Source: Acidocella sp.
GTDB lineage: Bacteria; Pseudomonadota; Alphaproteobacteria; Acetobacterales; Acetobacteraceae
DNA: 64,000 nucleotides
Assembly (NCBI GenBank): GCA_029077825.1
Contig: JAQNCT010000001.1
Coordinates: 1-64,000 of the forward strand
Direction: 5' to 3'
The notes beneath the pieces are model-generated. The model searched no databases, was not told the DNA's origin, and worked only from the letters and a program-made list of their open reading frames with translations. The position numbers and the translations under genes were made by a program. Below, piece by piece: positions 1 through 64,000 of the stretch (position 1 is its first letter; each line of letters starts with the position of its first letter).

Positions 1-870
1 TTGCGCCATACGGTTGAAGTTTTGTTGCAAGACCATGATGTTTACATCACAGATTGGCACAATGCGCGTGATATTCCGGTTGAGGCTGGGGTGTTCGGGT
101 TTGATGAATATGTTGAACATATCATGAAATTCCTGGAGCAGCTTGGCCCGCGTTGCCATGTAGTAGGGGTTTGTCAGCCAACCGTGGCAGTGCTGGCGGC
201 GGTTGCCGTAATGGCTGAAAACAACAACCCGGCCACGCCGCGCAGCATGACCCTGATGGCCGGGCCGATAGACACGAGGCGCAACCCGACCCGGGTGAAT
301 ATTCTTGCCAAAACCAAGGATATCGCCTGGTTTGAGAAAAAAATGATCGGCGTGGTGCCGTGGCGCTACCGTGGTGCCGGGCGGCGGGTGTATCCAGGGT
401 TTGTGCAGCTTTCGGCGTTTGTTTCAATGAACCTCGACAAACATATGTCAGCGCATTTCAAGCAATATCGCTCACTGGCGGCGCAGGATACCGACGCTGC
501 CGATTCCCATCGTGCCTTCTATGATGAATATCTGGCGGTGATGGATTTACCGGCGGAATTCTACCTCGAAACCGTCCAGCGCATTTTTATGGATCATGAA
601 TTGCCGAAGGGTGAGTTAAAGTATCGCGGCAAACCGGTGCGCCCCGAGCTTATCAAGAAAACCTTTTTGCTCACCGTTGAAGGCGAGCGCGACGATATTT
701 GCGGTCTTGGCCAAACCGCCTCGGCACTTGATTTATGCACTGGCATCCGCCCCTTGTTAAAGCGCCACTATGTGCAAACTGGCGTTGGCCATTACGGCGT
801 ATTTTCCGGCAAGCGCTGGGCAACGGAAATTTATCCGCGCCTGCGAGAGATAATTGAGTTTAGTGTGTAA
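1..870 (+). CDS. phaZ: Intracellular PHB depolymerase, C-terminal part (5' end outside window)
   Basis: Cytoplasmic poly(3-hydroxybutyrate) depolymerase, which mobilises storage granules. The frame is already open at base 1 and the visible 289 residues lack roughly the first 100-130 of the ~400 usual for the family, so the TTG at base 1 is probably an internal Leu codon. Seen in the fragment: GVCQPT with putative nucleophile Cys58, an acidic GERDD around residue 231, and His264 in GVGHYG. This fits the Cys-Asp-His triad of PhaZ1-type intracellular depolymerases rather than a Ser lipase box. The second half matches the PHB-depolymerase C-terminal domain. The gene converges on ratA, 28 bases away. 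The family is clear; whether granule-bound PHB or soluble oligomers are the substrate cannot be told. Confidence 0.88.
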   Translation: MRHTVEVLLQDHDVYITDWHNARDIPVEAGVFGFDEYVEHIMKFLEQLGPRCHVVGVCQPTVAVLAAVAVMAENNNPATPRSMTLMAGPIDTRRNPTRVNILAKTKDIAWFEKKMIGVVPWRYRGAGRRVYPGFVQLSAFVSMNLDKHMSAHFKQYRSLAAQDTDAADSHRAFYDEYLAVMDLPAEFYLETVQRIFMDHELPKGELKYRGKPVRPELIKKTFLLTVEGERDDICGLGQTASALDLCTGIRPLLKRHYVQTGVGHYGVFSGKRWATEIYPRLREIIEFSV

Positions 871-898
871 GGAAGGTTGCTATAGGGGCGCAGAAACT

Positions 899-1393
899 TC
901 AAGCGCCTGCGCTGGATTCTTGGCTGGCCGACGCCGTTAGGCTAACCGGCGGCCCATATACCGTTCGAGCTCGTTTCAAAAAAGCATTCACCATCAACCG
1001 CACGGCCTCGGTGAACACCACGCCGATGGCTTTTTGCAAAACGATGTTACGGAACTCGAAATCGACATAGAAATCCACCACGCAACCCTGAGCATCCGGC
1101 GTGAATTTCCATTCATTATGCAAATATTTGAAAGGGCCATTCTCGTATTTTACGTTGATGGCACAATAGCTCGTCGCATCCGGCGGGGTTAGCGTCACGC
1201 GGCTGGTAAAACCCTCACGGAATGGGCCAAAGCCGATGGTCAAGTCAGCCACCAAAACATTACCCTGCTTGCTGCGAATCCGCGCCCCCACACACCAGGG
1301 TAAAAAACTTGGGTATTTGGCCACATCAGCCACCAGCGCAAATAATTGCGCCGGGGTGTACGGCACGAGTTTACGCTCGGTGTAATTGGTCAT
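899..1393 (-). CDS. ratA: RatA/COQ10-family START-like protein
   Basis: A 164-residue protein of the COQ10/RatA (polyketide cyclase-like, START fold) family. The N-terminus carries the family's conserved run around residues 6-34 (YTPAQLFALVADV, then YPSFLPWC). The middle holds the beta-strands of a lipid-binding cup and the C-terminus a long helix. COQ10 homologues in mitochondria and alphaproteobacteria bind ubiquinone and support respiration; the E. coli homologue was described as the RatA toxin. Which role applies here is inference, but the respiratory one fits the neighbourhood. It is the last gene of the pdh-lpd-lipA operon, starting 2 bases after the lipA stop. The ATG at 1393 is the natural start. 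Confidence 0.82.
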   Translation of the reverse strand: MTNYTERKLVPYTPAQLFALVADVAKYPSFLPWCVGARIRSKQGNVLVADLTIGFGPFREGFTSRVTLTPPDATSYCAINVKYENGPFKYLHNEWKFTPDAQGCVVDFYVDFEFRNIVLQKAIGVVFTEAVRLMVNAFLKRARTVYGPPVSLTASASQESSAGA

Positions 1394-1395
1394 GT

Positions 1396-2346
1396 TCAGG
1401 CGGCCAGTTGCTTGGCCCGCGCATCACGCAGGGCGGCAAAGTCAGCATCGGCGTGGTAGGAGCTACGTGTGAGCGGTGTTGCCGAAACCTGTAAAAAACC
1501 CTTGGCACGCGCAATGGCGGCGTAGTCTTGGAACTCATCCGGCGTTACAAATTGCGCCACCGCCGCGTGCTTTATGGTGGGCTGTAAATATTGGCCCAGC
1601 GTGATGAAATCCACATCGGCAATTCGCAAATCATCCATCACCTGGCCAATCTCGGGCTTGGCTTCACCAAGCCCTACCATCAGGCCGGATTTAGTGAAAA
1701 TACTGGCATCGAGTGCCTTTACCTTGTCAAGCAAACGCAGCGACTGATAATAGCGCGCCCCGGGCCGAATGCTGGGGTAGAGCCGTGGCACGGTTTCCAG
1801 ATTATGGTTGAACACATCAGGCTTGGCGGCCACCACAATTTCAAGAGCATCCGGTTTACGCAAAAAATCCGGGGTTAAAATCTCGATGGTGGTGGCAGGT
1901 GCTGTAGTGCGGATGGCACCTATCACGGCGGCAAAATGCGCAGCCCCGCCGTCAGCCAGATCATCACGGTCCACCGAGGTTATCACCACATGGCGCAGCC
2001 CCAGGGTGGCCACCGCGTCAGCCACCCGGTTCGACTCCGTAGCGTCCAGCCCGTTGGGAACCCCGGTGGCCACGTTGCAAAAACTACAGGCACGGGTGCA
2101 AATTTCGCCCATAATCATCATGGTGGCGTGCCGTTGTGACCAGCATTCGCCGATATTCGGGCAGGCGGCTTCCTCACACACCGTCACCAGCCCGTTGGCG
2201 CGCATCAGCGCGTGGGTTTCATGGTAAACCGGGCTGGTGGGCGCTTTCACGCGGATCCAGTCCGGTTTGCGGCTGATCGGGTTATCCACCCGATGCTGCT
2301 TCTCCGGGTGGCGGATACGGTGATCGATCTCGATGCGGGTGCTCAT
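1396..2346 (-). CDS. lipA: Lipoyl synthase
   Basis: Radical-SAM enzyme that inserts two sulfurs into octanoyl-lysine on lipoyl domains, here those of pdhB and pdhC in the same operon. Both iron-sulfur sites are visible with the ATG start at 2346 (316 residues): the auxiliary cluster Cys57, Cys62, Cys68 ([12 protein letters not shown]) and the radical-SAM Cys83-x3-Cys87-x2-Cys90 (CTRACSFC). The C-terminal RSSYHA contains the conserved Arg-Ser-Ser serine that ligates the auxiliary cluster. The frame could extend 20 codons further, but only into the end of lpd and without family similarity; the gap to lpd is 4 bases with this start. It is followed after 2 bases by ratA. Confidence 0.96.
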
Positions 2347-2350
2347 AACC

Positions 2351-3751
2351 CTAGAAATGTATAACGCGGCCGTAAGCGTCAAGCACCGACTCGTGCATAG
2401 CTTCACTGATGGTGGGGTGCGGAAAGACCGTATGCATTAATTCCACCTCAGTGGTCTCCAAGGTGCGGGCAATCACGTAGCCTTGGATCATCTCAGTTAC
2501 CTCAGCGCCGATCATGTGAGCCCCCAGCAATTCACCGGTTTTGGCATCGAACACGGTTTTCACAAAGCCTTCCGGCTCACCCATGGCAATGGCCTTGCCG
2601 TTGCCAACGAAGGGGAAGCGGCCCACCTTAATTTCATGCCCAGCCTCTTTGGCTTTGGCTTCCGTTAACCCCACCGATGCCACCTGCGGGCGACAATAGG
2701 TGCAGCCAGGGATGTTGCCGGTTTCCATCGGGTGTGGATTTAGCCCGGCGATATGTTCAACACATATAATACCCTCATGGCTGGCCTTGTGCGCCAGCCA
2801 GGGCGGGCCTGCGAGGTCACCAATGGCATACACGCCGGGTTCACCGGTAAAGCCGTAGCCATCAACCACCACATGGGTACGCTCAACCACCGCTTTGGTG
2901 CCCTCAAGCCCAATGTTTTCAACATTACCTACGATACCGACGGCTGAGATGACGCGCTCTACGGTAATTTCCTGTGTTTTACCGCCGGCTTCAACCGTAA
3001 CAGTGACGCTATTGGCGGCTTTTTTAACACCCTTGACGGTGGCTGAGGTGAAAATCTGCATCCCTTGCTTCTCGAACGCTTTGCGGGCGAAGGCGGAAAC
3101 TTCCGCATCTTCTACCGGCAGCACGCGGTCGAGCATTTCCACCACGGTCACTTTGGCGCCCATGTTCTGGTAGAAGCTCGCAAATTCAATACCAATGGCG
3201 CCGGAGCCCATCACCAGCAGAGTTTTTGGCATTTCGGTGGGCACCATTGCCTCGAAATAGCTCCAGATCAGCTTGCCATCAACTTCGATACCGGGGATTT
3301 GGCGGGGCCGCGCACCTGTGGCGAGGATGATATTTTTGGCGCTCAACGTGGCGATCTTTTTACCATCCTTGGTAACTTCAAGCGTGCCCTTGCCGGCCAG
3401 CTTGCCATAGCCGTCAATCACAGTGACTTTGTTCTTCTTCAACAAATGCGTCACACCTGAGGAAAGCTGCTTGGCGATGCCGCGTGAACGCTTGACGATT
3501 TTCTCGACATCAAAGCTGAAATTGCCGCCGGAAAAACCAAACTCATCGAGATGATGCAGCAAATGGTTGATTTCCGAGGAACGCAGCAGCGCTTTGGTGG
3601 GGATACAACCCCAGTTAAGACAGATACCGCCCAGGTGTTTGCCTTCAACCAGCGCCACCTTCATCTTCAACTGCGCGGCGCGGATGGCGGCCACGTAGCC
3701 GCCTGGCCCGCCGCCAACGACGATTAAATCAAAATTTTGTTCATCCGCCAT
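2351..3751 (-). CDS. lpd: Dihydrolipoamide dehydrogenase (E3)
   Basis: FAD-dependent E3 that reoxidises dihydrolipoyl groups of the pyruvate dehydrogenase complex with NAD+. The 466-residue protein has the N-terminal FAD motif [12 protein letters not shown], the redox disulfide Cys44/Cys49 in [15 protein letters not shown], a second dinucleotide motif ([13 protein letters not shown]) for NAD, and the C-terminal interface motif HPHPTISE-like [12 protein letters not shown] with the catalytic His-Glu. The ATG at 3751 is preceded by AGGAA and gives the family's usual N-terminus. A longer frame to 3790 only overlaps the GNAT gene. It overlaps the GNAT gene by 11 bases, so the two are probably translated in a coupled way. 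Confidence 0.97.
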
Positions 3752-4232
3752 GTTCAGTTCCTTTTTGCGCGAGGGCATGCAGCGCATCACCGCTCAAGCG
3801 ATATTTGGTCCATTCGGCCATCGAGGCCGCACCGATTGATTCGTAAAACCGAATGGCGGGGCGGTTCCAGTTCAGAACCGCCCATTCCATTCTGTGATAC
3901 CCGCGCGAGACGGTGAGTGCCGCCAGATACTGGAAAATTAAATGTCCAGCGCCCTGCCCGCGGGCTGACTCATTCACAAACACATCCTCGATATGCAGAG
4001 TGGGCTTGCCGGTCCAGGTGTTGAAACTCTCGGAGAAAATCGCAAAGCCGATCTCGCCTTCATCGGAATCCACAATAATCGCCTGCGCCCGGGGCACCGC
4101 GCCAAACAAGGCTGCGTGCAGTTCCTCGAGCGTCATTTTCACCATATGCGGCTCCCGCTCGAATGCCGCGAGTTGCACGATGAAATCGTGAATCGCTGGC
4201 ACGTCCGCGGGCGTTATGGCGCGAATGATCAC
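3741..4232 (-). CDS. GNAT-family N-acetyltransferase
   Basis: A 163-residue GNAT acyltransferase with the usual order of motifs: N-terminal [16 protein letters not shown], a central strand-loop [22 protein letters not shown] with the acetyl-CoA pyrophosphate loop (R/Q-x-x-G-x-G/A), and a C-terminal [19 protein letters not shown] typical of diamine/spermidine-like acetyltransferases (SSAT group). Its GTG start overlaps the pdhC stop (GTGA), and its 3' end runs 11 bases into lpd, so it lies fully inside the pdh operon. An acceptor cannot be named from sequence. A protein-lysine or polyamine acetyltransferase linked to acetyl-CoA supply is possible but is inference from position. Confidence 0.85.
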
Positions 4233-5518
4233 AGCATCAGGCTCAACGGGTCTTCAATGATGGCTTTCAGGGTCGAGAGAAATTCAGCACCAAGTGCGCC
4301 ATCAACCACCCGATGATCGCAGGAAAGTGTGACGGTCATCATGGTGGCAATCACGATGGCGTCGTTCTTCACCACGGCGCGCTTTTCACCAGCACCCACG
4401 GCCAAAATACCCGCCTGCGGTGGGTTGATAATGGCGGAAAATTCCGGGATTCCGAACATGCCGAGATTTGAGATTGAGAAGCCGCCGCCTTGGAATTCTT
4501 CCGGCTTCAACTTACCGGTTTTAGCGCGCGCGCCGAGGTCTTTCATGGTGTTGCTAATCGCCGCCAAGCCAAGCTGATCGGCCTTGCGGACAATCGGGGT
4601 GATCAAGCCATCAGGGATGGAGACGGCGATGGAAATATCAACATCATCATACATTATAATCGCATCTTCCGTGTACGATGCATTCACCTGTGGATGCCGG
4701 CGCAGCGCCACACCGCAAGCTTTAATAATAAGGTCATTCACCGAAAGCTTGAAGCTGCTGGCACCATCCTTTGGTGATTTAGCATTCAATTCGGCCCGCA
4801 ACTTCAGCAGCGCATCGATCTCGATGTTGCTGGTGAGGTAGAAATGCGGAACATTTTGCTTCGACTCCGTCAGGCGCTTGGCGATAACCTTGCGCATGGT
4901 GGAGTTGGGTAGTTTTTTGTGCGCGGCTGTAATTACCGGAGCCGGGGCCGCCGGTTTTGGTGGCAGTGCGGCGGCGGGTGCTGCAACAGCTGCGGCGGCT
5001 TCAGGCTTCGCCGCCGGCATATGCGCGGCACCACCGGCAATATCAGCCTTCACAATCCGCCCGTTGGGGCCCGAGCCTTTAACGTTAGCAAGATCAATCC
5101 CAGCCTGCTTGGCCATGCGACGTGCCAAAGGTGAGGCAAACACGCGCTCAGCATGGTCAATGGCGGCAGGGGCCGCGGCTGTAGCTGCCACCGGGGCAGG
5201 CATTGGTGCGGGCAATTGCGCGGGCGCGGGCGTTTGGACGGCGGTTAATGCCGCCGGGGCAGCCGTGTTTTCATCCTTGGTGGCGGTAAGAATCGCAATC
5301 ACCGCATTTACCGCCACGCCCTCCGTGCCATCCGGCACAACAATTTTGGCGAGGTAGCCTTCGTCCACCGCTTCCACTTCCATCGTCGCCTTATCGGTCT
5401 CGATTTCAGCCAGCAGATCGCCGGATTTAACCTCGTCGCCTTCCTTCTTCAGCCAGCGCGACAATTTGCCTTCGGTCATCGTAGGCGAAAGTGCCGGCAT
5501 CAAAATATTGGTTGCCAT
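4229..5518 (-). CDS. pdhC: Dihydrolipoyl acetyltransferase (PDH E2)
   Basis: Core E2 subunit of pyruvate dehydrogenase, 429 residues. Domain order: lipoyl domain at 1-80 with lipoyl Lys43 in [11 protein letters not shown]; an Ala/Pro-rich linker; a peripheral-subunit-binding domain near 135-170 ([30 protein letters not shown]) that binds E1/E3; a second Ala/Pro linker; and the catalytic acyltransferase domain ending with [15 protein letters not shown], where His and Asp are catalytic. A single lipoyl domain is usual when E1-beta carries another, as here. The ATG at 5518 is chosen because [17 protein letters not shown] is the canonical start; the frame extends upstream only into pdhB. The stop overlaps the GTG of the GNAT gene. 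Confidence 0.97.
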
Positions 5519-5534
5519 GTTTATGCTCCCTGCC

Positions 5535-6881
5535 TCAGATAATTTTCTTGACGGCATCCACAACCCAATTCGGCTGTGGCAGCGCCAGCTTTTCGAGATT
5601 AGCGGCGTACGGCATCGGCACATCGAGCCCAGCCACCCGCACCGGCGGCGCATCCAGCCAGTCGAAACAATGCTCGGTCACGGTCATGCATATCTCAGAG
5701 CCGATACCCGCGAACGGCCAGCCTTCTTCCACACTTACCACACGGTTGGTTTTTTTTACGGACTCAATAATCGTCGCCACATCCAAAGGCCGGATGGTGC
5801 GCAAATTAATCACCTCGGCGCTAATCCCCTGCCCGGCCAAAATCTCGGCGGCTTTCAGCGCCACATCCACCATCATGGAGAACGCCACGATCGTAACATC
5901 TGACCCAACCCGCTCAACTTTCGCCTTACCGATAGGTAGAATAAAATCATCCGAGACCGGACAATCAAAGCTCTGACCATAAAGAATTTCATTCTCAAGG
6001 AAAATCACTGGGTTCGGATCACGGATCGCAGCCCGCATCAGGCCCTTGGCATCAGCGGCTGACCATGGGGCCACCACTTTCAGCCCAGGGCAATGCGCAT
6101 ACCAGGAGGCAAAGCACTGGCTATGCTGCGCACCCACGCGCGATGCCGCACCATTCGGGCCACGGAACACGATCGGGCAGCCCATTTGACCGCCTGACAT
6201 GTACAATGTTTTGGCGGCGGAATTGATGATCTGGTCAATCGCCTGCATGGCAAAATTGAACGTCATGAACTCAACAATTGGCTTCAAGCCATTCATCGCC
6301 GCACCAACGGCCATGCCGGTGAAGCCATGCTCGGTGATCGGCGTATCAATCACCCGGCGCGGGCCAAACTCATCGAGCATGCCCTGGCTGATTTTATAAG
6401 CGCCCTGGTATTGGGCTACCTCCTCACCCATCAAAAACACATCCGGGTCAGCCCGCATCTCAAGGCTCATACCCGCCCGCAAGGCTTCACGCACGGTGGT
6501 GGGTTTGGTCTCGCCCCATGAAGGCTCAGCAATTTCATGATGCTCAGGCTTCATGGCCTGTGCAGGAGCAGCCGCTTTTGGTGCCGCCACGGGCAGCTCA
6601 GCCTTTGGAGCCGCTGCGGGTACCGCTTTAGCAGTCTCACCTGCAACGCCTAAAGTGGCAATCACGGCATTAACCGGCACGCCCTCAGTGCCTTCTTCGA
6701 CCAGAATGCTGAGGATTTTACCCTCATCAACGGCTTCGACTTCCATTGTTGCTTTGTCGGTCTCAATCTCGGCAATCACGTCGCCGGATTTTACGTCATC
6801 GCCGACTTTCTTCAGCCATTTGGAAAGCTTGCCCTCTGTCATAGTGGGCGAGAGTGCGGGCATCAAAATTTCGGTTGCCAT
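5535..6881 (-). CDS. pdhB: Pyruvate dehydrogenase E1 beta subunit with N-terminal lipoyl domain
   Basis: Beta subunit of the alpha2-beta2 E1, 448 residues. Residues 1-80 are a lipoyl domain nearly identical to that of E2 (Lys43 in [11 protein letters not shown]), followed by an Ala/Pro linker to about residue 120 and then the transketolase-like pyrimidine-binding and C-terminal domains ([62 protein letters not shown]). The lipoyl fusion is a known alphaproteobacterial trait, so it is not a misassembly. The gene starts 2 bases after the pdhA stop and is followed by pdhC after 16 bases, all one operon. Confidence 0.97.
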
Positions 6882-6883
6882 AA

Positions 6884-7900
6884 TTATACGCCCTCCACCA
6901 ATACATCAGTCCAAATTTCCGAAAGCTCAGGTTCTGGCGAGGTCTGGGCAAAATCCGCCGCCTCCTGCACCTGCGCCTTGATGTCATCGTCAAGCTTCTT
7001 CAAATCAGCCTCCGAAACACCGAGATCTTCCAGCATTTTTTTCGCAGCATCCAAACAATCATGCTCGGCGCGCATCCGCTGCACTTCTTCGCGGGTACGG
7101 TATTTAGCGGGGTCAGACATTGAATGGCCGCGGTAGCGGTAGGTTTTCATCTCCAGCAAAAATGGCCCCTTGCCGGAGCGGCAATGCGCCACGGCAACTT
7201 CACCGGCGGCCTTCACCGCCATCACATCCATGCCGTCCACCGACAGGCTGGCCATGCCCCAAGGCGAACCATTCAAGGATAAATCGCGCGACGCGGAGGC
7301 GCGTTCCACACTGGTGCCCATCGAATAGCGGTTGTTTTCAATAATAAAAATCACCGGCAGCTTCATCAGGCTGGCAAGGTTGAAACTCTCATACACCTGG
7401 CCTTGGTTGGCGGCACCGTCCCCAAAATAAGTCAGCGAAACACGGTCGTTGGCACGGTACCAGTTGGAAAACCCAAGCCCGGTACCAAGCGATACCTGTG
7501 CGCCAACAATACCATGGCCGCCAAAAAAGTTTTTCTCGCGGCTGAACATATGCATGGAGCCGCCCTTACCACGCGAATAGCCACCGGCACGCCCAGTAAG
7601 TTCAGCCATCACACCTTTCGGGTCCATGCCGCACGCCAGCATGTGGCCATGGTCACGGTATGAGGTAATCACCTCATCGCCCTCGCTGGTGGCGTGCTTC
7701 ATGCCAACCACTACGGCTTCCTGGCCAATATACAAATGGCAGAATCCGGCAATCAAACCCATGCCGTACAGCTGCCCGGCTTTTTCCTCAAAGCGCCGGA
7801 TCAGCAGCATGGTGCTGTAAGCGCCGAGAAGCTCAGCCTTCTCCATCGCGGGTTCCGACTTTCTGGTCCTTTTGGTGGGTTTATCCTGGGTCACAGCCAT
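6884..7900 (-). CDS. pdhA: Pyruvate dehydrogenase E1 alpha subunit
   Basis: Thiamine-diphosphate-dependent alpha subunit that decarboxylates pyruvate and passes the acetyl group to the lipoyl domains. At 338 residues it has the usual short alpha-chain length. The ThDP motif [15 protein letters not shown]...NN lies in the middle and the phosphorylation-loop-like [14 protein letters not shown] further on. The N-terminal ~18 residues are Lys/Arg-rich and precede the conserved [17 protein letters not shown]. The ATG at 7900 has a GAGGAAG ribosome site. It is the first gene of a seven-gene leftward operon (pdhA-pdhB-pdhC-GNAT-lpd-lipA-ratA). Its 234-base upstream gap carries a strong inverted repeat at 7997-8041. 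Confidence 0.97.
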
Positions 7901-7996
7901 GCGGCATCTTCCTCTCGGTGAAGTTTTCCGGCCTTTGCTAGACGGTATTCCACATGCTTCGCAATATAAAGCTTAAAGAAAACAATATGCTGCATC

Positions 7997-8041
7997 GCAG
8001 TAAACTGAATTAACTAGATTATGGTTAATTTAGTTTACTGC
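7997..8041. promoter_or_regulatory. 18-bp inverted repeat upstream of the pdh operon
   Basis: Left arm 7997-8014 (GCAGTAAACTGAATTAAC) and right arm 8024-8041 match in 17 of 18 positions when inverted, around a 9-base centre. Each arm also holds a smaller near-palindrome (CAGTAAACTG and TAGTTTACTG). It lies about 100 bases upstream of pdhA and about 95 bases past the end of the FtsB-like gene. There is no T-run after the hairpin in either direction, so an operator for a dimeric or tetrameric regulator is as likely as a terminator. No regulator can be named. Confidence 0.5.
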
Positions 8042-8134
8042 CTTACATCACAATTTCAGCTAAGTAATATTATGTCGTGACGAAATTGCTCTCCGCAACC
8101 AATCTGCACCGGCAAGCTGAAATTCGCCCGTTTA

Positions 8135-8476
8135 TTATTTCGTTTGCTTTTGTGTAACAGGCGCTGTCACGGGCGGAAGCTGCACCATAATGTCCGACGG
8201 TGACGCCAGATAAAGCTCCTGGCGCGCCTGCTCCTCCAACTCATCACGCACGATTGATTTATCACTGAGATCAGCAACCTGGGTTTCCCATTGGCTGAGC
8301 GACGCATCAGTCGATTGATACGACAGATTGGCTTTATCGAGTGCTGTCTGCTGAACCGCCTGCGCCTCCAACCCGCGTGAACCATGCAGCGCGTTCCAGC
8401 CAAAATACCAGGTAATGGCCAGAAAAATGGCTGGCGGCAAAAGTGCCTGTAGCCGCGATTTGAGCGTCTTGAGCAA
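8135..8476 (-). CDS. ftsB: FtsB/DivIC-like septum formation initiator protein
   Basis: Small bitopic membrane protein of 113 residues: a short cytoplasmic N-terminus, one membrane segment at about 13-30 (LPPAIFLAITWYFGWNALHGS), then a coiled-coil-prone helix to about residue 85 with the family's L-x-x-L/R-D-E-L-E-E-x-A-R pattern (SIVRDELEEQARQELYLA). In this family such proteins join FtsL and FtsQ in the divisome. A FtsB-like gene just upstream of pdhA is a usual alphaproteobacterial arrangement. The start is a TTG at 8476, directly after an in-frame stop and behind a possible AGGA; no ATG or GTG fits better. Confidence 0.78.
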   Translation of the reverse strand: MLKTLKSRLQALLPPAIFLAITWYFGWNALHGSRGLEAQAVQQTALDKANLSYQSTDASLSQWETQVADLSDKSIVRDELEEQARQELYLASPSDIMVQLPPVTAPVTQKQTK

Positions 8477-8685
8477 ATTAAATCCTAAACCTCAGGCCAA
8501 AAACAAAGGCACGGAAAGTCTGTAGCAAGCGGCCTGGGTTTCGCAAGCAATTTGCGGATATTTATCAATGATTTCCACAGGCGTTTCCAAAAATCGTAAA
8601 ATGCCACGGTTTTACCTTTTTATCGTCCTGCGTTCGCCATGCTTTGGAACCAGATTACCAATATGAGCTTTGGAGGCTCGATAAC

Positions 8686-8949
8686 ATGAAGATGACAAAG
8701 ACACTTCTCATTGCAAGTATTATTGGTTTTGGCCTGATTGCCAGTCACGCCGCCAAGGCTGATGGTGATGATTATGACCATGGCGGCTATGGAGACCACT
8801 ACGACCACGCACGCCATGACGGCCAATGGGGTCACGACAGGTGGCGTCATGATGATGACGGATATTATCCACCACCGCCAGCATATTACGCGCCGCCACC
8901 GCCGGTGTATTACGCGCCACCGATCATCACCTTCGGTTTCCGTCCTTAA
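8686..8949 (+). CDS. Small secreted Asp/His/Tyr/Pro-rich protein
   Basis: No family recognised. The 87-residue product begins with a clear Sec signal peptide (MKMTKTLLIASIIGFGLIASHAAKA, cleavage probably after residue 25). The mature part has two regions: an Asp/His/Gly-rich stretch (DYDHGGYGDHYDHARHD and the following residues) and a Pro/Tyr-rich tail with a PPPPAYYAPP-like repeat copied twice. The His/Asp pattern suggests divalent-metal binding, and the Pro/Tyr tail resembles small cell-surface proteins; both are inference. The ATG at 8686 follows TGGAGG (8671-8676), which fixes the start over a longer frame from 8644. It lies divergent from ftsB and converges on hemF. Confidence 0.7.
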   Translation: MKMTKTLLIASIIGFGLIASHAAKADGDDYDHGGYGDHYDHARHDGQWGHDRWRHDDDGYYPPPPAYYAPPPPVYYAPPIITFGFRP

Positions 8950-8976
8950 GCTTCAAAAGTTTGCCCAAGTAATTTT

Positions 8977-9840
8977 TCAAGGCCACTTCACTTCCGGCGG
9001 CAGCGACATCAAAATCGCTTCAGTGTTGCCGCCGGTTTTAAGGCCGAAAGTAGTGCCACGGTCATACAGTAAGTTAAATTCCACATAGCGGCCACGGCGG
9101 ATCAGCTGGGCTTCGCGTTCAGCTGGTGTCCATGGTTCTGCCATCCGGCGCCGTACTATGGCGGGGTAGGCCGCCAAAAACGCCTCACCAACATCACGGG
9201 TAAAGGTAAAATCCGCCGCCATGTCACCGGTGTTTAAATAATCATAAAAAATCCCGCCGGCACCGCGTGGCTCATTACGGTGCGGCAGGAAAAAATATTC
9301 ATCGCACCATTTTTTGAATTTCTCATAATATGTCGGGTCATTTTTATCACAGGCAGCCTGGTAGGCCGCATGAAAAAACGCAGCATCCTCAGTGGCTTGC
9401 GGCGTGCCAGGTTGCAGCGGGGTTAAATCACCACCGCCGCCAAACCAGCCATCGCCGGTTACAATCATCCTGGTGTTCATGTGCACAGCCGGCACCCGGG
9501 GGCTGCGCAGATGCGCCACCAGGCTGATGCCTGAGGCCCAAAACTGGCCATCATCGGTGGCACCGCGCATCTGTTTGGCAAAATCAGGTGAAAATTTACC
9601 TGTCACGGTGGAGACATTCACCCCCACCTTCTCAAACACTTGGCCACGCATCACGCTCATCACGCCGCCGCCGCCTTCGGGGCGCTGCCAGGGGGTGCGG
9701 ACAAACCGGCCAGGGTTTGGCCCTGCCTCATCCTCAATGGCTTCAAAGGCTTCACATATCCTGTCACGCAAGGCTGCAAACCAAATCGAGACTTCAGGCT
9801 TTAAGGTTTCGTGCGGATTGATTTTGGTAATTTGTTGCAT
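8977..9840 (-). CDS. hemF: Oxygen-dependent coproporphyrinogen III oxidase
   Basis: Converts coproporphyrinogen III to protoporphyrinogen IX in heme synthesis using O2. The 287-residue protein shows the family landmarks: [56 protein letters not shown] with its conserved His residues, [11 protein letters not shown], a [28 protein letters not shown] block and C-terminal [29 protein letters not shown]. It is soluble and cytosolic. It is transcribed away from petA with a 119-base shared promoter region, which places heme synthesis next to a heme protein complex. The need for O2 supports aerobic growth. Confidence 0.97.
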
Positions 9841-9959
9841 GCTATGTTCATAACGCCGAAACTCTGTGTCATCTACTCTTGAATTTTTCTGTCGTTGCGG
9901 TCATGCGTGACCCAGTTGCGTCCTTGGGCGTGTCAGGCTTTGGTTAGGTAGGACTATAA

Positions 9960-10520
9960 ATGGCAGATTTAGAGGTTGGTGCAGAAATCAACGAGGTAGA
10001 AACCCTTGTAAGGCGCGATTTTTTAAAAATTCTGACCGTTTCAGCAGGTGCCGTAGCGCTTGGGGCCACAGTCTGGCCGTTTATTAACGCTTTGAACCCA
10101 ACAGCTGATGATCTGGCCATAGCAAACCCCATCATTGAGGTTGGTGCCATTGCCCCAAACAGCGCTGTGCGGGTTATGTGGAACGGCCAGCCGATTTATA
10201 TTCGCAAACTCACCCCCCAGCAGATTGCCGATAATCTGGCCGTGGTGGCATCTTCATTGCCTGATCCAGCTGATTTTACCAGCCGCGTGAAGCCAGGTTA
10301 TGAGAGTTTTGTGGTGGTGGTGGGGTTAAATACCGGTATTCCCTGTGAACTTCTGGGCAATAGCCCAACCGATGCACGCGGCCCGGTTGATGGTTGGACA
10401 TGCCCTTGCGATGGCAGCATTTATGACCCGCTGGGGCGGGTGCGCAGCGGCCCAGCGCCAAATAACCTTGCAATTCCGCGCTTTAGTTTTCTCAACGCCA
10501 CACAAATTCAGCTCGGTTAA
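9960..10520 (+). CDS. petA: Rieske-type subunit of cytochrome bc1, cluster ligands lost
   Basis: Homologue of the ubiquinol-cytochrome c reductase iron-sulfur protein, 186 residues, first gene of petABC. The N-terminus has the twin-arginine membrane anchor (RRDFLKIL, then GAVALGATVWPFINALNP) and the sequence follows the family to the C-terminus. The cluster-binding loops are altered: canonical CTHLGC reads CELLGN (Cys129, Leu131 for His, Asn134 for the disulfide Cys) and canonical CPCHGS reads CPCDGS (Cys148, Cys150, Asp151 for His). Both histidine ligands and one disulfide cysteine are therefore absent, so a normal Rieske [2Fe-2S] cluster should not form. The frame is open throughout and the surrounding residues are conserved, which argues against sequencing error. 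petB starts 15 bases later. Confidence 0.9.
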   Translation: MADLEVGAEINEVETLVRRDFLKILTVSAGAVALGATVWPFINALNPTADDLAIANPIIEVGAIAPNSAVRVMWNGQPIYIRKLTPQQIADNLAVVASSLPDPADFTSRVKPGYESFVVVVGLNTGIPCELLGNSPTDARGPVDGWTCPCDGSIYDPLGRVRSGPAPNNLAIPRFSFLNATQIQLG

Positions 10521-10535
10521 GCAGGAATATATATA

Positions 10536-11657
10536 ATGTCAGACCAAACCAAAACCTGGCTGGGCTCCAGGCTTCCTATCGCGCACAACATTGGCAACCA
10601 GTTATCGCGTAAGCCCTTGGCTGCAAACCAGCCATACCTTGCCGCACTGGGTATGTTGATAACCGCCACTTTGTTGTTTTTGGTGCTCTCAGGCGTGGTG
10701 CTTTCGGCGTATTATGTCGCTGCGGAGCATCGCGCGTTTCAGTCAATCCAGCTCATCATGCGCGATGTTAACGACGGCTGGTTGATCCGCTCTTTCCACG
10801 CCACTGGCACCACCATGCTGTTCGCGGCGGTGTATTTGGCAATTTTCCGGGCCTTGGTCACCGGTAGTTACCGGCTGCCAGGTGAGTTGGTGTGGAGCCT
10901 TAAATTGGTATTTTTGTTGTTGATGTTGCTGGTTGGCTATTTGGGCTACGCCATGCAGGACAGCGCGGTTAGTTATTGGAGCCTGCATGGCGTGGTGCAA
11001 ACCGGTGCTGGTCTGGCAAGCTTTCCGGCTAATATTTTTAACTGGGTGTTTGGTGGCCCCGCCGGCCCTGGCACACTTACCAGGCTTGCCGTGATGCATG
11101 GGCTGTTAACATTCATTGCGCTGGGCGTGCTGGCTTTACATTATTTTGCCAAGCAGGCCATTACCCCGCCTGCTGAAAAAACTGTGCCGCTGCACCCGTA
11201 TTACACCAGCCACCATTTTGTGGCGGCGGGCGTTTATGTGTTGCTATTTGCGGTGCTGGTGTTTTTTGCCCCCCATTTAGGTGAAAACCCCTTGAACCAG
11301 GCGCCTGCCAACCCGCTGCTGGTGCCCGCCGTAACAACGCCGCCCTGGTACTTGCTGCCAGCCACCGCCTTAACCCATGCACTGCCGGGCACCAACGGGG
11401 GTATTATCGCTTTTATTGCCGCCTTTGCCGTGTTGTTTGGCATGCCCTGGCTGGACCGTTCAGCCCCTGGTGCGCGGCCCGGTTTTTTATACAAGCTGCT
11501 GGTGGTTGTTCTGGCACTTGATGTGATTGCCCTTTGCCTGGTTGCTGCCGCCGGGCCATCAACTATCAATGCAGTGTTAACCATTGTTTTTATCGGCTGG
11601 TATTTTCTACATTTTCTGGTGCTCACCCCACTCGCCACCGCGCGGGAGTTAAATTGA
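10536..11657 (+). CDS. petB: Cytochrome b subunit of bc1, divergent
   Basis: Polytopic cytochrome b homologue, 373 residues, slightly short for the family. Conserved parts include IMRDVNDGW before helix B, the GGPAGPGTLTRL stretch before helix D and the C-terminal PWLD. Of the four heme histidines, three remain: His88 in helix B, and His188 and His202 in helix D. The fourth, at the position of the second helix-B histidine (VYIHIFR in canonical proteins), is Ala102 (VYLAIFR). By family numbering this removes one ligand of heme bH (Qi side). The Qo-site PEWY is PPWY (269-272), and the canonical PWGQMS before the cd helices reads QDSAVS. The gene ends in TGA overlapping the petC ATG. Confidence 0.88.
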   Translation: MSDQTKTWLGSRLPIAHNIGNQLSRKPLAANQPYLAALGMLITATLLFLVLSGVVLSAYYVAAEHRAFQSIQLIMRDVNDGWLIRSFHATGTTMLFAAVYLAIFRALVTGSYRLPGELVWSLKLVFLLLMLLVGYLGYAMQDSAVSYWSLHGVVQTGAGLASFPANIFNWVFGGPAGPGTLTRLAVMHGLLTFIALGVLALHYFAKQAITPPAEKTVPLHPYYTSHHFVAAGVYVLLFAVLVFFAPHLGENPLNQAPANPLLVPAVTTPPWYLLPATALTHALPGTNGGIIAFIAAFAVLFGMPWLDRSAPGARPGFLYKLLVVVLALDVIALCLVAAAGPSTINAVLTIVFIGWYFLHFLVLTPLATARELN

Positions 11658-12379
11658 TGAAATTTGGCATTTTTGCTGCCGCTTTATTGGCGGCTCCGCT
11701 TGGTTTTGGCGCCACTGCCCATGCTGAAGACACGCTGGTGCCGCTGCATTGGCAGTCCCAAGGTACTTTTGGCTCTTATGACCAAGCTGCCCTGCAACGT
11801 GGGTTTTTGGTGTATCAAACTGTTTGCGCCAGCTGCCATTCAGCCAGCGCGGTGCATTACCGTGACCTGACTGCCCTTGGCCTGACCACCGAACAAGTGG
11901 CTGACCTGATTGCCAATATAAAGCAGGACAACCAACCCGTTACATTGAACAGCCGCCTGATTGGCGCACTTCCCAAAGCCCAGGCCGCTGCCACGTTTGG
12001 CGGCGCGATCCCGCCTGACCTCTCGAACATGGTTGCCGCTAGGCCCAAGGGGGTGGCTTATGTTTACCATTTGCTCACCGGGTACCAGCCTGCCCCCGCT
12101 GATGTAACCCTGATGGCGAAGCATTATTACAACGCGGCCTACCCCGGCAACCAAATTGCCATGCCAGCCCCGTTGACGGATAATGCTGTCACTTATGCCG
12201 ATGGCACCAAGGCCACCACCGCGCAGGAAGCCTCTGATGTCGCGGCGTTTTTGTCTTGGGTATCAGACCCCAACCTTGATGCGCGCCGGCAGATTGGCTT
12301 GAGAGCGGTGATCTTCCTGATTTTCCTCACGCTGCTGGCGATCGCTACCAAGCGCAAAATCTGGCGAGACGTGGGGTAG
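11657..12379 (+). CDS. petC: Cytochrome c1 subunit of bc1
   Basis: Membrane-anchored periplasmic cytochrome c1, 240 residues. A Sec signal peptide covers about 1-23 (ending TAHA). CASCH at 57-61 binds heme c covalently, and AMPAPL further on supplies the likely axial Met. The motifs PPDLSNMVAARPKG and YNAAYPGNQIAMP match the family, and a C-terminal membrane helix (AVIFLIFLTLLAIATKRKIW) anchors it. Unlike petA and petB, the functional residues look intact. The start ATG overlaps the petB stop by one base. The longer frame to 11534 runs inside petB and is not used. mtnP follows after 6 bases, so the operon probably continues. Confidence 0.93.
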   Translation: MKFGIFAAALLAAPLGFGATAHAEDTLVPLHWQSQGTFGSYDQAALQRGFLVYQTVCASCHSASAVHYRDLTALGLTTEQVADLIANIKQDNQPVTLNSRLIGALPKAQAAATFGGAIPPDLSNMVAARPKGVAYVYHLLTGYQPAPADVTLMAKHYYNAAYPGNQIAMPAPLTDNAVTYADGTKATTAQEASDVAAFLSWVSDPNLDARRQIGLRAVIFLIFLTLLAIATKRKIWRDVG

Positions 12380-12385
12380 CACGCG

Positions 12386-13267
12386 ATGTCTGAGGTCATC
12401 ACGCCGGTCATCGGCATCATTGGCGGTTCAGGTCTCTATGATATTGAGGGGCTAACCGATAAGCATTGGGAAAAGGTGGAATCGCCCTGGGGTGAGCCTT
12501 CCGATGAACTGCTGATCGGCCAGTTTGAAGGCACCAAGGTGGCGTTTCTGCCTCGTCATGGACGCGGCCATCGCATCTCCCCGTCCGAGCTGAACTACCG
12601 CGCCAATATTGACGCGCTGAAGCGCGTTGGTGTGACCGACATTCTCTCGCTCTCGGCGGTCGGTTCATTGAAGGCCGAATTGCCACCTGGGCATTTTGTG
12701 ATCGTTGACCAGTTCATCGACCGCAGCTTCGCCCGCGCCAAAACATTTTTTGGTACAGGTTGCGTTGCCCATGTTTCAATGGCGCAGCCAGTGTGCCCAC
12801 GGTTGGGTGATGCGCTGGAGGCTTCGGCCAAGGAACTTGGCCTGCCTGTAACACGCGGCGGCACGTATCTGGTGATGGAAGGGCCGCAATTCTCCACCCT
12901 GGCGGAGAGCAATCTCTACCGCTCCTGGGGCTGCTCCGTCATCGGCATGACCAATATGCCAGAAGCCAAATTGGCCCGCGAAGCCGAGATTTGTTACGCA
13001 ACCGTGGCCATGGTAACTGACTTTGATTGCTGGCACGAGGACCATGACGCCGTAACCGTGGATGCCGTGATCAAGGTTCTGCTCGGCAATGCCGATAAGG
13101 CACGCAGCCTGGTTAAAGCGGTGTTACCAAAAATTGGTGCCGAACGCGGGCTATGCCCAGCCGGCTGTGACCGTGCGCTGGAATACGCACTGATCACCGC
13201 GCCAGCCGCGCGTGACCCGCAGGCCTTGGTAAAGTTGCAGGCTGTAGCTGGGCGGGTTTTAGCTTAA
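12386..13267 (+). CDS. mtnP: S-methyl-5'-thioadenosine phosphorylase
   Basis: Phosphorolyses methylthioadenosine to adenine and methylthioribose-1-phosphate in methionine/polyamine salvage. The 293-residue protein has the N-terminal GIIGGSGLYDIEGL, phosphate-binding PRHGRGHRISPSELNYRANIDALK, and the GTYLVMEGPQFSTLAESNLYRSWGCSVIGMTNMPEAKLAREAEICYA block that binds base and ribose, plus DFDCWHEDHDAV, typical of MTAP over purine nucleoside phosphorylases of other types. Its ATG lies 6 bases after petC, suggesting cotranscription with the bc1-like genes, for which there is no obvious biochemical reason. A 22-bp palindrome spans the stop codon. Confidence 0.95.
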   Translation: MSEVITPVIGIIGGSGLYDIEGLTDKHWEKVESPWGEPSDELLIGQFEGTKVAFLPRHGRGHRISPSELNYRANIDALKRVGVTDILSLSAVGSLKAELPPGHFVIVDQFIDRSFARAKTFFGTGCVAHVSMAQPVCPRLGDALEASAKELGLPVTRGGTYLVMEGPQFSTLAESNLYRSWGCSVIGMTNMPEAKLAREAEICYATVAMVTDFDCWHEDHDAVTVDAVIKVLLGNADKARSLVKAVLPKIGAERGLCPAGCDRALEYALITAPAARDPQALVKLQAVAGRVLA

Positions 13268-13276
13268 GCTAAAACC
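13255..13276. terminator. 22-bp perfect palindrome at the mtnP stop codon
   Basis: The arms GGTTTTAGC and GCTAAAACC flank a TTAA centre with no mismatch, and the palindrome covers the mtnP stop codon. It lies between two convergent genes (mtnP and the symporter), so a bidirectional terminator is plausible. There is no long T-run after it on either strand, which makes an intrinsic terminator uncertain. Confidence 0.4.
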
Positions 13277-13294
13277 TGCTGCCGCCATTATCCG

Positions 13295-14815
13295 TCAGCT
13301 ATAATCAGCCGCGATCGTTTCATCGCCAGCGCGGTCAGGCGCCATGGCATTCAACGGCAAGCTCAACACCGCCGCCACCACAGCGTTAACAACCACTGTG
13401 GCCAAAGCAATATAGCTTGGCACCGTGAGGCCAAACACATGGAATGCCCAGATGGCCCCGGCAAAATGATTGAGCGCAACCAGCCAGGTGGCGCTGACGA
13501 TCCCAATCGCCCAACCCACCAGCAGCGCCCAGCCGTTGAAGAACCGCGTGAACAGGGAAAACACAATCGCCGGGAATGTCTGAATAATCCACATGCCGCC
13601 CAACAGCTGCAACTGCACCGCATAGGTGCTGGGGATCACCATAATAAATACCAGCGCACCGACGACCATGAAAATTGAAAATAATTTCGCAACCCGCGTA
13701 TCAGTCTGCGGGCGGCTGGACGCTACGAATTGCGAATATATATCCCGGGTGAAAATATTCGCTGAAGCAATCGCCATAATGGCGGCTGGCACCAAGGCGC
13801 CGATCGCTATCGCGGCAAACGCCACCCCGGCAAACCAGGCCGGGAACGAGTTCAGCACCAGGGCCGGAACCGCAAAGCTCGGGCCATATTGTTTAAAACC
13901 GGCGGCGAATTGAGGCATGCTGCTCACACCCGACGCCACCGCCATGAAGCCCATTAGGGCCAGCATCCCCAACAGGAACGAATAGGCGGGCAGGAACACC
14001 GCATTGCGGCGGATCACCCGCGGGCCAGATGCACTCAAAATGGCGGTGGTGCTGTGCGGGTACAAAAACAGCGCCATCGCCGAGCCGAGCGCCAGGGTGG
14101 CGTAGCCGGTATAAAGCCCGGTGCTGCCAGCCGGAGGGGTTGCCAGCAGCAACTTAGCGGGGGGAATTTTGGCAAAAATGGCGCCAAACCCACCAAGTTC
14201 AGCTGGAATCACAACAATCGCGGCGATTACCGTAATATAAATGAGCAGGTCTTTGACAATCGCGATCATGGCCGGGGCGCGCAAACCAGACGTATAGGTA
14301 AAGGCAGCCAGCACGCCAAAGGCAAGCATCAACGGTATGTGGCCTGGGATTCCCAAGGCGCCAATAACCGTCTGCATGCCGATAAGCTGCAGCGCAATGT
14401 AAGGCATGGTGGCAAAAATGCCGGTAACGCCAATGGCAAGCCCCAGATATTTATTGCCATATCGGCCACGCACAAATTCTGGCCCGGTGATGTAGCCATA
14501 TTTATGCGCCACTTTCCATAATTTTGGGAACACCACATACAGGATAGGATAGCAAACAATCGTGTATGGCAGGGCAAAAAAACCAATCGCGCCAGCCCCG
14601 AACATCAGTGCCGGAATCGCAATGAAAGTATAGGCGGTATAAATATCGCCGCCGATCAAGAACCAGGAAATCAAGGTGCCAAAGCGCCGCCCACCGAGGC
14701 CCCATTCTTCAATTTGGCTCATATCCCCGGCATTCCAGCGCGCCGCACTAAAGCCGAGCAAAATCACAAAGCCGATCAGCGCCAGGAAGATAATCGTGGC
14801 AATAGGGTAAGTCAT
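13295..14815 (-). CDS. Sodium:solute symporter, monocarboxylate permease-like (MctP type)
   Basis: Inner-membrane SSS-family (SLC5-like) transporter of 506 residues with about 13 hydrophobic segments. Conserved features include the early EEWGLGGRRFGTLISWFLIGGDIYTAYTFIAIPALMFGAG run with an unwound first helix and the YGYITGPEFVRGRYGNK loop, which resemble rhizobial MctP, a permease for lactate, pyruvate and other short monocarboxylates. It is paired with a DUF3311 membrane protein whose stop overlaps this ATG (ATGA), the usual companion of this transporter type. Substrate is inferred from family; proton rather than sodium coupling is possible. Confidence 0.85.
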   Translation of the reverse strand: MTYPIATIIFLALIGFVILLGFSAARWNAGDMSQIEEWGLGGRRFGTLISWFLIGGDIYTAYTFIAIPALMFGAGAIGFFALPYTIVCYPILYVVFPKLWKVAHKYGYITGPEFVRGRYGNKYLGLAIGVTGIFATMPYIALQLIGMQTVIGALGIPGHIPLMLAFGVLAAFTYTSGLRAPAMIAIVKDLLIYITVIAAIVVIPAELGGFGAIFAKIPPAKLLLATPPAGSTGLYTGYATLALGSAMALFLYPHSTTAILSASGPRVIRRNAVFLPAYSFLLGMLALMGFMAVASGVSSMPQFAAGFKQYGPSFAVPALVLNSFPAWFAGVAFAAIAIGALVPAAIMAIASANIFTRDIYSQFVASSRPQTDTRVAKLFSIFMVVGALVFIMVIPSTYAVQLQLLGGMWIIQTFPAIVFSLFTRFFNGWALLVGWAIGIVSATWLVALNHFAGAIWAFHVFGLTVPSYIALATVVVNAVVAAVLSLPLNAMAPDRAGDETIAADYS

Positions 14816-14997
14816 TTGCCGTCCCTTTTATTGTCTTCAACGACAAACACCACAAAGGTCAGCAGCGCGCAGACCGGCACAATCAGCATCTGATACCAGT
14901 AGAAAAACGGAAAGCCGAACAGGCTGGGCTCCGCCTGGTTAAAAAACGGCACCGCCAATGCCAGCACAAAAACAGCAATAAGCAGCCATCTGATCAT
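14812..14997 (-). CDS. DUF3311 small membrane protein, partner of the symporter
   Basis: A 61-residue protein with two membrane segments (IRWLLIAVFVLALAVPFF and YWYQMLIVPVCALLTFVVFVV) and a short charged C-terminus. DUF3311 proteins are encoded directly before MctP-like symporters and may be accessory subunits; the role is not established. The ATG at 14997 follows, at four bases, an unbroken run of ten G on the coding strand (10 C at 15002-15011), which may act as its ribosome site. A frame from 15039 would read through the G-run but lacks a ribosome site. The stop overlaps the symporter start. Confidence 0.78.
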   Translation of the reverse strand: MIRWLLIAVFVLALAVPFFNQAEPSLFGFPFFYWYQMLIVPVCALLTFVVFVVEDNKRDGK

Positions 14998-15001
14998 GTT
15001 T

Positions 15002-15011
15002 CCCCCCCCCC
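15002..15011. repeat. Homopolymer tract (10 C on +, 10 G on coding strand)
   Basis: An uninterrupted ten-base run placed just upstream of the DUF3311 start, where a ribosome-binding site is expected. Such tracts slip during replication and can change translation or promoter spacing of the downstream operon. Whether the length varies cannot be seen from one sequence. Confidence 0.6.
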
Positions 15012-15098
15012 AAGGCGTTCTTATGTAATTTTTTACCATTGGTATTTAAAAATTTAAACTGTCCCCGCTGGATCGCGTGCGCGGCAGTAACCGGGTGT

Positions 15099-15941
15099 TC
15101 AGGCTACCAGTTCAAGGCGCGGCATCGGTTTCTTGATCGCCGCCAGCAGCGCACGCACCTCAGTACGGGCCGCCACATGCGAAAGACCCATAGCAATGCC
15201 GATATTAGCCTCACGCACATCCATCAAGGTCAGACCTTGCAGATATAACTCCCGGAAAATCACCCGCTCGCCAAAGCCCTTCAGGGTACGAAACCCAATT
15301 CGCTTGGCGAGTAAGTCCAAAGATTCCCCCACGTCGCGCTTGTTACGTGCCTCCGAACTCGCTAGCCGGTTGCGCATCACAATCCAGTCAATCCGGCCAC
15401 GGTCCATGCTAAAACGGTTCTTGCGGGCCTCCCACACCATTTCAGAATAAATACTGGGGTTTACAATGTCATGATTCTCCGGATCGACTTTTGCCAGCAT
15501 CGAGAAATCAACAAAACTATCATTGATCGGAGTGATCAAGGTGTCAGCATGGGCATGGCCATAGCGCGAGAGATAGGTGTCAGCCCCCGGACAATCGACC
15601 ACAATAATCTCACAATCGCTGGCCAGCCCGTTAAACGCCTCATCAAACCGGCTGCGCTCCTCGGCCTCAGCCTCTAACCGGTTATCAGCCACGCTGCGGT
15701 GCACAGGGCTAAACCGTGGCATTGGCAGCGAAATGCCTTTACTGGCTATAAAATGTTCGCGCCCCGCCAAGGTGCCCGCCAGCGTGCCTTGCCTGGCATC
15801 AAGGTCCATGGCGCCAACGCGGTAACCCTCACGCAGCAGCCCGACAATAATGTGAATGGCGGATGTGGATTTACCCGAGCCACCCTTCTCATTGCCAAGC
15901 ACGATGACGTTAGGCTTGGTCGCCGCGGTGATGGTCGCCAT
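15099..15941 (-). CDS. mipZ: MipZ, ParA-like cell-division positioning ATPase
   Basis: A 280-residue cytosolic ATPase of the ParA/MinD superfamily. The deviant Walker A GNEKGGSGKST lies at 16-26, switch I near DLDARQGTLAGTLAGRE and the Walker B strand IIVVDCPGADTYLSR. The tail half (DWIVMRNRLASSEARNKRDVGESLDLLAKRIGFR and GFGERVIFRELYLQGLT) matches MipZ of Caulobacter and relatives, which forms a bipolar gradient with ParB and inhibits FtsZ near the poles. It stands alone: parAB, min genes and ftsZ are not in the window. The single-copy MipZ type is a strong alphaproteobacterial marker. Confidence 0.93.
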   Translation of the reverse strand: MATITAATKPNVIVLGNEKGGSGKSTSAIHIIVGLLREGYRVGAMDLDARQGTLAGTLAGREHFIASKGISLPMPRFSPVHRSVADNRLEAEAEERSRFDEAFNGLASDCEIIVVDCPGADTYLSRYGHAHADTLITPINDSFVDFSMLAKVDPENHDIVNPSIYSEMVWEARKNRFSMDRGRIDWIVMRNRLASSEARNKRDVGESLDLLAKRIGFRTLKGFGERVIFRELYLQGLTLMDVREANIGIAMGLSHVAARTEVRALLAAIKKPMPRLELVA

Positions 15942-16004
15942 GCAAAAAACTCCGACTCGGGTATTATTGCAGTTTATACGATGCGCGCCACCGCCGGGAG
16001 ACTA

Positions 16005-17420
16005 TTATTTGCCCGTTAAAATCCGGTCCACCAATTCACGCACGGTTGGGATAAACCCGTTGGAATAATACGGGTCAGAGGCGAACCGGTAGGCGTTATG
16101 CCCTGCAAACATCAGGTTATCCTCAAGGGCTGCCTCATCTGCAGGGTCAGCGTGGGCAATATTCTGCAGGGTTTTTTGGATGCAGAAGCTGCGCGGGTCT
16201 GCTTTTTTGCCGTTATCAAAATCCGGGCCTTCCTGTGACCAGTTGGAAAAGCGGCATTGGGTCAGGCAGCCCATGCAATTCACCTGGTCACGATGAATTT
16301 CCTCAGCCTTCTCAGGGGCTACAAAAATCAGCGTGGAGTCGGGCGTGCGCATTGCTTCAATAAAGCCGGCATCTTCCCAATCCTTCGCCCGCGCGTAGTC
16401 CGGCGCGGTTAGATACACCACTCGCTTGCGTGCCCCAACGCCATATTCCACGAGATGCTCGCCAACCGGCTCGGTAGTGAAAGCCACCTGCCGGTCGGAA
16501 CGCGCCCGCAGTTCCTTGATGAAGTCGTTATTGACCGCCGAGGAATAAAACCCGGTGGGGGAAAATTTATTGAGGAACACGTCGCCCTGCTTGAGCTTGA
16601 GCAAACGCTGCTTCCAGCCATCGCTGATCGGGCTTTCCTTGGTCAGCAGCGGGCGGGTACCAAACTGGAAGGCAATCGGGCCCAGCTCGGGATTGTCGAT
16701 CCAGTTTTCCCATTCTTCCAGCGCCCAGACACCACCAGCCATAATGATGGGTGTTTCACCCAGACCGAACTCACGCATGATTTTGCGCAACGCCAAAACA
16801 CGCGGATAAGGGTCTTCAGGTTTTTGCGGGTTCTCACTGTTGGAAAGGCCATTATGACCACCCGCCAACCATGGGTCTTCATACACAACCCCGCCAAGCA
16901 GGTGGGAAACCTTGGAATAGGCGCGCTTCCAAAGAGCCGAAAAAGCACGGCCCGAGGAGACGATAGGATAGTAATGCACGTTGAATTTAGCAGCGATCTC
17001 TGAGAGCCGGTAAGGCATGCCAGCACCGCAGGTGATGCCAGTTACAATGCCCTTGGTGCGCTCCAAAATGCCAGTAATCACTCGCTCGGCACCCCCCATC
17101 TCCCATAATATATTGGCGTGAATCCGGCCCTTGCCGCCTGAAATATCGTACGAGCGCCGTGCCTGCGTCACCCCGCCCTCAATCGCATAGGCAACCAGTT
17201 CCTCATGGCGCAACCGCCGGGTAGCGCCATGATATTCTTGAGGGATTGCAACACCATGCACATCATAGCTATCGGCATTCACGGCGCTGAACGTGCCAAC
17301 GCCGCCGCCCGCGGCCCAGTGGCCGGATGTAATACCATTTGATACCGCAACACCCTTGCCACCTTCAACCAATGGCAAAACCTCAGTGCCGCCCATACGG
17401 ATGGCATTTATTAGTTTCAT
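16005..17420 (-). CDS. Nitronate monooxygenase-like flavoprotein with C-terminal Cys cluster
   Basis: FMN-binding TIM-barrel protein of the nitronate monooxygenase/2-nitropropane dioxygenase superfamily, 471 residues, longer than the ~320-360 usual for the core enzyme. N-terminal GGKGVAVSNGITSGHWAAGGGVG, phosphate-binding IIMAGGVWALEEW and FQFGTRPLLTKES are visible. Near the C-terminus CMGCLTQCRFSNW and a further Cys in RSFCIQ could form a metal or Fe-S site. This extended subtype is annotated in proteobacteria without a firm substrate, so detoxification of nitronates and an acyl-reductase-like role both remain open. It shares a 161-base divergent region with marC. Confidence 0.75.
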   Translation of the reverse strand: MKLINAIRMGGTEVLPLVEGGKGVAVSNGITSGHWAAGGGVGTFSAVNADSYDVHGVAIPQEYHGATRRLRHEELVAYAIEGGVTQARRSYDISGGKGRIHANILWEMGGAERVITGILERTKGIVTGITCGAGMPYRLSEIAAKFNVHYYPIVSSGRAFSALWKRAYSKVSHLLGGVVYEDPWLAGGHNGLSNSENPQKPEDPYPRVLALRKIMREFGLGETPIIMAGGVWALEEWENWIDNPELGPIAFQFGTRPLLTKESPISDGWKQRLLKLKQGDVFLNKFSPTGFYSSAVNNDFIKELRARSDRQVAFTTEPVGEHLVEYGVGARKRVVYLTAPDYARAKDWEDAGFIEAMRTPDSTLIFVAPEKAEEIHRDQVNCMGCLTQCRFSNWSQEGPDFDNGKKADPRSFCIQKTLQNIAHADPADEAALEDNLMFAGHNAYRFASDPYYSNGFIPTVRELVDRILTGK

Positions 17421-17581
17421 AGCTTTTAAACCCTAATATACTGGCCGGAACCGTTTTCCGGCGGCCGTAACACGCTAAATCACGAATACTATTACCAGAT
17501 TGACACACGGCGTGAAGTGGCCGGAACATCAATTCTCCGTTCTCCCGGGCATATACCGGCTGCACTTACCCAGTTGCAGCC

Positions 17582-18274
17582 ATGCTGGTATATGGCTGCA
17601 TGATATTAAGCGCCGGTTTACAAGCCTTGCTGCTGGCCTTCCCGGCTCTGTTCTCGATCGTCAATCCGCTGGCTGGCGCCATCATTTTCAACGAGGTCAC
17701 CGGCACCCAGACGCACGCGGAGCGCGTTACCCTCGCCCGCAAAGTCGCAATATACTCCACCATGACGATGCTCGTCGCCCTTTGGGGCGGCAGTTATATC
17801 CTTAGCTTTTTTGGTATTTCACTCAACGCATTGCGAATTGCAGGCGGCATCGTGGTCTCGGTACGGGCCTATGAGATGCTCACCACCCCCGGAGTGCCGA
17901 TACAACGTAAGGAGGAGCAAGCCGCAACCCTTGGGCGTACGGGCGGTAGTTTATCAGGCTATGCATTTTTTCCTCTCACCATGCCCTTCACCACCGGCCC
18001 CGGCACCATCGCGGTGGCGGTGTCTCTGGGCACCGAGCGGCCCGAAGGCTGGCTCAACACCATGATATTTTTCACCGGCGCCTCGCTGGCCGTGCTGAGC
18101 ATGGCTCTCATCATCTGGATTCTCTACAGCACCGCCGACCATGTTACCGATGCGCTGGGCAATGTCGGGCGGCAGGTGGTTTCACGTATCGCTGCGTTTT
18201 TATTGCTCGGCATCGGCGTCCAGATCGTCCTCTCCGGCGCCATTCCGGTGCTGCATACAGCCCTCAGCCCTTGA
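17582..18274 (+). CDS. MarC-family integral membrane protein (UPF0056)
   Basis: A 230-residue polytopic protein with six hydrophobic segments and the MarC signature spread over FPALFSIVNPLAGAIIFNEVTG, ALRIAGGIVVSVRAYEML and FPLTMPFTTGPGTIAVAVSLG. The family was once linked to multiple antibiotic resistance, later disputed; the transport role is unknown. The start at ATG 17582 is uncertain because a second ATG lies 18 bases on and neither has a clear ribosome site. It converges on the GT2 gene with an 11-base overlap of coding ends. Confidence 0.85.
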   Translation: MLVYGCMILSAGLQALLLAFPALFSIVNPLAGAIIFNEVTGTQTHAERVTLARKVAIYSTMTMLVALWGGSYILSFFGISLNALRIAGGIVVSVRAYEMLTTPGVPIQRKEEQAATLGRTGGSLSGYAFFPLTMPFTTGPGTIAVAVSLGTERPEGWLNTMIFFTGASLAVLSMALIIWILYSTADHVTDALGNVGRQVVSRIAAFLLLGIGVQIVLSGAIPVLHTALSP

Positions 18275-19175
18275 TGAACCAATAGCCAAACAGAATATTT
18301 TCATACCATGACTCGCGGCGAAGACGTGGGCAACGCAGTGCCCGCACGCGGCTTGAAACACTGCCGGAAAGCGCCGTCGCGATCATGGCCAGATCAGACC
18401 GCGCCGCCAGCGACAATGATAATTCAGCGCCCGCCAAGGCACGCGCATGCCGGCGCATGGTGGTCATAAAAACATAGGGGCCACGCTGCAATGCCGCCAT
18501 CGCCCGCTTCGGCAGCGGCTGCGACCGGCCGATCAAATTTTTCTTATGCAGTCGGTATAAAATTTGTGGCTCGGGGTCGAAAATAACCTGGCCGCCACAG
18601 GCCGATATCACGATATAGCTCCACCAATCATGCAGCGTAGCCTCAGGCGCTGCTGTGGCCACCACCAGCGTTGCCGCTGCCTGATTCATCACCAGCGTGT
18701 TACCATTGGCAATGTTCTGCGTCAGACATGCCGGAAACTCTTTCCCCGAGTGCAACGCCGAAAGCCGATGGCCGCGCAATTGCTGATCTACCAAAAATTG
18801 CCGCGCGCAATAAAGCACCGGACCATCGCCCGCCGCAGTTACCTGACGTACCGCGTTGGATAATTTATCCGGCAACCAAACATCATCCTGGTCTGCAAAC
18901 GCCACCATCGCGTAGGACGTGGCCCGCGCCAACAACCCCAGAAAACTTGCCGGTGCGCCGTAATGAACACCAGAATCGGCCAGTTCGATGCAGCGCGCCT
19001 CACCAATTTTTTGGGCAAAACCACGCATGATTGCTACGCTATCATCGGATGAGCCGTCATCGCGCCAGAGCAGCCGCCAATTGGTAAAACTCTGGGCCGT
19101 GAAACTGGCCAGCTGCTCTTCGAGATACAACGCGCCATTGAAGGTTGAGAGCAAAATGGCAATGGAATCGCTCAT
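18264..19175 (-). CDS. GT2-family glycosyltransferase (rhamnosyltransferase-like)
   Basis: Inverting GT-A fold glycosyltransferase of 303 residues. The nucleotide-binding N-terminus reads AILLSTFNGALYLEEQLASFTAQSF; DDGSSDDS and the metal-binding FADQDDVWLPDKL follow, and the distal half has the LHDWWSYIVISACGG block seen in dTDP-rhamnosyltransferases. Being the last gene of the rfbBACD operon makes dTDP-rhamnose a likely donor, but this is inference. The ATG at 19175 overlaps the rfbD stop (ATGA); the frame extends further upstream only into rfbD. Confidence 0.85.
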   Translation of the reverse strand: MSDSIAILLSTFNGALYLEEQLASFTAQSFTNWRLLWRDDGSSDDSVAIMRGFAQKIGEARCIELADSGVHYGAPASFLGLLARATSYAMVAFADQDDVWLPDKLSNAVRQVTAAGDGPVLYCARQFLVDQQLRGHRLSALHSGKEFPACLTQNIANGNTLVMNQAAATLVVATAAPEATLHDWWSYIVISACGGQVIFDPEPQILYRLHKKNLIGRSQPLPKRAMAALQRGPYVFMTTMRRHARALAGAELSLSLAARSDLAMIATALSGSVSSRVRALRCPRLRRESWYENILFGYWFIKG

Positions 19176-20071
19176 GGCGGGGGCGCGTCCATTGCAATTA
19201 AAGCCGAGATAATGGGCGGTAGCGAGGCCTGCCAAGCAGGCAAGCTTACACCAAAAGTCTTGGTTATCTTACTGCAATCAAGCCGGGAATCCACTGGCCG
19301 GCGAGCTGGGGTCGGCCAATCGGCCGTGGTGATGGGCGTAACGGAGGGGCGCGGAAAACCAGCCGGCGTGGCTGCAAAAATTGCTTGCGCAAAGCCATAC
19401 CAGCTCGTCTCGCCACTACCGGTAGCATGATAAATACCACGGTAAGCCGGCTGCCAGCCGCTGGTTTGTACAATACTTACAATATGCAAAATTGCCGCCG
19501 CTAAATCCGGTGCCGCTGTCGGCGTACCGCGCTGGTCAGCCACCACCCGCAGGGCATTGGTTTTATGGGCAGCATTCAGCATGGTGCGGGCAAAGTTTTT
19601 GCCATACGCCCCATAAACCCACGCCGTACGCACTATAATTGCTTTGGCTGCGGTGGCTAAAATTGCCGTCTCACCATCACGCTTGGTGCGGCCATAAACG
19701 CCGGTGGGGGATGGTACATCATCCTCCGTGTAAGGCTGGCCTTTATTACCATCAAAAACATAATCAGTTGAGACATGAATCAACGGAATGCCCGCTGCCG
19801 TGCAAAGTGCCGCCAGTTGCAACGGCCCGGTATGGTTGCCAGCCTTTGCGGCCTGTAAGTTAGTTTCAGCGGCATCTACCGCCGTGTAAGCCGCCGCGTT
19901 AACAACCAACCAGGGCTGCGCGGCGGCAAAACAGGCTGCCACACTTTGGGGATTTTCAAAATCAAATTGCGGGCGGCTAACCGCGCTAAACGCCAAGCCA
20001 CGCTGGGCCGCCAACCCTTGCAACGCATGGCCCAACTGGCCCGACCCACCAGTGATAAGAATGCCACTCAC
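19172..20071 (-). CDS. rfbD: dTDP-4-dehydrorhamnose reductase
   Basis: Last enzyme of dTDP-L-rhamnose synthesis, an NAD(P)H-dependent short-chain reductase of 299 residues. It has ILITGGSGQLGHAL at the N-terminus, VVNAAAYTAVDAAE, HVSTDYVFDGNKGQPYTEDD and the catalytic YGRTKRDGE (Tyr-x3-Lys). The start is taken as GTG at 20071, which overlaps the rfbC stop in GTGA and gives the family's N-terminus (GILITGG). A TTG at 20092 would add seven residues and lies inside rfbC. Its product feeds the neighbouring glycosyltransferases. Confidence 0.94.
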   Translation of the reverse strand: MSGILITGGSGQLGHALQGLAAQRGLAFSAVSRPQFDFENPQSVAACFAAAQPWLVVNAAAYTAVDAAETNLQAAKAGNHTGPLQLAALCTAAGIPLIHVSTDYVFDGNKGQPYTEDDVPSPTGVYGRTKRDGETAILATAAKAIIVRTAWVYGAYGKNFARTMLNAAHKTNALRVVADQRGTPTAAPDLAAAILHIVSIVQTSGWQPAYRGIYHATGSGETSWYGFAQAIFAATPAGFPRPSVTPITTADWPTPARRPVDSRLDCSKITKTFGVSLPAWQASLPPIISALIAMDAPPP

Positions 20072-20625
20072 AGGCTGAACCACGCATCGCAATCGCCCAG
20101 ACGCGGCAGAATTTTATCCTTATCAGATAATATTGCGCCATCAGCCGTAACCGGCCAGGGCAGTGCTAAATCAGGGTCATTCCAAATCACAGCGCGCTCA
20201 GACTCGCGGTGGTAACCAGCGGTGACTTTATAAATCACCTCTGTATCAGCTTCGAGGGTGCAAAACCCATGCAAAAACCCACCGGGGATCCATAATTGCT
20301 GCCAGTTTTCGGCACTCAGCACCGCCGCGGCATACTTCCCGAACGTTGGTGAACCGCGCCGCACATCCACCGCTACATCCCAGATTGCGCCGCGGGTAAC
20401 CCGCACCAATTTACCCTGAACCGCCGGCGCAACCTGGCAATGCAAGCCACGCACCGTGCCTACATCACGTGAGAGGCTTTGGTTGTCTTGCACAAAACGC
20501 TCAGTAAACCCTGCCGCCGCCAGTTTCGCCTCATTCCATGTTTCTGAGAAAAACCCCCGGTTATCGGCAAACTTCGGTGGCGTAATCAACAAAACATCTG
20601 GAATATTGAGCCGCTCAATATGCAT
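20068..20625 (-). CDS. rfbC: dTDP-4-dehydrorhamnose 3,5-epimerase
   Basis: Cupin-fold epimerase, 185 residues, third step of dTDP-L-rhamnose synthesis. Landmarks: the N-terminal DVLLITPPKFADNRGFFSETWNE, substrate-binding FVQDNQSLS, catalytic His in VRGLHCQ, then RGAIWDVAVDVRRGSPTFGK and the C-terminal IPGGFLHGF and IYKVTAGYHRESERAVIWNDPDLALPWP. The ATG shares one base with the rfbA stop (TAATG), and the end overlaps rfbD, so A-C-D are translationally coupled. Confidence 0.96.
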   Translation of the reverse strand: MHIERLNIPDVLLITPPKFADNRGFFSETWNEAKLAAAGFTERFVQDNQSLSRDVGTVRGLHCQVAPAVQGKLVRVTRGAIWDVAVDVRRGSPTFGKYAAAVLSAENWQQLWIPGGFLHGFCTLEADTEVIYKVTAGYHRESERAVIWNDPDLALPWPVTADGAILSDKDKILPRLGDCDAWFSL

Positions 20626-21506
20626 TATTGATGCGTCCCATCAGCGATGTCGGTTAAAATTTTACCAAGCTCGGTTTTGCCAATCAGCTTGGCGCTCGCA
20701 CGCAGCGCATCAGCGTTGATATATTTCATGCGAAACGCAATCTCCTCGGGGCAGCCAACCAAATTGCCCTGCCGAGACTGGATGGTTTGCACAAATGTAG
20801 CGGCCTGCAACAATGAATCTGGCGTGCCAGCATCTAGCCAGGCGGTGCCACGGCCCAGACGCTCCACATGCAGTGAACCATTGTTGAGGTACCAATGGTT
20901 GATGTCGGTAATCTCAAGCTCACCACGGGCTGATGGTTTTATTTGTTTGGCAACATCGCTGATCCGCGCATCATAAAAATACAAACCCGTTACAGCCCAG
21001 TTGGACTCTGGTTTTAGCGGCTTTTCAACAATATCAACCGCCTTGCCATCAGCACCAAACGAAACAACACCATAACGCTCCGGGTCACGCACCTGGTAGG
21101 CGAATACGGTGGCACCTTCCGGCCGGGCACTGGCAGAGCGCAACAGGGTTGAAAGATGGTCGCCATGAATTAAATTATCGCCAAGTGCTAACGCACAAGA
21201 ATCACCGGCAATCCAGTCCTCGCCGATTAAAAACGCCTGCGCGATCCCTTCCGGCTTTGCCTGCTCAGCATAGGAAATTCGAATCCCCAGATGCGAACCA
21301 TCATGAAATAATCTTTGAAACTGCGGCAAATCGGCTGGCGTAGAGATCACCAGCACTTCCCTGATCCCGGCCAGCAGCAAAGTGGATAACGGATAATACA
21401 CCATCGGCTTGTCATAAACCGGCAGCAATTGCTTGGATGTAGCCAGCGTGGTGGGGTGCAGCCTGGTGCCGGAGCCACCTGCTAATAATATACCTTTCCT
21501 GATCAT
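20625..21506 (-). CDS. rfbA: Glucose-1-phosphate thymidylyltransferase
   Basis: First step of dTDP-L-rhamnose synthesis, joining dTTP and glucose-1-phosphate. The 293-residue nucleotidyltransferase has [44 protein letters not shown] at the N-terminus, [14 protein letters not shown], a VVEKP-like [23 protein letters not shown] and the regulatory C-terminal part ([23 protein letters not shown]). The ATG at 21506 overlaps the rfbB stop (ATGA); the frame further upstream runs inside rfbB. Confidence 0.96.
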
Positions 21507-22590
21507 GCTGCGGTTCCTAAACGCTGACCATGGTATTTTTTCGCACGAATGGCCTGCCACCAATCCCGATGCGCCAGATACCAATCAATTGTGGCGGCCA
21601 AGCCGGTTTCAAAATCATGCGTGGCGTGCCAGTTCAGGCTGGTCTCAGCGTATGATGGGTCAATCTCGTAGCGGAAATCATGGCCAGGCCGGTCTTGCAC
21701 AAAATGGATCAGACGCTCCCGCGCCCCGTGCGGGCTAGGTAACTTCTGGTCAACAATAGCACAAATTTCTTTGACAACTTGCAGATTATTGCGCGGCTGG
21801 CGTGCGCCGATGCAATAATTTTGCCCCACCTCCCCGGCTTCTACAATTTTCACCAAAGCTTTGGCATGGTCATCCACAAACAGCCAATCACGCACATTGG
21901 CACCATCACCATACACTGGCAGCGGGTGTTCTTGCCATCTCCATAGACAGGCAGCGGCTTTTCCTCGATCGCGTTGATGATCATCAAGGGAATCAATTTT
22001 TCCGGAAACTGCCAGGGGCCGTAGTTATTGGTGGTGTTTGAAACAATCACCGGCAAGCCATAGGTATGATACCAAGCGCGTACCAAATGGTCAGATGAGG
22101 CTTTGGTGGCTGAATAAGGGCTGCGCGGGTCATAGGCTGTTGTCTCATCAAAAGCCGGGTCACCCGCTTCAAGTGCTCCAAACACCTCGTCAGTTGAAAT
22201 ATGATGAAAGCGGAATTTTTTCTGTTGCGCGGGTGGCAAATTACCAAAATAATCGCGCGCCGCTTGCAGCAGCGTAAACGTGCCTACCACGTTGGTTGTC
22301 ACGAAATCAGCCGGCCCGTCGATTGAACGATCAACATGACTTTCAGCCGCCAGATGCATAACAGCTTCTGGTTGAAATTCATCAAACGCGCTTTTGACAG
22401 CCGCCGCATCGGTAATATCCGCGACCAGGAGTTTATGCCGGAGATGATGGCTGCTCGCCTCAAGTGCCGCTTCTGAGGCGGCATAAGTCATTTTATCGTA
22501 ATTGAGGACAGTATGTTCCGTGTATTGCAAGATATGGCGGATGACAGCCGAGCCGATAAAGCCACAACCTCCCGTTATAAGCAGTCTCAT
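21503..22590 (-). pseudogene. rfbB: dTDP-glucose 4,6-dehydratase, frameshifted (possible chimera)
   Basis: Second step of dTDP-rhamnose synthesis, here split over two frames. The N-terminal part (start 22590) has the NAD motif TGGCGFIGSA, the HISTDEVFG block and catalytic YSATKAS, and reads on to LPVYGDGKN; it then enters a wrong frame. The C-terminal part reads PLPVYGDGANVRDWLFVDDH in another frame and runs to the normal end. The join is a 32-bp imperfect direct duplication (21894-21925 and 21926-21957). Removing 32 bases would restore one frame of 351 residues, the normal length. Either a real lesion, a recombination scar or an assembly join; the rest of the operon is intact. Confidence 0.85.
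21894..21957. repeat. 32-bp imperfect tandem duplication inside rfbB
   Basis: Two adjacent 32-base copies, 21894-21925 and 21926-21957, agree at 22 of 32 positions. Both encode PLPVYGDG in the minus direction, with different synonymous codons (for example CCT/CCA, GTC/GTG, GGA/GGT), followed by KN in one copy and AN in the other. Thirty-two is not a multiple of three, which causes the frameshift. Confidence 0.85.
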
Positions 22591-22636
22591 CCGGTATGCA
22601 CCATTCTCTAGCCGTTCAATCAGTGGCTTGGTTTAA

Positions 22637-25600
22637 TCAGACCTTAGGTTTACGCGCAATAACGGGCTTCGCCCCGCGCACTGATTTAATCTCACGTTGA
22701 TTCGCCGCTTTCGATACAGAAAATGATTTTTCAACGTCCCGCAGGTAGTTTTGTTGTTTTGTTCTAAAATGCGCGTTCAAGCCGCATTTTTCTGCCGATA
22801 TCTTCTGCATTCGCCGGATTTCATCCAGATGCCGTTCGGTGTCAGCAGTTTGCGTAGCACTATCAGCATGGCGCCGGTGACGATTCAGCGGTGCCGCAAC
22901 GTAAGCCACTCTGCCCTTTCCGTGCGTCAAAGCCTCAATATACAGCCGCCAGTCACCGGCAATTTTCCAATCCTGCAACGATTCGCTGCAGCGCTGCAGC
23001 GCCTCCAGCAATATATCGCGGCGCCATACCACCGCGCTCACGTTATAAATGAGGTTTTGTATCGCAAGGCATTGCCGGGCAAAATCACCCGCGGGCCAAA
23101 CACCTGAATTGCCCAGCATCGCAGCCCCGGCAGCATGATATTGGCTTTGATAATTGGGCGCGATCAACGCGCCGGCAACATCGATCATCGCGCTGTCCGA
23201 AAACCCCAGCAGCACATCCTCAGCACTCGCCATCGCCTCGATCACCCGGCTGAGAAATTGTGGATCACAATCATCATCAGCTTCAGCAATCCATACATAC
23301 TCACCACTGGCGGCGGCCACGGCACTTTGCCATTGCAGCAGTATCTGGCCGGCATTTTGTAAGTTCGCCAGGATTTGCAATTCCCTGCCCTGTTCGGCTG
23401 CGACCGCCTTTGCCAAAAGGCGCGAGTCATCGCTTGACCCATCATCAACAAACAGAATTTCCGCTACCGGGTATGTTTGAGCAAATACCGAATTTAGACG
23501 CTGCTTTAAATATTTGGCATAATTGTAATTTACCACACAAACGCTGACCGTTTTCAAATCTGGCTGCGCAAGGCACAATAAATTTTGGGCGTAACGTGCC
23601 GCTGAAAAAATCTCCTCGGCCAGCTTAATCAACCGGGGCCGATTCTGCTCCAGAGTGTCATGGTGCAACAATCCGGCAAGCTTGTCTCTGAAATCTTCCA
23701 GGTTGCCATATTCGGCCACCACGCCAGCCGCATACTGGCGCAACATCTCGGGCGTGCCACCAGATTTATCGAAAGCCACTACCGGCACACCGCAGGCAAT
23801 GGCTTCCATCGCCACCGTCGGGTATGGGTCCTCCCGTGAGGTTAACGCATAAACATCAGACGCAGCATAATATTTCTCGACATCATCATTAAAACTGACC
23901 CGCAAAAACCGGCCCGTCGTAACAGCTGCGGCCAGTTCATTTGCCAAATGGGCCCGCAACAGCGGCTGAATTTCACCGACCCATAAAAAATACACATCAT
24001 CGCGCGCTGATAAAAAATATCTCGCCGTTTGCAAAAACAAATCAAACCCTTTTCGCAGATCAGCAAACCCGACTCCCAGCACCAAAAAACCTGTGTCCGG
24101 CACGCCGAAAGCACGCCGCACCTCAGACCTGGCTGATGGCGAATATCTGATTTTTTTATAGTTCCCCTGCGGCAAAATCATTGCGTTATCAGGTTTAAAT
24201 TGCAGCGCCTCACAAAAACGCTGCTTTGGATAGGCGGCGGGAAACACCACGCGCCGCGCCGCCAAGGCGCCGAGCTTGGCCTGCATCTGCAAATTATACT
24301 CGGTCAGTAGATTTGGCATTTCATGGATCAGTAATGTCACCGCCATGCCGCGCGCCGCTAAAGTAGGTACCAGTCTGGCCGAGGCGGCGCTGTTGACAAT
24401 GGCTGTGCGAATACCCAATGCGGCATAGCGATCAAGCAAACCCGCAATCATGGCCTTGTCATTCGTCAGGCTCACATTGGCAGTTTTCTGAAACGCCGGT
24501 AGCAAGGCGCCGGGGCCAAGCAACAGCACATGCACGTCAATTCCACAAACCTGGCTGTAGTGCTGTGCCAGATAAAGCAGGTTTAACTGCGCACCGTGCG
24601 GATGAGCATCATGCCCGATCATCAGCAGTGCGGCTTTAGCGTGCGATGCGGTTTCGCAAATCGCGCGGCCCGTGGCATTCAAAAACGCCGCGCCAAAATG
24701 CACGTCAGGCTCTAAAAACGCGCCTTCTGCCCATTCATTCCAGGCATTCACGCAAACCACCGGCTCACCATAGAACGGCTGCGCATTAGCCTGCGTTACC
24801 AAAGCCGTCAGCCAAGCCTGATATTTTGCCGGAGTGCTGCCATGCAGCACCAACCCCTTACCCTCGCGGCGCGGATCATTATCCCAGCCGGGCGCTATGG
24901 TTTTGATCAGCGGATAATCCGGACGCGCCACCGCCAGCGAGGCTGCCGCGACATCCTCATATTTATAAACCCTGGCCGTAAACTCAGGGTCAAATAAATC
25001 CAGCCGGTCATTCACCGGCACCAGCTCGTCAGCAATCTGATGGGGCGGAAACTCCACCGCGCCATCCAGCCCGTAGGGCGTGGGGTTCGCATCACCCAGG
25101 CTCTGCACCATCACAATAGTAGGGGTTTCGCCGTGGTTCTTTTCAAACAATACCCGCCACGCAGCAATCCGCCGTGCCGCATCCGGGATTAGTGCTACCC
25201 GATAGATCATCAATAACGGCCGCCCCTTGATGCGAATATAACGATGATCCGCAAACAACCCGGCAAAGCAAGCAATCAGAGCTTCATCATCACTCTCACG
25301 ATATTCCTGCGCCAGCAAAACCTCGCGCTCCAGCCCATCCCAGCGGCGTGTCCAATTTTCGTTGGCCCAGCTGACGCAAAATGGAAAAACCAAGGCCTGA
25401 TGCGCAAGCAACATATTCAACGGTGCATCAAGCAGCCGCTGGCGATTGAACCAGTAGAAGTGAAATACAAAGCCACTAAGCCCGGCACCTTGCGCCAGCG
25501 CGATTTGCTTGGCTAAAATCTCAGGGTTATCAGCTGCGTAAAATCCCAGATCACGCGGCACACGCGGCTGCAAATGCCCGGCAAAACGTGGCAAGCCGCG

Positions 25601-26428
25601 CGCCAGATTCGTCCAATCAGTAAAGCCCTTGCCCCACCAGGCATCGTTTTGCGGCACCTGATGAAACTGCGGCAAGTAGAACGCCAGCAGTTTCGCCCGC
25701 CGCTTGGCCTGCGCGGGTACCGCAGAGACATCCTCGAACATGGCACCCGGCCGCGTGGCGTGCTTTACCGCACCCGGAATAAGCTTCTCATGCTCTGGCC
25801 TGGCCGGAAAAAACGCCCCCTCGCCCCGGTTGGCCAGATAATGCAGCAGCGGGTTTAGCCCGCCCAACACCGCGCCGTAGCGGGCGGTATAAAACCGCAT
25901 GTCAAATTCCGCTGCCGGGTTACGTGCCTCGGCGGCCCCGAACGCCAGAAAATGCTCAAACGGATCAGAACCCGCTGTTGCCACATCCGGATTATTTTCA
26001 AGGTAATAAACCGGGTCAAACATCGGCACCGGCGCCACCTCGCCGGTGAACCGCCGGCCCAGAAAATGCTTCAACGCTGTCTCATCCGCCGGAACCTGGT
26101 ACTGCTCACGGTACCATGAAACATGGAAATACGCGCACGGATCCCGGCCTTCCTTGTCGCCATGCGTCACATAATGCAGCAGCGGGTTCAGCCCGGCGCG
26201 AGCAACATCCTGATTGACCGCCAGATAATACGCCGGATCGAAATAAGGGTTCGGAAAATCCCCCTCCCGCCAGCCGATTTTGCAAAAATAGCCAAGCGCG
26301 CCAGCGCTTGTATCAGTCGGCAGGCGGCCTAGTTCAGGGTGCCGCTCGACGTACCAATCCGCCAGAAACAGCCCACTCGCATGGATATAAGCCATTTCGG
26401 CCTGCATATACTGTTCTGAAATCGACAT
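22637..26428 (-). CDS. Multi-domain glycosyltransferase (repeats + WbsX-like + GT4 + GT2)
   Basis: A 1263-residue cytosolic protein, first gene of the rfb operon. Residues ~20-205 hold about five imperfect repeats of the type FDPxYYLxxNPDVAxAGxDPFxHF. Residues ~246-600 are a WbsX-like domain (LLAFYLPQFHQVPQNDAWWGKGFTDW, FHFYWFNR, VSWANENWTRRWDG, VNAWNEWAEGAFLEPD). Next, a GT4-like B-type fold (GVGFADLRKGFDLFLQTA, SDVYALTSREDPYPTVAMEAIACGVPVVAFDKSGGTPE) reaches about 960. The last ~250 residues are a GT2 domain (VSVCVVNYNYAKYLKQRL, FVDDGSSDDS, EADDDCD). Probably assembles a rhamnose-containing glycan in several steps. ATG at 26428 is preferred; a GTG lies directly before it, behind CAGGGA. Confidence 0.85.
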   Translation of the reverse strand: MSISEQYMQAEMAYIHASGLFLADWYVERHPELGRLPTDTSAGALGYFCKIGWREGDFPNPYFDPAYYLAVNQDVARAGLNPLLHYVTHGDKEGRDPCAYFHVSWYREQYQVPADETALKHFLGRRFTGEVAPVPMFDPVYYLENNPDVATAGSDPFEHFLAFGAAEARNPAAEFDMRFYTARYGAVLGGLNPLLHYLANRGEGAFFPARPEHEKLIPGAVKHATRPGAMFEDVSAVPAQAKRRAKLLAFYLPQFHQVPQNDAWWGKGFTDWTNLARGLPRFAGHLQPRVPRDLGFYAADNPEILAKQIALAQGAGLSGFVFHFYWFNRQRLLDAPLNMLLAHQALVFPFCVSWANENWTRRWDGLEREVLLAQEYRESDDEALIACFAGLFADHRYIRIKGRPLLMIYRVALIPDAARRIAAWRVLFEKNHGETPTIVMVQSLGDANPTPYGLDGAVEFPPHQIADELVPVNDRLDLFDPEFTARVYKYEDVAAASLAVARPDYPLIKTIAPGWDNDPRREGKGLVLHGSTPAKYQAWLTALVTQANAQPFYGEPVVCVNAWNEWAEGAFLEPDVHFGAAFLNATGRAICETASHAKAALLMIGHDAHPHGAQLNLLYLAQHYSQVCGIDVHVLLLGPGALLPAFQKTANVSLTNDKAMIAGLLDRYAALGIRTAIVNSAASARLVPTLAARGMAVTLLIHEMPNLLTEYNLQMQAKLGALAARRVVFPAAYPKQRFCEALQFKPDNAMILPQGNYKKIRYSPSARSEVRRAFGVPDTGFLVLGVGFADLRKGFDLFLQTARYFLSARDDVYFLWVGEIQPLLRAHLANELAAAVTTGRFLRVSFNDDVEKYYAASDVYALTSREDPYPTVAMEAIACGVPVVAFDKSGGTPEMLRQYAAGVVAEYGNLEDFRDKLAGLLHHDTLEQNRPRLIKLAEEIFSAARYAQNLLCLAQPDLKTVSVCVVNYNYAKYLKQRLNSVFAQTYPVAEILFVDDGSSDDSRLLAKAVAAEQGRELQILANLQNAGQILLQWQSAVAAASGEYVWIAEADDDCDPQFLSRVIEAMASAEDVLLGFSDSAMIDVAGALIAPNYQSQYHAAGAAMLGNSGVWPAGDFARQCLAIQNLIYNVSAVVWRRDILLEALQRCSESLQDWKIAGDWRLYIEALTHGKGRVAYVAAPLNRHRRHADSATQTADTERHLDEIRRMQKISAEKCGLNAHFRTKQQNYLRDVEKSFSVSKAANQREIKSVRGAKPVIARKPKV

Positions 26429-26478
26429 CACATTCCCTGCATGGATGCGCTCATCATGCCGGAATGTGCCAGTGCCGT

Positions 26479-28026
26479 CTAATCCATAACGGCGTGACCG
26501 GGGGGTGCCGGTGCATTGTCAGCGGTCAGCGGCTTATGCATCAGCAACAGGCAGGCCACCGCCGGAATGGTGGTGAGCAGCATCAGTTTATAATCATCCA
26601 CATAGGCAATAATCTGCGCCTGGGTGTTGACCAGACTATTCAGCAAAGAGGCTCCGCCCGGCGAGGCCGGATTCAGCATTTTGCTCACCGCCCCGCCACC
26701 CTGCAAAGGCCGGGTAAAGGGTGTAATGAATTGCGCGAGGACCGAATGCTCAACCTGGCTCTGGCGGTCCAGCAAAGCCGAGGTAATGGAAATGCCTATG
26801 GCACTGCCAACATTACGAACCAGGCTGAGCAAACCCGTACCCTGGGTGCGCAACGCCGGTGATAATGTGTAAAACGCCACCACCTGCAACGGCACAAACA
26901 CAAACCCCAAGCCCGCGCCCTGGATGATAATGGTGGTCGTCATGTAGCCCACGGAAACATCCGGGGTCCAACCTTCCAGCATATGGATTGAGAGGCCCAG
27001 CATCCCATATCCCACCAGCATGATCGCCCTTGGGTCCAGCTTATTGGTTAGTCTTCCGGCGATCATCATCGCACCCATCGTACCGATGCCGCGCGGCGCC
27101 ATAATCAAACCCGCGGTCGCCACCGGATAATTGCCGAGATTTTCAAGGTATGGCGCCAGCAGGGCGGAGGAGGCGAGCAAAATCATGCCCACCGAAAACA
27201 TCGTAATCAACCCGGCATTCAGGTTCATGTCACGGAAGGCCGCACGCGGAATAAACGGGTCCTTTGCTGTCAACATATGAACAACGAACAAATAAAACCC
27301 CAGGCCAGCCAGTATCGCGGCAACAACAATTTCAGGATTACCAAACCAATCAAGTTCCTCCCCACGGTCGAGCATAATCTGCAGCGCCGCCAACCCTAAT
27401 GCGAGCACGCCAAATCCCAGCCAATCAAACCCTCCGGTGGCCGCCTGTTTCACCCGCGGCATCAAAAACAACAAACCCAGCACAGCAATGATACCAAACG
27501 GGAGATTCACGAAAAACACAAAGCGCCAATTATAATAATAGGTCAGGTAGCCGCCCAGGGTCGGCCCCAAAATGGGCCCCACCATAACCCCCATACCCCA
27601 GACTGACATCGCCATCCCGCGCTGCTCAACAGGGTAGATGTCCAGCATGGTAGATTGTGACAGCGGCACCAACGCCGCGCCAAAGCAACCTTGCAAAAAC
27701 CGGTAAACAACCATCTGCACCAGCGAATCCGCAATGCCACACAGCATCGAGGTCACCGTGAAACCCACCAGACAGGCGATGAACAGATTCTTGCGGCCAA
27801 ACCTTGCCGCCAGCCACCCAACGGGCGCCGTCATAATGGCCGCGGCAATCACGTAGGATGTGAGTACCCAGGTAATTTCGTCATATGACGCTGAGAGACT
27901 GCCCTGCATATAGGGCAATGCCACATTGGCGATGGTGGAATCCAGGGCCTGCATCAAAGTCGCGATCATCAAGCAAATGGTGATCAACGTCCGATGCGGC
28001 GTTTCCACCAAGGCGGGACCCGGCAT
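26479..28026 (-). CDS. emrB: DHA2-family multidrug efflux MFS transporter (EmrB-like)
   Basis: Inner-membrane proton antiporter of 515 residues with 14 predicted membrane segments. Family marks are LDSTIANVALPYMQGSL in helix 1, motif A GWLAARFGRKN, motif C-like GVMVGPILGPTLGGYL, and NWRFVFFVNLPFG. The ATG at 28026 shares a base with the stop of the membrane-fusion gene (TAATG). With emrA and a MarR regulator it forms a complete EmrAB-type tripartite pump apart from an outer-membrane channel, which is not in the window. Likely substrates are hydrophobic or acidic toxic compounds; none can be named. Confidence 0.9.
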   Translation of the reverse strand: MPGPALVETPHRTLITICLMIATLMQALDSTIANVALPYMQGSLSASYDEITWVLTSYVIAAAIMTAPVGWLAARFGRKNLFIACLVGFTVTSMLCGIADSLVQMVVYRFLQGCFGAALVPLSQSTMLDIYPVEQRGMAMSVWGMGVMVGPILGPTLGGYLTYYYNWRFVFFVNLPFGIIAVLGLLFLMPRVKQAATGGFDWLGFGVLALGLAALQIMLDRGEELDWFGNPEIVVAAILAGLGFYLFVVHMLTAKDPFIPRAAFRDMNLNAGLITMFSVGMILLASSALLAPYLENLGNYPVATAGLIMAPRGIGTMGAMMIAGRLTNKLDPRAIMLVGYGMLGLSIHMLEGWTPDVSVGYMTTTIIIQGAGLGFVFVPLQVVAFYTLSPALRTQGTGLLSLVRNVGSAIGISITSALLDRQSQVEHSVLAQFITPFTRPLQGGGAVSKMLNPASPGGASLLNSLVNTQAQIIAYVDDYKLMLLTTIPAVACLLLMHKPLTADNAPAPPGHAVMD

Positions 28027-29114
28027 TAGAACAGATCCGACAAATGCCGATGGTGATTGGTATCAATCGAAATTTCGGCACTCATGCCATCGCGCAGCAC
28101 AAACCCATGCGGGCCGCCTGATTTGATTTGCACCCGCAGCGGAATCCGCTGCACCACCTTCACCCAGTTACCTGACGAATTCTGCGCCGGCAGAATGGAA
28201 AATTCCGAGCCGCTGGCAGGGCTGATGCTTTGTACCTCGCCAGTCCATTTTTTACCTGGATACGCATCAACGGTGATATCCACGCTCTGGCCCGGCTTCA
28301 CCCAGGTTAAATCACTCTCTTTCGGTTGCGCTGTCACCCATATATCAGTGTCGGAAACCAACCCGAAAGCCGCTGTGCCAGCCGGCAGAAACATCCCCGG
28401 CTGCAACTGTTCCACCATCGTCACGGTGCCGGAATAAGGTGCCCGCACAATGCTGTGGGCCTGTTGGAGCTTGGCGTTATTCAACTGCGCCAGGGCCGAT
28501 TGATATTCCGGGGTCTGGGTGGGGTCGATGTTGGGGTTATTAGCCAATTTTGCCAGTTGTACGCCGGATAAATCCTGCAGTTGCGTCAGCTTCGATTGAT
28601 CAGCTGCCAGCTTATAGCGTGCATCATCGTAAGTCGCCCGAGTGACGCCGCCCGCGCCGACCACCGAGGCATATTTTGAGAGATTCGACTGATCATCCTG
28701 GATTTGAATCCGCTGTGCGGCAATTTCATCGACCGCCTCGGCATAGCCACGCTTGGCCGATGCCACATCCAATTGAGCCTGCGCCAGCTGCGCCTGCGCC
28801 GCCGCTACCGCGATATCAAACTGTGCCTGACCAAGCTTGAACAAAACCTGCCCAGCCTCGACATGCTGATTATCCTTCACGTCCACGTCTGACACCAGCC
28901 CTGAGACATCGGTGGAAAGTGAGACCTTCGCCGCATCCACATAAGTATCATCCGACGACACATACTGACCGCCAAACAACCAGAAAATTAACGAGATGAT
29001 CAAAACGACCAGCAAACCGCCCAGCATCAAAACGGGTCGCAACAGCTTAATGCGGTTGGCCCGGCGGAACCCGGCATTGCTGGTATTCCTTGGCACGGTG
29101 TTGGTCTGAGACAT
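28026..29114 (-). CDS. emrA: HlyD-family membrane fusion protein (EmrA-like)
   Basis: Periplasmic adaptor of 362 residues. A short cytoplasmic start is followed by one membrane helix at about 25-48 (LLRPVLMLGGLLVVLIISLIFWLFGG). Then come the first half of a lipoyl-like domain (GLVSDVDVKDNQHVEAGQVLFKLG), an Ala/Gln-rich alpha-helical hairpin with heptad pattern, the second lipoyl half (IVRAPYSGTVTMVEQLQPGMFL) and a beta-barrel domain. The true start is ATG 29114, which shares a base with the marR stop (TAATG); the longer upstream frame lies inside marR. Confidence 0.9.
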   Translation of the reverse strand: MSQTNTVPRNTSNAGFRRANRIKLLRPVLMLGGLLVVLIISLIFWLFGGQYVSSDDTYVDAAKVSLSTDVSGLVSDVDVKDNQHVEAGQVLFKLGQAQFDIAVAAAQAQLAQAQLDVASAKRGYAEAVDEIAAQRIQIQDDQSNLSKYASVVGAGGVTRATYDDARYKLAADQSKLTQLQDLSGVQLAKLANNPNIDPTQTPEYQSALAQLNNAKLQQAHSIVRAPYSGTVTMVEQLQPGMFLPAGTAAFGLVSDTDIWVTAQPKESDLTWVKPGQSVDITVDAYPGKKWTGEVQSISPASGSEFSILPAQNSSGNWVKVVQRIPLRVQIKSGGPHGFVLRDGMSAEISIDTNHHRHLSDLF

Positions 29115-29581
29115 TACGCAACCTCCTTGATCGTGCCAGGCGGCACTTGCGGCATATTCAACAAATTGACCTTCATCTGATTCAATCCGGCGAGCATGGC
29201 CTCTCGCACTTCGTCGGGCATCCCGGCGCCGATCTCCGCCGCCAACGCCCGCTTCAGCACCGCCAGTTCTTGCAAAACCGGTTCGGCGGCAGGCAACAGA
29301 TGCAACCGCCAGATCCGCCGGTCCGCCGCATCCGCCCGCCGCTCGATCAAACCGCTCGCCGCCAGCCGGTCCACCAGCCGCGCCACAGAAATCGGCTCCA
29401 CCTCCAGCAAATCGGCAATTTCCTTCTGCGAGAGACCGGGGTTCCGGGCCAACCGGGAGAGCAACGCCCATTGCGCCCTGGTCACGCCATGTGCGCTGGC
29501 ACGTCGATCCACCTCAACCCGCAGCATCCGGGCGACGTCGTGCAGCAGGAACAGTAAATCATGGCTGGGGTGCTGGCTCAT
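29114..29581 (-). CDS. MarR-family transcriptional regulator
   Basis: Winged-helix repressor of 155 residues, first gene of the emrAB operon. A DNA-recognition helix follows LSQKEIADLLEVEPISVARLVDRLAASGLIERR, and the wing has the MarR pattern DAADRRIWRLHLLPAA (Asp-Arg-Arg). It probably represses its own operon and responds to a small aromatic or lipophilic ligand. ATG 29581 gives the N-terminus MSQHPSHD; an ATG at 29602 would add seven residues, but it falls inside a perfect palindrome that may be the operator. Neither start has a strong ribosome site. Confidence 0.88.
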   Translation of the reverse strand: MSQHPSHDLLFLLHDVARMLRVEVDRRASAHGVTRAQWALLSRLARNPGLSQKEIADLLEVEPISVARLVDRLAASGLIERRADAADRRIWRLHLLPAAEPVLQELAVLKRALAAEIGAGMPDEVREAMLAGLNQMKVNLLNMPQVPPGTIKEVA

Positions 29582-29595
29582 CACGGCGTATATAA

Positions 29596-29607
29596 TAAGC
29601 ATGCTTA
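29596..29607. promoter_or_regulatory. Candidate MarR operator (12-bp palindrome)
   Basis: TAAGCATGCTTA is a perfect 12-bp palindrome lying 15-26 bases upstream of the preferred marR start. Position and symmetry fit an autoregulatory operator of the marR-emrAB operon. No experimental site is known to me for this protein. Confidence 0.4.
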
Positions 29608-29713
29608 CGGATTTTTACGATATCGCCGCATTACAATTCTGCCCCCTTAAAAATGCTTGGCGGCAGTCTCTAAACAGTCATATGCTCAGCTTAACAATAA
29701 CCGGAGAACGCAT

Positions 29714-29920
29714 ATGCCCGAGCCTATTTTGCCGATCCTCGAAGCCATGAAAGCCAGCCATGCGCTGCATCTGGAGCGGCTGCTCAAATTCAAGGAGGCC
29801 GGTGGCAAGCTTGACGACGACCCCAACCACGAGACCATCGAGGAGTTGATCAACCGTGAGCGGCTCGCCGTCAGCCGTTTCGCCTCCTCCATCGAGCATA
29901 TGAGTAAAGTACAAGCCTGA
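29714..29920 (+). CDS. Small hypothetical protein (68 aa)
   Basis: Not recognised. The 68-residue product is soluble, helical and charged, with MKASHALHLERLLKFKEAGGKLDDDPNHETIEELINRERLAVSRFASSIEHM reduced to two likely helices around a DDDPNH turn. The ATG at 14 bases past GGAGA (29703-29707) fits; a longer frame from 29657 lacks a ribosome site. A strong intrinsic terminator follows three bases after the stop, and the gene is divergent from marR, which together suggest a real, single-gene transcript. A regulatory partner of the efflux operon is only a guess. Confidence 0.6.
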   Translation: MPEPILPILEAMKASHALHLERLLKFKEAGGKLDDDPNHETIEELINRERLAVSRFASSIEHMSKVQA

Positions 29921-29923
29921 ATC

Positions 29924-29952
29924 AAAAAGGCCCGGAAATTCCGGGCCTTTTT
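29924..29952. terminator. Strong bidirectional intrinsic terminator
   Basis: A perfect stem (AAAAAGGCCCGGAA pairing with TTCCGGGCCTTTTT, with a one-base centre) has a T-run on both strands. It ends the small + strand gene and also the leftward transhydrogenase operon. Confidence 0.88.
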
Positions 29953-29991
29953 AATCATTCTGAGCGTCTGACCTAAGCCACCGGTTGACGC

Positions 29992-31395
29992 TTAGTGGTT
30001 AAGCGCCTGCACGATTTCTTCGGTCATCTTCTTGGCATCACCAAACAGCATCATTGTGTTATCGCGGAAAAATAGTTCATTATCCACGCCAGCATAGCCT
30101 GAAGCCATCGAGCGCTTCACGAACAGCACAGTTTTGGCTTTATCAACCTCCAGAATCGGCATCCCAAAAATCGGGCTCGCCGGGTTGGTTTTGGCTGCCG
30201 GGTTGGTAACGTCATTCGCGCCGATTACATACACCACGTCCGCGGTGGCGAATTCGTTGTTGATCTGCTCAAGCTCGAACACTTCATCATACGGCACGTT
30301 GGCCTCCGCCAGCAGCACGTTCATGTGCCCAGGCATACGGCCCGCCACCGGGTGAATGGCGTATTTCACTTCCACATTGTCTTTCTTCAGCGTGTCCGCC
30401 ATTTCACGTAGCGCATGCTGGGCCTGCGACACCGCCATGCCATAGCCCGGCACAATGATGACCTTCGAGGCATTCTTCATGATGAAAGCCGCATCTTCCG
30501 CCGAGCCGATCTTCACCGCTTTATCGCCGGCCGGACCCGCCACTGCCGCTTCACCACCGGTGCCGAACCCGCCTAGGATCACGTTGAAGATGCTGCGGTT
30601 CATGCCTTTGCACATAATATAAGACAGAATGGCACCCGAGGAGCCCACCAGCGCACCGGTCACGATAAGTGCCAAGTTTCCAATGGTGAAGCCAATGCCC
30701 GAAGCCGCCCAGCCCGAATAGGAATTCAGCATCGAGACCACCACCGGCATATCGGCGCCGCCGATCGGGATGATGAGCAAAAAGCCGATGGCGAGCGCCA
30801 AAACCGCCACCATCCAGAACACTATTTGGCTGCCGCCCGAGACGATGAACGCCACGATAAGCACCAACAGTAATATCCCAAGCCCCAGATTGATCTGGTG
30901 CTGGCCCTTAAAAGTGATCGGCGTGCCCTTCATCAGCGCCTGCAACTTCGCAAACGCAATGAGTGATCCGGTGAAGGTGATGGCACCAATCGCGAGGCCG
31001 AGCGACATCTCGATCAGGCTCTCAACATGAATATTGCCCGGTGTGCCGATGCCAAAGCTCTCCGGCGCATTCAATGCCGAGGCCGCGACAAACACCGCGG
31101 CCAGACCGACCAGTGAGTGGAAAGCCGCAACAAGCTGCGGCAGCGCGGTCATTTTAATCCGAAGTGCCGCAACCGTACCGATGGAACCGCCAATGGCGAC
31201 CCCCAACACGATAATGAACACGCCACCAAGTGACATGCCGCCGTGCAAAAGCGTGGCGACAATGGCGATACCCATGCCGATGACACCCATCTGGTTGCCA
31301 CGGCGCGATGTTAAGGGGTGAGACAGGCCGCGCAGCGCCAGAATGAAAAGGACAGCGGCGACCAGATAGGCAAAAGCAGTAAATGACTCGTTCAT
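29992..31395 (-). CDS. pntB: NAD(P) transhydrogenase subunit beta
   Basis: Membrane and NADP(H)-binding subunit of the proton-translocating transhydrogenase, 467 residues. About nine hydrophobic segments occupy the first ~280 residues; the C-terminal domain III binds NADP(H) with KVIIVPGYGMAVSQAQHALREMADTL, HPVAGRMPGHMNVLLAEANVPYDEVFELEQIN and DVVYVIGANDVTNPAAK. The enzyme uses the proton gradient to drive NADH to NADPH. It is the third gene of the leftward set pntAA-pntAB-pntB, 13 bases after pntAB. The strong terminator at 29924-29952 follows it. Confidence 0.97.
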   Translation of the reverse strand: MNESFTAFAYLVAAVLFILALRGLSHPLTSRRGNQMGVIGMGIAIVATLLHGGMSLGGVFIIVLGVAIGGSIGTVAALRIKMTALPQLVAAFHSLVGLAAVFVAASALNAPESFGIGTPGNIHVESLIEMSLGLAIGAITFTGSLIAFAKLQALMKGTPITFKGQHQINLGLGILLLVLIVAFIVSGGSQIVFWMVAVLALAIGFLLIIPIGGADMPVVVSMLNSYSGWAASGIGFTIGNLALIVTGALVGSSGAILSYIMCKGMNRSIFNVILGGFGTGGEAAVAGPAGDKAVKIGSAEDAAFIMKNASKVIIVPGYGMAVSQAQHALREMADTLKKDNVEVKYAIHPVAGRMPGHMNVLLAEANVPYDEVFELEQINNEFATADVVYVIGANDVTNPAAKTNPASPIFGMPILEVDKAKTVLFVKRSMASGYAGVDNELFFRDNTMMLFGDAKKMTEEIVQALNH

Positions 31396-31408
31396 GTGGG
31401 CGTTTGCC

Positions 31409-31801
31409 TTATTGCTTCTTGCGGAACATCGAGAGCATGCGGTTGGTCACCACAAAGCCGCCGAAAATATTAACACTCACCAGCACCACCGCCAGGAAGC
31501 CGAAGCTATGCGCGGCGAAGTTGCCGTGCAGCCCGGCTGCCAGCATGGCGCCCACGATGATCACCGAGGAAATCGCGTTGGTCACCGCCATTAAAGGTGA
31601 GTGCAACGCCGGGGTGACGTTCCACACCACATAATAACCAACGAAAATCGCCAACACAAAAATGCTGAACAAATACACAAACGGTGCCGCCGGTGGGGCG
31701 TGCTGGGCAGCAATTGCCGCCACACCCGCTGCGTTCTGGGCAAGAATAGATGCCTGGTGGGCTAAGTCTGCCGCCTGGCTGGCAAGATCAGTGGGGGTCA
31801 T
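31409..31801 (-). CDS. pntAB: NAD(P) transhydrogenase subunit alpha part 2
   Basis: Small membrane subunit of 130 residues holding the hydrophobic domain that is fused to the C-terminus of PntA in E. coli. Three membrane segments are visible ([56 protein letters not shown]) after an Ala/Gln-rich head. A separate alpha-2 subunit is normal in alphaproteobacteria such as Rhodospirillum, so this is not a broken pntA. It lies 15 bases after pntAA. Confidence 0.95.
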
Positions 31802-31816
31802 TTCAGAGTTCCTTAA

Positions 31817-32956
31817 TTACGCGGCAGCGGCCGGCTGAAAATTCGGGTGGATAATCTGCCCGCCTTTGGTCAGCAGCACGCCTTTAATAATATCGTCGGT
31901 TTCCACCAGCTTGGGTGCCTTGGCTTCTTTATCCCAGAAGGTGGTGATGAAGGTGAGCAGGTTGCGGGCGTAAAGCTGGCTTGCCGCCACACCAATGCGT
32001 GAGGGCCAGTTGCGGTAACCCAAAATCCGTACACCGTTCTCAGTGACAATTGACTCGCCAGGCACGGTGGCGGCGCAGTTGCCGCCGGAGTCCGCCGCTA
32101 AATCAATAATCACGCTGCCCGGCTTCATCGCGGCCACCATCTCAGCGGTGACGATGGTCGGCGCCTTGCGGCCCTGCACCAACGCGGTGCAAATTACCAT
32201 GTCATTCTTCGCAACGGTGACGGCCATGAGGTCAGCCTGCTTTTTGCGGAATTCGTCCGACATCTGGCCAGCATAAGGGCCGGTTTGTTTGGCGGATTCT
32301 TCGTCATCAACGCCAACATAAGTGGCACCCAGCGAGCGGATTTCTTCCTTGGCGGCCGGGCGCACATCGGTGCCCGAAACAATACCACCCAGGCGCCGCG
32401 CGGTGGCGATGGCCTGCAAGCCAGCCACGCCAGCGCCGATCACCAGCACCCGGGCCGGCGGCACCGTTCCAGCGGCGGTCATCATCATGGGAAAGCCACG
32501 GGCAAACGCATTCGCCGCCTCAATCACCGCCCGGTAGCCGGCCAAATTCGCCTGGCTGGAGAGCACATCCATGCTCTGAGCGCGGGTAATGCGCGGCATC
32601 ATCTCCATCGCTACGCCGTCAATCCCGGCGGCAGCCAGTGCTGGCACCAGCGAAGGGTCCGCGAAGCTGTTCATGGTGCAGACCAGCAGAATGCCTTTGG
32701 GCATCAGGGCGCGAATATCAGGCCCCGGCGCCTGCACGGCAAACAAAATGCCCGCATCCTTGAGCGCCGCCGCGGGATCGGCCACAATTTCGGCTCCAGC
32801 CGCGCTGTATTCAGCATCGGAAATCGACGCCTCCAGACCAGCACCGGCTTCCACCGCCACCGTTAGACCCAAGGCTAATAATTTTTTGACCGTATCCGGT
32901 GTAGCAGCCACGCGGGCTTCACCAGATGCACGTTCTTTCAAAACCGCCAGACGCAT
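31817..32956 (-). CDS. pntAA: NAD(P) transhydrogenase subunit alpha part 1
   Basis: Soluble NAD(H)-binding domain I, 379 residues. It resembles alanine dehydrogenase in fold: LKERASGEARVAATPDTVKKLLALG at the N-terminus, a Rossmann motif VLVIGAGVAGLQAIATARRLGGIVSGTDVRPAAKEE, the RQD-loop-like region and the mobile loop region YAGQMSDEFRKKQ. It lies at the periplasm-opposite, cytosolic side and passes hydride to domain III of PntB. The operon's promoter must lie in the 125-base gap before the start, shared with nothing else on this strand. Confidence 0.96.
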   Translation of the reverse strand: MRLAVLKERASGEARVAATPDTVKKLLALGLTVAVEAGAGLEASISDAEYSAAGAEIVADPAAALKDAGILFAVQAPGPDIRALMPKGILLVCTMNSFADPSLVPALAAAGIDGVAMEMMPRITRAQSMDVLSSQANLAGYRAVIEAANAFARGFPMMMTAAGTVPPARVLVIGAGVAGLQAIATARRLGGIVSGTDVRPAAKEEIRSLGATYVGVDDEESAKQTGPYAGQMSDEFRKKQADLMAVTVAKNDMVICTALVQGRKAPTIVTAEMVAAMKPGSVIIDLAADSGGNCAATVPGESIVTENGVRILGYRNWPSRIGVAASQLYARNLLTFITTFWDKEAKAPKLVETDDIIKGVLLTKGGQIIHPNFQPAAAA

Positions 32957-33081
32957 TTAACCATCCCCATAAGCCATTAAAACCGACCTTTCGGCCCGGC
33001 CACATCATTGCCTGCACCATGATGGAGCAGCGCGATAGATGCAATAGTTTCAGCCATTACCACAAAGCAAGGCCGTAATTC

Positions 33082-33780
33082 TTAGGTAATTATAACCGCC
33101 ACGTGGCCCTTCTCGGCGGCCACACCAATATAGTGGTAACTCAGCCCGGTTGAAGCGATAAACTCCTGGAAAGCCTTATATTCATGAGCACGCCAGCCGG
33201 GGTAATTGAAGTATTCATCAAACACGATCACGGTTCCGGTCTTGATCCGCTCGCGCAGCAGCGTGAAAATAGACACCGTTGATGTGTAAATGTCACAATC
33301 CACATGGACCAGCGCGCAAGGCTCCGGGTGGGTCGCCAGGAACTCCGGCAATGTGGCATCAAACCAGCCGACGTGAAGCTCGGCGTTGGCTGAAATTTTC
33401 GGCAATTTGCCGCGCAGGGAAAACGCTCCGGCGGCTTCCTTGGTACCGCCCCAGTCGCCCGGCAGCCCCTCAAAACTGTCAAACCCATGCACAACCCGCT
33501 GGGTGTTAGCGGCGAGATGCCGTAGTGAGGCGCCTTTCTCAACGCCAAATTCCAGCACAATCCCCTGGGCTGGGGCACGGTTGAGCGCAAATTTCAGCAA
33601 ATCAAACCGGTCTGGCAACACCATGGCTTCAGCCATGTTGGCAATAATATACGCAACCGCCTCGCGCTTGGCGTGCAGCCGCAAATCCAGCCAAAGGTCA
33701 TTGGCGTAAAACTTATGGAGCCACTTGCGGTAAAGCCGGGTTGTTACCCCTTCCCGCCAACCGCTTTTGAATATCGACAT
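33082..33780 (-). CDS. TylF/macrocin-O-methyltransferase-like SAM methyltransferase
   Basis: Class I SAM-dependent methyltransferase of 232 residues. The SAM-binding motif I reads GIVLEFGVEKGASLRHLA, followed by VHGFDSFEGLPGDWGG, and CALVHVDCDIYTSTVSIFTLL with the metal-binding acidic residues, then VIVFDEYFNYPGWRAHEYKAFQEF. This is the pattern of the TylF family, whose known members O-methylate sugars of antibiotics and surface glycans. With a polysaccharide operon in the window, a sugar methyltransferase is likely, but the acceptor is not known. It stands alone between pntAA and the ABC1 kinase gene. Confidence 0.85.
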   Translation of the reverse strand: MSIFKSGWREGVTTRLYRKWLHKFYANDLWLDLRLHAKREAVAYIIANMAEAMVLPDRFDLLKFALNRAPAQGIVLEFGVEKGASLRHLAANTQRVVHGFDSFEGLPGDWGGTKEAAGAFSLRGKLPKISANAELHVGWFDATLPEFLATHPEPCALVHVDCDIYTSTVSIFTLLRERIKTGTVIVFDEYFNYPGWRAHEYKAFQEFIASTGLSYHYIGVAAEKGHVAVIIT

Positions 33781-33848
33781 GATGCAACGGACCCCAAAAC
33801 ACTATGTCATGCGCCATAGCGGAACGGCAGGTGAAAGCAATACCGCTC

Positions 33849-35201
33849 TCAAACAGTGATTGGCACTTTTGCCGCCGTAAGTGCTGCAACCTGGCGCGCA
33901 TCAAGTTCCGCCTCATTAAACTCGGCCACTGTTTCATGAAACAGCCGGCTCCAATTTAGCTCGGCTTGCAGCCTTAAAAAAACGCTGCCTAATCCTATCG
34001 CAGAGCGGTCCATCAGCACGAACTCCCGAGGTGGGCGCACCCCGCCGGTGCGTTGCAACCCGGCATGCACTTTCTCGGCAACGGAACGGCCAAATTGCGT
34101 GTCGCCATTTTCCTGGATCGGCCGCACCCGGTCCTGCACCAGCGGCTCATAGATAAACCGCGCCCAGTCGTTCAGCACATGCACCTGCTCACGGGTGATG
34201 CCCTTAAAGCCCCAAATGTCATAGGCATGAGCCGCACGTGCCTCGTCATCATCGCGCACGGCGGCGTACAGCTCCAGCACGCCGGTAACAAACTTTCCAC
34301 GGAACACTCGGATGGAGCCATAATCCAGCAAATTCAACTGGCCCTCCGGGTTGACCTGGTAATTGCCCAAATGCGGATCACCATGGATGACGCCGTAGCG
34401 GTAAAATGGCTTATACCACGCTTTGAACAGCGCGGTGGCGAGCCGGTTGCGCGCCTCCTGTGAGGGGTTGGTGGCCAGCCAGGTGCTTAAACCAACGCCG
34501 TTTAGCCATTTCATCGTAATCAACCGAGTGGTGGTGTAAGCGGGCACCGGTTCGGGCACATTCACATCCGCAACATCAGCCAACATGGCGCGGTAGAGGT
34601 TCATTTGTGCGGCTTCGCGGGTGTAATCCAGCTCCTCGCGCAGCCGCTCAACCAGCTCGTCGTAAATATCATCCTGGATGATGGCGTTATCCATCCGGCG
34701 ATATACCGCCATCGCCATTTTAATCTGCCGCAAATCGGCTTCAACGGTACTTGGCATGTCAGGATATTGCAGCTTGCAGGCTACTTGCGTGCCATCCAGT
34801 AAAGTGGCGCGGTGCACCTGGCCCAGGCTGGCAGCAGCAGCAGCCTCTTTGCCGAAGCTGCTGAATTTTGCTTCCCATCCCGGCCCCAATTCACCAGCCA
34901 TGCGGCGGCGCACAAAAGCCCAGCCCATCGGCGGCGCGTTGGCCTGCAATTCAGCCAGTTGCGCTGCATATTCCGGCGGCAGCGCATCTGGAATGGTGGA
35001 GAGAAACTGCGCCACCTTCATCATCGGGCCTTTCAGCCCGCCCAGAATCGCTTTCAAATCCTCAGCGTGCTTGGCCTGATTGGTTTTGATCCCAAACACC
35101 CGCTCACCAGTAATTCGCGCCGCAATGCCGCCTACCGCACCTGAAGTGCGCGCCAAACGCTTAATTTCACCAAACATGTTTCCGCCATCACGATCAGCCA
35201 T
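33849..35201 (-). CDS. ABC1/UbiB (COQ8-like) atypical kinase family protein
   Basis: A 450-residue protein of the ABC1/AarF/UbiB family, which supports ubiquinone synthesis. The Ala-rich nucleotide loop AAAAASLGQVHRA, the catalytic-loop equivalent HGDPHLGNYQ and the DFG equivalent LLDYGSIR are present. The N-terminal KxGQ hallmark reads KVAQ (KVAQFLSTIPDALPPEY), a Gly to Ala change common in a soluble alphaproteobacterial branch. No C-terminal membrane helices of classical UbiB are visible. ATG 35201 starts one base after the pepF stop; the longer frame lies inside pepF. Confidence 0.83.
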   Translation of the reverse strand: MADRDGGNMFGEIKRLARTSGAVGGIAARITGERVFGIKTNQAKHAEDLKAILGGLKGPMMKVAQFLSTIPDALPPEYAAQLAELQANAPPMGWAFVRRRMAGELGPGWEAKFSSFGKEAAAAASLGQVHRATLLDGTQVACKLQYPDMPSTVEADLRQIKMAMAVYRRMDNAIIQDDIYDELVERLREELDYTREAAQMNLYRAMLADVADVNVPEPVPAYTTTRLITMKWLNGVGLSTWLATNPSQEARNRLATALFKAWYKPFYRYGVIHGDPHLGNYQVNPEGQLNLLDYGSIRVFRGKFVTGVLELYAAVRDDDEARAAHAYDIWGFKGITREQVHVLNDWARFIYEPLVQDRVRPIQENGDTQFGRSVAEKVHAGLQRTGGVRPPREFVLMDRSAIGLGSVFLRLQAELNWSRLFHETVAEFNEAELDARQVAALTAAKVPITV

Positions 35202-35202
35202 G

Positions 35203-37017
35203 TTACGCTGCCAACTCGTCAATGAACCCAGAGATAACATCCAGACCCTTCTGCCAGAACGCCGGTTCACTGGCGTCCAGCCCAAATGGTGCCAGCAGTT
35301 CCTGGTGGCGTAACGTGCCACCAGCGCGCAACATGGTGAGATATTTTTCGGTAAATTCGGCGGCCTTCCCGGCAGTTTTTTGCTCGGTGTAAACGGCGTA
35401 CAGCGCATTCACCAAGCAATCGCCGAATGCATAGGCATAGACATAGAACGGCGAGTGAATGAAATGCGGCACATAGGCCCAGAACAAGCGGTATTCAGGG
35501 TCAAAATGGAAGGCCGGTCCTAAACTTTCAGTCTGCACTTGCAGCCAGATTTCACCAATTCGTTCGGGCAGAATTTCGCCATGCCGGCGCTCATCATGGA
35601 TTTTTTTCTCGAACTGATAAAACGCAATCTGGCGCACCACCGTGTTCAGCATATCCTCAACCTTTTGCGCCAGCATAATGCGGCGGCGCTTTGGGTCGCT
35701 CTCGGCATCCAGCAACGCCCGGAAGGTCAGCATCTCGCCGAACACGCTGGCGGTTTCCGCCAGAGTTAACGGCGTGCCGGACATTAAATAACCCTGCTGT
35801 GCCGCCAGCACTTGGTGTACGCCGTGCCCCAGCTCATGCGCCAGCGTCATCACATCGCGCGTGCGGCCATGAAAATTCATCAGCACAAACGGATGCGCTG
35901 AGGGCACGGTAGGGTGGGCAAACGCCCCACCTGATTTTCCCGGACGCAAGGCCGCGTCAATCCAGTTCTGCTCGAAAAACGGCTTGGCGGTGGCTGCAAG
36001 TTCTGGTGTGAACGCGCCATAAGCATCGAGCACGCAGGCTTTGGCTTGCGGCCAAGAAATAGCCTTGTCACCATCATCAGGCAGGGGCGCGTTACGGTCC
36101 CAATATTCGAGTTTTTCCAACCCCAGCCATTTGGCTTTCATCGCGTAATAACGATGCGAGAGCTTACCATAGGAGGCCACGACAGCAGCGGAAAGCGCAT
36201 CCACCACCTCGTCCTCAACCATGTTCGAGCGGTTACGGTAGCTCGATGGCTTAGGGTACTGCCGCCATTTATCATCAATCTCTTTATCTTTAGCGAGCGT
36301 ATTGGTGATGAGGGAAAATAATTTTTCCTGCTTGCCAATCGCCTCACCAATGGCTTTGCCGGCAGCTTCACGCACATCACGCGCAGGGTCTGATAGTTTG
36401 TTCAGCACCGCTGACAAAGTTAAGTCCTCACCGCGCAACGAAATCCGCATCCCCGCGGTAGTTTCATCGAACAGCCGACTCCAGGCGGAATGACCGCTAA
36501 GGTCTTTTTCGAGCAGCAGCTTCTCAAGCTCATCGGAGAGCTGATGCGGCAGAAACACCCGCAAATCGCGCAGCCACGAGGCATAATGCGCCAGCGCCGG
36601 GTCTTGCAATTTCACCGCCAGATCAATCTCCGCAATGCGGTTGATCTCGAGTGTGAAAAACAGCAAAAACATGTTGATGGTGGTGCCGCGTTCGCTCATG
36701 GTCTGATAGAATTTACCGCAAGCAGGGTCAGTGGAATCGGCGGCAAACAGCAGTTGCGCATAGGATAATACCCGGCCCAGCCGTTCCTCGATGCGCTCAT
36801 AACCAACGATCGCAGCGCCCAGTTCAGCGCCGGACAGGGTAACAATTTTGCCCTTATAGCGAGCCTCGAACGCCTTCGCCTGATGCTCAATTTCAGCCAG
36901 ATCGGTGGTGATGCGCGGGTCGGTGGCGGCGCCATAGAGATCACTTAAGTCCCAGACTGGTATTTCCCCGCTGCCCCCCATACCTTCGGGCTGATAGGCT
37001 TGTCCTGAATCGCGCAT
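35203..37017 (-). CDS. pepF: M3-family oligoendopeptidase (PepF)
   Basis: Cytosolic zinc peptidase of 604 residues, cleaving short peptides. The zinc motif HELGH occurs in TLAHELGHGVHQVLAAQQG, and the third ligand is the Glu in TLAETASVFGEML. The long N-terminal helical part and the C-terminal FWAYVPHFIHSPFYVYAYAFG block are typical of the PepF/M3 clade. ATG 37017 is preferred; TTG at 37020 directly precedes it and has a slightly better spacing from AAGGAG. It is divergent from the APC permease and transcribed together with the downstream ABC1 kinase. Confidence 0.93.
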   Translation of the reverse strand: MRDSGQAYQPEGMGGSGEIPVWDLSDLYGAATDPRITTDLAEIEHQAKAFEARYKGKIVTLSGAELGAAIVGYERIEERLGRVLSYAQLLFAADSTDPACGKFYQTMSERGTTINMFLLFFTLEINRIAEIDLAVKLQDPALAHYASWLRDLRVFLPHQLSDELEKLLLEKDLSGHSAWSRLFDETTAGMRISLRGEDLTLSAVLNKLSDPARDVREAAGKAIGEAIGKQEKLFSLITNTLAKDKEIDDKWRQYPKPSSYRNRSNMVEDEVVDALSAAVVASYGKLSHRYYAMKAKWLGLEKLEYWDRNAPLPDDGDKAISWPQAKACVLDAYGAFTPELAATAKPFFEQNWIDAALRPGKSGGAFAHPTVPSAHPFVLMNFHGRTRDVMTLAHELGHGVHQVLAAQQGYLMSGTPLTLAETASVFGEMLTFRALLDAESDPKRRRIMLAQKVEDMLNTVVRQIAFYQFEKKIHDERRHGEILPERIGEIWLQVQTESLGPAFHFDPEYRLFWAYVPHFIHSPFYVYAYAFGDCLVNALYAVYTEQKTAGKAAEFTEKYLTMLRAGGTLRHQELLAPFGLDASEPAFWQKGLDVISGFIDELAA

Positions 37018-37097
37018 CAAATTTGGGCTCCTTAATTACCACCTGATGTAAGCGCTCATGCGCTGACGTCAAATACATATTGAACAGGAGCGAGGCA

Positions 37098-38663
37098 TTG
37101 CCGACAGATGGGTTAAGGCGGGATGCAGGCAAGATTGGGCTGCTATTTGCGAGCCTCGGCGGCATGATCGGCTCGGGCTGGCTGTTTGGGGCCATGAACG
37201 CCGCCAAAATCGCCGGACCTGCCTCTGTCATCTCCTGGGCGATCGGCGGGACAGCCGTGCTGTTGCTGGCATTTGTCTATGCTGAACTCACCACCATGTT
37301 CCCCAAACCCGGCGCGGTGATTGTGTTTCCCAAGCTCTGCCATGGCCATCTGGCCGCCCAGATCATGAGCTGGGTGAATTTTTTGGCTTATGTCTCGGTG
37401 GCACCCGTCGAGGCGGTGGCGGTGGTGTCCTATACCAACAACTACCTCCCCGGCCTGGTGGTGCCGCAATCGGGGGGGCTGACTCTGGCGGGCGTGGCCG
37501 CCTCAGCGGCGCTGATGGCGCTGTTCATCGTCATCAATCTACTGGCTATCAGGTTGGTGCTGGTGGTGAATAACGCCATTACCTGGTGGAAACTGGCGGT
37601 GCCTGCCCTCACCGTGGTGGCGCTGATGCTGGTGCATTTCCGTGCCGCCAATTTCACCCAATTCGGCTTCGCCCCTGCCGGGGTGAACGGGGTGTTGAAA
37701 GCGGTTTCAGGTGCCGGGATTATCTTCACCTATCTGGGGTTCCGCCAGGCCATTGAGCTGGCGGGGGAATCATCAAACCCCAAGCGCAATTTGCCGTTCG
37801 CCATTGTGGGGTCAGTGTTGTTTTGTGTTTTGCTTTACGTGGGGCTGCAATTGGCATTCATCGGCGCCCTGGCGCCCGCCGACCTCGCGCACGGCTGGAA
37901 CCACATTAATTTCCCCGGCATTTCGGGGCCGTTTGCCGGGCTGGCCAGTCTGCTGGGGTTAAGCTGGCTGGCGGTATTGCTTTATGCTGATGCTGCCATC
38001 TCCCCCGCCGGCACCGGGATTATTTATAACACCACAACAGCGCGGGTAATTTATGCCACGGCGCAGGAGGGCTTTCTTACCAAAAAATTCGCAACAGTTT
38101 CTAAAACTGGGGTGCCGGTGAGCAGCCTGGGTTTGAGTTTTGTGGTGGGGTTGTTGTTCCTGGCCCCGCTGCCCTCTTGGCGGCTGTTGGTAACGTACCT
38201 CTCCTCCATCGGCGTGCTGGCCTATGGGGTAGGGCCGCTGGTGCTGATATCTTTCCGCAAAACCCTGCCCGAGGCAGAATTTCCCCGGCCATTCCGGCTG
38301 GCCTACGCGCCGTTATTCGCAACCCTGGCCTTTATGGTGGCAAATTTTGTGGTGTTCTGGGCGGGGGCGAGTGTTGCCAACCATTTGTTCGGCGGGCTGG
38401 GCATCGCGTTTGTTATTTACGTTGCCTACCAATTCGCCACCCGCCGCACGCTAGCGCATCTTGAATGGCGGGGTGCCTGGTGGTTCGCGCCATACTTCGG
38501 CGGGTTATGGGCGATCACTGCGTTTGGCGGCACCGGCTGGATGGCTTCGGTGCTGCTTGTGGTATTCAGCCTGATCATCATAACACTCGCCCGCGACGCC
38601 GCGATGCCTGACCCTGCCGAAGCCCGCGCACAGTTTTATGACCGAGATCGCAACAAAATTTAA
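37098..38663 (+). CDS. APC-superfamily amino acid permease
   Basis: Inner-membrane permease of 521 residues with about 12-13 hydrophobic segments. The first helix carries GLLFASLGGMIGSGWLFGAMNAAKIAGPAS, the unwound GSGWL glycine motif typical of the superfamily, and the ELAGESSNPKRNLPFAIVGSV region matches amino acid-polyamine-organocation permeases. Substrate cannot be named. The start is taken as TTG 37098, seven bases after AGGAG (37086-37090); no ATG lies nearby until inside helix 1. The gene is followed by the tandem repeat array that separates it from convergent argG. Confidence 0.85.
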   Translation: MPTDGLRRDAGKIGLLFASLGGMIGSGWLFGAMNAAKIAGPASVISWAIGGTAVLLLAFVYAELTTMFPKPGAVIVFPKLCHGHLAAQIMSWVNFLAYVSVAPVEAVAVVSYTNNYLPGLVVPQSGGLTLAGVAASAALMALFIVINLLAIRLVLVVNNAITWWKLAVPALTVVALMLVHFRAANFTQFGFAPAGVNGVLKAVSGAGIIFTYLGFRQAIELAGESSNPKRNLPFAIVGSVLFCVLLYVGLQLAFIGALAPADLAHGWNHINFPGISGPFAGLASLLGLSWLAVLLYADAAISPAGTGIIYNTTTARVIYATAQEGFLTKKFATVSKTGVPVSSLGLSFVVGLLFLAPLPSWRLLVTYLSSIGVLAYGVGPLVLISFRKTLPEAEFPRPFRLAYAPLFATLAFMVANFVVFWAGASVANHLFGGLGIAFVIYVAYQFATRRTLAHLEWRGAWWFAPYFGGLWAITAFGGTGWMASVLLVVFSLIIITLARDAAMPDPAEARAQFYDRDRNKI

Positions 38664-38691
38664 CGAAAGTGAATTGACCGGACGTTACCGG

Positions 38692-39192
38692 CAAGCAGGA
38701 ACCTGCCCACCGTGAGGGGGTCCCCGCGTTCGCGGGGATGACGGGGGGCATTGGAAAGTTCAGTTGGTTGAGGGCGTTAATCCCGGATGGGATGATTTGT
38801 GTTGATCATCATTGCAACAATCCCCCCTGTCATTCCCGCGCAAGCGGGAACCTGCCCACCGTGAGGAGGTCCCCGCGTTCGCGAGGATGACGGGGGGCAT
38901 TGGAAAGTTCCTTTGTTTAAGGGGCGTTAATCCTGGATGGGATGATTTGTGTTGATCATCATTGCAACACTCCCCCCTGTCATTCCCGCGCAAGCGGGAA
39001 CCTGCTCACCGTGAGGAGGTCCCCGCGTTCGCGGGGATGACGGGGGGCATTGGAAAGTTCAGTTGGTTGAAGGCGTTAATCCCGGATGGGATGATTTGTG
39101 TTGATCATCATTGCAACACTCCCCCTGTCATTCCCGCGCAAGCGGGAACCTGCCCACCGTGAGGAGGTCCCCGCATTCGCGGGGATGACGGG
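38692..39192. repeat. Tandem array of ~149-bp units with paired GC palindromes
   Basis: This fills nearly all of the 592-base gap (38664-39255) between the permease and convergent argG. Unit starts at 38692, 38841, 38991 and 39139 give periods of 149, 150 and 148, with three full units and a partial fourth. Each full unit has the palindrome core TTCCCGC-GCAA-GCGGGAA, then TCCCCGCG-TT-CGCGGGGA about 23 bases later, and a ~85-base AT-richer spacer. The copies differ by few substitutions. The palindromes resemble the widespread CATTCCCGCG/GCGGGGATGA intergenic repeats that give false RKREP-like ORFs. No gene is supported here; a terminator or minisatellite role is possible. Confidence 0.88.
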
Positions 39193-39255
39193 CGGGGGAT
39201 GACAAGGGAGCGGGTGAGACGAACAGCCCCTAAGACGGGGCACGTAACGCAGTGC

Positions 39256-40482
39256 TTACAGCCCCCCGCCCCGGCGGCCTATGGTGGCACCAAGCCGCAA
39301 GCGCAGTGCGTTCAGCTTGATAAACCCAGCCGCGTCCTGCTGGTTATACGCCCCGGCGTCATCCTCAAACGTCACCATCCGGGTTGAATAGAGCGAGTGC
39401 GGGCTTTCACGGCCTATCACCGTTACATTGCCCTTATATAGCTTTAACCGCACCGTACCCGTAACAGAATGTTGGCTGGTATCGATCAATGCTTGCAGCA
39501 TCCGCCGCTCAGGTGAGAACCAGAAACCGTTATAAATCAGCTCCGCATAGCGCGGCATGATGCTGTCTTTCAAATGCCCGGCTTCACGGTCCAGCGTAAT
39601 GCTTTCAATGCCGCGGTGGGCGGCCAGCAAAATTGTCCCGCCTGGTGTTTCATACACCCCACGGGACTTCATGCCGACAAAGCGGTTCTCCACCAAATCC
39701 AACCGGCCAATGCCGTTGGCTTTGCCATATTCATTCAGCTTGGTGAGAATTGTTGCCGGTGACAGGCTTTCACCATTGATCCCCACCGCATCCCCCTGGT
39801 GAAAATCCACACTGATGATGGTGGCGAAATCTGGCGCATCCTCCGGTGAGATGGTGCGCTGATACACAATCTCTTCTGGCTCCAAAGCGGGGTCTTCCAG
39901 AATTTTACCCTCAGATGATGAATGCAGCAGGTTCGCATCCACTGAAAATGGCGCCTCACCGCGCTTATCCTTGGTCACGGGTATCTGGTGCGCCTCGGCA
40001 TATTCCAGCAGTTTGGTACGCGAGGTCAGTTCCCATTCACGCCACGGCGCGATCACTTTAATATTCGGGTTCAAGGCGTAATAGCCCAGTTCAAACCGTA
40101 CCTGGTCATTGCCCTTGCCGGTGGCGCCATGTGCCACAGCGTCAGCCCCTACCATCTCGGCAATCTCGATTTGGCGCTGTGCGATTAAAGGCCGGGCGAT
40201 TGAGGTGCCCAATAAATATTGGCCCTCATACAGCGCATTGGCTCGAAACATCGGGAACACAAAATCCTGCACGAAGGTCTCGCGCAGATCCTCGATGAAA
40301 ATCTGGCGGATACCAAACATCTCGGCCTTCTTGCGGGCCGGCTCCAGCTCCTCACCTTGGCCTAAATCCGCCGTAAAGGTTACAACTTCACAGTGGTAGG
40401 TATTTTGCAGCCAGCGCAGAATAACCGAGGTATCAAGCCCGCCAGAGTAGGCGAGGACGACTTTTTTGATGTCTTTGCTCAT
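39256..40482 (-). CDS. argG: Argininosuccinate synthase
   Basis: ATP-dependent joining of citrulline and aspartate in arginine synthesis, 408 residues. Seen: the PP-loop [75 protein letters not shown], and [15 protein letters not shown]. The ATG at 40482 gives the canonical [15 protein letters not shown]; the longer frame overlaps the hydroxylase gene. The start lies 13 bases after the stop of the fatty-acid hydroxylase-like gene, so argG appears to be the last gene of a leftward set with three envelope genes (ligase, beta-propeller, hydroxylase). Confidence 0.97.
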
Positions 40483-40495
40483 GAAGCGGCTTGTA

Positions 40496-41440
40496 TTAGC
40501 CCGCGAAGGCCCTGCCAAGGGCTGCCACAAACATCTTGGCCCCGGCCCATTGCTGGGCCAGATAATTACCGGTGGCCAGTGCCTCAGGGGCGCGGGCATC
40601 GCCGGTGGGGAAATACACATCCGAGAAGTCGGCCGTCCCGAACATCATGTCCCAGTACGGAAACACCCCACCATAATTGCAGGATTTCCGCCCGGCGGCC
40701 TTCAGCGCATGGTGCAGCCGGTGGAAGCGCGGCGAGATTAGCAGCCGCTCACCCAGCCAGCCGAAGGACAGGCGGATATTGGCGTGCGAGAGGCTTTCAA
40801 TGAAGCGCAGCAGCAAAATCAGCAGCGGAAATTGCAGCGGCGGGATGCCAATGGCCAGCCCAACAATAAAAAACCACACGAACGAGATCAGATCATCGAG
40901 AATATGATTGCGGTCATCCGACCAAAAACTCATCTGCCGCTGCGCGTGGTGCAGCGCATGCAGCGCATACCAGGCCCGGAAGGTGTGGCTCAGGCGGTGG
41001 CGCCAATAGTCAGCAAAGTCCAGAATCAGCGCGTAAATGAGAAATGTAATAACCGGATGGCCGAACAAAGCCGGTACCCACATTTCCAGGTCAGGTAGTA
41101 CAAAGCCCCAATCCACCAAGCTGCCGGTAAATGCCACCTGCAACTGGTAGAACAGCAAAAAACTAACAATTGGCACCACGCCAACGCGGTTGAGAATGGT
41201 GTAAAGCACATCCACCCCCACCGCCTTGCGCGATGCCCAGCGCTCTACCGGAAATAGCGCTTCCAGCGGCCAGCACACTGCGTAGGTTACAATCACCGCG
41301 AACATGCCGTAAACGCAGATCAACGCCCAATCAAAAGACAGCTCTTCCCACTCCATCCAACCGAAATGATACAGAACTGGTAAGATCAGCCCTTGGTCAA
41401 TATCGCCGGCGATATTGCTGAAAAAGCGGTCGATCAACAT
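40496..41440 (-). CDS. Fatty acid hydroxylase/sterol desaturase-family membrane protein
   Basis: Integral membrane di-iron enzyme of 314 residues. Five hydrophobic segments alternate with the His clusters [14 protein letters not shown] and HRLHHALK, plus His in [10 protein letters not shown], which form the di-iron site of this superfamily. Members hydroxylate or desaturate lipids, sterols or carotenoids. A second, shorter family member lies at 55888-56484. The substrate is not known; a membrane lipid is likely. It lies 2 bases downstream of the YncE-like gene and 13 bases upstream of argG in one leftward operon. Confidence 0.83.
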
Positions 41441-41442
41441 TT

Positions 41443-42468
41443 TTACAAAACCTCCGCTGTCAGTTTACCCGGTTTACGCATCTCCGTGTTCAGGAAAATA
41501 CCATGCGGTGAACGGCCCACGTTGATTTTACTAAAATCCCCGCTCACCGGGTCTAAAACCGCCACCGCCTCAGCAAAGCGCAGCGCGATCCATAATTTAC
41601 CATCCGGGGCTTCACCCAAATCATCTGGCCCGCCCGGAAGGCTATAGGTGCGGCGTACCGTCAAAGTGGCGGGGTCAAGTGCTGTGAGCGTGCCGCCAAG
41701 GCGGTTTGAGACATAAAAGGTCGATTTATCAGCCGATAAAAATATATTATGAGCACCCTTGCCGGTTTTGATATGGCGCAGAATTTCTCCCTTTACCGGG
41801 TCCACCTCAACGATTCCATCAGCACCCATCAGGCAGACCAGAATTTTGCCCTTGTGCCACAGCACGCCGGCTGGGGTGGCACCAATTTTGATCTGCCAGC
41901 GCGTGGTCATGCTGGTCAGGTCAAACGAGACCAACTCATTACTGCCTTGCAGGGAATGAAAACTCCATCGGCTGTCTGGCGAAAAATCCAGATGGCTGGG
42001 CATTTTGCCGGGTGCAAAGCGCTTCACAAGTTTTAAGGTTGCGCCATCATAAATATCAACATGATTGATGCGCAGCGCGTTTACCACCAGATATTTTTGG
42101 TCTGGCGTATAACCCAGCTGATACGGATCTGCGATGGTCATATGGCCCAGCGGCGCGGCAGTGAGCGGGTCAAGCATGAACAATGAATTGCCGCTGGCAT
42201 CACAAATATAAAGCTTGCTGCGGTCGGGCGTCAGCACCCAATGGCTTGGCTCGCGGTAGGTGGGCAGGGTTCTCACCACCTGGCGGGTGGTCATATCAAT
42301 CACGCTAACGGTGGCTTCACCGGAGTTCATGACCAGGGCCAGGGGCGCGGACGCGCCTGAATTGTGAACCGCGGACGCGCCGGTGGTTGAGGGCGCGGAC
42401 GGGGTGTCCGCCAGGGCGGGTGTGAGACCAATAAGCGGGAGCGATAGGAAGCTGCGGCGGAGAATCAT
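41443..42468 (-). CDS. YncE-like beta-propeller protein, exported
   Basis: A 341-residue periplasmic seven-bladed beta-propeller. The N-terminus carries twin arginines (LRRSFLSLPLIGLTPALA), so Tat export is possible, though a Sec signal is also acceptable. A Thr/Ser/Ala-rich linker follows. Then blades repeat patterns such as VSVIDMTTRQVVRTLP, LYICDASGNSLFMLDP, VVNALRINHVDIYDG and FYVSNRLGGTLTALDPATLTVRR, as in the YncE/PQQ-dependent-like family. The role is unknown; such proteins often bind partners or DNA at the envelope. Its start overlaps the O-antigen ligase-like stop (ATGA). Confidence 0.82.
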   Translation of the reverse strand: MILRRSFLSLPLIGLTPALADTPSAPSTTGASAVHNSGASAPLALVMNSGEATVSVIDMTTRQVVRTLPTYREPSHWVLTPDRSKLYICDASGNSLFMLDPLTAAPLGHMTIADPYQLGYTPDQKYLVVNALRINHVDIYDGATLKLVKRFAPGKMPSHLDFSPDSRWSFHSLQGSNELVSFDLTSMTTRWQIKIGATPAGVLWHKGKILVCLMGADGIVEVDPVKGEILRHIKTGKGAHNIFLSADKSTFYVSNRLGGTLTALDPATLTVRRTYSLPGGPDDLGEAPDGKLWIALRFAEAVAVLDPVSGDFSKINVGRSPHGIFLNTEMRKPGKLTAEVL

Positions 42469-43706
42469 TCCTCCCCTTTAGGCGCATGTGATCGCGTTGC
42501 GAAGAGGGCGCTGACCCAAACGAAGAAAATGCTGCTTGTTGTTGCTATTAAAACATTATCTGTGGCTGCGTGAAGTGCGAAAGCAATGAAAATCAGTCGC
42601 AATAAACCACGCTGCGCTGAAGGTAAAAACCGGCTGCCGCGCCATGCCCAAAGGCCAATAAAAACCACCAGCAAACCAAGCCCGATGAACCCGCCCTCCG
42701 CGCCGATCCGTAAATATTCATTATGCGCGGCATTGGTGCCTATGGTGGCGCTTAAAATGGAGGTAACCGGCAGCACAAATTTACCGGCCCCTACCCCCCA
42801 GCCAACCAAGGGCGCGTTAGCGATGGCGGCCTCGAAATACGGCCAGACCAGATCCCGGTTGGAGAGATTGCCCGCCTCGCCAAGCTGCACAAGGTCAAAC
42901 ACCCGGATGAACGACAGCGCATTGGCAAATACCACCGCCAGGCAGGCCAAGGTACCACAAGCAGCCAGGAACATGATTTTCCCCATCGACGTAAACGGCG
43001 ATTGGGGCTGCAAAACCGCGAACAAGCTCACCAGCGCAGCCAATGCCAGCGGCACCCTGGCACCGGTTGCGAACAAAATGACGAGATTCACCAGCAGCCA
43101 GCCCACCTCTGCCCGCCGGACGCCAGCCGAAAGCTCGACCAGCCCGGCATAAATACCGATCAAGGCAAACCCCGCCAAATACGCTGGCTCGCCCGACGCC
43201 CCCAGCCGCAGTGCGCCTTGTTCAAGGTCATACATCGCATGCACCCCCGCCACTTGCAGCACAGCGCCAAACAATAATGTGCAAAACGGCGCAACAATGA
43301 CCGTGCGGGTCACCGCCCGGCACCAGCCTGACGGCAGTTTAACGAACCCAAATACAAACGGTGCCGCTGAGCCGGCCAATGAGCGCAGGCTGGAGAGTAG
43401 CGAGAGCCCCGGATACAGCCCGTGCGCCGCGCCCGTTATGAACATCGCTCCAAACCCGAAGCCCGGATTATACCGGTCGGCCTTCCACCCGCCGCGCAAC
43501 GCCAATGCCAGGGCTAGCGCCAATCCAGCACCCTTCATCGCACCGAGTATAGTCTCATACCCGCCGATCAGCCCGGCCAGCCAAATGTCCGGTGAGGTTT
43601 CCAAAAACAGCACCCACAGCACCAGCGCCGCCAGTGGATACCAAAAAGCCACGCCAAACGCGCACAGCAGACCCACGCCGCCCAGGCCAAGCACCAATGT
43701 CGTCAT
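42465..43706 (-). CDS. O-antigen ligase/Wzy-family membrane protein
   Basis: Polytopic inner-membrane protein of 413 residues with about 11 hydrophobic segments and a periplasmic loop ending with the Wzy_C motif HNEYLRIGAEGGFIGLGLLVVFIGLW. The family links O-antigen to lipid A-core (WaaL) or polymerises repeat units (Wzy); the two cannot be separated by sequence. It probably acts on glycan made by the 18-26 kb operon. ATG 43706 is used, since the frame upstream of it enters the intergenic region and hydrolase start. It is the first gene of the leftward set to argG. Confidence 0.83.
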   Translation of the reverse strand: MTTLVLGLGGVGLLCAFGVAFWYPLAALVLWVLFLETSPDIWLAGLIGGYETILGAMKGAGLALALALALRGGWKADRYNPGFGFGAMFITGAAHGLYPGLSLLSSLRSLAGSAAPFVFGFVKLPSGWCRAVTRTVIVAPFCTLLFGAVLQVAGVHAMYDLEQGALRLGASGEPAYLAGFALIGIYAGLVELSAGVRRAEVGWLLVNLVILFATGARVPLALAALVSLFAVLQPQSPFTSMGKIMFLAACGTLACLAVVFANALSFIRVFDLVQLGEAGNLSNRDLVWPYFEAAIANAPLVGWGVGAGKFVLPVTSILSATIGTNAAHNEYLRIGAEGGFIGLGLLVVFIGLWAWRGSRFLPSAQRGLLRLIFIAFALHAATDNVLIATTSSIFFVWVSALFATRSHAPKGEE

Positions 43707-43751
43707 GCGGGGCCTTGAGCATTTTGTTTCATGGGCCGATGTTAGAGGCAA

Positions 43752-44512
43752 ATGATTCTCAACTCCATCGAACAAGGCGCCGGCCCACCGCTGATTTTGC
43801 TGCACGGGCTATTTGGCGCAGCAAAAAATCTTGGAGTCATCGCCCGCGGCCTAGCAACCCACGCCCGGGTCATCTCGCTGGATTTGCGCAACCATGGTGA
43901 CAGCCCGCACCATGCCGCCATGAGCTACCCTGTCATGGCCAATGACGTGACCGAGACCATTGCAGCCCTTGGTATCACCACCACAGCACTTGCGGGCCAT
44001 TCAATGGGCGGCAAAATCGCCATGCATGTTGCCCTTGCTCATCCTGGCCTGATTACCAAACTGGCGGTGCTGGATATCGCGCCGGTCACTTATCAGCATG
44101 GCTATGACGCCTATGCCGCCGCCATGCAGCAATTGCCTCTCACCACCTCACTCACCCGCAGCGCCGCCGATGCCGCACTTACCGCCGCCATCCCAGACGC
44201 TAATTACCGCGCTTTCCTGCTCAACAACCTGATCCTGGGTGAGCAGCCGCGCTGGCGGGTGGGCTTAAACGAAATCCGCGCCGCGATGGGGCAAATGCTG
44301 CAATGGCAGGATCCGCCTGGGGCCGCCCCCTTCCCGAACCCAGCGTTATTTCTGCGCGGTGCAAACTCTGATTATGTGCGCCCCTCATCATACGACAAAA
44401 TCACCGCATTATTTCCTCATTCGCAAATCAAAACCATCGAACATGCGGCGCATTGGTTACACGCTGACCAACCCAAACCTGTGATCGCTGCTTTGCAGGA
44501 GTTTTTGTTATA

Positions 44513-44513
<1 letters not shown>
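43752..44513 (+). CDS. Alpha/beta-fold hydrolase
   Basis: Cytosolic esterase-like protein of 253 residues. It has the oxyanion region LILLHGLFGAAKNLG, then DLRNHGDSPHHAAMSYP, the nucleophile elbow GHSMGGKIAM (Ser in GHSMG), an acidic residue in FLRGANSDYV and the final His in HAAHWLHAD. This resembles the YbfF/abhydrolase acyl-esterase group. The natural substrate is not known. The stop shares a base with the start of the next FAD-oxidoreductase gene (TAATG), so the two are coupled. Confidence 0.88.
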
Positions 44514-46983
<2,470 letters not shown>

Positions 46984-46985
46984 AT

Positions 46986-47013
46986 AAACCGGGGGCGTAA
47001 AAGCCCCCCGTTT
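46986..47013. terminator. Hairpin between convergent eno and the V4R-like gene
   Basis: AAACCGGGGGC and GCCCCCCGTTT pair with one mismatch around a GTAAAA loop, followed by a short T-run on the + strand and A-run start on the - strand. It probably terminates both convergent genes. Confidence 0.6.
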
Positions 47014-47017
47014 GTGG

Positions 47018-48352
47018 CTACAGAATGTTGCGTTCCACCACCACTTCTGAATAGGCATCACCCATCGCCACACAGGCGGTCTGGCGGCCCCAGAAGCCTG
47101 ATTTTGAGCGGTTGACCTTATAATAAAAATCCAGCGTGAGGTCCGGTTTGGTGGTGATATCGGCGCTATAGAGCAAATTCATCAGCGACCCGCCGATGCC
47201 GGTGAATAGATAATCAATCGGGTGGTCCGCCTTACCGAACAGCCGCAAATGGCCAAGCGATTCGTAAGGGTGCCAGGCCCGCAGCACCAGCCGTTCATTG
47301 GGAATGATCTCGTGGATGCGCCACACGCCCCACCCCAGCGCGTTGATGCAGGCAACCACCCCTGACACCCAGTCCTCCTTGGTGCGCAGTTGCGGCACGA
47401 TCAGTTGGTACCAGGGCTCGGAGCGCATGATTCCGCCCATGGTATTAAAGCCGCAAATATGGCCGGCCTCGATGAGCAGCGTGCTGGCCAGCTCCATGCC
47501 CTTCAGGTGGCTGAATTTATCTTTGTAATAAAACAGCGCCGGATATTCGAACCACAAAACATCGCTGAGATATTTGTGGGTCTTCAAGGCTTCAGCCAGC
47601 GCTCGTTCATAGCGAAACGAAACGAGATTGTAATAATCTGCGTAATGGCGGGTCAGGAATACGCCAAATGCCGGGATCATGCCATTTTCATCGCCCAACA
47701 GCGGCAATGACCCGACCGCCGCGATGATCGCCGACTCATCGATATGCAGGCCAACCGTGCGGACCGGCACCTGATCCGCGCGGGGCGGCAAGATCACCGG
47801 CGTGATCGGTGGCGTATCAAGCGGAAAGCGGCCCTCGGTGGCGGGGGCGACATGAAAACGGCTGTTTTCGGCCCCCATGGAAATTGACTGCGCTTGATCA
47901 ATCTGTCCGGTTACCGCAATGCCATCCACCGCAGCCAGCACGCCGACGGCAAATCCCAGATCGAAATAATCGCCAGCCCAGCGGCGCTTGCCGTAATTCA
48001 GGCGCAATGCGCAACCGTAATGAGAAAATGCTTCCTCGATGACGACGCCCTCGGGGGGCAACGGCGGAATGCCGGCGATCGGCAAATTGCCGAAGCCGCA
48101 AAACCGGTAAAATTCTTCCGCATAGGCAAGGCGCGCCGCACGATTCATGCCCGGATTAGCGTCAAAATGCGCCCGCATTTGCCGAAAACTGACTTCCACA
48201 GCGGCGTTAATCAGAATCGGTTCCCGTTTGATATAGTGGCAATCTTCCACCACCAGCTGCAGAACCCGGTTATAATGATTACAGTGAAAAATAACGGGTT
48301 CATTATCAATTGTTACGATACCAGTGGCATTATTCCGCTGCGGTGCGATCAT
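47018..48352 (-). CDS. Two-lobed V4R-like protein of unknown function
   Basis: No firm family; 444 residues, soluble, no signal peptide. The C-terminal half looks like a V4R (4-vinyl reductase/small-molecule-binding) domain: IEAGHICGFNTMGGIM, a GWGVWRIHEIIPNERLVLRAWHPYES stretch, FTGIGGSLMNLLY and the ending TACVAMGDAYSEVVVER. The N-terminal half (IFHCNHYNRVLQLVVEDCHYIKREPILINAAVEVSF, then FYRFCGFGNLPIAGIPP and HYGCALRLNYGKRRWAGDYFDLGFAVGVLAAVDG) looks like a second, diverged lobe. His/Cys-rich spots could bind a ligand or metal. It is divergent from the Roadblock-SCP2-PhnD-like genes over a 274-base region. ATG 48352 is preferred over a TTG at 48367. Confidence 0.6.
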   Translation of the reverse strand: MIAPQRNNATGIVTIDNEPVIFHCNHYNRVLQLVVEDCHYIKREPILINAAVEVSFRQMRAHFDANPGMNRAARLAYAEEFYRFCGFGNLPIAGIPPLPPEGVVIEEAFSHYGCALRLNYGKRRWAGDYFDLGFAVGVLAAVDGIAVTGQIDQAQSISMGAENSRFHVAPATEGRFPLDTPPITPVILPPRADQVPVRTVGLHIDESAIIAAVGSLPLLGDENGMIPAFGVFLTRHYADYYNLVSFRYERALAEALKTHKYLSDVLWFEYPALFYYKDKFSHLKGMELASTLLIEAGHICGFNTMGGIMRSEPWYQLIVPQLRTKEDWVSGVVACINALGWGVWRIHEIIPNERLVLRAWHPYESLGHLRLFGKADHPIDYLFTGIGGSLMNLLYSADITTKPDLTLDFYYKVNRSKSGFWGRQTACVAMGDAYSEVVVERNIL

Positions 48353-48500
48353 GGAAGTATCTTTCAAGCTTTTAACCCCGTAACGATATCATTAACCTTA
48401 ACGTTACATCTGTCCAGATGCGCGCGAAAAATCATATCGTTGCAATATTCGATGATTTGAATAATTTCTTGCAATTACAATCAAAATTTACACGGCCGAA

Positions 48501-48554
48501 GCAATTTCCGTAAAGCCTATGCTTTACGCACACAGTTAAGCAATTGGCGTAAGT
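48501..48554. promoter_or_regulatory. Candidate operator in the divergent region of the V4R/Roadblock cluster
   Basis: The 274-base divergent gap is AT-richer than its flanks. It holds a perfect inverted repeat CGTAAAGC/GCTTTACG with a four-base loop at 48509-48528. It also holds a direct repeat GCAATTNNCGTAA at 48501-48513 and 48540-48552; a partial third copy starts at 48470. Two divergent promoters must lie here, so a shared regulator is likely. Confidence 0.45.
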
Positions 48555-48626
48555 TACGATAATCCTATTGCGAAAAAGTCAAAACATTCTAATCCTGGTT
48601 TATTAGCTCGCTTATGGGAGGTCACT

Positions 48627-48992
48627 TTGCGTGAAAACGAAATAAAAACCGTGCTGACAGACCTGAACAACGGCTCCGCCAGCATCGAGGCTTCGGCGCT
48701 GATCTCAACTGACGGGTTGATCCTAGCCTCGGCTTTACCGGGCGCAATGGATGAGGACCGTGTTGCAGCGATGGTGGCCGCCATGCTGTCATTGGGCGAT
48801 CGTACCACTGCCGAACTAGCCTGTGGTCAATTGGAACAGGTGCTGGTCAGCGGTTCGCACGGGCATATCCTGATCGTTCATGCCGGCAACGATGCCGTAC
48901 TATGCGTGATTGCCAACAAAACCGTAAAACTGGGGCTGCTGTTCCTGAATGCAAAATATACCGCGCAGGCGGTGGCAACACTCCTGCACTGA
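48627..48992 (+). CDS. Roadblock/LC7-domain protein (MglB-like)
   Basis: A 121-residue single-domain Roadblock protein. The fold's landmarks are visible: a first helix (IKTVLTDLNNGSASIEASALISTDGLILASALP), the long second helix DEDRVAAMVAAMLSLGDRTTAELACG, strands LEQVLVSGSHGHILIVHAGNDAVLCVIAN, and a last helix. Such proteins dimerise and serve as activators or scaffolds for small Ras-like GTPases (MglB for MglA), but no GTPase gene lies in the window. Start is TTG 48627, five bases after GGGAGG (48616-48621). First gene of the + strand arm of the cluster. Confidence 0.85.
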   Translation: MRENEIKTVLTDLNNGSASIEASALISTDGLILASALPGAMDEDRVAAMVAAMLSLGDRTTAELACGQLEQVLVSGSHGHILIVHAGNDAVLCVIANKTVKLGLLFLNAKYTAQAVATLLH

Positions 48993-49139
48993 GCCAGCAC
49001 TGTATTTTTTGCGGTCACGGAAAGACCAATAAACGGCCAGCGTTGCATATGGACCCGGATACGGGGCCGAGACGATCGAAGCGAAACCATATCGAGTATT
49101 TCGCCAAAACTAAAATACAACGGTCCAAGGGCATAAAAA

Positions 49140-49532
49140 ATGACAGCGAAGTTTCTGAGCGCGGCGTGGATTCAGCTGGTGGGCGCCCAATGGGATGCGA
49201 ACCCCGATATCCAAAAGGATTTGAAGAATTTCAATGCCTCATGGGAATATTATATCGAAGATAGGCCCGAAATTGCGCATGTCATGCTGGTCTGCCAGGC
49301 CGGCAAGGTGGTTTACGCCGGACCATCGGACGGGCTGGCCCGTGACTTCATCATGTGGGCCAGCCTCGACAACTGGAAAAAAATCCTCTCCGGCGAAGTC
49401 AGCGGCAAAGCCGCTCTGATGACGCGGCGGCTGAAGTTCAAAGGCTCGATGATGACGGCCATGAAATACATGGCGCCGTTCAACATGCATTTGCAAATTC
49501 TGGGCAAAATTCCTGTCGATTTTAATATCTGA
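49140..49532 (+). CDS. SCP2-like sterol/lipid-carrier domain protein, cytosolic
   Basis: A 130-residue protein without signal peptide or membrane segment. The central part (DFIMWASLDNWKKILSGEVSGKAALMTRRLKFKGSMMTAMKYMAPFNMHLQIL) matches the SCP2 sterol-carrier fold, which encloses a lipid or acyl ligand. Closest within the window is the exported protein at 55354-55884, which has the same MWA..NW...R.L.F.G...AM..M.PF order. A 147-base gap separates it from the Roadblock gene, and the PhnD-like gene follows after 12 bases. Lipid or acyl-CoA binding is inferred from the fold. Confidence 0.75.
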   Translation: MTAKFLSAAWIQLVGAQWDANPDIQKDLKNFNASWEYYIEDRPEIAHVMLVCQAGKVVYAGPSDGLARDFIMWASLDNWKKILSGEVSGKAALMTRRLKFKGSMMTAMKYMAPFNMHLQILGKIPVDFNI

Positions 49533-49544
49533 GGACGCGGTGTC

Positions 49545-50399
49545 ATGTCAGACTCTCGAGCCGGCGTCGGATCCAAGCTAAACTTCACGGTTGATCCAAA
49601 CTATTCCGGCAAGAATCTGCCCGGCTGGTTCTTAATGAATACCTATCTGCAACGCCAACTCGGCGTGGCGATGCGTTTTCAGCCGCATGACAGCTTCGAT
49701 GACTGCCGGACTGCCGTACTCTCAAATGATTATGATCTAGTTTACGCTAACCCGTTCGACTGGGTGCAATATACGCAAAAGCTGGATTTTATCCCCATCA
49801 CCAAACCGCGCGACCATTTCGATGAAGTGTATCTATGCACCGCCGCCAGCAGCGCCGTCGAGACAGTGGCTGATTTGCCGGAACGTATCCGGATTGCCTC
49901 AGCCCACCCCGGTACGCTGATCCATATGGTGGGGCTGTTCCTGCTGGATAAAGCCGAGATCGACCGGGCGCGGCTGGAGTTTGTCTTCACTGGCAGTTAC
50001 CAGGGCGTGTTGAAAGCGGTACTGCAAAAGCAAGCGGATGTCGGATTTTTATTTGATGAAATCTACGCCGGTGCCAGCGGGCTCATCCGGGACCGGCTGC
50101 GCATCATCGACAAATCCGACGACGCCTTCGCCTTTCACGCTTTTTGTATCGGCCCTCGTCTGTTGCCGTTGCAAGAGCGCCTCACCGAGGTCCTCTGCCG
50201 GATGGATGAGGAGCCGCGCGGACAGATGTTATTGCAGGATATTGGATTTACCGGCTTCATCCCGGTCACCGAAGATGAGGTGGCGTGCCTGACAATGCTG
50301 GCGGATGAATATATCAGCGGCCATGAGGCAATTGACTTACGCGCCACGTCGACCCTGCAGATCGACGACAGCGCCTTCATGGTGGCGCGCGACGTTTAG
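49545..50399 (+). CDS. PhnD-like substrate-binding-fold protein lacking a signal peptide
   Basis: A 284-residue protein of the PhnD/SsuA/transferrin-like periplasmic-binding fold. It reads from LNFTVDPNYSGKNLPGWFLMNTYLQRQLG to the switch-lobe YDLVYANPFDWVQYTQKLDFIPI, then RIRIASAHPGTLIHMVGLFLLDKA and VFTGSYQGVLKAVLQKQADVGFLFDEIYAG. Unlike ABC binding proteins, its N-terminus (SDSRAGVGSK) has no signal peptide, so it should stay in the cytosol and sense rather than transport. No ABC permease or ATPase is next to it. The coding end lies one base from the convergent moaB stop. Confidence 0.8.
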   Translation: MSDSRAGVGSKLNFTVDPNYSGKNLPGWFLMNTYLQRQLGVAMRFQPHDSFDDCRTAVLSNDYDLVYANPFDWVQYTQKLDFIPITKPRDHFDEVYLCTAASSAVETVADLPERIRIASAHPGTLIHMVGLFLLDKAEIDRARLEFVFTGSYQGVLKAVLQKQADVGFLFDEIYAGASGLIRDRLRIIDKSDDAFAFHAFCIGPRLLPLQERLTEVLCRMDEEPRGQMLLQDIGFTGFIPVTEDEVACLTMLADEYISGHEAIDLRATSTLQIDDSAFMVARDV

Positions 50400-50400
50400 G

Positions 50401-50931
50401 CTATTTCAGATGCTCCAATAGCCGCGGCATCAGCTCCACCAGATTGCAAGGGCGATGCCTGGAGTCCAACTGGAACTTCAATATATCATCCCAGCCGTCC
50501 TTCACCGCCCCGGTACTGCCGGGCAGCGCAAACATATAGGTACCGGCCGCCACGCCGCCGAGGGCGCGTGATTGGATGGTTGACGTACCGATTTTCTGGT
50601 AGCTCAGCATCCGGAATAATTCGCCAAAACCCTCGATGGTTTTATCCAGCACACGGCTGAACGCTTCCGGCGTCACATCGCGACCGGTCACACCGGTGCC
50701 ACCAGTGGTGATCACCACGTCAATCGCCGGGTCAGCCATCCAGACACGCAACTGAGATTCAATGAGATCAGCATCATCCTTGATAATTTTACGGTCCGCC
50801 AAATGATGTCCAGCCGCCAGAATGCGGCTCGCCAGCGCATCACCCGAGGTGTCATTTTCCGCCACACGGGTATCAGACACAGTGATGATAGCGATATGAA
50901 CCGGAAGAAAATTACGCGACTCGTCGATCAT
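50401..50931 (-). CDS. moaB: Molybdopterin biosynthesis protein MoaB
   Basis: Adenylyltransferase-type protein of 176 residues (MogA/MoaB fold) in molybdenum-cofactor synthesis. Signature strands [27 protein letters not shown], the [16 protein letters not shown] loop and [18 protein letters not shown] are visible. It lies 3 bases after the lytic transglycosylase stop upstream, so both may share a transcript. No other moa/moe genes are present in the window. The coding end is one base from that of the PhnD-like gene. Confidence 0.95.
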
Positions 50932-50934
50932 GGA

Positions 50935-52581
50935 TCAATTAGACGCTGATGCACGCGGCATGTCACGCAGTTGCGGGAAATTACCTTCCGCGATGTCGTC
51001 CAGGCTGGTGGGCTTCAGGCCAATTTCCTCGGCGTAAATCCAGCTATCTGCCAGCACGCGATGCACAAAATGCCGGGTTTCGTCGTTCGAGATTGTTTCA
51101 ATAAACATCAGCGGATCGCTGTCTTGCTGCAAAGCATTGTACCAGACGGCGGCAGCCCCAGGGCCTGCATTATAACTGGCGAGAATCGCGAGTAGATTGT
51201 TATTGATACCGGCTTGCTGACCGAGGTAACGGATATAACCCTGGCCGAGTGCCAGGTTCGCCGAAGGGTCGTTGAGGGCGCCAGAGATGCCTTCGTCGCG
51301 CGCCACAAAATGCGCGGTCACCGGCATCAATTGCATGAGCCCGCGCGCGCCACAGGGCGACACCGCATTGGCGTTAAAGCCCGACTCGGTACGCGCCAGC
51401 GCATAGACCAGCGCCGGGTCAACCGAGAACCCGCCGGCAGGATGCAAAGCAGGCAACGGCAAGCTGACGCCGGCAATGCTGTTGTCCGCCAGCGTGGTTT
51501 GTCCGGCGACGGCAATGGCGACGTCAACCAGCCCGGCGCGCGCCGCCACCGCCATTACCGCATGTGCCAGCCCTGGATTGGTCTGAACATCCGGCCATAG
51601 CGCCCGTAGCGCCAGCCCAGCCTGATCGTTTTCGCCAATTTGCAGCAGCTCAAATGCCAGGTGGCCGTTTGGCAGCGCATCCACGGCCGTGATATCAGCC
51701 TCAGACAGCACCGCGGCAATCCCGGTGGGGCCAAAACCCTGGCCCAGCAAGCGGCCGGCGATGATGCCATAAAAACTGTTCGTCGCGGTGGCGGCGGTGC
51801 GCAGCCAGTTCAGATAATCCACCGGCTGCTGCAAACGTAAGGCAGCACGGGCGGCCCAAAAGGCCCCGGCGGCTCGGTCATCATCAGACGCGCCTGTAAC
51901 GTTGGCAGCCTGCACGAATAGTGGCGCGGCACTGGCAATATCGCCGCGCTGCCAATCAGCCAGCCCTTTGGTGAAGGCGTTCCGCCAGGCCGGCGCATCG
52001 TTCATTCGGGCAGGCTTGTTGCTACCGGCCGAAATAGCGGTCTGCTCAGGCAGCAACACCGCCAGCGGCGGCGCAATGGTGCCAGGGCGGAGTCTCTTAA
52101 CCAAGACCTGAAACACAGCGGCAGCCGCAGGCTGGCCGCTGTATTGGCTGTACCAGCTGGTCAGCTCGGCGGTGCTGGGGTGATAACGGGGCGAAAGATA
52201 GCGGGCGGCCAGAATGGTGCCCACCATTGAAGTATCGTCGAGCCGGTTGATCAGCTGGTCCGCCTCGGCGTAGGCCCCCTGGTCCTGCAACGCCAGAATG
52301 CGCTGATATTGCGCCACCTCGCTCGGTGGTAACGGCTGCGGCAGGACAACTTCATCAGCTGAATTTGGCGACGCACGCGGCACCGCATAGGCCACAGAAT
52401 TCCCATCCGACACAGCACCGGCTGTTGAAAGGGGAATATCCGACCCTGACCCTGACCCCGTAGCAGAGGGGCTTGCCGAAGCTGCCGTTACGAAGACGGC
52501 ACTGAAGGCAACAAGCGCGACTGCGGCAAGCATGGCCGAAGTGGCGTTCAGGCGGGAGAGCGTTTGGAGGGCTCCGCGCAT
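50935..52581 (-). CDS. Soluble lytic transglycosylase (Slt family)
   Basis: Periplasmic peptidoglycan-cleaving enzyme of 548 residues. The signal peptide (SAMLAAVALVAFSAVFVTAASA) is followed by a Ser/Gly-rich linker and a long alpha-helical superhelical region made of short repeats (LDRYAALG-like packing; YFWAARAALRLQQPVDYLNWL). The C-terminal catalytic domain has ALARTESGFNANAVSPCGARGLMQLMP with catalytic Glu in RTESGFN, then GYIRYLGQQAGINNNLLAILASYNAGPG and VHRVLADSWIY. It releases 1,6-anhydromuropeptides. moaB follows after 3 bases. Confidence 0.93.
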   Translation of the reverse strand: MRGALQTLSRLNATSAMLAAVALVAFSAVFVTAASASPSATGSGSGSDIPLSTAGAVSDGNSVAYAVPRASPNSADEVVLPQPLPPSEVAQYQRILALQDQGAYAEADQLINRLDDTSMVGTILAARYLSPRYHPSTAELTSWYSQYSGQPAAAAVFQVLVKRLRPGTIAPPLAVLLPEQTAISAGSNKPARMNDAPAWRNAFTKGLADWQRGDIASAAPLFVQAANVTGASDDDRAAGAFWAARAALRLQQPVDYLNWLRTAATATNSFYGIIAGRLLGQGFGPTGIAAVLSEADITAVDALPNGHLAFELLQIGENDQAGLALRALWPDVQTNPGLAHAVMAVAARAGLVDVAIAVAGQTTLADNSIAGVSLPLPALHPAGGFSVDPALVYALARTESGFNANAVSPCGARGLMQLMPVTAHFVARDEGISGALNDPSANLALGQGYIRYLGQQAGINNNLLAILASYNAGPGAAAVWYNALQQDSDPLMFIETISNDETRHFVHRVLADSWIYAEEIGLKPTSLDDIAEGNFPQLRDMPRASASN

Positions 52582-52723
52582 GGTGAGATGTGGCTACACA
52601 ATCCACCCATGAGAGGCAAGGGCTTTCTATGAGACGTTTACCATAAATTAAGACAAATTTAATGGTTTCCTTGGGTTATGATGACCATCACCGCTCACGA
52701 TTACGTGATCACACTGTCTAACC

Positions 52724-53491
52724 TCAGCCGTCCAACCACGCCCGCAACGCTAAAAGATCATGCCACGAATCTCGTTTCGCCGCTGGCGTGCGCAGCAAGT
52801 AAGCGGGATGATAAAATGGCAGGCACGGTATGGGCACGGCTAGGCCCGGTATGTCGATGCTTTGCCATTTCCCCCGCAGCTTACTGATACCAGCATGGCC
52901 GTATTGCGCAGGCAACATGGCCTTAGCCGTTACCGCCCCCAATAATATTAAGCAATCCGGCCGTAATAAAGCGATGTGGCGCTGCAAAAACGGCAGACAC
53001 AGCGCAATTTCAGCCTCGGTCGGCTGGCGGTCGCCGGGGGGGCGCCAGGGCACGATATTGGTGATCCGCACGAGGCTGCGGTCCAGCCCTATGCTCGCCA
53101 GCATCTTGTCGAGCAACTGGCCGCGCGGCCCGCTGAATGGCTGGCCCGAACGATCATCCTCAGCCGCCGGCGCATCGCCGATCACCATCACCCGCGCTGC
53201 CGCCGCGCCATTTGCAAATACCAGTTGCGTGGCGGTATCGCGCAAGGCGCAGCCGGTGAAACTTCCAAGAGCTTCATGCAAATCCTCAATAGTTTCACAA
53301 TTGGTGGCAATTCTGGCGGCATCCGCTGGTCCGGCTGGGAGCGCTAATACCGGCAGCGGCGCCGCCCTTGGCGGTAGCGCGACAGGGCTGGCAACCTCCG
53401 GCATCACGCGCGTGCGATTCTGCGGCGCTGCCAGCAGAATTTCATCCACGCCCCAATTCAACTGCAGTCGCAAAGCGATCAATTCATCCAT
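52724..53491 (-). CDS. Family-4-type uracil-DNA glycosylase, Fe-S cysteines incomplete
   Basis: DNA repair glycosylase of 255 residues. After a variable ~75-residue N-terminal region come TGCALRDTATQLVFANG, motif A VMVIGDAPAAEDDRSGQPFSGPRGQLLDKML (Asp in place of the usual Glu of GEAPG), NIVPWRPPGDRQPTEAEIALCLPFLQ and the catalytic HPAYLLR motif. Family-4 enzymes use four Cys for a [4Fe-4S] cluster; here only the Cys of GCAL and of ALCLP remain, and the VPW Trp replaces one. An alphaproteobacterial branch is often like this. Activity is plausible but the cluster is doubtful. Confidence 0.82.
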   Translation of the reverse strand: MDELIALRLQLNWGVDEILLAAPQNRTRVMPEVASPVALPPRAAPLPVLALPAGPADAARIATNCETIEDLHEALGSFTGCALRDTATQLVFANGAAAARVMVIGDAPAAEDDRSGQPFSGPRGQLLDKMLASIGLDRSLVRITNIVPWRPPGDRQPTEAEIALCLPFLQRHIALLRPDCLILLGAVTAKAMLPAQYGHAGISKLRGKWQSIDIPGLAVPIPCLPFYHPAYLLRTPAAKRDSWHDLLALRAWLDG

Positions 53492-53600
53492 ATAGTGATT
53501 TGGGACGCCAAGCAGGGTTTACGCAAGACACCGCAAGGTTTACGTATACGTCAACATTAGCTAGCCCACACCATATTCCACACCACATAAAGGAGCGATG

Positions 53601-55235
53601 ATGTCCGAGCATTTGGAACCCCGTGAGGCCATGGAATTTGATGTGCTGGTGGTAGGTGCCGGCCCCGGCGGGTTGGCCGCTGCGATCCGTCTCAAACAGA
53701 TCAATCCTGAAATTTCCGTCTGTGTCATCGAAAAAGGCAGCGAAGTCGGTGCGCATATTCTCTCCGGCGCGGTGCTGGAGCCACGCGCCCTGCTGGAATT
53801 ATTCCCCGATTGCGACCCATCGCTGATCGCGCTCTCAACGCCGGTGGTGGAGGACAAATTCATGTTCCTCACCGAAACCAAAGCCATCACCATGCCGACC
53901 CCGCCGCAAATGCATAATCACGGCAACTATATTGTCTCGCTCGGCAATGTGGTGCGCTGGCTGGGCCAGCAGGCCGAGGAAACCGGCGTGGAGATTTACC
54001 CAGGCTTTGCCGCCGCCGAAGTGTTGGTTGAGGATGGCCGGGTGGTGGGCGTCGCCACCGGCGACATGGGAATCGGCAAAGACGGTCAGCCTACCGGCAA
54101 TTTTACCCGTGGCATCGAACTGCGGGCCACCTACACGATTTTCGCTGAAGGCTGCCGCGGCTCGCTCTCCAAGCAGTTGATGAAAAACTTCAATCTGAAT
54201 GAGGATAACGACCCGCAGACCTACGCCATTGGCATTAAGGAATTATGGGAGATCAAGCCGGAGAAATTTCGCAAAGGCCTGACGCTACATACCATCGGCT
54301 GGCCGCTGCAGAGCGACACTTACGGCGGCTCGTTCATGTATCATTTTGGTGAAAACCTGATGGCATACGGTTACGTGGTTGGGCTGGACTATGCCAACCC
54401 CTTCCTCTCACCGTTCGGTGAGATGCAGCGCTTCAAGATGCACCCGGCCATCGCGCCGTATTTTGAGGGTGCCAAGCGCATCTCCTACGGTGCGCGTGCG
54501 CTTAATGAGGGTGGGTTTCAATCATTGCCGAAGCTAACCTTTCCGGGTGGTGTGCTGATCGGCTGCGCGGCCGGCACACTGAATGTGCCCAAAATTAAGG
54601 GCACCCACACCGCGATGAAATCCGGCATGGTGGCAGCCGAGGCCATCGCCGCGGCTTTCTCGGGCGACAAGCCCGCCGAGGTAACGGCCTATCGCGATAT
54701 GCTGAAAGCCAGTTGGGTGTGGCCGGAATTGCATCAAGTGCGCAACATCCGCCCCGGCTTTGCAAAATTTGGCCTGTATGGTGGCCTGGTGAATGCGGCA
54801 ATCGAGACCTACATCACGCGTGGCAAATCGCCCTGGACCCTGAAAAACCACGCCGACTATAACCAACTAAAAAAAGCCCAGGACAGCCAGCCGATCAATT
54901 ATCCAAAGCCCGATGGCAAACTCACGTTCGACAGGCTCTCCTCGGTATTCCTCTCCAACACCAACCATGAGGAAAACCAGCCGGCACATTTGCAGCTGAT
55001 CGATCCCGCCAAGGCGATTGCCGTGAACTGGAATGAATATCGCAGCCCGGAAACCCGCTATTGCCCGGCTGGCGTGTATGAAATCATCGGTGAAGAAACC
55101 GGCAATCCGCAATTGCAGATCAATGCGCAAAACTGCGTGCATTGCAAAACCTGCGATATCAAAGACCCAACCCAGAACATCAACTGGGTGGTGCCCGAAG
55201 GTGCGGGTGGCCCGAATTATCCAGGCGGCATGTAA
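53601..55235 (+). CDS. Electron transfer flavoprotein-ubiquinone oxidoreductase
   Basis: Membrane-associated enzyme that moves electrons from ETF (beta-oxidation and amino-acid breakdown) to ubiquinone, 544 residues. N-terminal FAD domain [38 protein letters not shown], and the quinone/membrane region near [39 protein letters not shown]. The C-terminal ferredoxin-like domain holds [10 protein letters not shown] and [24 protein letters not shown], giving the four Cys of a [4Fe-4S] cluster. ATG 53601 lies five bases after AGGAG; ATG 53598 is the alternative. ETF genes are not in the window. Confidence 0.96.
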
Positions 55236-55353
55236 GGGTTAAGATAGGTCGCACACATTCGCCAGAATATCTTAATAGGCAAACGCCGAAATCTGGTTAA
55301 ACCTGAAATGCCGCTGGCGCAAAATAATAATGGCGGTTTTTAGGGAGTTAGTT

Positions 55354-55884
55354 ATGGATTTTAAGAAACTGTTTGTGGCGGCAACAGCCGCAAGTGTTTT
55401 TCTCAGCAGTGCTGCCTGGGCTGACACTGCACCGCCGGTGTTCATGTCGCCGGACTGGGCTGGTCAACTTTGCGATGCGTGGAACCATTCCGATGATCTC
55501 ACCACCGGTCTCGCGGGCGGCTGGGTTCATAATGATGGTGGCAAAGGCTACAAAACTTTGAAAGTATCAGACTCCGTCTGCACCAAAAGCGCGCCGGTTG
55601 AGCTGCAAATCGCCTTCAAGGACGGCAAGGCCATCTGCGTTTACGGCGGCGCGATCAAGGGCGCTGCGATGGATTATGGCGTCGATTACGCGATGTGGGC
55701 CACCACAAAAAACTGGCAGAATATGGGCTCACCGATGACCGCGATGATGTTTGGGCGCTTGAACTTTCAGGGGCCGAAGTGGGAAGCGATGTCCAACATG
55801 GGGCCGTTTGGCGCGTTCTTGCATCTGGTTGCCCAGGTGCCTGGCAGCGTTGATTATTGCCCGCCGGTTGGTCAAGGCGCATAG
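55354..55884 (+). CDS. Exported SCP2-like lipid-carrier protein
   Basis: A 176-residue exported protein. Signal peptide MDFKKLFVAATAASVFLSSAAWA (cut after about residue 23) precedes an SCP2-like fold with two Cys pairs around residues 39-70. The region YAMWATTKNWQNM, MTAMMFGRLNFQGPKWEAMSNMGPFGAFLHLVAQVPG matches the cytosolic SCP2-like protein at 49140-49532 motif for motif. ATG 55354 follows AGGGAG. It lies directly before the convergent fatty-acid hydroxylase-like gene, with coding ends 3 bases apart. Binding of a lipid or sterol-like molecule in the periplasm is inferred from the fold only. Confidence 0.72.
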   Translation: MDFKKLFVAATAASVFLSSAAWADTAPPVFMSPDWAGQLCDAWNHSDDLTTGLAGGWVHNDGGKGYKTLKVSDSVCTKSAPVELQIAFKDGKAICVYGGAIKGAAMDYGVDYAMWATTKNWQNMGSPMTAMMFGRLNFQGPKWEAMSNMGPFGAFLHLVAQVPGSVDYCPPVGQGA

Positions 55885-55887
55885 CGC

Positions 55888-56484
55888 TTAAGGGTGGAGG
55901 TTGCGGGTGGTTGCGCTAGCCGCAGCATCCGCAACTTTCTCATAGCTGCGCATGATAAAATCGAAGCTAGGGTTGGTCACGCCAAACCAGAGGCGCTCAT
56001 TTTTGAAATGATGCCAGAGATGATATTTCTTGATCCACCGGCCCCAGGCGGTGCGAGGCTTGTAGGGAATATGAGCCACGAAATGCACCCATTCATAATA
56101 TAATATCGCCGCCGAGGTACCCGCCAGTAATGTGCCAACCGACTCAACCGACGGCCAGATCAACCATGCCAGACCACCCGTCATCGCCAAATTCGGCAGT
56201 ACAAACCACAGCGGTAGAAACAAGAGATCAAGCCGGTTTGGTTCGCTGTGATGGTCGTAATGCAACCGATGTTGCAATTTGAGTATGAACGCCACTTTGG
56301 TCATTGGCCGTGCGTGAAATGCGTAACGATGGAAAGTATATTCGCTGGTAAAAAACAATACCGCACCGAGCAAAAACAACCAGGGGTGAACCATCCAAAG
56401 CCCGCTCATCACCATTCCGGTCACCAGCACCACCACCAAGCCCAAAACCAGGTTGCTGCCATGCTTGCAAAATTCCAACAGCAT
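55888..56484 (-). CDS. Fatty acid hydroxylase-superfamily protein (short)
   Basis: Membrane di-iron family protein of 198 residues with about four hydrophobic segments. His clusters: SEYTFHRYAFH, LQHRLHYDHH, HFVAH and YHLWHHFKNERLWFGVTNPSFD, which match the fatty-acid hydroxylase/carotenoid-ketolase-like group. It lies back to back with the exported SCP2-like gene. Possible products are hydroxylated fatty acids or carotenoids; none is certain. The ATG at 56484 has a GAGGAAA ribosome site. Confidence 0.82.
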   Translation of the reverse strand: MLLEFCKHGSNLVLGLVVVLVTGMVMSGLWMVHPWLFLLGAVLFFTSEYTFHRYAFHARPMTKVAFILKLQHRLHYDHHSEPNRLDLLFLPLWFVLPNLAMTGGLAWLIWPSVESVGTLLAGTSAAILYYEWVHFVAHIPYKPRTAWGRWIKKYHLWHHFKNERLWFGVTNPSFDFIMRSYEKVADAAASATTRNLHP

Positions 56485-56575
56485 AATGTTTCCTCAAATT
56501 ATCTGCCGTTTTGGGAAAGATGCGCCCGTATGGGAAAGCAGGCAAGCCATTTCGAGGCGGGGCGAGGCGAGGCTC

Positions 56576-58318
56576 TCAATCCTCGAAAATCAGCTTCGCA
56601 CTACAGCCCCCAGCGGATTGGCTCTGCGTGAAGGATTTTGCGTCCCGCGTCGCCATCCATACCGCAAAACCTTCCAGGGCATCAGCCTCACCGGTCAAAT
56701 CCTCCACCCGGGCGCGGCGGCTGGCACGCGGGATCGGCGCACCCTGCCACGCCAGATTGATCTCCACCCGGTCTTCCGCCCAGCGGGCCTCAAGTTGCAG
56801 TTGCGCGACCGCGCGCGCCATCAGCAAGCCGATCAACTCGTCCAAGGCATGGCTGATATTAACCGAGGTGCGTGCCCGCAATCCCCATCCAGCGGCCAGA
56901 TTGGCGAACCATTCATCCGCCCGGGTGCCGGCGGCACTATCAAGCGGCAACTTCAGCTCAACCCGCTGCGCCACCAGCGGTAGCGTTAGAAAATTCACCA
57001 AAAAGGCGATCACCGCACCAAACGATAATGGCGACGCAAGGGCTGGCACGGAGGCCTGAAACGCCAATGGCGCCACCGCTACCAGCACCCCGGCGGACAG
57101 ACCAAGAGCCACCACCAAGGTACGGCGGGTATCCAGCAACCGCGCGGTGGCCAACTGGCAGCCCTGGGCCATGATAAAGCCCGAAACATACAACAGCATC
57201 GCGGCTTTGACCGGTGCCGGCATCAGCACGAAAAGTGCTGCCAGCTTGGGGCACAAAGCCACGATCACCAGCAGCGGAATCCCAAGCCAAACCACCCGCC
57301 GCGCCAAGGTGCCCGTGGCCACCGACAAGCCTACTGCCGCCGTTGCAGGCCCGGGCGGCGCACCGCCCATCAACCCTGCGGTGGCGATGCCAATGCCGTT
57401 CGCCAACAGCCCGCGCCTTAGGGGTGGTGCATCGGCCCGGGTCCAGCCACCGTCAGCCGCACGCTGCAAAACCACAAAACTGCCGGTGGCGGTGGCCATC
57501 AAGGCGACCAGTGACAATAAATAAGCTGCTAGTGGCGCAGCCGAAACCGCCCCAAAATCCGGCAGCCACGGGCTTGGCAATGCAAACCAGGGGCGGGCTG
57601 CCAAAATGGCGGCGGCGTTGGGCGTGCCCTCGCCGAGCCATATCGCAGGCAGAATGCTCACCATCGCGCCGATCAACACCGCCAGACGCGCTGCCTTGGT
57701 TCTGCTGAGCGCCACCGCTGCCATGACGATAATCGCACCGATCACCACCGCCACCGCCTGCGGGCCGCGTGGCGTGCCCCCTGGCTGCAGGCCAAGCTGA
57801 ACAGCAGCCAGCCCGATGAGTGACACCCCAATCAGCATCACCACCACCCCGGCAATTTCGTTCGGCAGCACTATCCGCAAGCGGCCCAGCGCGAATGTGA
57901 GCAAAATCGCCACCACACCGGTGATCAGAACCATCGCCCCAACGCCACCAAACCCAATGCCAAGATGGCCAGCCAACGCATAGGCGCTCAACAATGCAGC
58001 CGTATGGGTGCCCGGTATCGGGTAGCCCGAGCCCACCCATCCGCGGTTCACCAATTGCAAAGCCTGCCAGATTGCGGCCACTAAAATCGATAAACACAAA
58101 AACCGGGTGATCTCACCAGGGTCACTGGTAATGCTGGCGGCAGCCGCGATCGGCACCACGAAATAAATTGATTGGATGGCCAGATGCTGCAACGCCAGCG
58201 TGAGGGACACAGGAAATGAAGGATTATCGGTCAGCCAATAGGTGATTCCATGCGGTCGCTCCAGCCGCCGGTCATGGCTGCGGCCAAAAAATTTATCGAG
58301 TGCTGTAAGGATTTTCAT
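56576..58318 (-). CDS. NCS2-family nucleobase permease with C-terminal GHKL/HATPase-like domain
   Basis: A 580-residue protein. Residues ~35-445 are an NCS2 (SLC23-like) xanthine/uracil permease with about 14 membrane segments, recognised by WVGSGYPIPGTHTAALLSAYALAGHLGIG, LPNEIAGVVVMLIGVSLIGLA and the GLMGGAPPGPATAAVGLSVATG loop. After about 445 a soluble tail of ~135 residues has the order of an anti-sigma-like HATPase (SpoIIAB/RsbW) domain (GLRARTSVNISHALDELIGLLM, VEINLAWQGAPIP, GFAVWMATRDAKSF), but the Asn of the N-box is Gly. This could be a regulatory domain coupled to transport. Substrate not certain. Confidence 0.78.
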   Translation of the reverse strand: MKILTALDKFFGRSHDRRLERPHGITYWLTDNPSFPVSLTLALQHLAIQSIYFVVPIAAAASITSDPGEITRFLCLSILVAAIWQALQLVNRGWVGSGYPIPGTHTAALLSAYALAGHLGIGFGGVGAMVLITGVVAILLTFALGRLRIVLPNEIAGVVVMLIGVSLIGLAAVQLGLQPGGTPRGPQAVAVVIGAIIVMAAVALSRTKAARLAVLIGAMVSILPAIWLGEGTPNAAAILAARPWFALPSPWLPDFGAVSAAPLAAYLLSLVALMATATGSFVVLQRAADGGWTRADAPPLRRGLLANGIGIATAGLMGGAPPGPATAAVGLSVATGTLARRVVWLGIPLLVIVALCPKLAALFVLMPAPVKAAMLLYVSGFIMAQGCQLATARLLDTRRTLVVALGLSAGVLVAVAPLAFQASVPALASPLSFGAVIAFLVNFLTLPLVAQRVELKLPLDSAAGTRADEWFANLAAGWGLRARTSVNISHALDELIGLLMARAVAQLQLEARWAEDRVEINLAWQGAPIPRASRRARVEDLTGEADALEGFAVWMATRDAKSFTQSQSAGGCSAKLIFED

Positions 58319-58442
58319 TCGCGCCGCTGTTGGTTTGATATTTATGATAACGAACCGATTAGCGGTCTATGCCGCACTCGTCCATTGGCTCACAAAAACG
58401 TCGCATTAGGGCATAGCAGCGGATATCGCCTATAAAACATGC

Positions 58443-59207
58443 ATGACATTGAAAATAGGAATCGCCGGGATCTCCGGCCGCATGGGCCAAATGTTGACCG
58501 AGGAGGTTACCGCCGCAGGTGCAATTCTGGTGGGGGGGATCTGCCGTCCAGGCGATGATGCCAAAGGCGCCACTCTGTTCGCGGATATTGCCGCCCTGGC
58601 CGCCGCCTGCGACGTGGTGATCGACTTCACCCACGCCAGCACCGTTGTGGCGCACGCCGCCGCCCTCGCCCACACCGGCACCCGTTGGGTGCTGGGCACC
58701 ACCGGGCTTGCCGCAGCGGATGAGGCCGCGATTGCCACTGCCGGGACCAAAATCCCGGTCATTGCCGCACCCAATTTCTCGCCTGGCGTGAATCTGATGT
58801 TCGCCTTGGCCGAGCGCATGGCTGCCGCCCTGCCCGCCGATGCTTACGATGCCGAAATTCTGGAAATGCACCATCGCCAGAAGGTGGATGCGCCCTCCGG
58901 CACCGCCTTGGGGCTGGGGCGGGCGGTGGCCGCCGGGCGCGGCGTTAACCTGCAAAATGTTATGGTCTCCGGGCGCGATGGCCATACCGGCCCTCGCAAA
59001 GATGGCGAAATCGGCTTTGCCACGCTGCGTGGCGGCCAAATTGTTGGCAGCCACAGCCTGCTGTTCACCGCTGGCAGCGAGCAGATCACCCTCACCCACC
59101 ACGCCTTCGACCGCCGCAGCTTTGCCACCGGCGCGGTGCGCGCGGCACTCTGGCTGGAGGGGAAAAAACCCGGCCTTTATAATATGAAGGATGTTCTGGG
59201 GATGTAG
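58443..59207 (+). CDS. dapB: 4-hydroxy-tetrahydrodipicolinate reductase
   Basis: NAD(P)H-dependent step of lysine and diaminopimelate synthesis, 254 residues. N-terminal dinucleotide motif KIGIAGISGRMGQMLTEEV, DVVIDFTHASTVVAHAAALA, HTGTRWVLGTTGLAAADE, then NFSPGVNLMFALAERMA, catalytic EILEMHHRQKVDAPSGTAL and the C-terminal SEQITLTHHAFDRRSFATGAVRAALWLEGKKPGLYNMKDVLGM. It is divergent from the NCS2 permease and lies 58 bases before metK. No dapA is nearby. Confidence 0.97.
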   Translation: MTLKIGIAGISGRMGQMLTEEVTAAGAILVGGICRPGDDAKGATLFADIAALAAACDVVIDFTHASTVVAHAAALAHTGTRWVLGTTGLAAADEAAIATAGTKIPVIAAPNFSPGVNLMFALAERMAAALPADAYDAEILEMHHRQKVDAPSGTALGLGRAVAAGRGVNLQNVMVSGRDGHTGPRKDGEIGFATLRGGQIVGSHSLLFTAGSEQITLTHHAFDRRSFATGAVRAALWLEGKKPGLYNMKDVLGM

Positions 59208-59265
59208 CCGGTCTTGACCCAGGGGGGAGTTTCCGCCATCCCGCATCGCCTCAACCAAGGATTTT

Positions 59266-60456
59266 ATGATGCGCGATAAAGGTGAGTATCTCTTTACCTC
59301 TGAGTCTGTTTCTGAAGGCCACCCCGACAAGGTAGCTGACCGGATTTCTGATACCGTGGTGGACGCTTACCTGGCCGCCGACCCCTATGCGCGGGTGGCC
59401 TGCGAAACCTTGGTGACCACCAACCGCATCATCCTAGCTGGCGAAGTGCGCGGGCCGGAGACCATCACCAAGGAGCATCTGGCGCATTTGGCCCGCTTGG
59501 CCGTGCACGATATCGGCTACGATCAAGCTGGCTTCTCCTGGCGCAACGCCCAAGTGGACGTGCATTTGCATGCCCAATCCACCGACATCGCGGTTGGCGT
59601 GGATGCAGCTGGCAATAAGGACGAAGGTGCCGGTGACCAGGGCATCATGTTCGGCTATGCCTGCACCGAGACCGACGCGCTGATGCCAGCGCCGATTTAT
59701 TACGCCCATTTGATTTTGCGCCGCATCTCTGAGCTGCGCCGCGCCCAAGACAGCCGCGCCGTTGGATTGTTGCCGGATGCCAAGAGCCAGGTGACGTTGA
59801 AATATGTTGACGGCAAGCCGGTAGGAGCTACCTCGGTGGTGGTGTCCATTCAGCACCAGGAAGGCATGACCGCCAAGCAGATCAAAGACATGCTGCGCCC
59901 GATTGTGGCCGCTGCCCTGCCCGCCGGTTGGATGCCGCCTGATGAAGAATTTTATGTGAACCCGACCGGCAACTTTGTGATCGGCGGACCCGACGGTGAC
60001 TGCGGGCTTACCGGGCGCAAGATTATTGTGGACACTTACGGCGGGGCGGCTCCGCATGGCGGCGGCGCGTTCTCAGGCAAAGACCCCACCAAGGTTGATC
60101 GTTCCGCTGCCTACGTGTGCCGCTATCTTGCCAAGAACATCGTGGCAGCGGGCTTGGCAAGCCGCGCGACCTTACAGTTGAGCTACGCCATCGGCGTCTC
60201 GCAGCCGCTCTCGCTCTATGTTGATATGCATGGCACCGAAACTGATGTTGACCCGGTGAAATTGGAAAAGACTTTGCGCGGGCTGGTGAATTTAACGCCG
60301 CGCGGGATTCGCGAGCATTTGCAAATGAACCGGCCAATTTATGCGGTAACCTCCGCCTTCGTGCATTTTGGCCGCACCCCGGATACCGACCTTGGCACCT
60401 TTACCTGGGAAAAAACTGACCTGGCACCTGCGCTGAAAGCTGCGTTTGGCCGTTAA
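59266..60456 (+). CDS. metK: S-adenosylmethionine synthetase
   Basis: Makes SAM from methionine and ATP, 396 residues. Seen: [100 protein letters not shown] and the C-terminal FTWEKTD. The consecutive ATG at 59266 and 59269 make the exact start uncertain by one residue. No SAM riboswitch could be recognised in the 58-base gap before it. The trmB start lies inside its last codons. Confidence 0.98.
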
Positions 60457-61114
60457 ACCGCCGGCTGACCGGCTGTATGGCCGGATAAAAGGTAAAAAAC
60501 TCCGCCCACGCCAGGAATGGCTGATGGCGGCGTTTTTGCCTTTGGTCAGCTATCCCAACGCGCCCTTCACCAACCAGCAGCGTGAGTTATGGCTGGAAGT
60601 TGGCTTTGGCGGTGGTGAGCACGCCTATGCGCTGGCCACAGCGCACCATGATGTTGCATTGATTGCCGCTGAAGTTTTTGAAAACGGCATATGCTCGCTA
60701 TTGTCCCGACTGGCACCTGACGATGTAGAAAACCCCGTAGCACCGCCAAATTTGCGGCTATTCACCGATGACGCCCGCCCGCTGATCCGCGCACTACCAG
60801 ATGCAGCTTTGGGCAAAATTTTTTTGATGTTCCCTGACCCCTGGCCAAAAGCCCGCCATGCCAAACGCCGCTTTGTGCACCCGGTGATGCTGCCTGAAAT
60901 TGCCCGCGTGCTTGTGCAAGGCGGCGAATGGCGCATTGCCTCAGATGACCCAACCTACCAACATTGGACCGATGAAGTGCTGGCCGCGCAGGACTTATTT
61001 ATCGTGACCCGGGCTATGGGCGTGCGCCCCGATGGCTGGCCCCCAACCCGCTATGAGGCGAAAGCCATCACCGCCGGGCGAACGCCAGCCTATTGGTCGC
61101 TCATAAAGCGTTAG
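60446..61114 (+). CDS. trmB: tRNA (guanosine(46)-N7)-methyltransferase
   Basis: SAM-dependent m7G46 tRNA methyltransferase, 222 residues. Motif I reads [17 protein letters not shown], followed by [16 protein letters not shown], the catalytic [16 protein letters not shown] (Asp in LMFPDPWPK) and the C-terminal [10 protein letters not shown] and [22 protein letters not shown]. The TTG at 60446 overlaps metK by 11 bases and is the only start that keeps the N-terminus, so it is likely coupled to metK. It supplies a use for SAM but is otherwise housekeeping. The coding end overlaps that of the ABC ATPase gene by four bases. Confidence 0.94.
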
Positions 61115-62433
61115 GCCTGCGTCTCTTCGTCTTCTTCTTCCAGGCTGAACTGCTGGGCTTCCTCGTCATATTCGTACAACTCGGCAAACCGGCCCCAGGC
61201 GATGACCGTGCGCAAGGTTTCCTCGGCATATGCCGCCGACATATGGTCTTCCAACTCATCGCGGAAGCGCACCGCCGAGGCGCGATGGTTCCAGCGCTCA
61301 TCAAGCACTTTGCGAATTTCAGCCACCAGCGGCACGTGTGCCAGAATGGTTTTGGCAAAAAGGGCCTTACGCTCTTCGGTCTCGGCATTCACAAACTGCC
61401 GGCCGGCATCGGTAATCTGCAAGTCGCCTTCTTCCAAAATAGCAAAGCCCAGCAAGCTCAAAGTTTCACCAAGCGGCAGCAATTCATCGGCTTCATATTG
61501 TAAAGCCGCCGCCAACGCTGGCAAATCGGCCCGGCCCTCGTACGGCGGGTTTTCCAAAGTTTCCAGCAAACCAGACATGATATTGGTTCCCACCGGATGC
61601 AGCGGCGTGGAGAAGCTGGTAACCGGAGCTGCAGTTTGCGCCGTGGGTGCCTTGCGCCTTGTCATGATGCCGTAAATATCATCCACCATCTGGCGGAACG
61701 CTGTGTCATAACGGTTGCGCGGATGCGGAAACGGTACTTTTAATTCCTGTGCCACGCGGCCTGGGTTGGATGAAAACACCAAAATCCGGTCGCACATCAG
61801 CACCGCTTCTTCGATGTTGTGGGTGACCAGCAAAATCGACTTTACCGGGAGCTTTTTATCCATCCATAAATCGATCAAATCGGTACGCAGCGTCTCGGCG
61901 GTTAGTACGTCCAGCGCTGAGAACGGCTCATCCATCAGCAACAAATCAGGATGCACAACCAAGGCACGGGCCAGCCCCACCCGTTGGCGCATACCGCCTG
62001 ATAGTTCCTTCGGGTACGCGGTATCATAACCACCCAGACCGATCAGATCGATCGCCGCTTCAGTACGCTCGTCGCGCTCGGCCTTCTTCACGCCCTGGGC
62101 TTCCAGACCAATTTCCACATTTTCCTGCACGGTCAACCAGGGAAACAAAGCAAAGCTTTGAAACACCATTGCCACGCCCGCAGCAGGCCCGGTGAGCGGT
62201 TGGCCACGCCACATCACTTCACCGTCGGTCGGCTTCAACAAGCCTGAGACAATACGCAGCAAGGTGGATTTACCAGAGCCCGAGCGCCCCAGCAGCCCAA
62301 CAATCTCGCCTGATTGCAGGGTGAGGTTTACATCATCCAGCACAATCAGATCAGCGCTGCCATCCTTATGGTAGGATTGCCGGCAATTACGAACAATGAC
62401 GAGTGGGTCTTGATGATTAACAACCTGATCCAT
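61111..62433 (-). CDS. NitT/TauT-type ABC transporter ATPase with C-terminal AAA-associated domain
   Basis: ATP-binding subunit of 440 residues in a NitT/TauT-like importer. Walker A GLLGRSGSGKSTLLRIVSGLL, Q-loop MVFQSFALFPWLTVQENVEIGLEAQG, signature SGGMRQRVGLARALV, Walker B LLLMDEPFSALDVLTAETL and the switch His in VTHNIEEA are all present. After ~270 there is a C-terminal AAA-associated domain (LPALAAALQYEADELLPLGETLSLLGFAILEEGDLQITDAGRQFV and beyond) typical of a proteobacterial subgroup. Substrate not determined; bicarbonate, nitrate, sulfonate or aliphatic acids are candidates. ATG 62433 follows GGGAGAG. Confidence 0.88.
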   Translation of the reverse strand: MDQVVNHQDPLVIVRNCRQSYHKDGSADLIVLDDVNLTLQSGEIVGLLGRSGSGKSTLLRIVSGLLKPTDGEVMWRGQPLTGPAAGVAMVFQSFALFPWLTVQENVEIGLEAQGVKKAERDERTEAAIDLIGLGGYDTAYPKELSGGMRQRVGLARALVVHPDLLLMDEPFSALDVLTAETLRTDLIDLWMDKKLPVKSILLVTHNIEEAVLMCDRILVFSSNPGRVAQELKVPFPHPRNRYDTAFRQMVDDIYGIMTRRKAPTAQTAAPVTSFSTPLHPVGTNIMSGLLETLENPPYEGRADLPALAAALQYEADELLPLGETLSLLGFAILEEGDLQITDAGRQFVNAETEERKALFAKTILAHVPLVAEIRKVLDERWNHRASAVRFRDELEDHMSAAYAEETLRTVIAWGRFAELYEYDEEAQQFSLEEEDEETQA

Positions 62434-62444
62434 CGTATCTCTCC

Positions 62445-64000
62445 CTAGCCCAATGTGGTCCGCCGCGAGGCGTAAGCGTATAATGGCCGCCATAAAACGC
62501 GGTTGAAGGTAATCACGAAGGCTGACATCACCGCAACACCCAGCACGATCCGCGGCGTGTCGCCGGCGGTGGTGGCTTGCGCGATGTACGCACCCAACCC
62601 CTGCGCTTGCAAATTCGTGCTACCCCAGCTTGCCACTTCCGCCACAATCGAGGCGTTCCACGCGCCGCCGCTGGCGGTAATGGCACCGGTGACAAAATAC
62701 GGCAAAATGCCAGGGATCATCACACTGCGCCAACGCAACCAGCCGCGAATCCGAAAATTCGCCACAGCTTCACGCATATCACCAGGAAACGCCGCGGCAC
62801 CGGCGATAACGTTGAATAAAATATACCATTGCGTGCCGATCAGCATCAGCGGTGTTAGCCAGATATTGGGGCTAACATGAAAATACACAATCGCCACCAC
62901 AAACGGCGGAAACAGCAAATTCGCCGGAAACGCTGCTAAAAATTGCGCAATCGGCTGGGCAATGCGGGTTGCCTTGGGGCGCAGGCCAATCCACACCCCA
63001 ATTGGCACCCAGATAAGAGCGGCAATGACCATCAATACGATAACCCGGAACATGGTAAATACACCCATCAGCACCGCCGTCCCAAGGTCGCTCCAATGCA
63101 AACTTGTTGAGACAAAGCCAATAATTTGCCACAGCGCATAAACCGCCAAAGCGGCGATCATCACAAACCAGATGCCATCGATAACGCGGGATGGTTTACG
63201 GTTTTCATCAACTTGCACCGATGAACTGCCGCTCAAACGCAGCCGAAAAAAGGCCCCCACTACGATTCCCATTTTATCAAATATCGCCTGCAACAGCCGC
63301 GTTTGGCGGATCAGTTTCAGCATCCACGGGTCAGGCGTTGCCACGGCGGCGGTGGTTTCAAACCGGAATTTGCCAGACCATGCCACCAGCGGGCGAAACA
63401 CCAGTTGATCGTAGAGCAAAATCACGATCAACATTGCCAGAATGGCATATAAAATCGCCAGCAGGTTTTTCTGCGCCAGCGCCAGCGCCACGTAGGAGCC
63501 AATACCCGGTAGCGCAAAACTTGTGTTGCCCACAGTAATCGCCTCGGATGCGACCACGAAAAACCAACCACCCGACATTGAAAGCATGGTGTTCCACACC
63601 AGCCCCGGCATGGCGAACGGCACATCAAGCCGCCAGAATTTCTGCCAGGGTGACAGCCGGAAGGCGCGCGAAGCCTCCTGCAAATCATTTGGTAGGGTGG
63701 TAAGCGATTGGTAAAAGCTAAACGCCATGTTCAAGGCCTGGCTGGTGAAAATGGCAAACACGCACGCTAACTCAGCCCCCACAACGCGGCCGGGAAACAG
63801 GTTGAGAAAAAAAACTACCGTGAAGGATAAAAACCCTAAAATCGGCACTGACTGCAAAATATCGAGAATCGGGATCAAGATCAGCCCGGCCCGGCGGCTT
63901 TTGGCGGCCAGCGTGGCAAAGGTGAAGGTAAAAACCAGTGAGCAAAACAACGCCGCGAACATCCGCGCCGTGGTGCGCAGCGCGTAGCCCGGCAAATAAG
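62445..64000 (-). CDS. ABC transporter permease with two fused membrane domains (N-terminus outside window)
   Basis: Permease subunit, at least 516 residues; the frame runs off the window at 64000, so its N-terminus is missing. Two BPD_transp_1 (ABC permease) domains are fused. Domain 1 has an EAA-type loop SRAFRLSPWQKFWRLDVPFAMPGLVWNTMLSM; domain 2 has one near AVANFRIRGWLRWRSVMIPGILPYFVTGAI. A ~100-residue hydrophilic linker (FRFETTAAVATPD to VQVDENRKPS) separates them. The gene lies 11 bases upstream of the ATPase gene start. A substrate-binding protein would be expected upstream, beyond the window. Confidence 0.85.
   Translation of the reverse strand, partial: YLPGYALRTTARMFAALFCSLVFTFTFATLAAKSRRAGLILIPILDILQSVPILGFLSFTVVFFLNLFPGRVVGAELACVFAIFTSQALNMAFSFYQSLTTLPNDLQEASRAFRLSPWQKFWRLDVPFAMPGLVWNTMLSMSGGWFFVVASEAITVGNTSFALPGIGSYVALALAQKNLLAILYAILAMLIVILLYDQLVFRPLVAWSGKFRFETTAAVATPDPWMLKLIRQTRLLQAIFDKMGIVVGAFFRLRLSGSSSVQVDENRKPSRVIDGIWFVMIAALAVYALWQIIGFVSTSLHWSDLGTAVLMGVFTMFRVIVLMVIAALIWVPIGVWIGLRPKATRIAQPIAQFLAAFPANLLFPPFVVAIVYFHVSPNIWLTPLMLIGTQWYILFNVIAGAAAFPGDMREAVANFRIRGWLRWRSVMIPGILPYFVTGAITASGGAWNASIVAEVASWGSTNLQAQGLGAYIAQATTAGDTPRIVLGVAVMSAFVITFNRVLWRPLYAYASRRTTLG

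Follow-up and report, generated by a model that had tools for sequence, protein, structure and literature searches.

The locus described here raises the question of why an acid-loving bacterium should retain both haem c1 and an aa3-type oxidase once quinol, as it appears, can no longer feed them through a cytochrome bc1 complex. It lies in a stretch of 64,000 nucleotides from an Acidocella sp. genome (GCA_029077825.1, contig JAQNCT010000001.1, positions 1 to 64,000), referred to below as the window, in which positions 9960-12379 of the + strand hold three open frames, petA, petB and petC. A preliminary description of this DNA had read them as three intact frames with tight spacing, and this is borne out: a gap of 15 nt separates petA from petB, the petB stop and the petC start share 1 nt, and selection maintains all three. 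The genes of the operon and its divergent neighbour are as follows.

9960..10520, + strand: petA, a Rieske-type ISP of 186 aa, with a Tat-like signal (RRDFLK) and a Rieske-fold head, its cluster site lost; TIGR01416 over cut-off
10536..11657, + strand: petB, cytochrome b, 373 aa; PF00033, PF13631 and PF00032 over cut-off
11657..12379, + strand: petC, cytochrome c1, 240 aa, with CASCH and, as judged by eye, a signal peptide and a C-terminal anchor; PF02167 at 4.7e-67
8977..9840, - strand: hemF, a divergent neighbour outside the complex, conserved beside the operon

The NCBIfam profile search identified petA as a Rieske ISP (TIGR01416, 3.4e-39) and the Pfam search identified petB as a cytochrome b (PF00033, 2.1e-32; PF00032, 1.1e-14); bc1 subunits were the closest solved chains for all three products. 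A frameshift or pseudogene reading was rejected, since no stop interrupts the frames and all three genes have a dN/dS under 1. The search for a canonical petABC elsewhere in the host, which the preliminary description had called for, returned a single PF02167 and a single PF00033 match in the whole genome, an assembly of 112 contigs with a listed completeness of 100%, so that these profiles gave no sign of a second bc1.

The genus of the host was sampled through 37 genomes, host included, 34 of which had a c1 match; a 38th (G178) was added from an order-wide draw. The three genomes with no c1 match (G024, G030 and G031), which are 77-89% complete, gave no rows. Operon regions of 34 other genomes (L036-L069) were compared beside the window, making 35 loci, and the full petABC trio was present in the window and in 33 of the 34 others, the exception (L040) being cut by a contig end. 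The ISP was readable in 34 of the 35 loci (L040 being the one cut, and L062 partial), cytochrome b was read in all 35 (L040 is partial and does not cover the sites of H83, H97, H182 and H196), and c1 was also read in all 35 (L063 is partial). A scan of named genomes for cytochrome b yielded five distant relatives only, and the comparison thus covers no named genomes of the same genus. The neighbouring gene that we take to be hemF, a name also seen on an annotated match in a database search, adjoins the operon in 32 of the 35 loci, and the three loci that do not show it sit on contigs of 3.8-6.0 kb. On the other side, 6 nt past petC and on the same strand, starts a 293-aa frame (window 12386-13267), presumably methylthioadenosine phosphorylase (mtnP); it was seen downstream in at least 10 of the 35 loci, a lower bound where the stretches are short.

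The first feature to set this trio apart is found in the ISP, where the two loops that carry the cluster ligands are altered. Residue numbers called canonical follow what we take to be the canonical bc1 scheme.

10329..10337, + strand: first ligand loop of the ISP, with N124 (canonical C139) and G126 (canonical H141); N in 34/34 readable genus rows at the former position, G (28 rows) or A (6 rows) at the latter
10401..10412, + strand: second ligand loop, with C148 (ligand C158, kept), C150 (disulphide C160) and D151 (canonical H161)

In the MAFFT alignment GLNTGIPC lies ungapped opposite the canonical GVCTHLGC, and CPCDGS opposite CPCHGS, a register in which the first Cys/His ligand pair reads N/G; a pairwise phmmer alignment is shifted at this first loop, where the pairing of GLNTGIPC with GVCTHLGC is the better one. 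Where a canonical bc1 has its Rieske ligands as C-x-H and C-x-x-H, the window therefore reads N-x-G and C-P-C-D, so that three of the four cluster ligands are gone (C139 to N, H141 to G, H161 to D) and C158 and the C144/C160 pair are retained. The same pattern was observed throughout the genus: C139 is N and H161 is D in all 34 readable ISPs, window included, and C158 is kept in 22 rows and replaced by S in 12, which means that three ligands are lost in 22/34 (the window among them) and all four in 12/34. C144, C160, S163 and Y165 were retained in 34/34, and a Tat-type N-terminus was present in all 33 rows that hold this region (RR, or KR in L041, L045 and L053). The AlphaFold model of the ISP, built on a six-row alignment, was of moderate quality (mean pLDDT 59.6, with blocks from residue 51 on at 56-79); its residues 53-186 matched the bovine Rieske protein 1rie with Z 14.7 and rmsd 2.2 over 124 aligned residues, and the Rieske head fold has thus been retained.

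Cytochrome b has likewise been altered, at one of its two haem sites and in the regions associated with quinone.

10797..10799, + strand: H88, a ligand of haem bL (canonical H83), kept; 34/34 readable genus rows
10839..10841, + strand: A102, replacing the bH ligand H97 (alignment, genus survey)
11097..11099, + strand: H188, a ligand of haem bL (canonical H182), kept; 33/34 readable genus rows
11139..11141, + strand: H202, the second bH ligand (canonical H196), kept without its partner (alignment, genus survey)
11340..11351, + strand: PPWY where canonical cytochromes b read PEWY; the E is replaced by P in 35/35

A canonical cytochrome b has two histidines for each of its b haems; in the window the bL pair is present and the bH pair is broken (H97 to A). 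Both bL histidines were found in 33/34 readable genus rows, the exception being L055, in which H182 is Leu and whose genome (G020) is 77% complete and 6% contaminated. Both bH histidines were found in none of the 34: H97 alone is kept in 9, H196 alone in 9 and neither in 16, a class to which L047 was assigned through an alignment gap at H196. We infer from this that haem bH is lost; the single histidine present in 18/34 rows, window included, might nevertheless hold a five-coordinate haem. In the literature, H212N is named as the so-called bH knock-out, and b haems are said to be capable of His-Lys ligation (PMC4807273). The WGQMS segment is also altered in the window, and the Qi region reads H-H in place of the canonical K-D; the W and Y of PEWY are retained in all 35 genus rows. 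The AlphaFold model of cytochrome b, computed from a four-row alignment, was unusable (pLDDT 38.9), and its fold is here taken from the sequence.

These observations bear directly on the preliminary description, which had held that the two partners of c1 are stripped of key residues. This is confirmed, for three Rieske ligands and for one bH histidine and other residues of cytochrome b; as it had advised, trios with the same losses were looked for in other genomes, and both the ISP ligand losses and the broken bH pair recur in 34/34 readable genus rows and are thus not due to chance. Of its claim of a disabled quinol site, the lost Rieske site is supported; PPWY alone is no proof, and the loss of PEWY as evidence of a dead quinol site was rejected, since PVWY occurs in the bc1 of P. 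aeruginosa (8smr_I) and in L005 and L006. Its suggestion of a complex that binds quinone without oxidising it loses weight, since neither the glutamate of PEWY nor the K-D pair of the Qi region occurs in any of 35 genus rows; its other two options, an anchoring or assembly unit for c-type cytochromes and a periplasmic electron tap, are conjectural.

Cytochrome c1, on the other hand, carries what a canonical c1 carries, namely CxxCH, the axial Met and, by eye, a C-terminal anchor.

11825..11839, + strand: CASCH, the haem-c attachment site (sequence, alignment)
12161..12163, + strand: M169, the axial Met of haem c1 (alignment, genus survey)

CxxCH and Met were found in 35/35 genus loci, and the idea of a bc1-derived complex with an intact c1 holds for the CASCH and Met, with signal peptide and anchor recognised by eye. 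A second, partial c1 (L073; G016:C237:16-396) lies at a contig end in a genome whose full trio is on another contig (C107); it is a duplicate, strain variation or contamination, and was left out of all residue counts.

The median NG86 dN/dS was 0.29 for the ISP (460 pairs), 0.45 for cytochrome b (477 pairs) and 0.25 for c1 (376 pairs), compared to control medians of 0.15 for hemF (348 pairs) and 0.10 for mtnP (22 pairs); pairs were limited to dS 0.1-1.5 and are non-independent, the deep ones being near saturation. Purifying selection acts on each of the three, least on cytochrome b, and as the ratio of the latter is about 3 times that of the hemF control, some of the complex may be subject to drift. 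The fewest changes required on a tree were 1 for C139, 1 for H161 and 4 for C158 in the ISP; 5 for H97, 3 for H196, 0 for H83 and 1 for H182 in cytochrome b; and 0 for the Met of c1. This was a quick tree of the three joined proteins (38 rows, 34 from the genus and 4 from outside, L040 excluded), in which gaps were scored as loss, the ligand columns were retained, 10 of the 35 inner branches are weakly supported and the outgroup branches are long. Our reading of these counts is that the Rieske site was lost once, ancestrally, that bH was changed repeatedly, and that bL and c1 were steadily held. The residue pattern in the genus points to c1 and bL as the target of selection, and not to the Rieske cluster or bH.

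The host carries the genes of an aa3 oxidase with the CuA and haem-ligand motifs that we take to be expected of this enzyme. Among the 38 genus genomes, CoxB of the aa3-type oxidase was over cut-off in 34 and CtaD in 26, with shorter, lower-scoring matches to the latter in several others; CcmE was found in 35 and a bd oxidase in 30, the host having two copies. The alternative raised in the preliminary description, that such species have only quinol oxidases, is contradicted by the presence of CoxB beside the bd oxidase. The host also has eight PF00034 matches and a fragment at a contig edge (G000:C14:2-337) that scores 97 bits against the C-terminal part of the CtaD profile and possibly belongs to a bo3 oxidase.

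What role could such a trio then serve? With the cluster site of the Rieske protein, the bH pair, the glutamate of PEWY and the K-D residues of Qi all lost, the Q cycle should no longer be possible, and the trio is in all probability a former canonical petABC whose Q-cycle function has been lost. The parts that survive would be an exported Rieske-fold subunit, a cytochrome b able to hold bL and a normal haem-c1 subunit; to judge from the residues retained, the complex is probably still made and assembled, with the bL and c1 haems inserted and the cluster and haem bH absent. The best explanation for the whole, to which we assign a probability of roughly 0.7, is that a deranged bc1 has been kept as a membrane scaffold that would present cytochrome c1 on the periplasmic side, close to the oxidase or to further complexes. 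In such an arrangement c1 might relay electrons to the aa3 oxidase from non-quinol donors, or the scaffold might hold respiratory complexes together; that a trio which no longer runs the Q cycle does serve as scaffold or relay is in itself a proposal with about even odds. A more specific and clearly tentative version is that the trio has been re-purposed and is not dying: a cluster-free Rieske head, with its fixed N139 and D161, would be locked onto cytochromes b and c1, and the bL/c1 complex would form a fixed periplasmic electron entry port to the aa3 oxidase for a non-quinol donor. The operon is a naturally occurring example of a respiratory complex that selection has maintained beyond the loss of the sites for its catalysis.

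Several other explanations have to be weighed against the c1-presenting scaffold. The established mechanism requires the Rieske cluster to pass an electron to c1 for quinol to be oxidised. An altered but working quinol oxidase, which would dispense with the cluster and use, for instance, bL, could draw on the bL pair (33/34) and on the W and Y of xPWY (35/35), which are kept; with the cluster ligands gone, however, the carrier between the Qo region and c1 is missing under that mechanism, and there are changes too at the glutamate of PEWY, in the WGQMS segment and in the K-D pair of Qi, so that we consider this enzyme highly improbable. A relic in slow decay, functionless and kept since its loss is recent or partial loss is harmful, would account for the dN/dS of 0.45 in cytochrome b, above the controls of 0.15 and 0.10, for the repeated changes at the bH ligands and C158, and for the state of two loci of another family genus (L070 and L071 of g51), at which the ISP gene was not seen and one of which (L071) has a c1 with no Met region. 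Decay is nevertheless not expected to spare N139, D161, the disulphide pair and the haem-c1 ligands, all of which are invariant, nor does it sit well with dN/dS below 1 or with a trio still readable in 33 of the 34 other genus loci despite cytochrome b identities down to 33%. A mere relic is therefore unlikely, although less so than an altered oxidase.

The remaining explanation, that the dead bc1 is kept purely as a structural partner which Complex I needs for its stability, was proposed in print (PMC10715153, as set out in its text) and agrees with the wide occurrence of Complex I in the genus: NuoD was matched strongly (E-value no higher than 1e-80) in 33/38 genomes, and of the five others, two (G001 and G028) have NuoF over cut-off and three (G020, G033 and G036) do not. 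One of these three, the 96% complete G036, has all three pet genes (L068) with neither strong NuoD nor NuoF over cut-off, which speaks against such a role, but its lack of Complex I could reflect one missing contig. The family provides a wider comparison. A cytochrome b match is absent in 16 of the 150 genomes drawn from the order, and 12 of these 16 family genomes have strong NuoD as well as NuoF matches, the latter over the curated cut-off in four and at 539-549 bits (vs 558.65) in eight; the NuoD frame is of stand-alone length in four of the 12. The other four (G107, G110, G113 and G119) have weak NuoD only and no NuoF match. Complex I is therefore not generally dependent on bc1 in this family, its genes occurring without bc1 and perhaps, in G036, the trio without Complex I. 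In addition, a purely structural partner would not predict invariant c1 ligands (35/35) and a bL pair held in 33/34, except where folding depends on the haems. The published proposal is weakened by the family comparison, and for the genus we regard it as doubtful, if still less so than the relic. The host itself has four strong NuoD matches (G000:C86:107809-108621, and on C76, C111 and C109) and a weaker fifth, one being of stand-alone length and two frames being long enough for a NuoC-NuoD fusion; there are thus several Complex I operons in its 2.55 Mb genome.

Among known systems, an alternative complex III is another means by which an aa3 oxidase could operate in the absence of a canonical bc1. 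Two NrfD-like integral subunits are, we assume, the mark of such a complex; NrfD was found in just 2 of 20 genus genomes tested (the host being one), one copy each, and in none of the other 18, and an alternative complex III replacing bc1 was rejected on this scarcity and on the single copy in the host. That copy is a NrfD-type membrane subunit at G000:C69:3799-4698, seen otherwise in one of the 20 genomes. Canonical bc1 complexes, such as those of Rhodobacter and Paracoccus (2fyn, 2yiu), share with the trio homologous subunits and the Rieske head fold. Three of their cluster ligands are missing from the window, as are one ligand of bH, the glutamate of PEWY and the K-D residues of Qi.

The closest counterparts are the 'deranged' bc1 complexes described by Degli Esposti et al. 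(2023; PMC10715153). The petBC of Acidiphilium treated there, probably our L070 (G128) and L071 (G207), resemble the window in that the bH histidines are absent and the bL histidines are kept; hemF adjoins both loci, and mtnP was seen beside L070. Unlike the host, which has all three genes, neither locus had a detectable ISP gene, and both the missing ISP gene and the missing bH histidines agree with what the paper states for Acidiphilium. In L071 c1 is shortened and the Met is missing at the ligand position, so that here the same loss has gone further.

For Acidocella itself the text of that paper reports an ISP with three or four ligands lost and the disulphide Cys couple kept, bH ligands lost partly or wholly, an intact c1 and a cytochrome oxidase that all the same seems functional in the majority of Acidocella and Acidiphilium taxa, together with the structural role for Complex I considered above. 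The present trio agrees with this on every feature compared with the paper's text, as distinct from its supplementary figures: all three petABC genes occur in the window and in 33/34 other loci, three (22/34) or four (12/34) ISP ligands are lost with the Cys pair kept in 34/34, one bH His is lost in 18/34 and neither is left in 16/34, the c1 ligands are present in 35/35, and a cytochrome oxidase is present besides. The preliminary description, which knew of no such complex, is thus superseded on this point: the trio is in all probability the already reported deranged bc1 of Acidocella, a kind in print since 2023. Within the analysis, the assignment to Acidocella follows from this signature and from a family shared with genomes that have a canonical bc1; a 16S search of the host assembly gave no match, and of 178 records matched among named plasmids, the 8 listed belong to other genera at 66.5-69.5% identity, one unlisted record lies at 80-90%, and none covers 80% of the query. 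To the published text the present analysis adds the N and D substitutions, invariant in 34/34, the retention of bL in 33/34 beside a bH pair broken in 34/34, dN/dS below 1 in all three genes, CoxB in 34/38 genomes and Complex I genes in 12 of 16 family genomes with no cytochrome b match.
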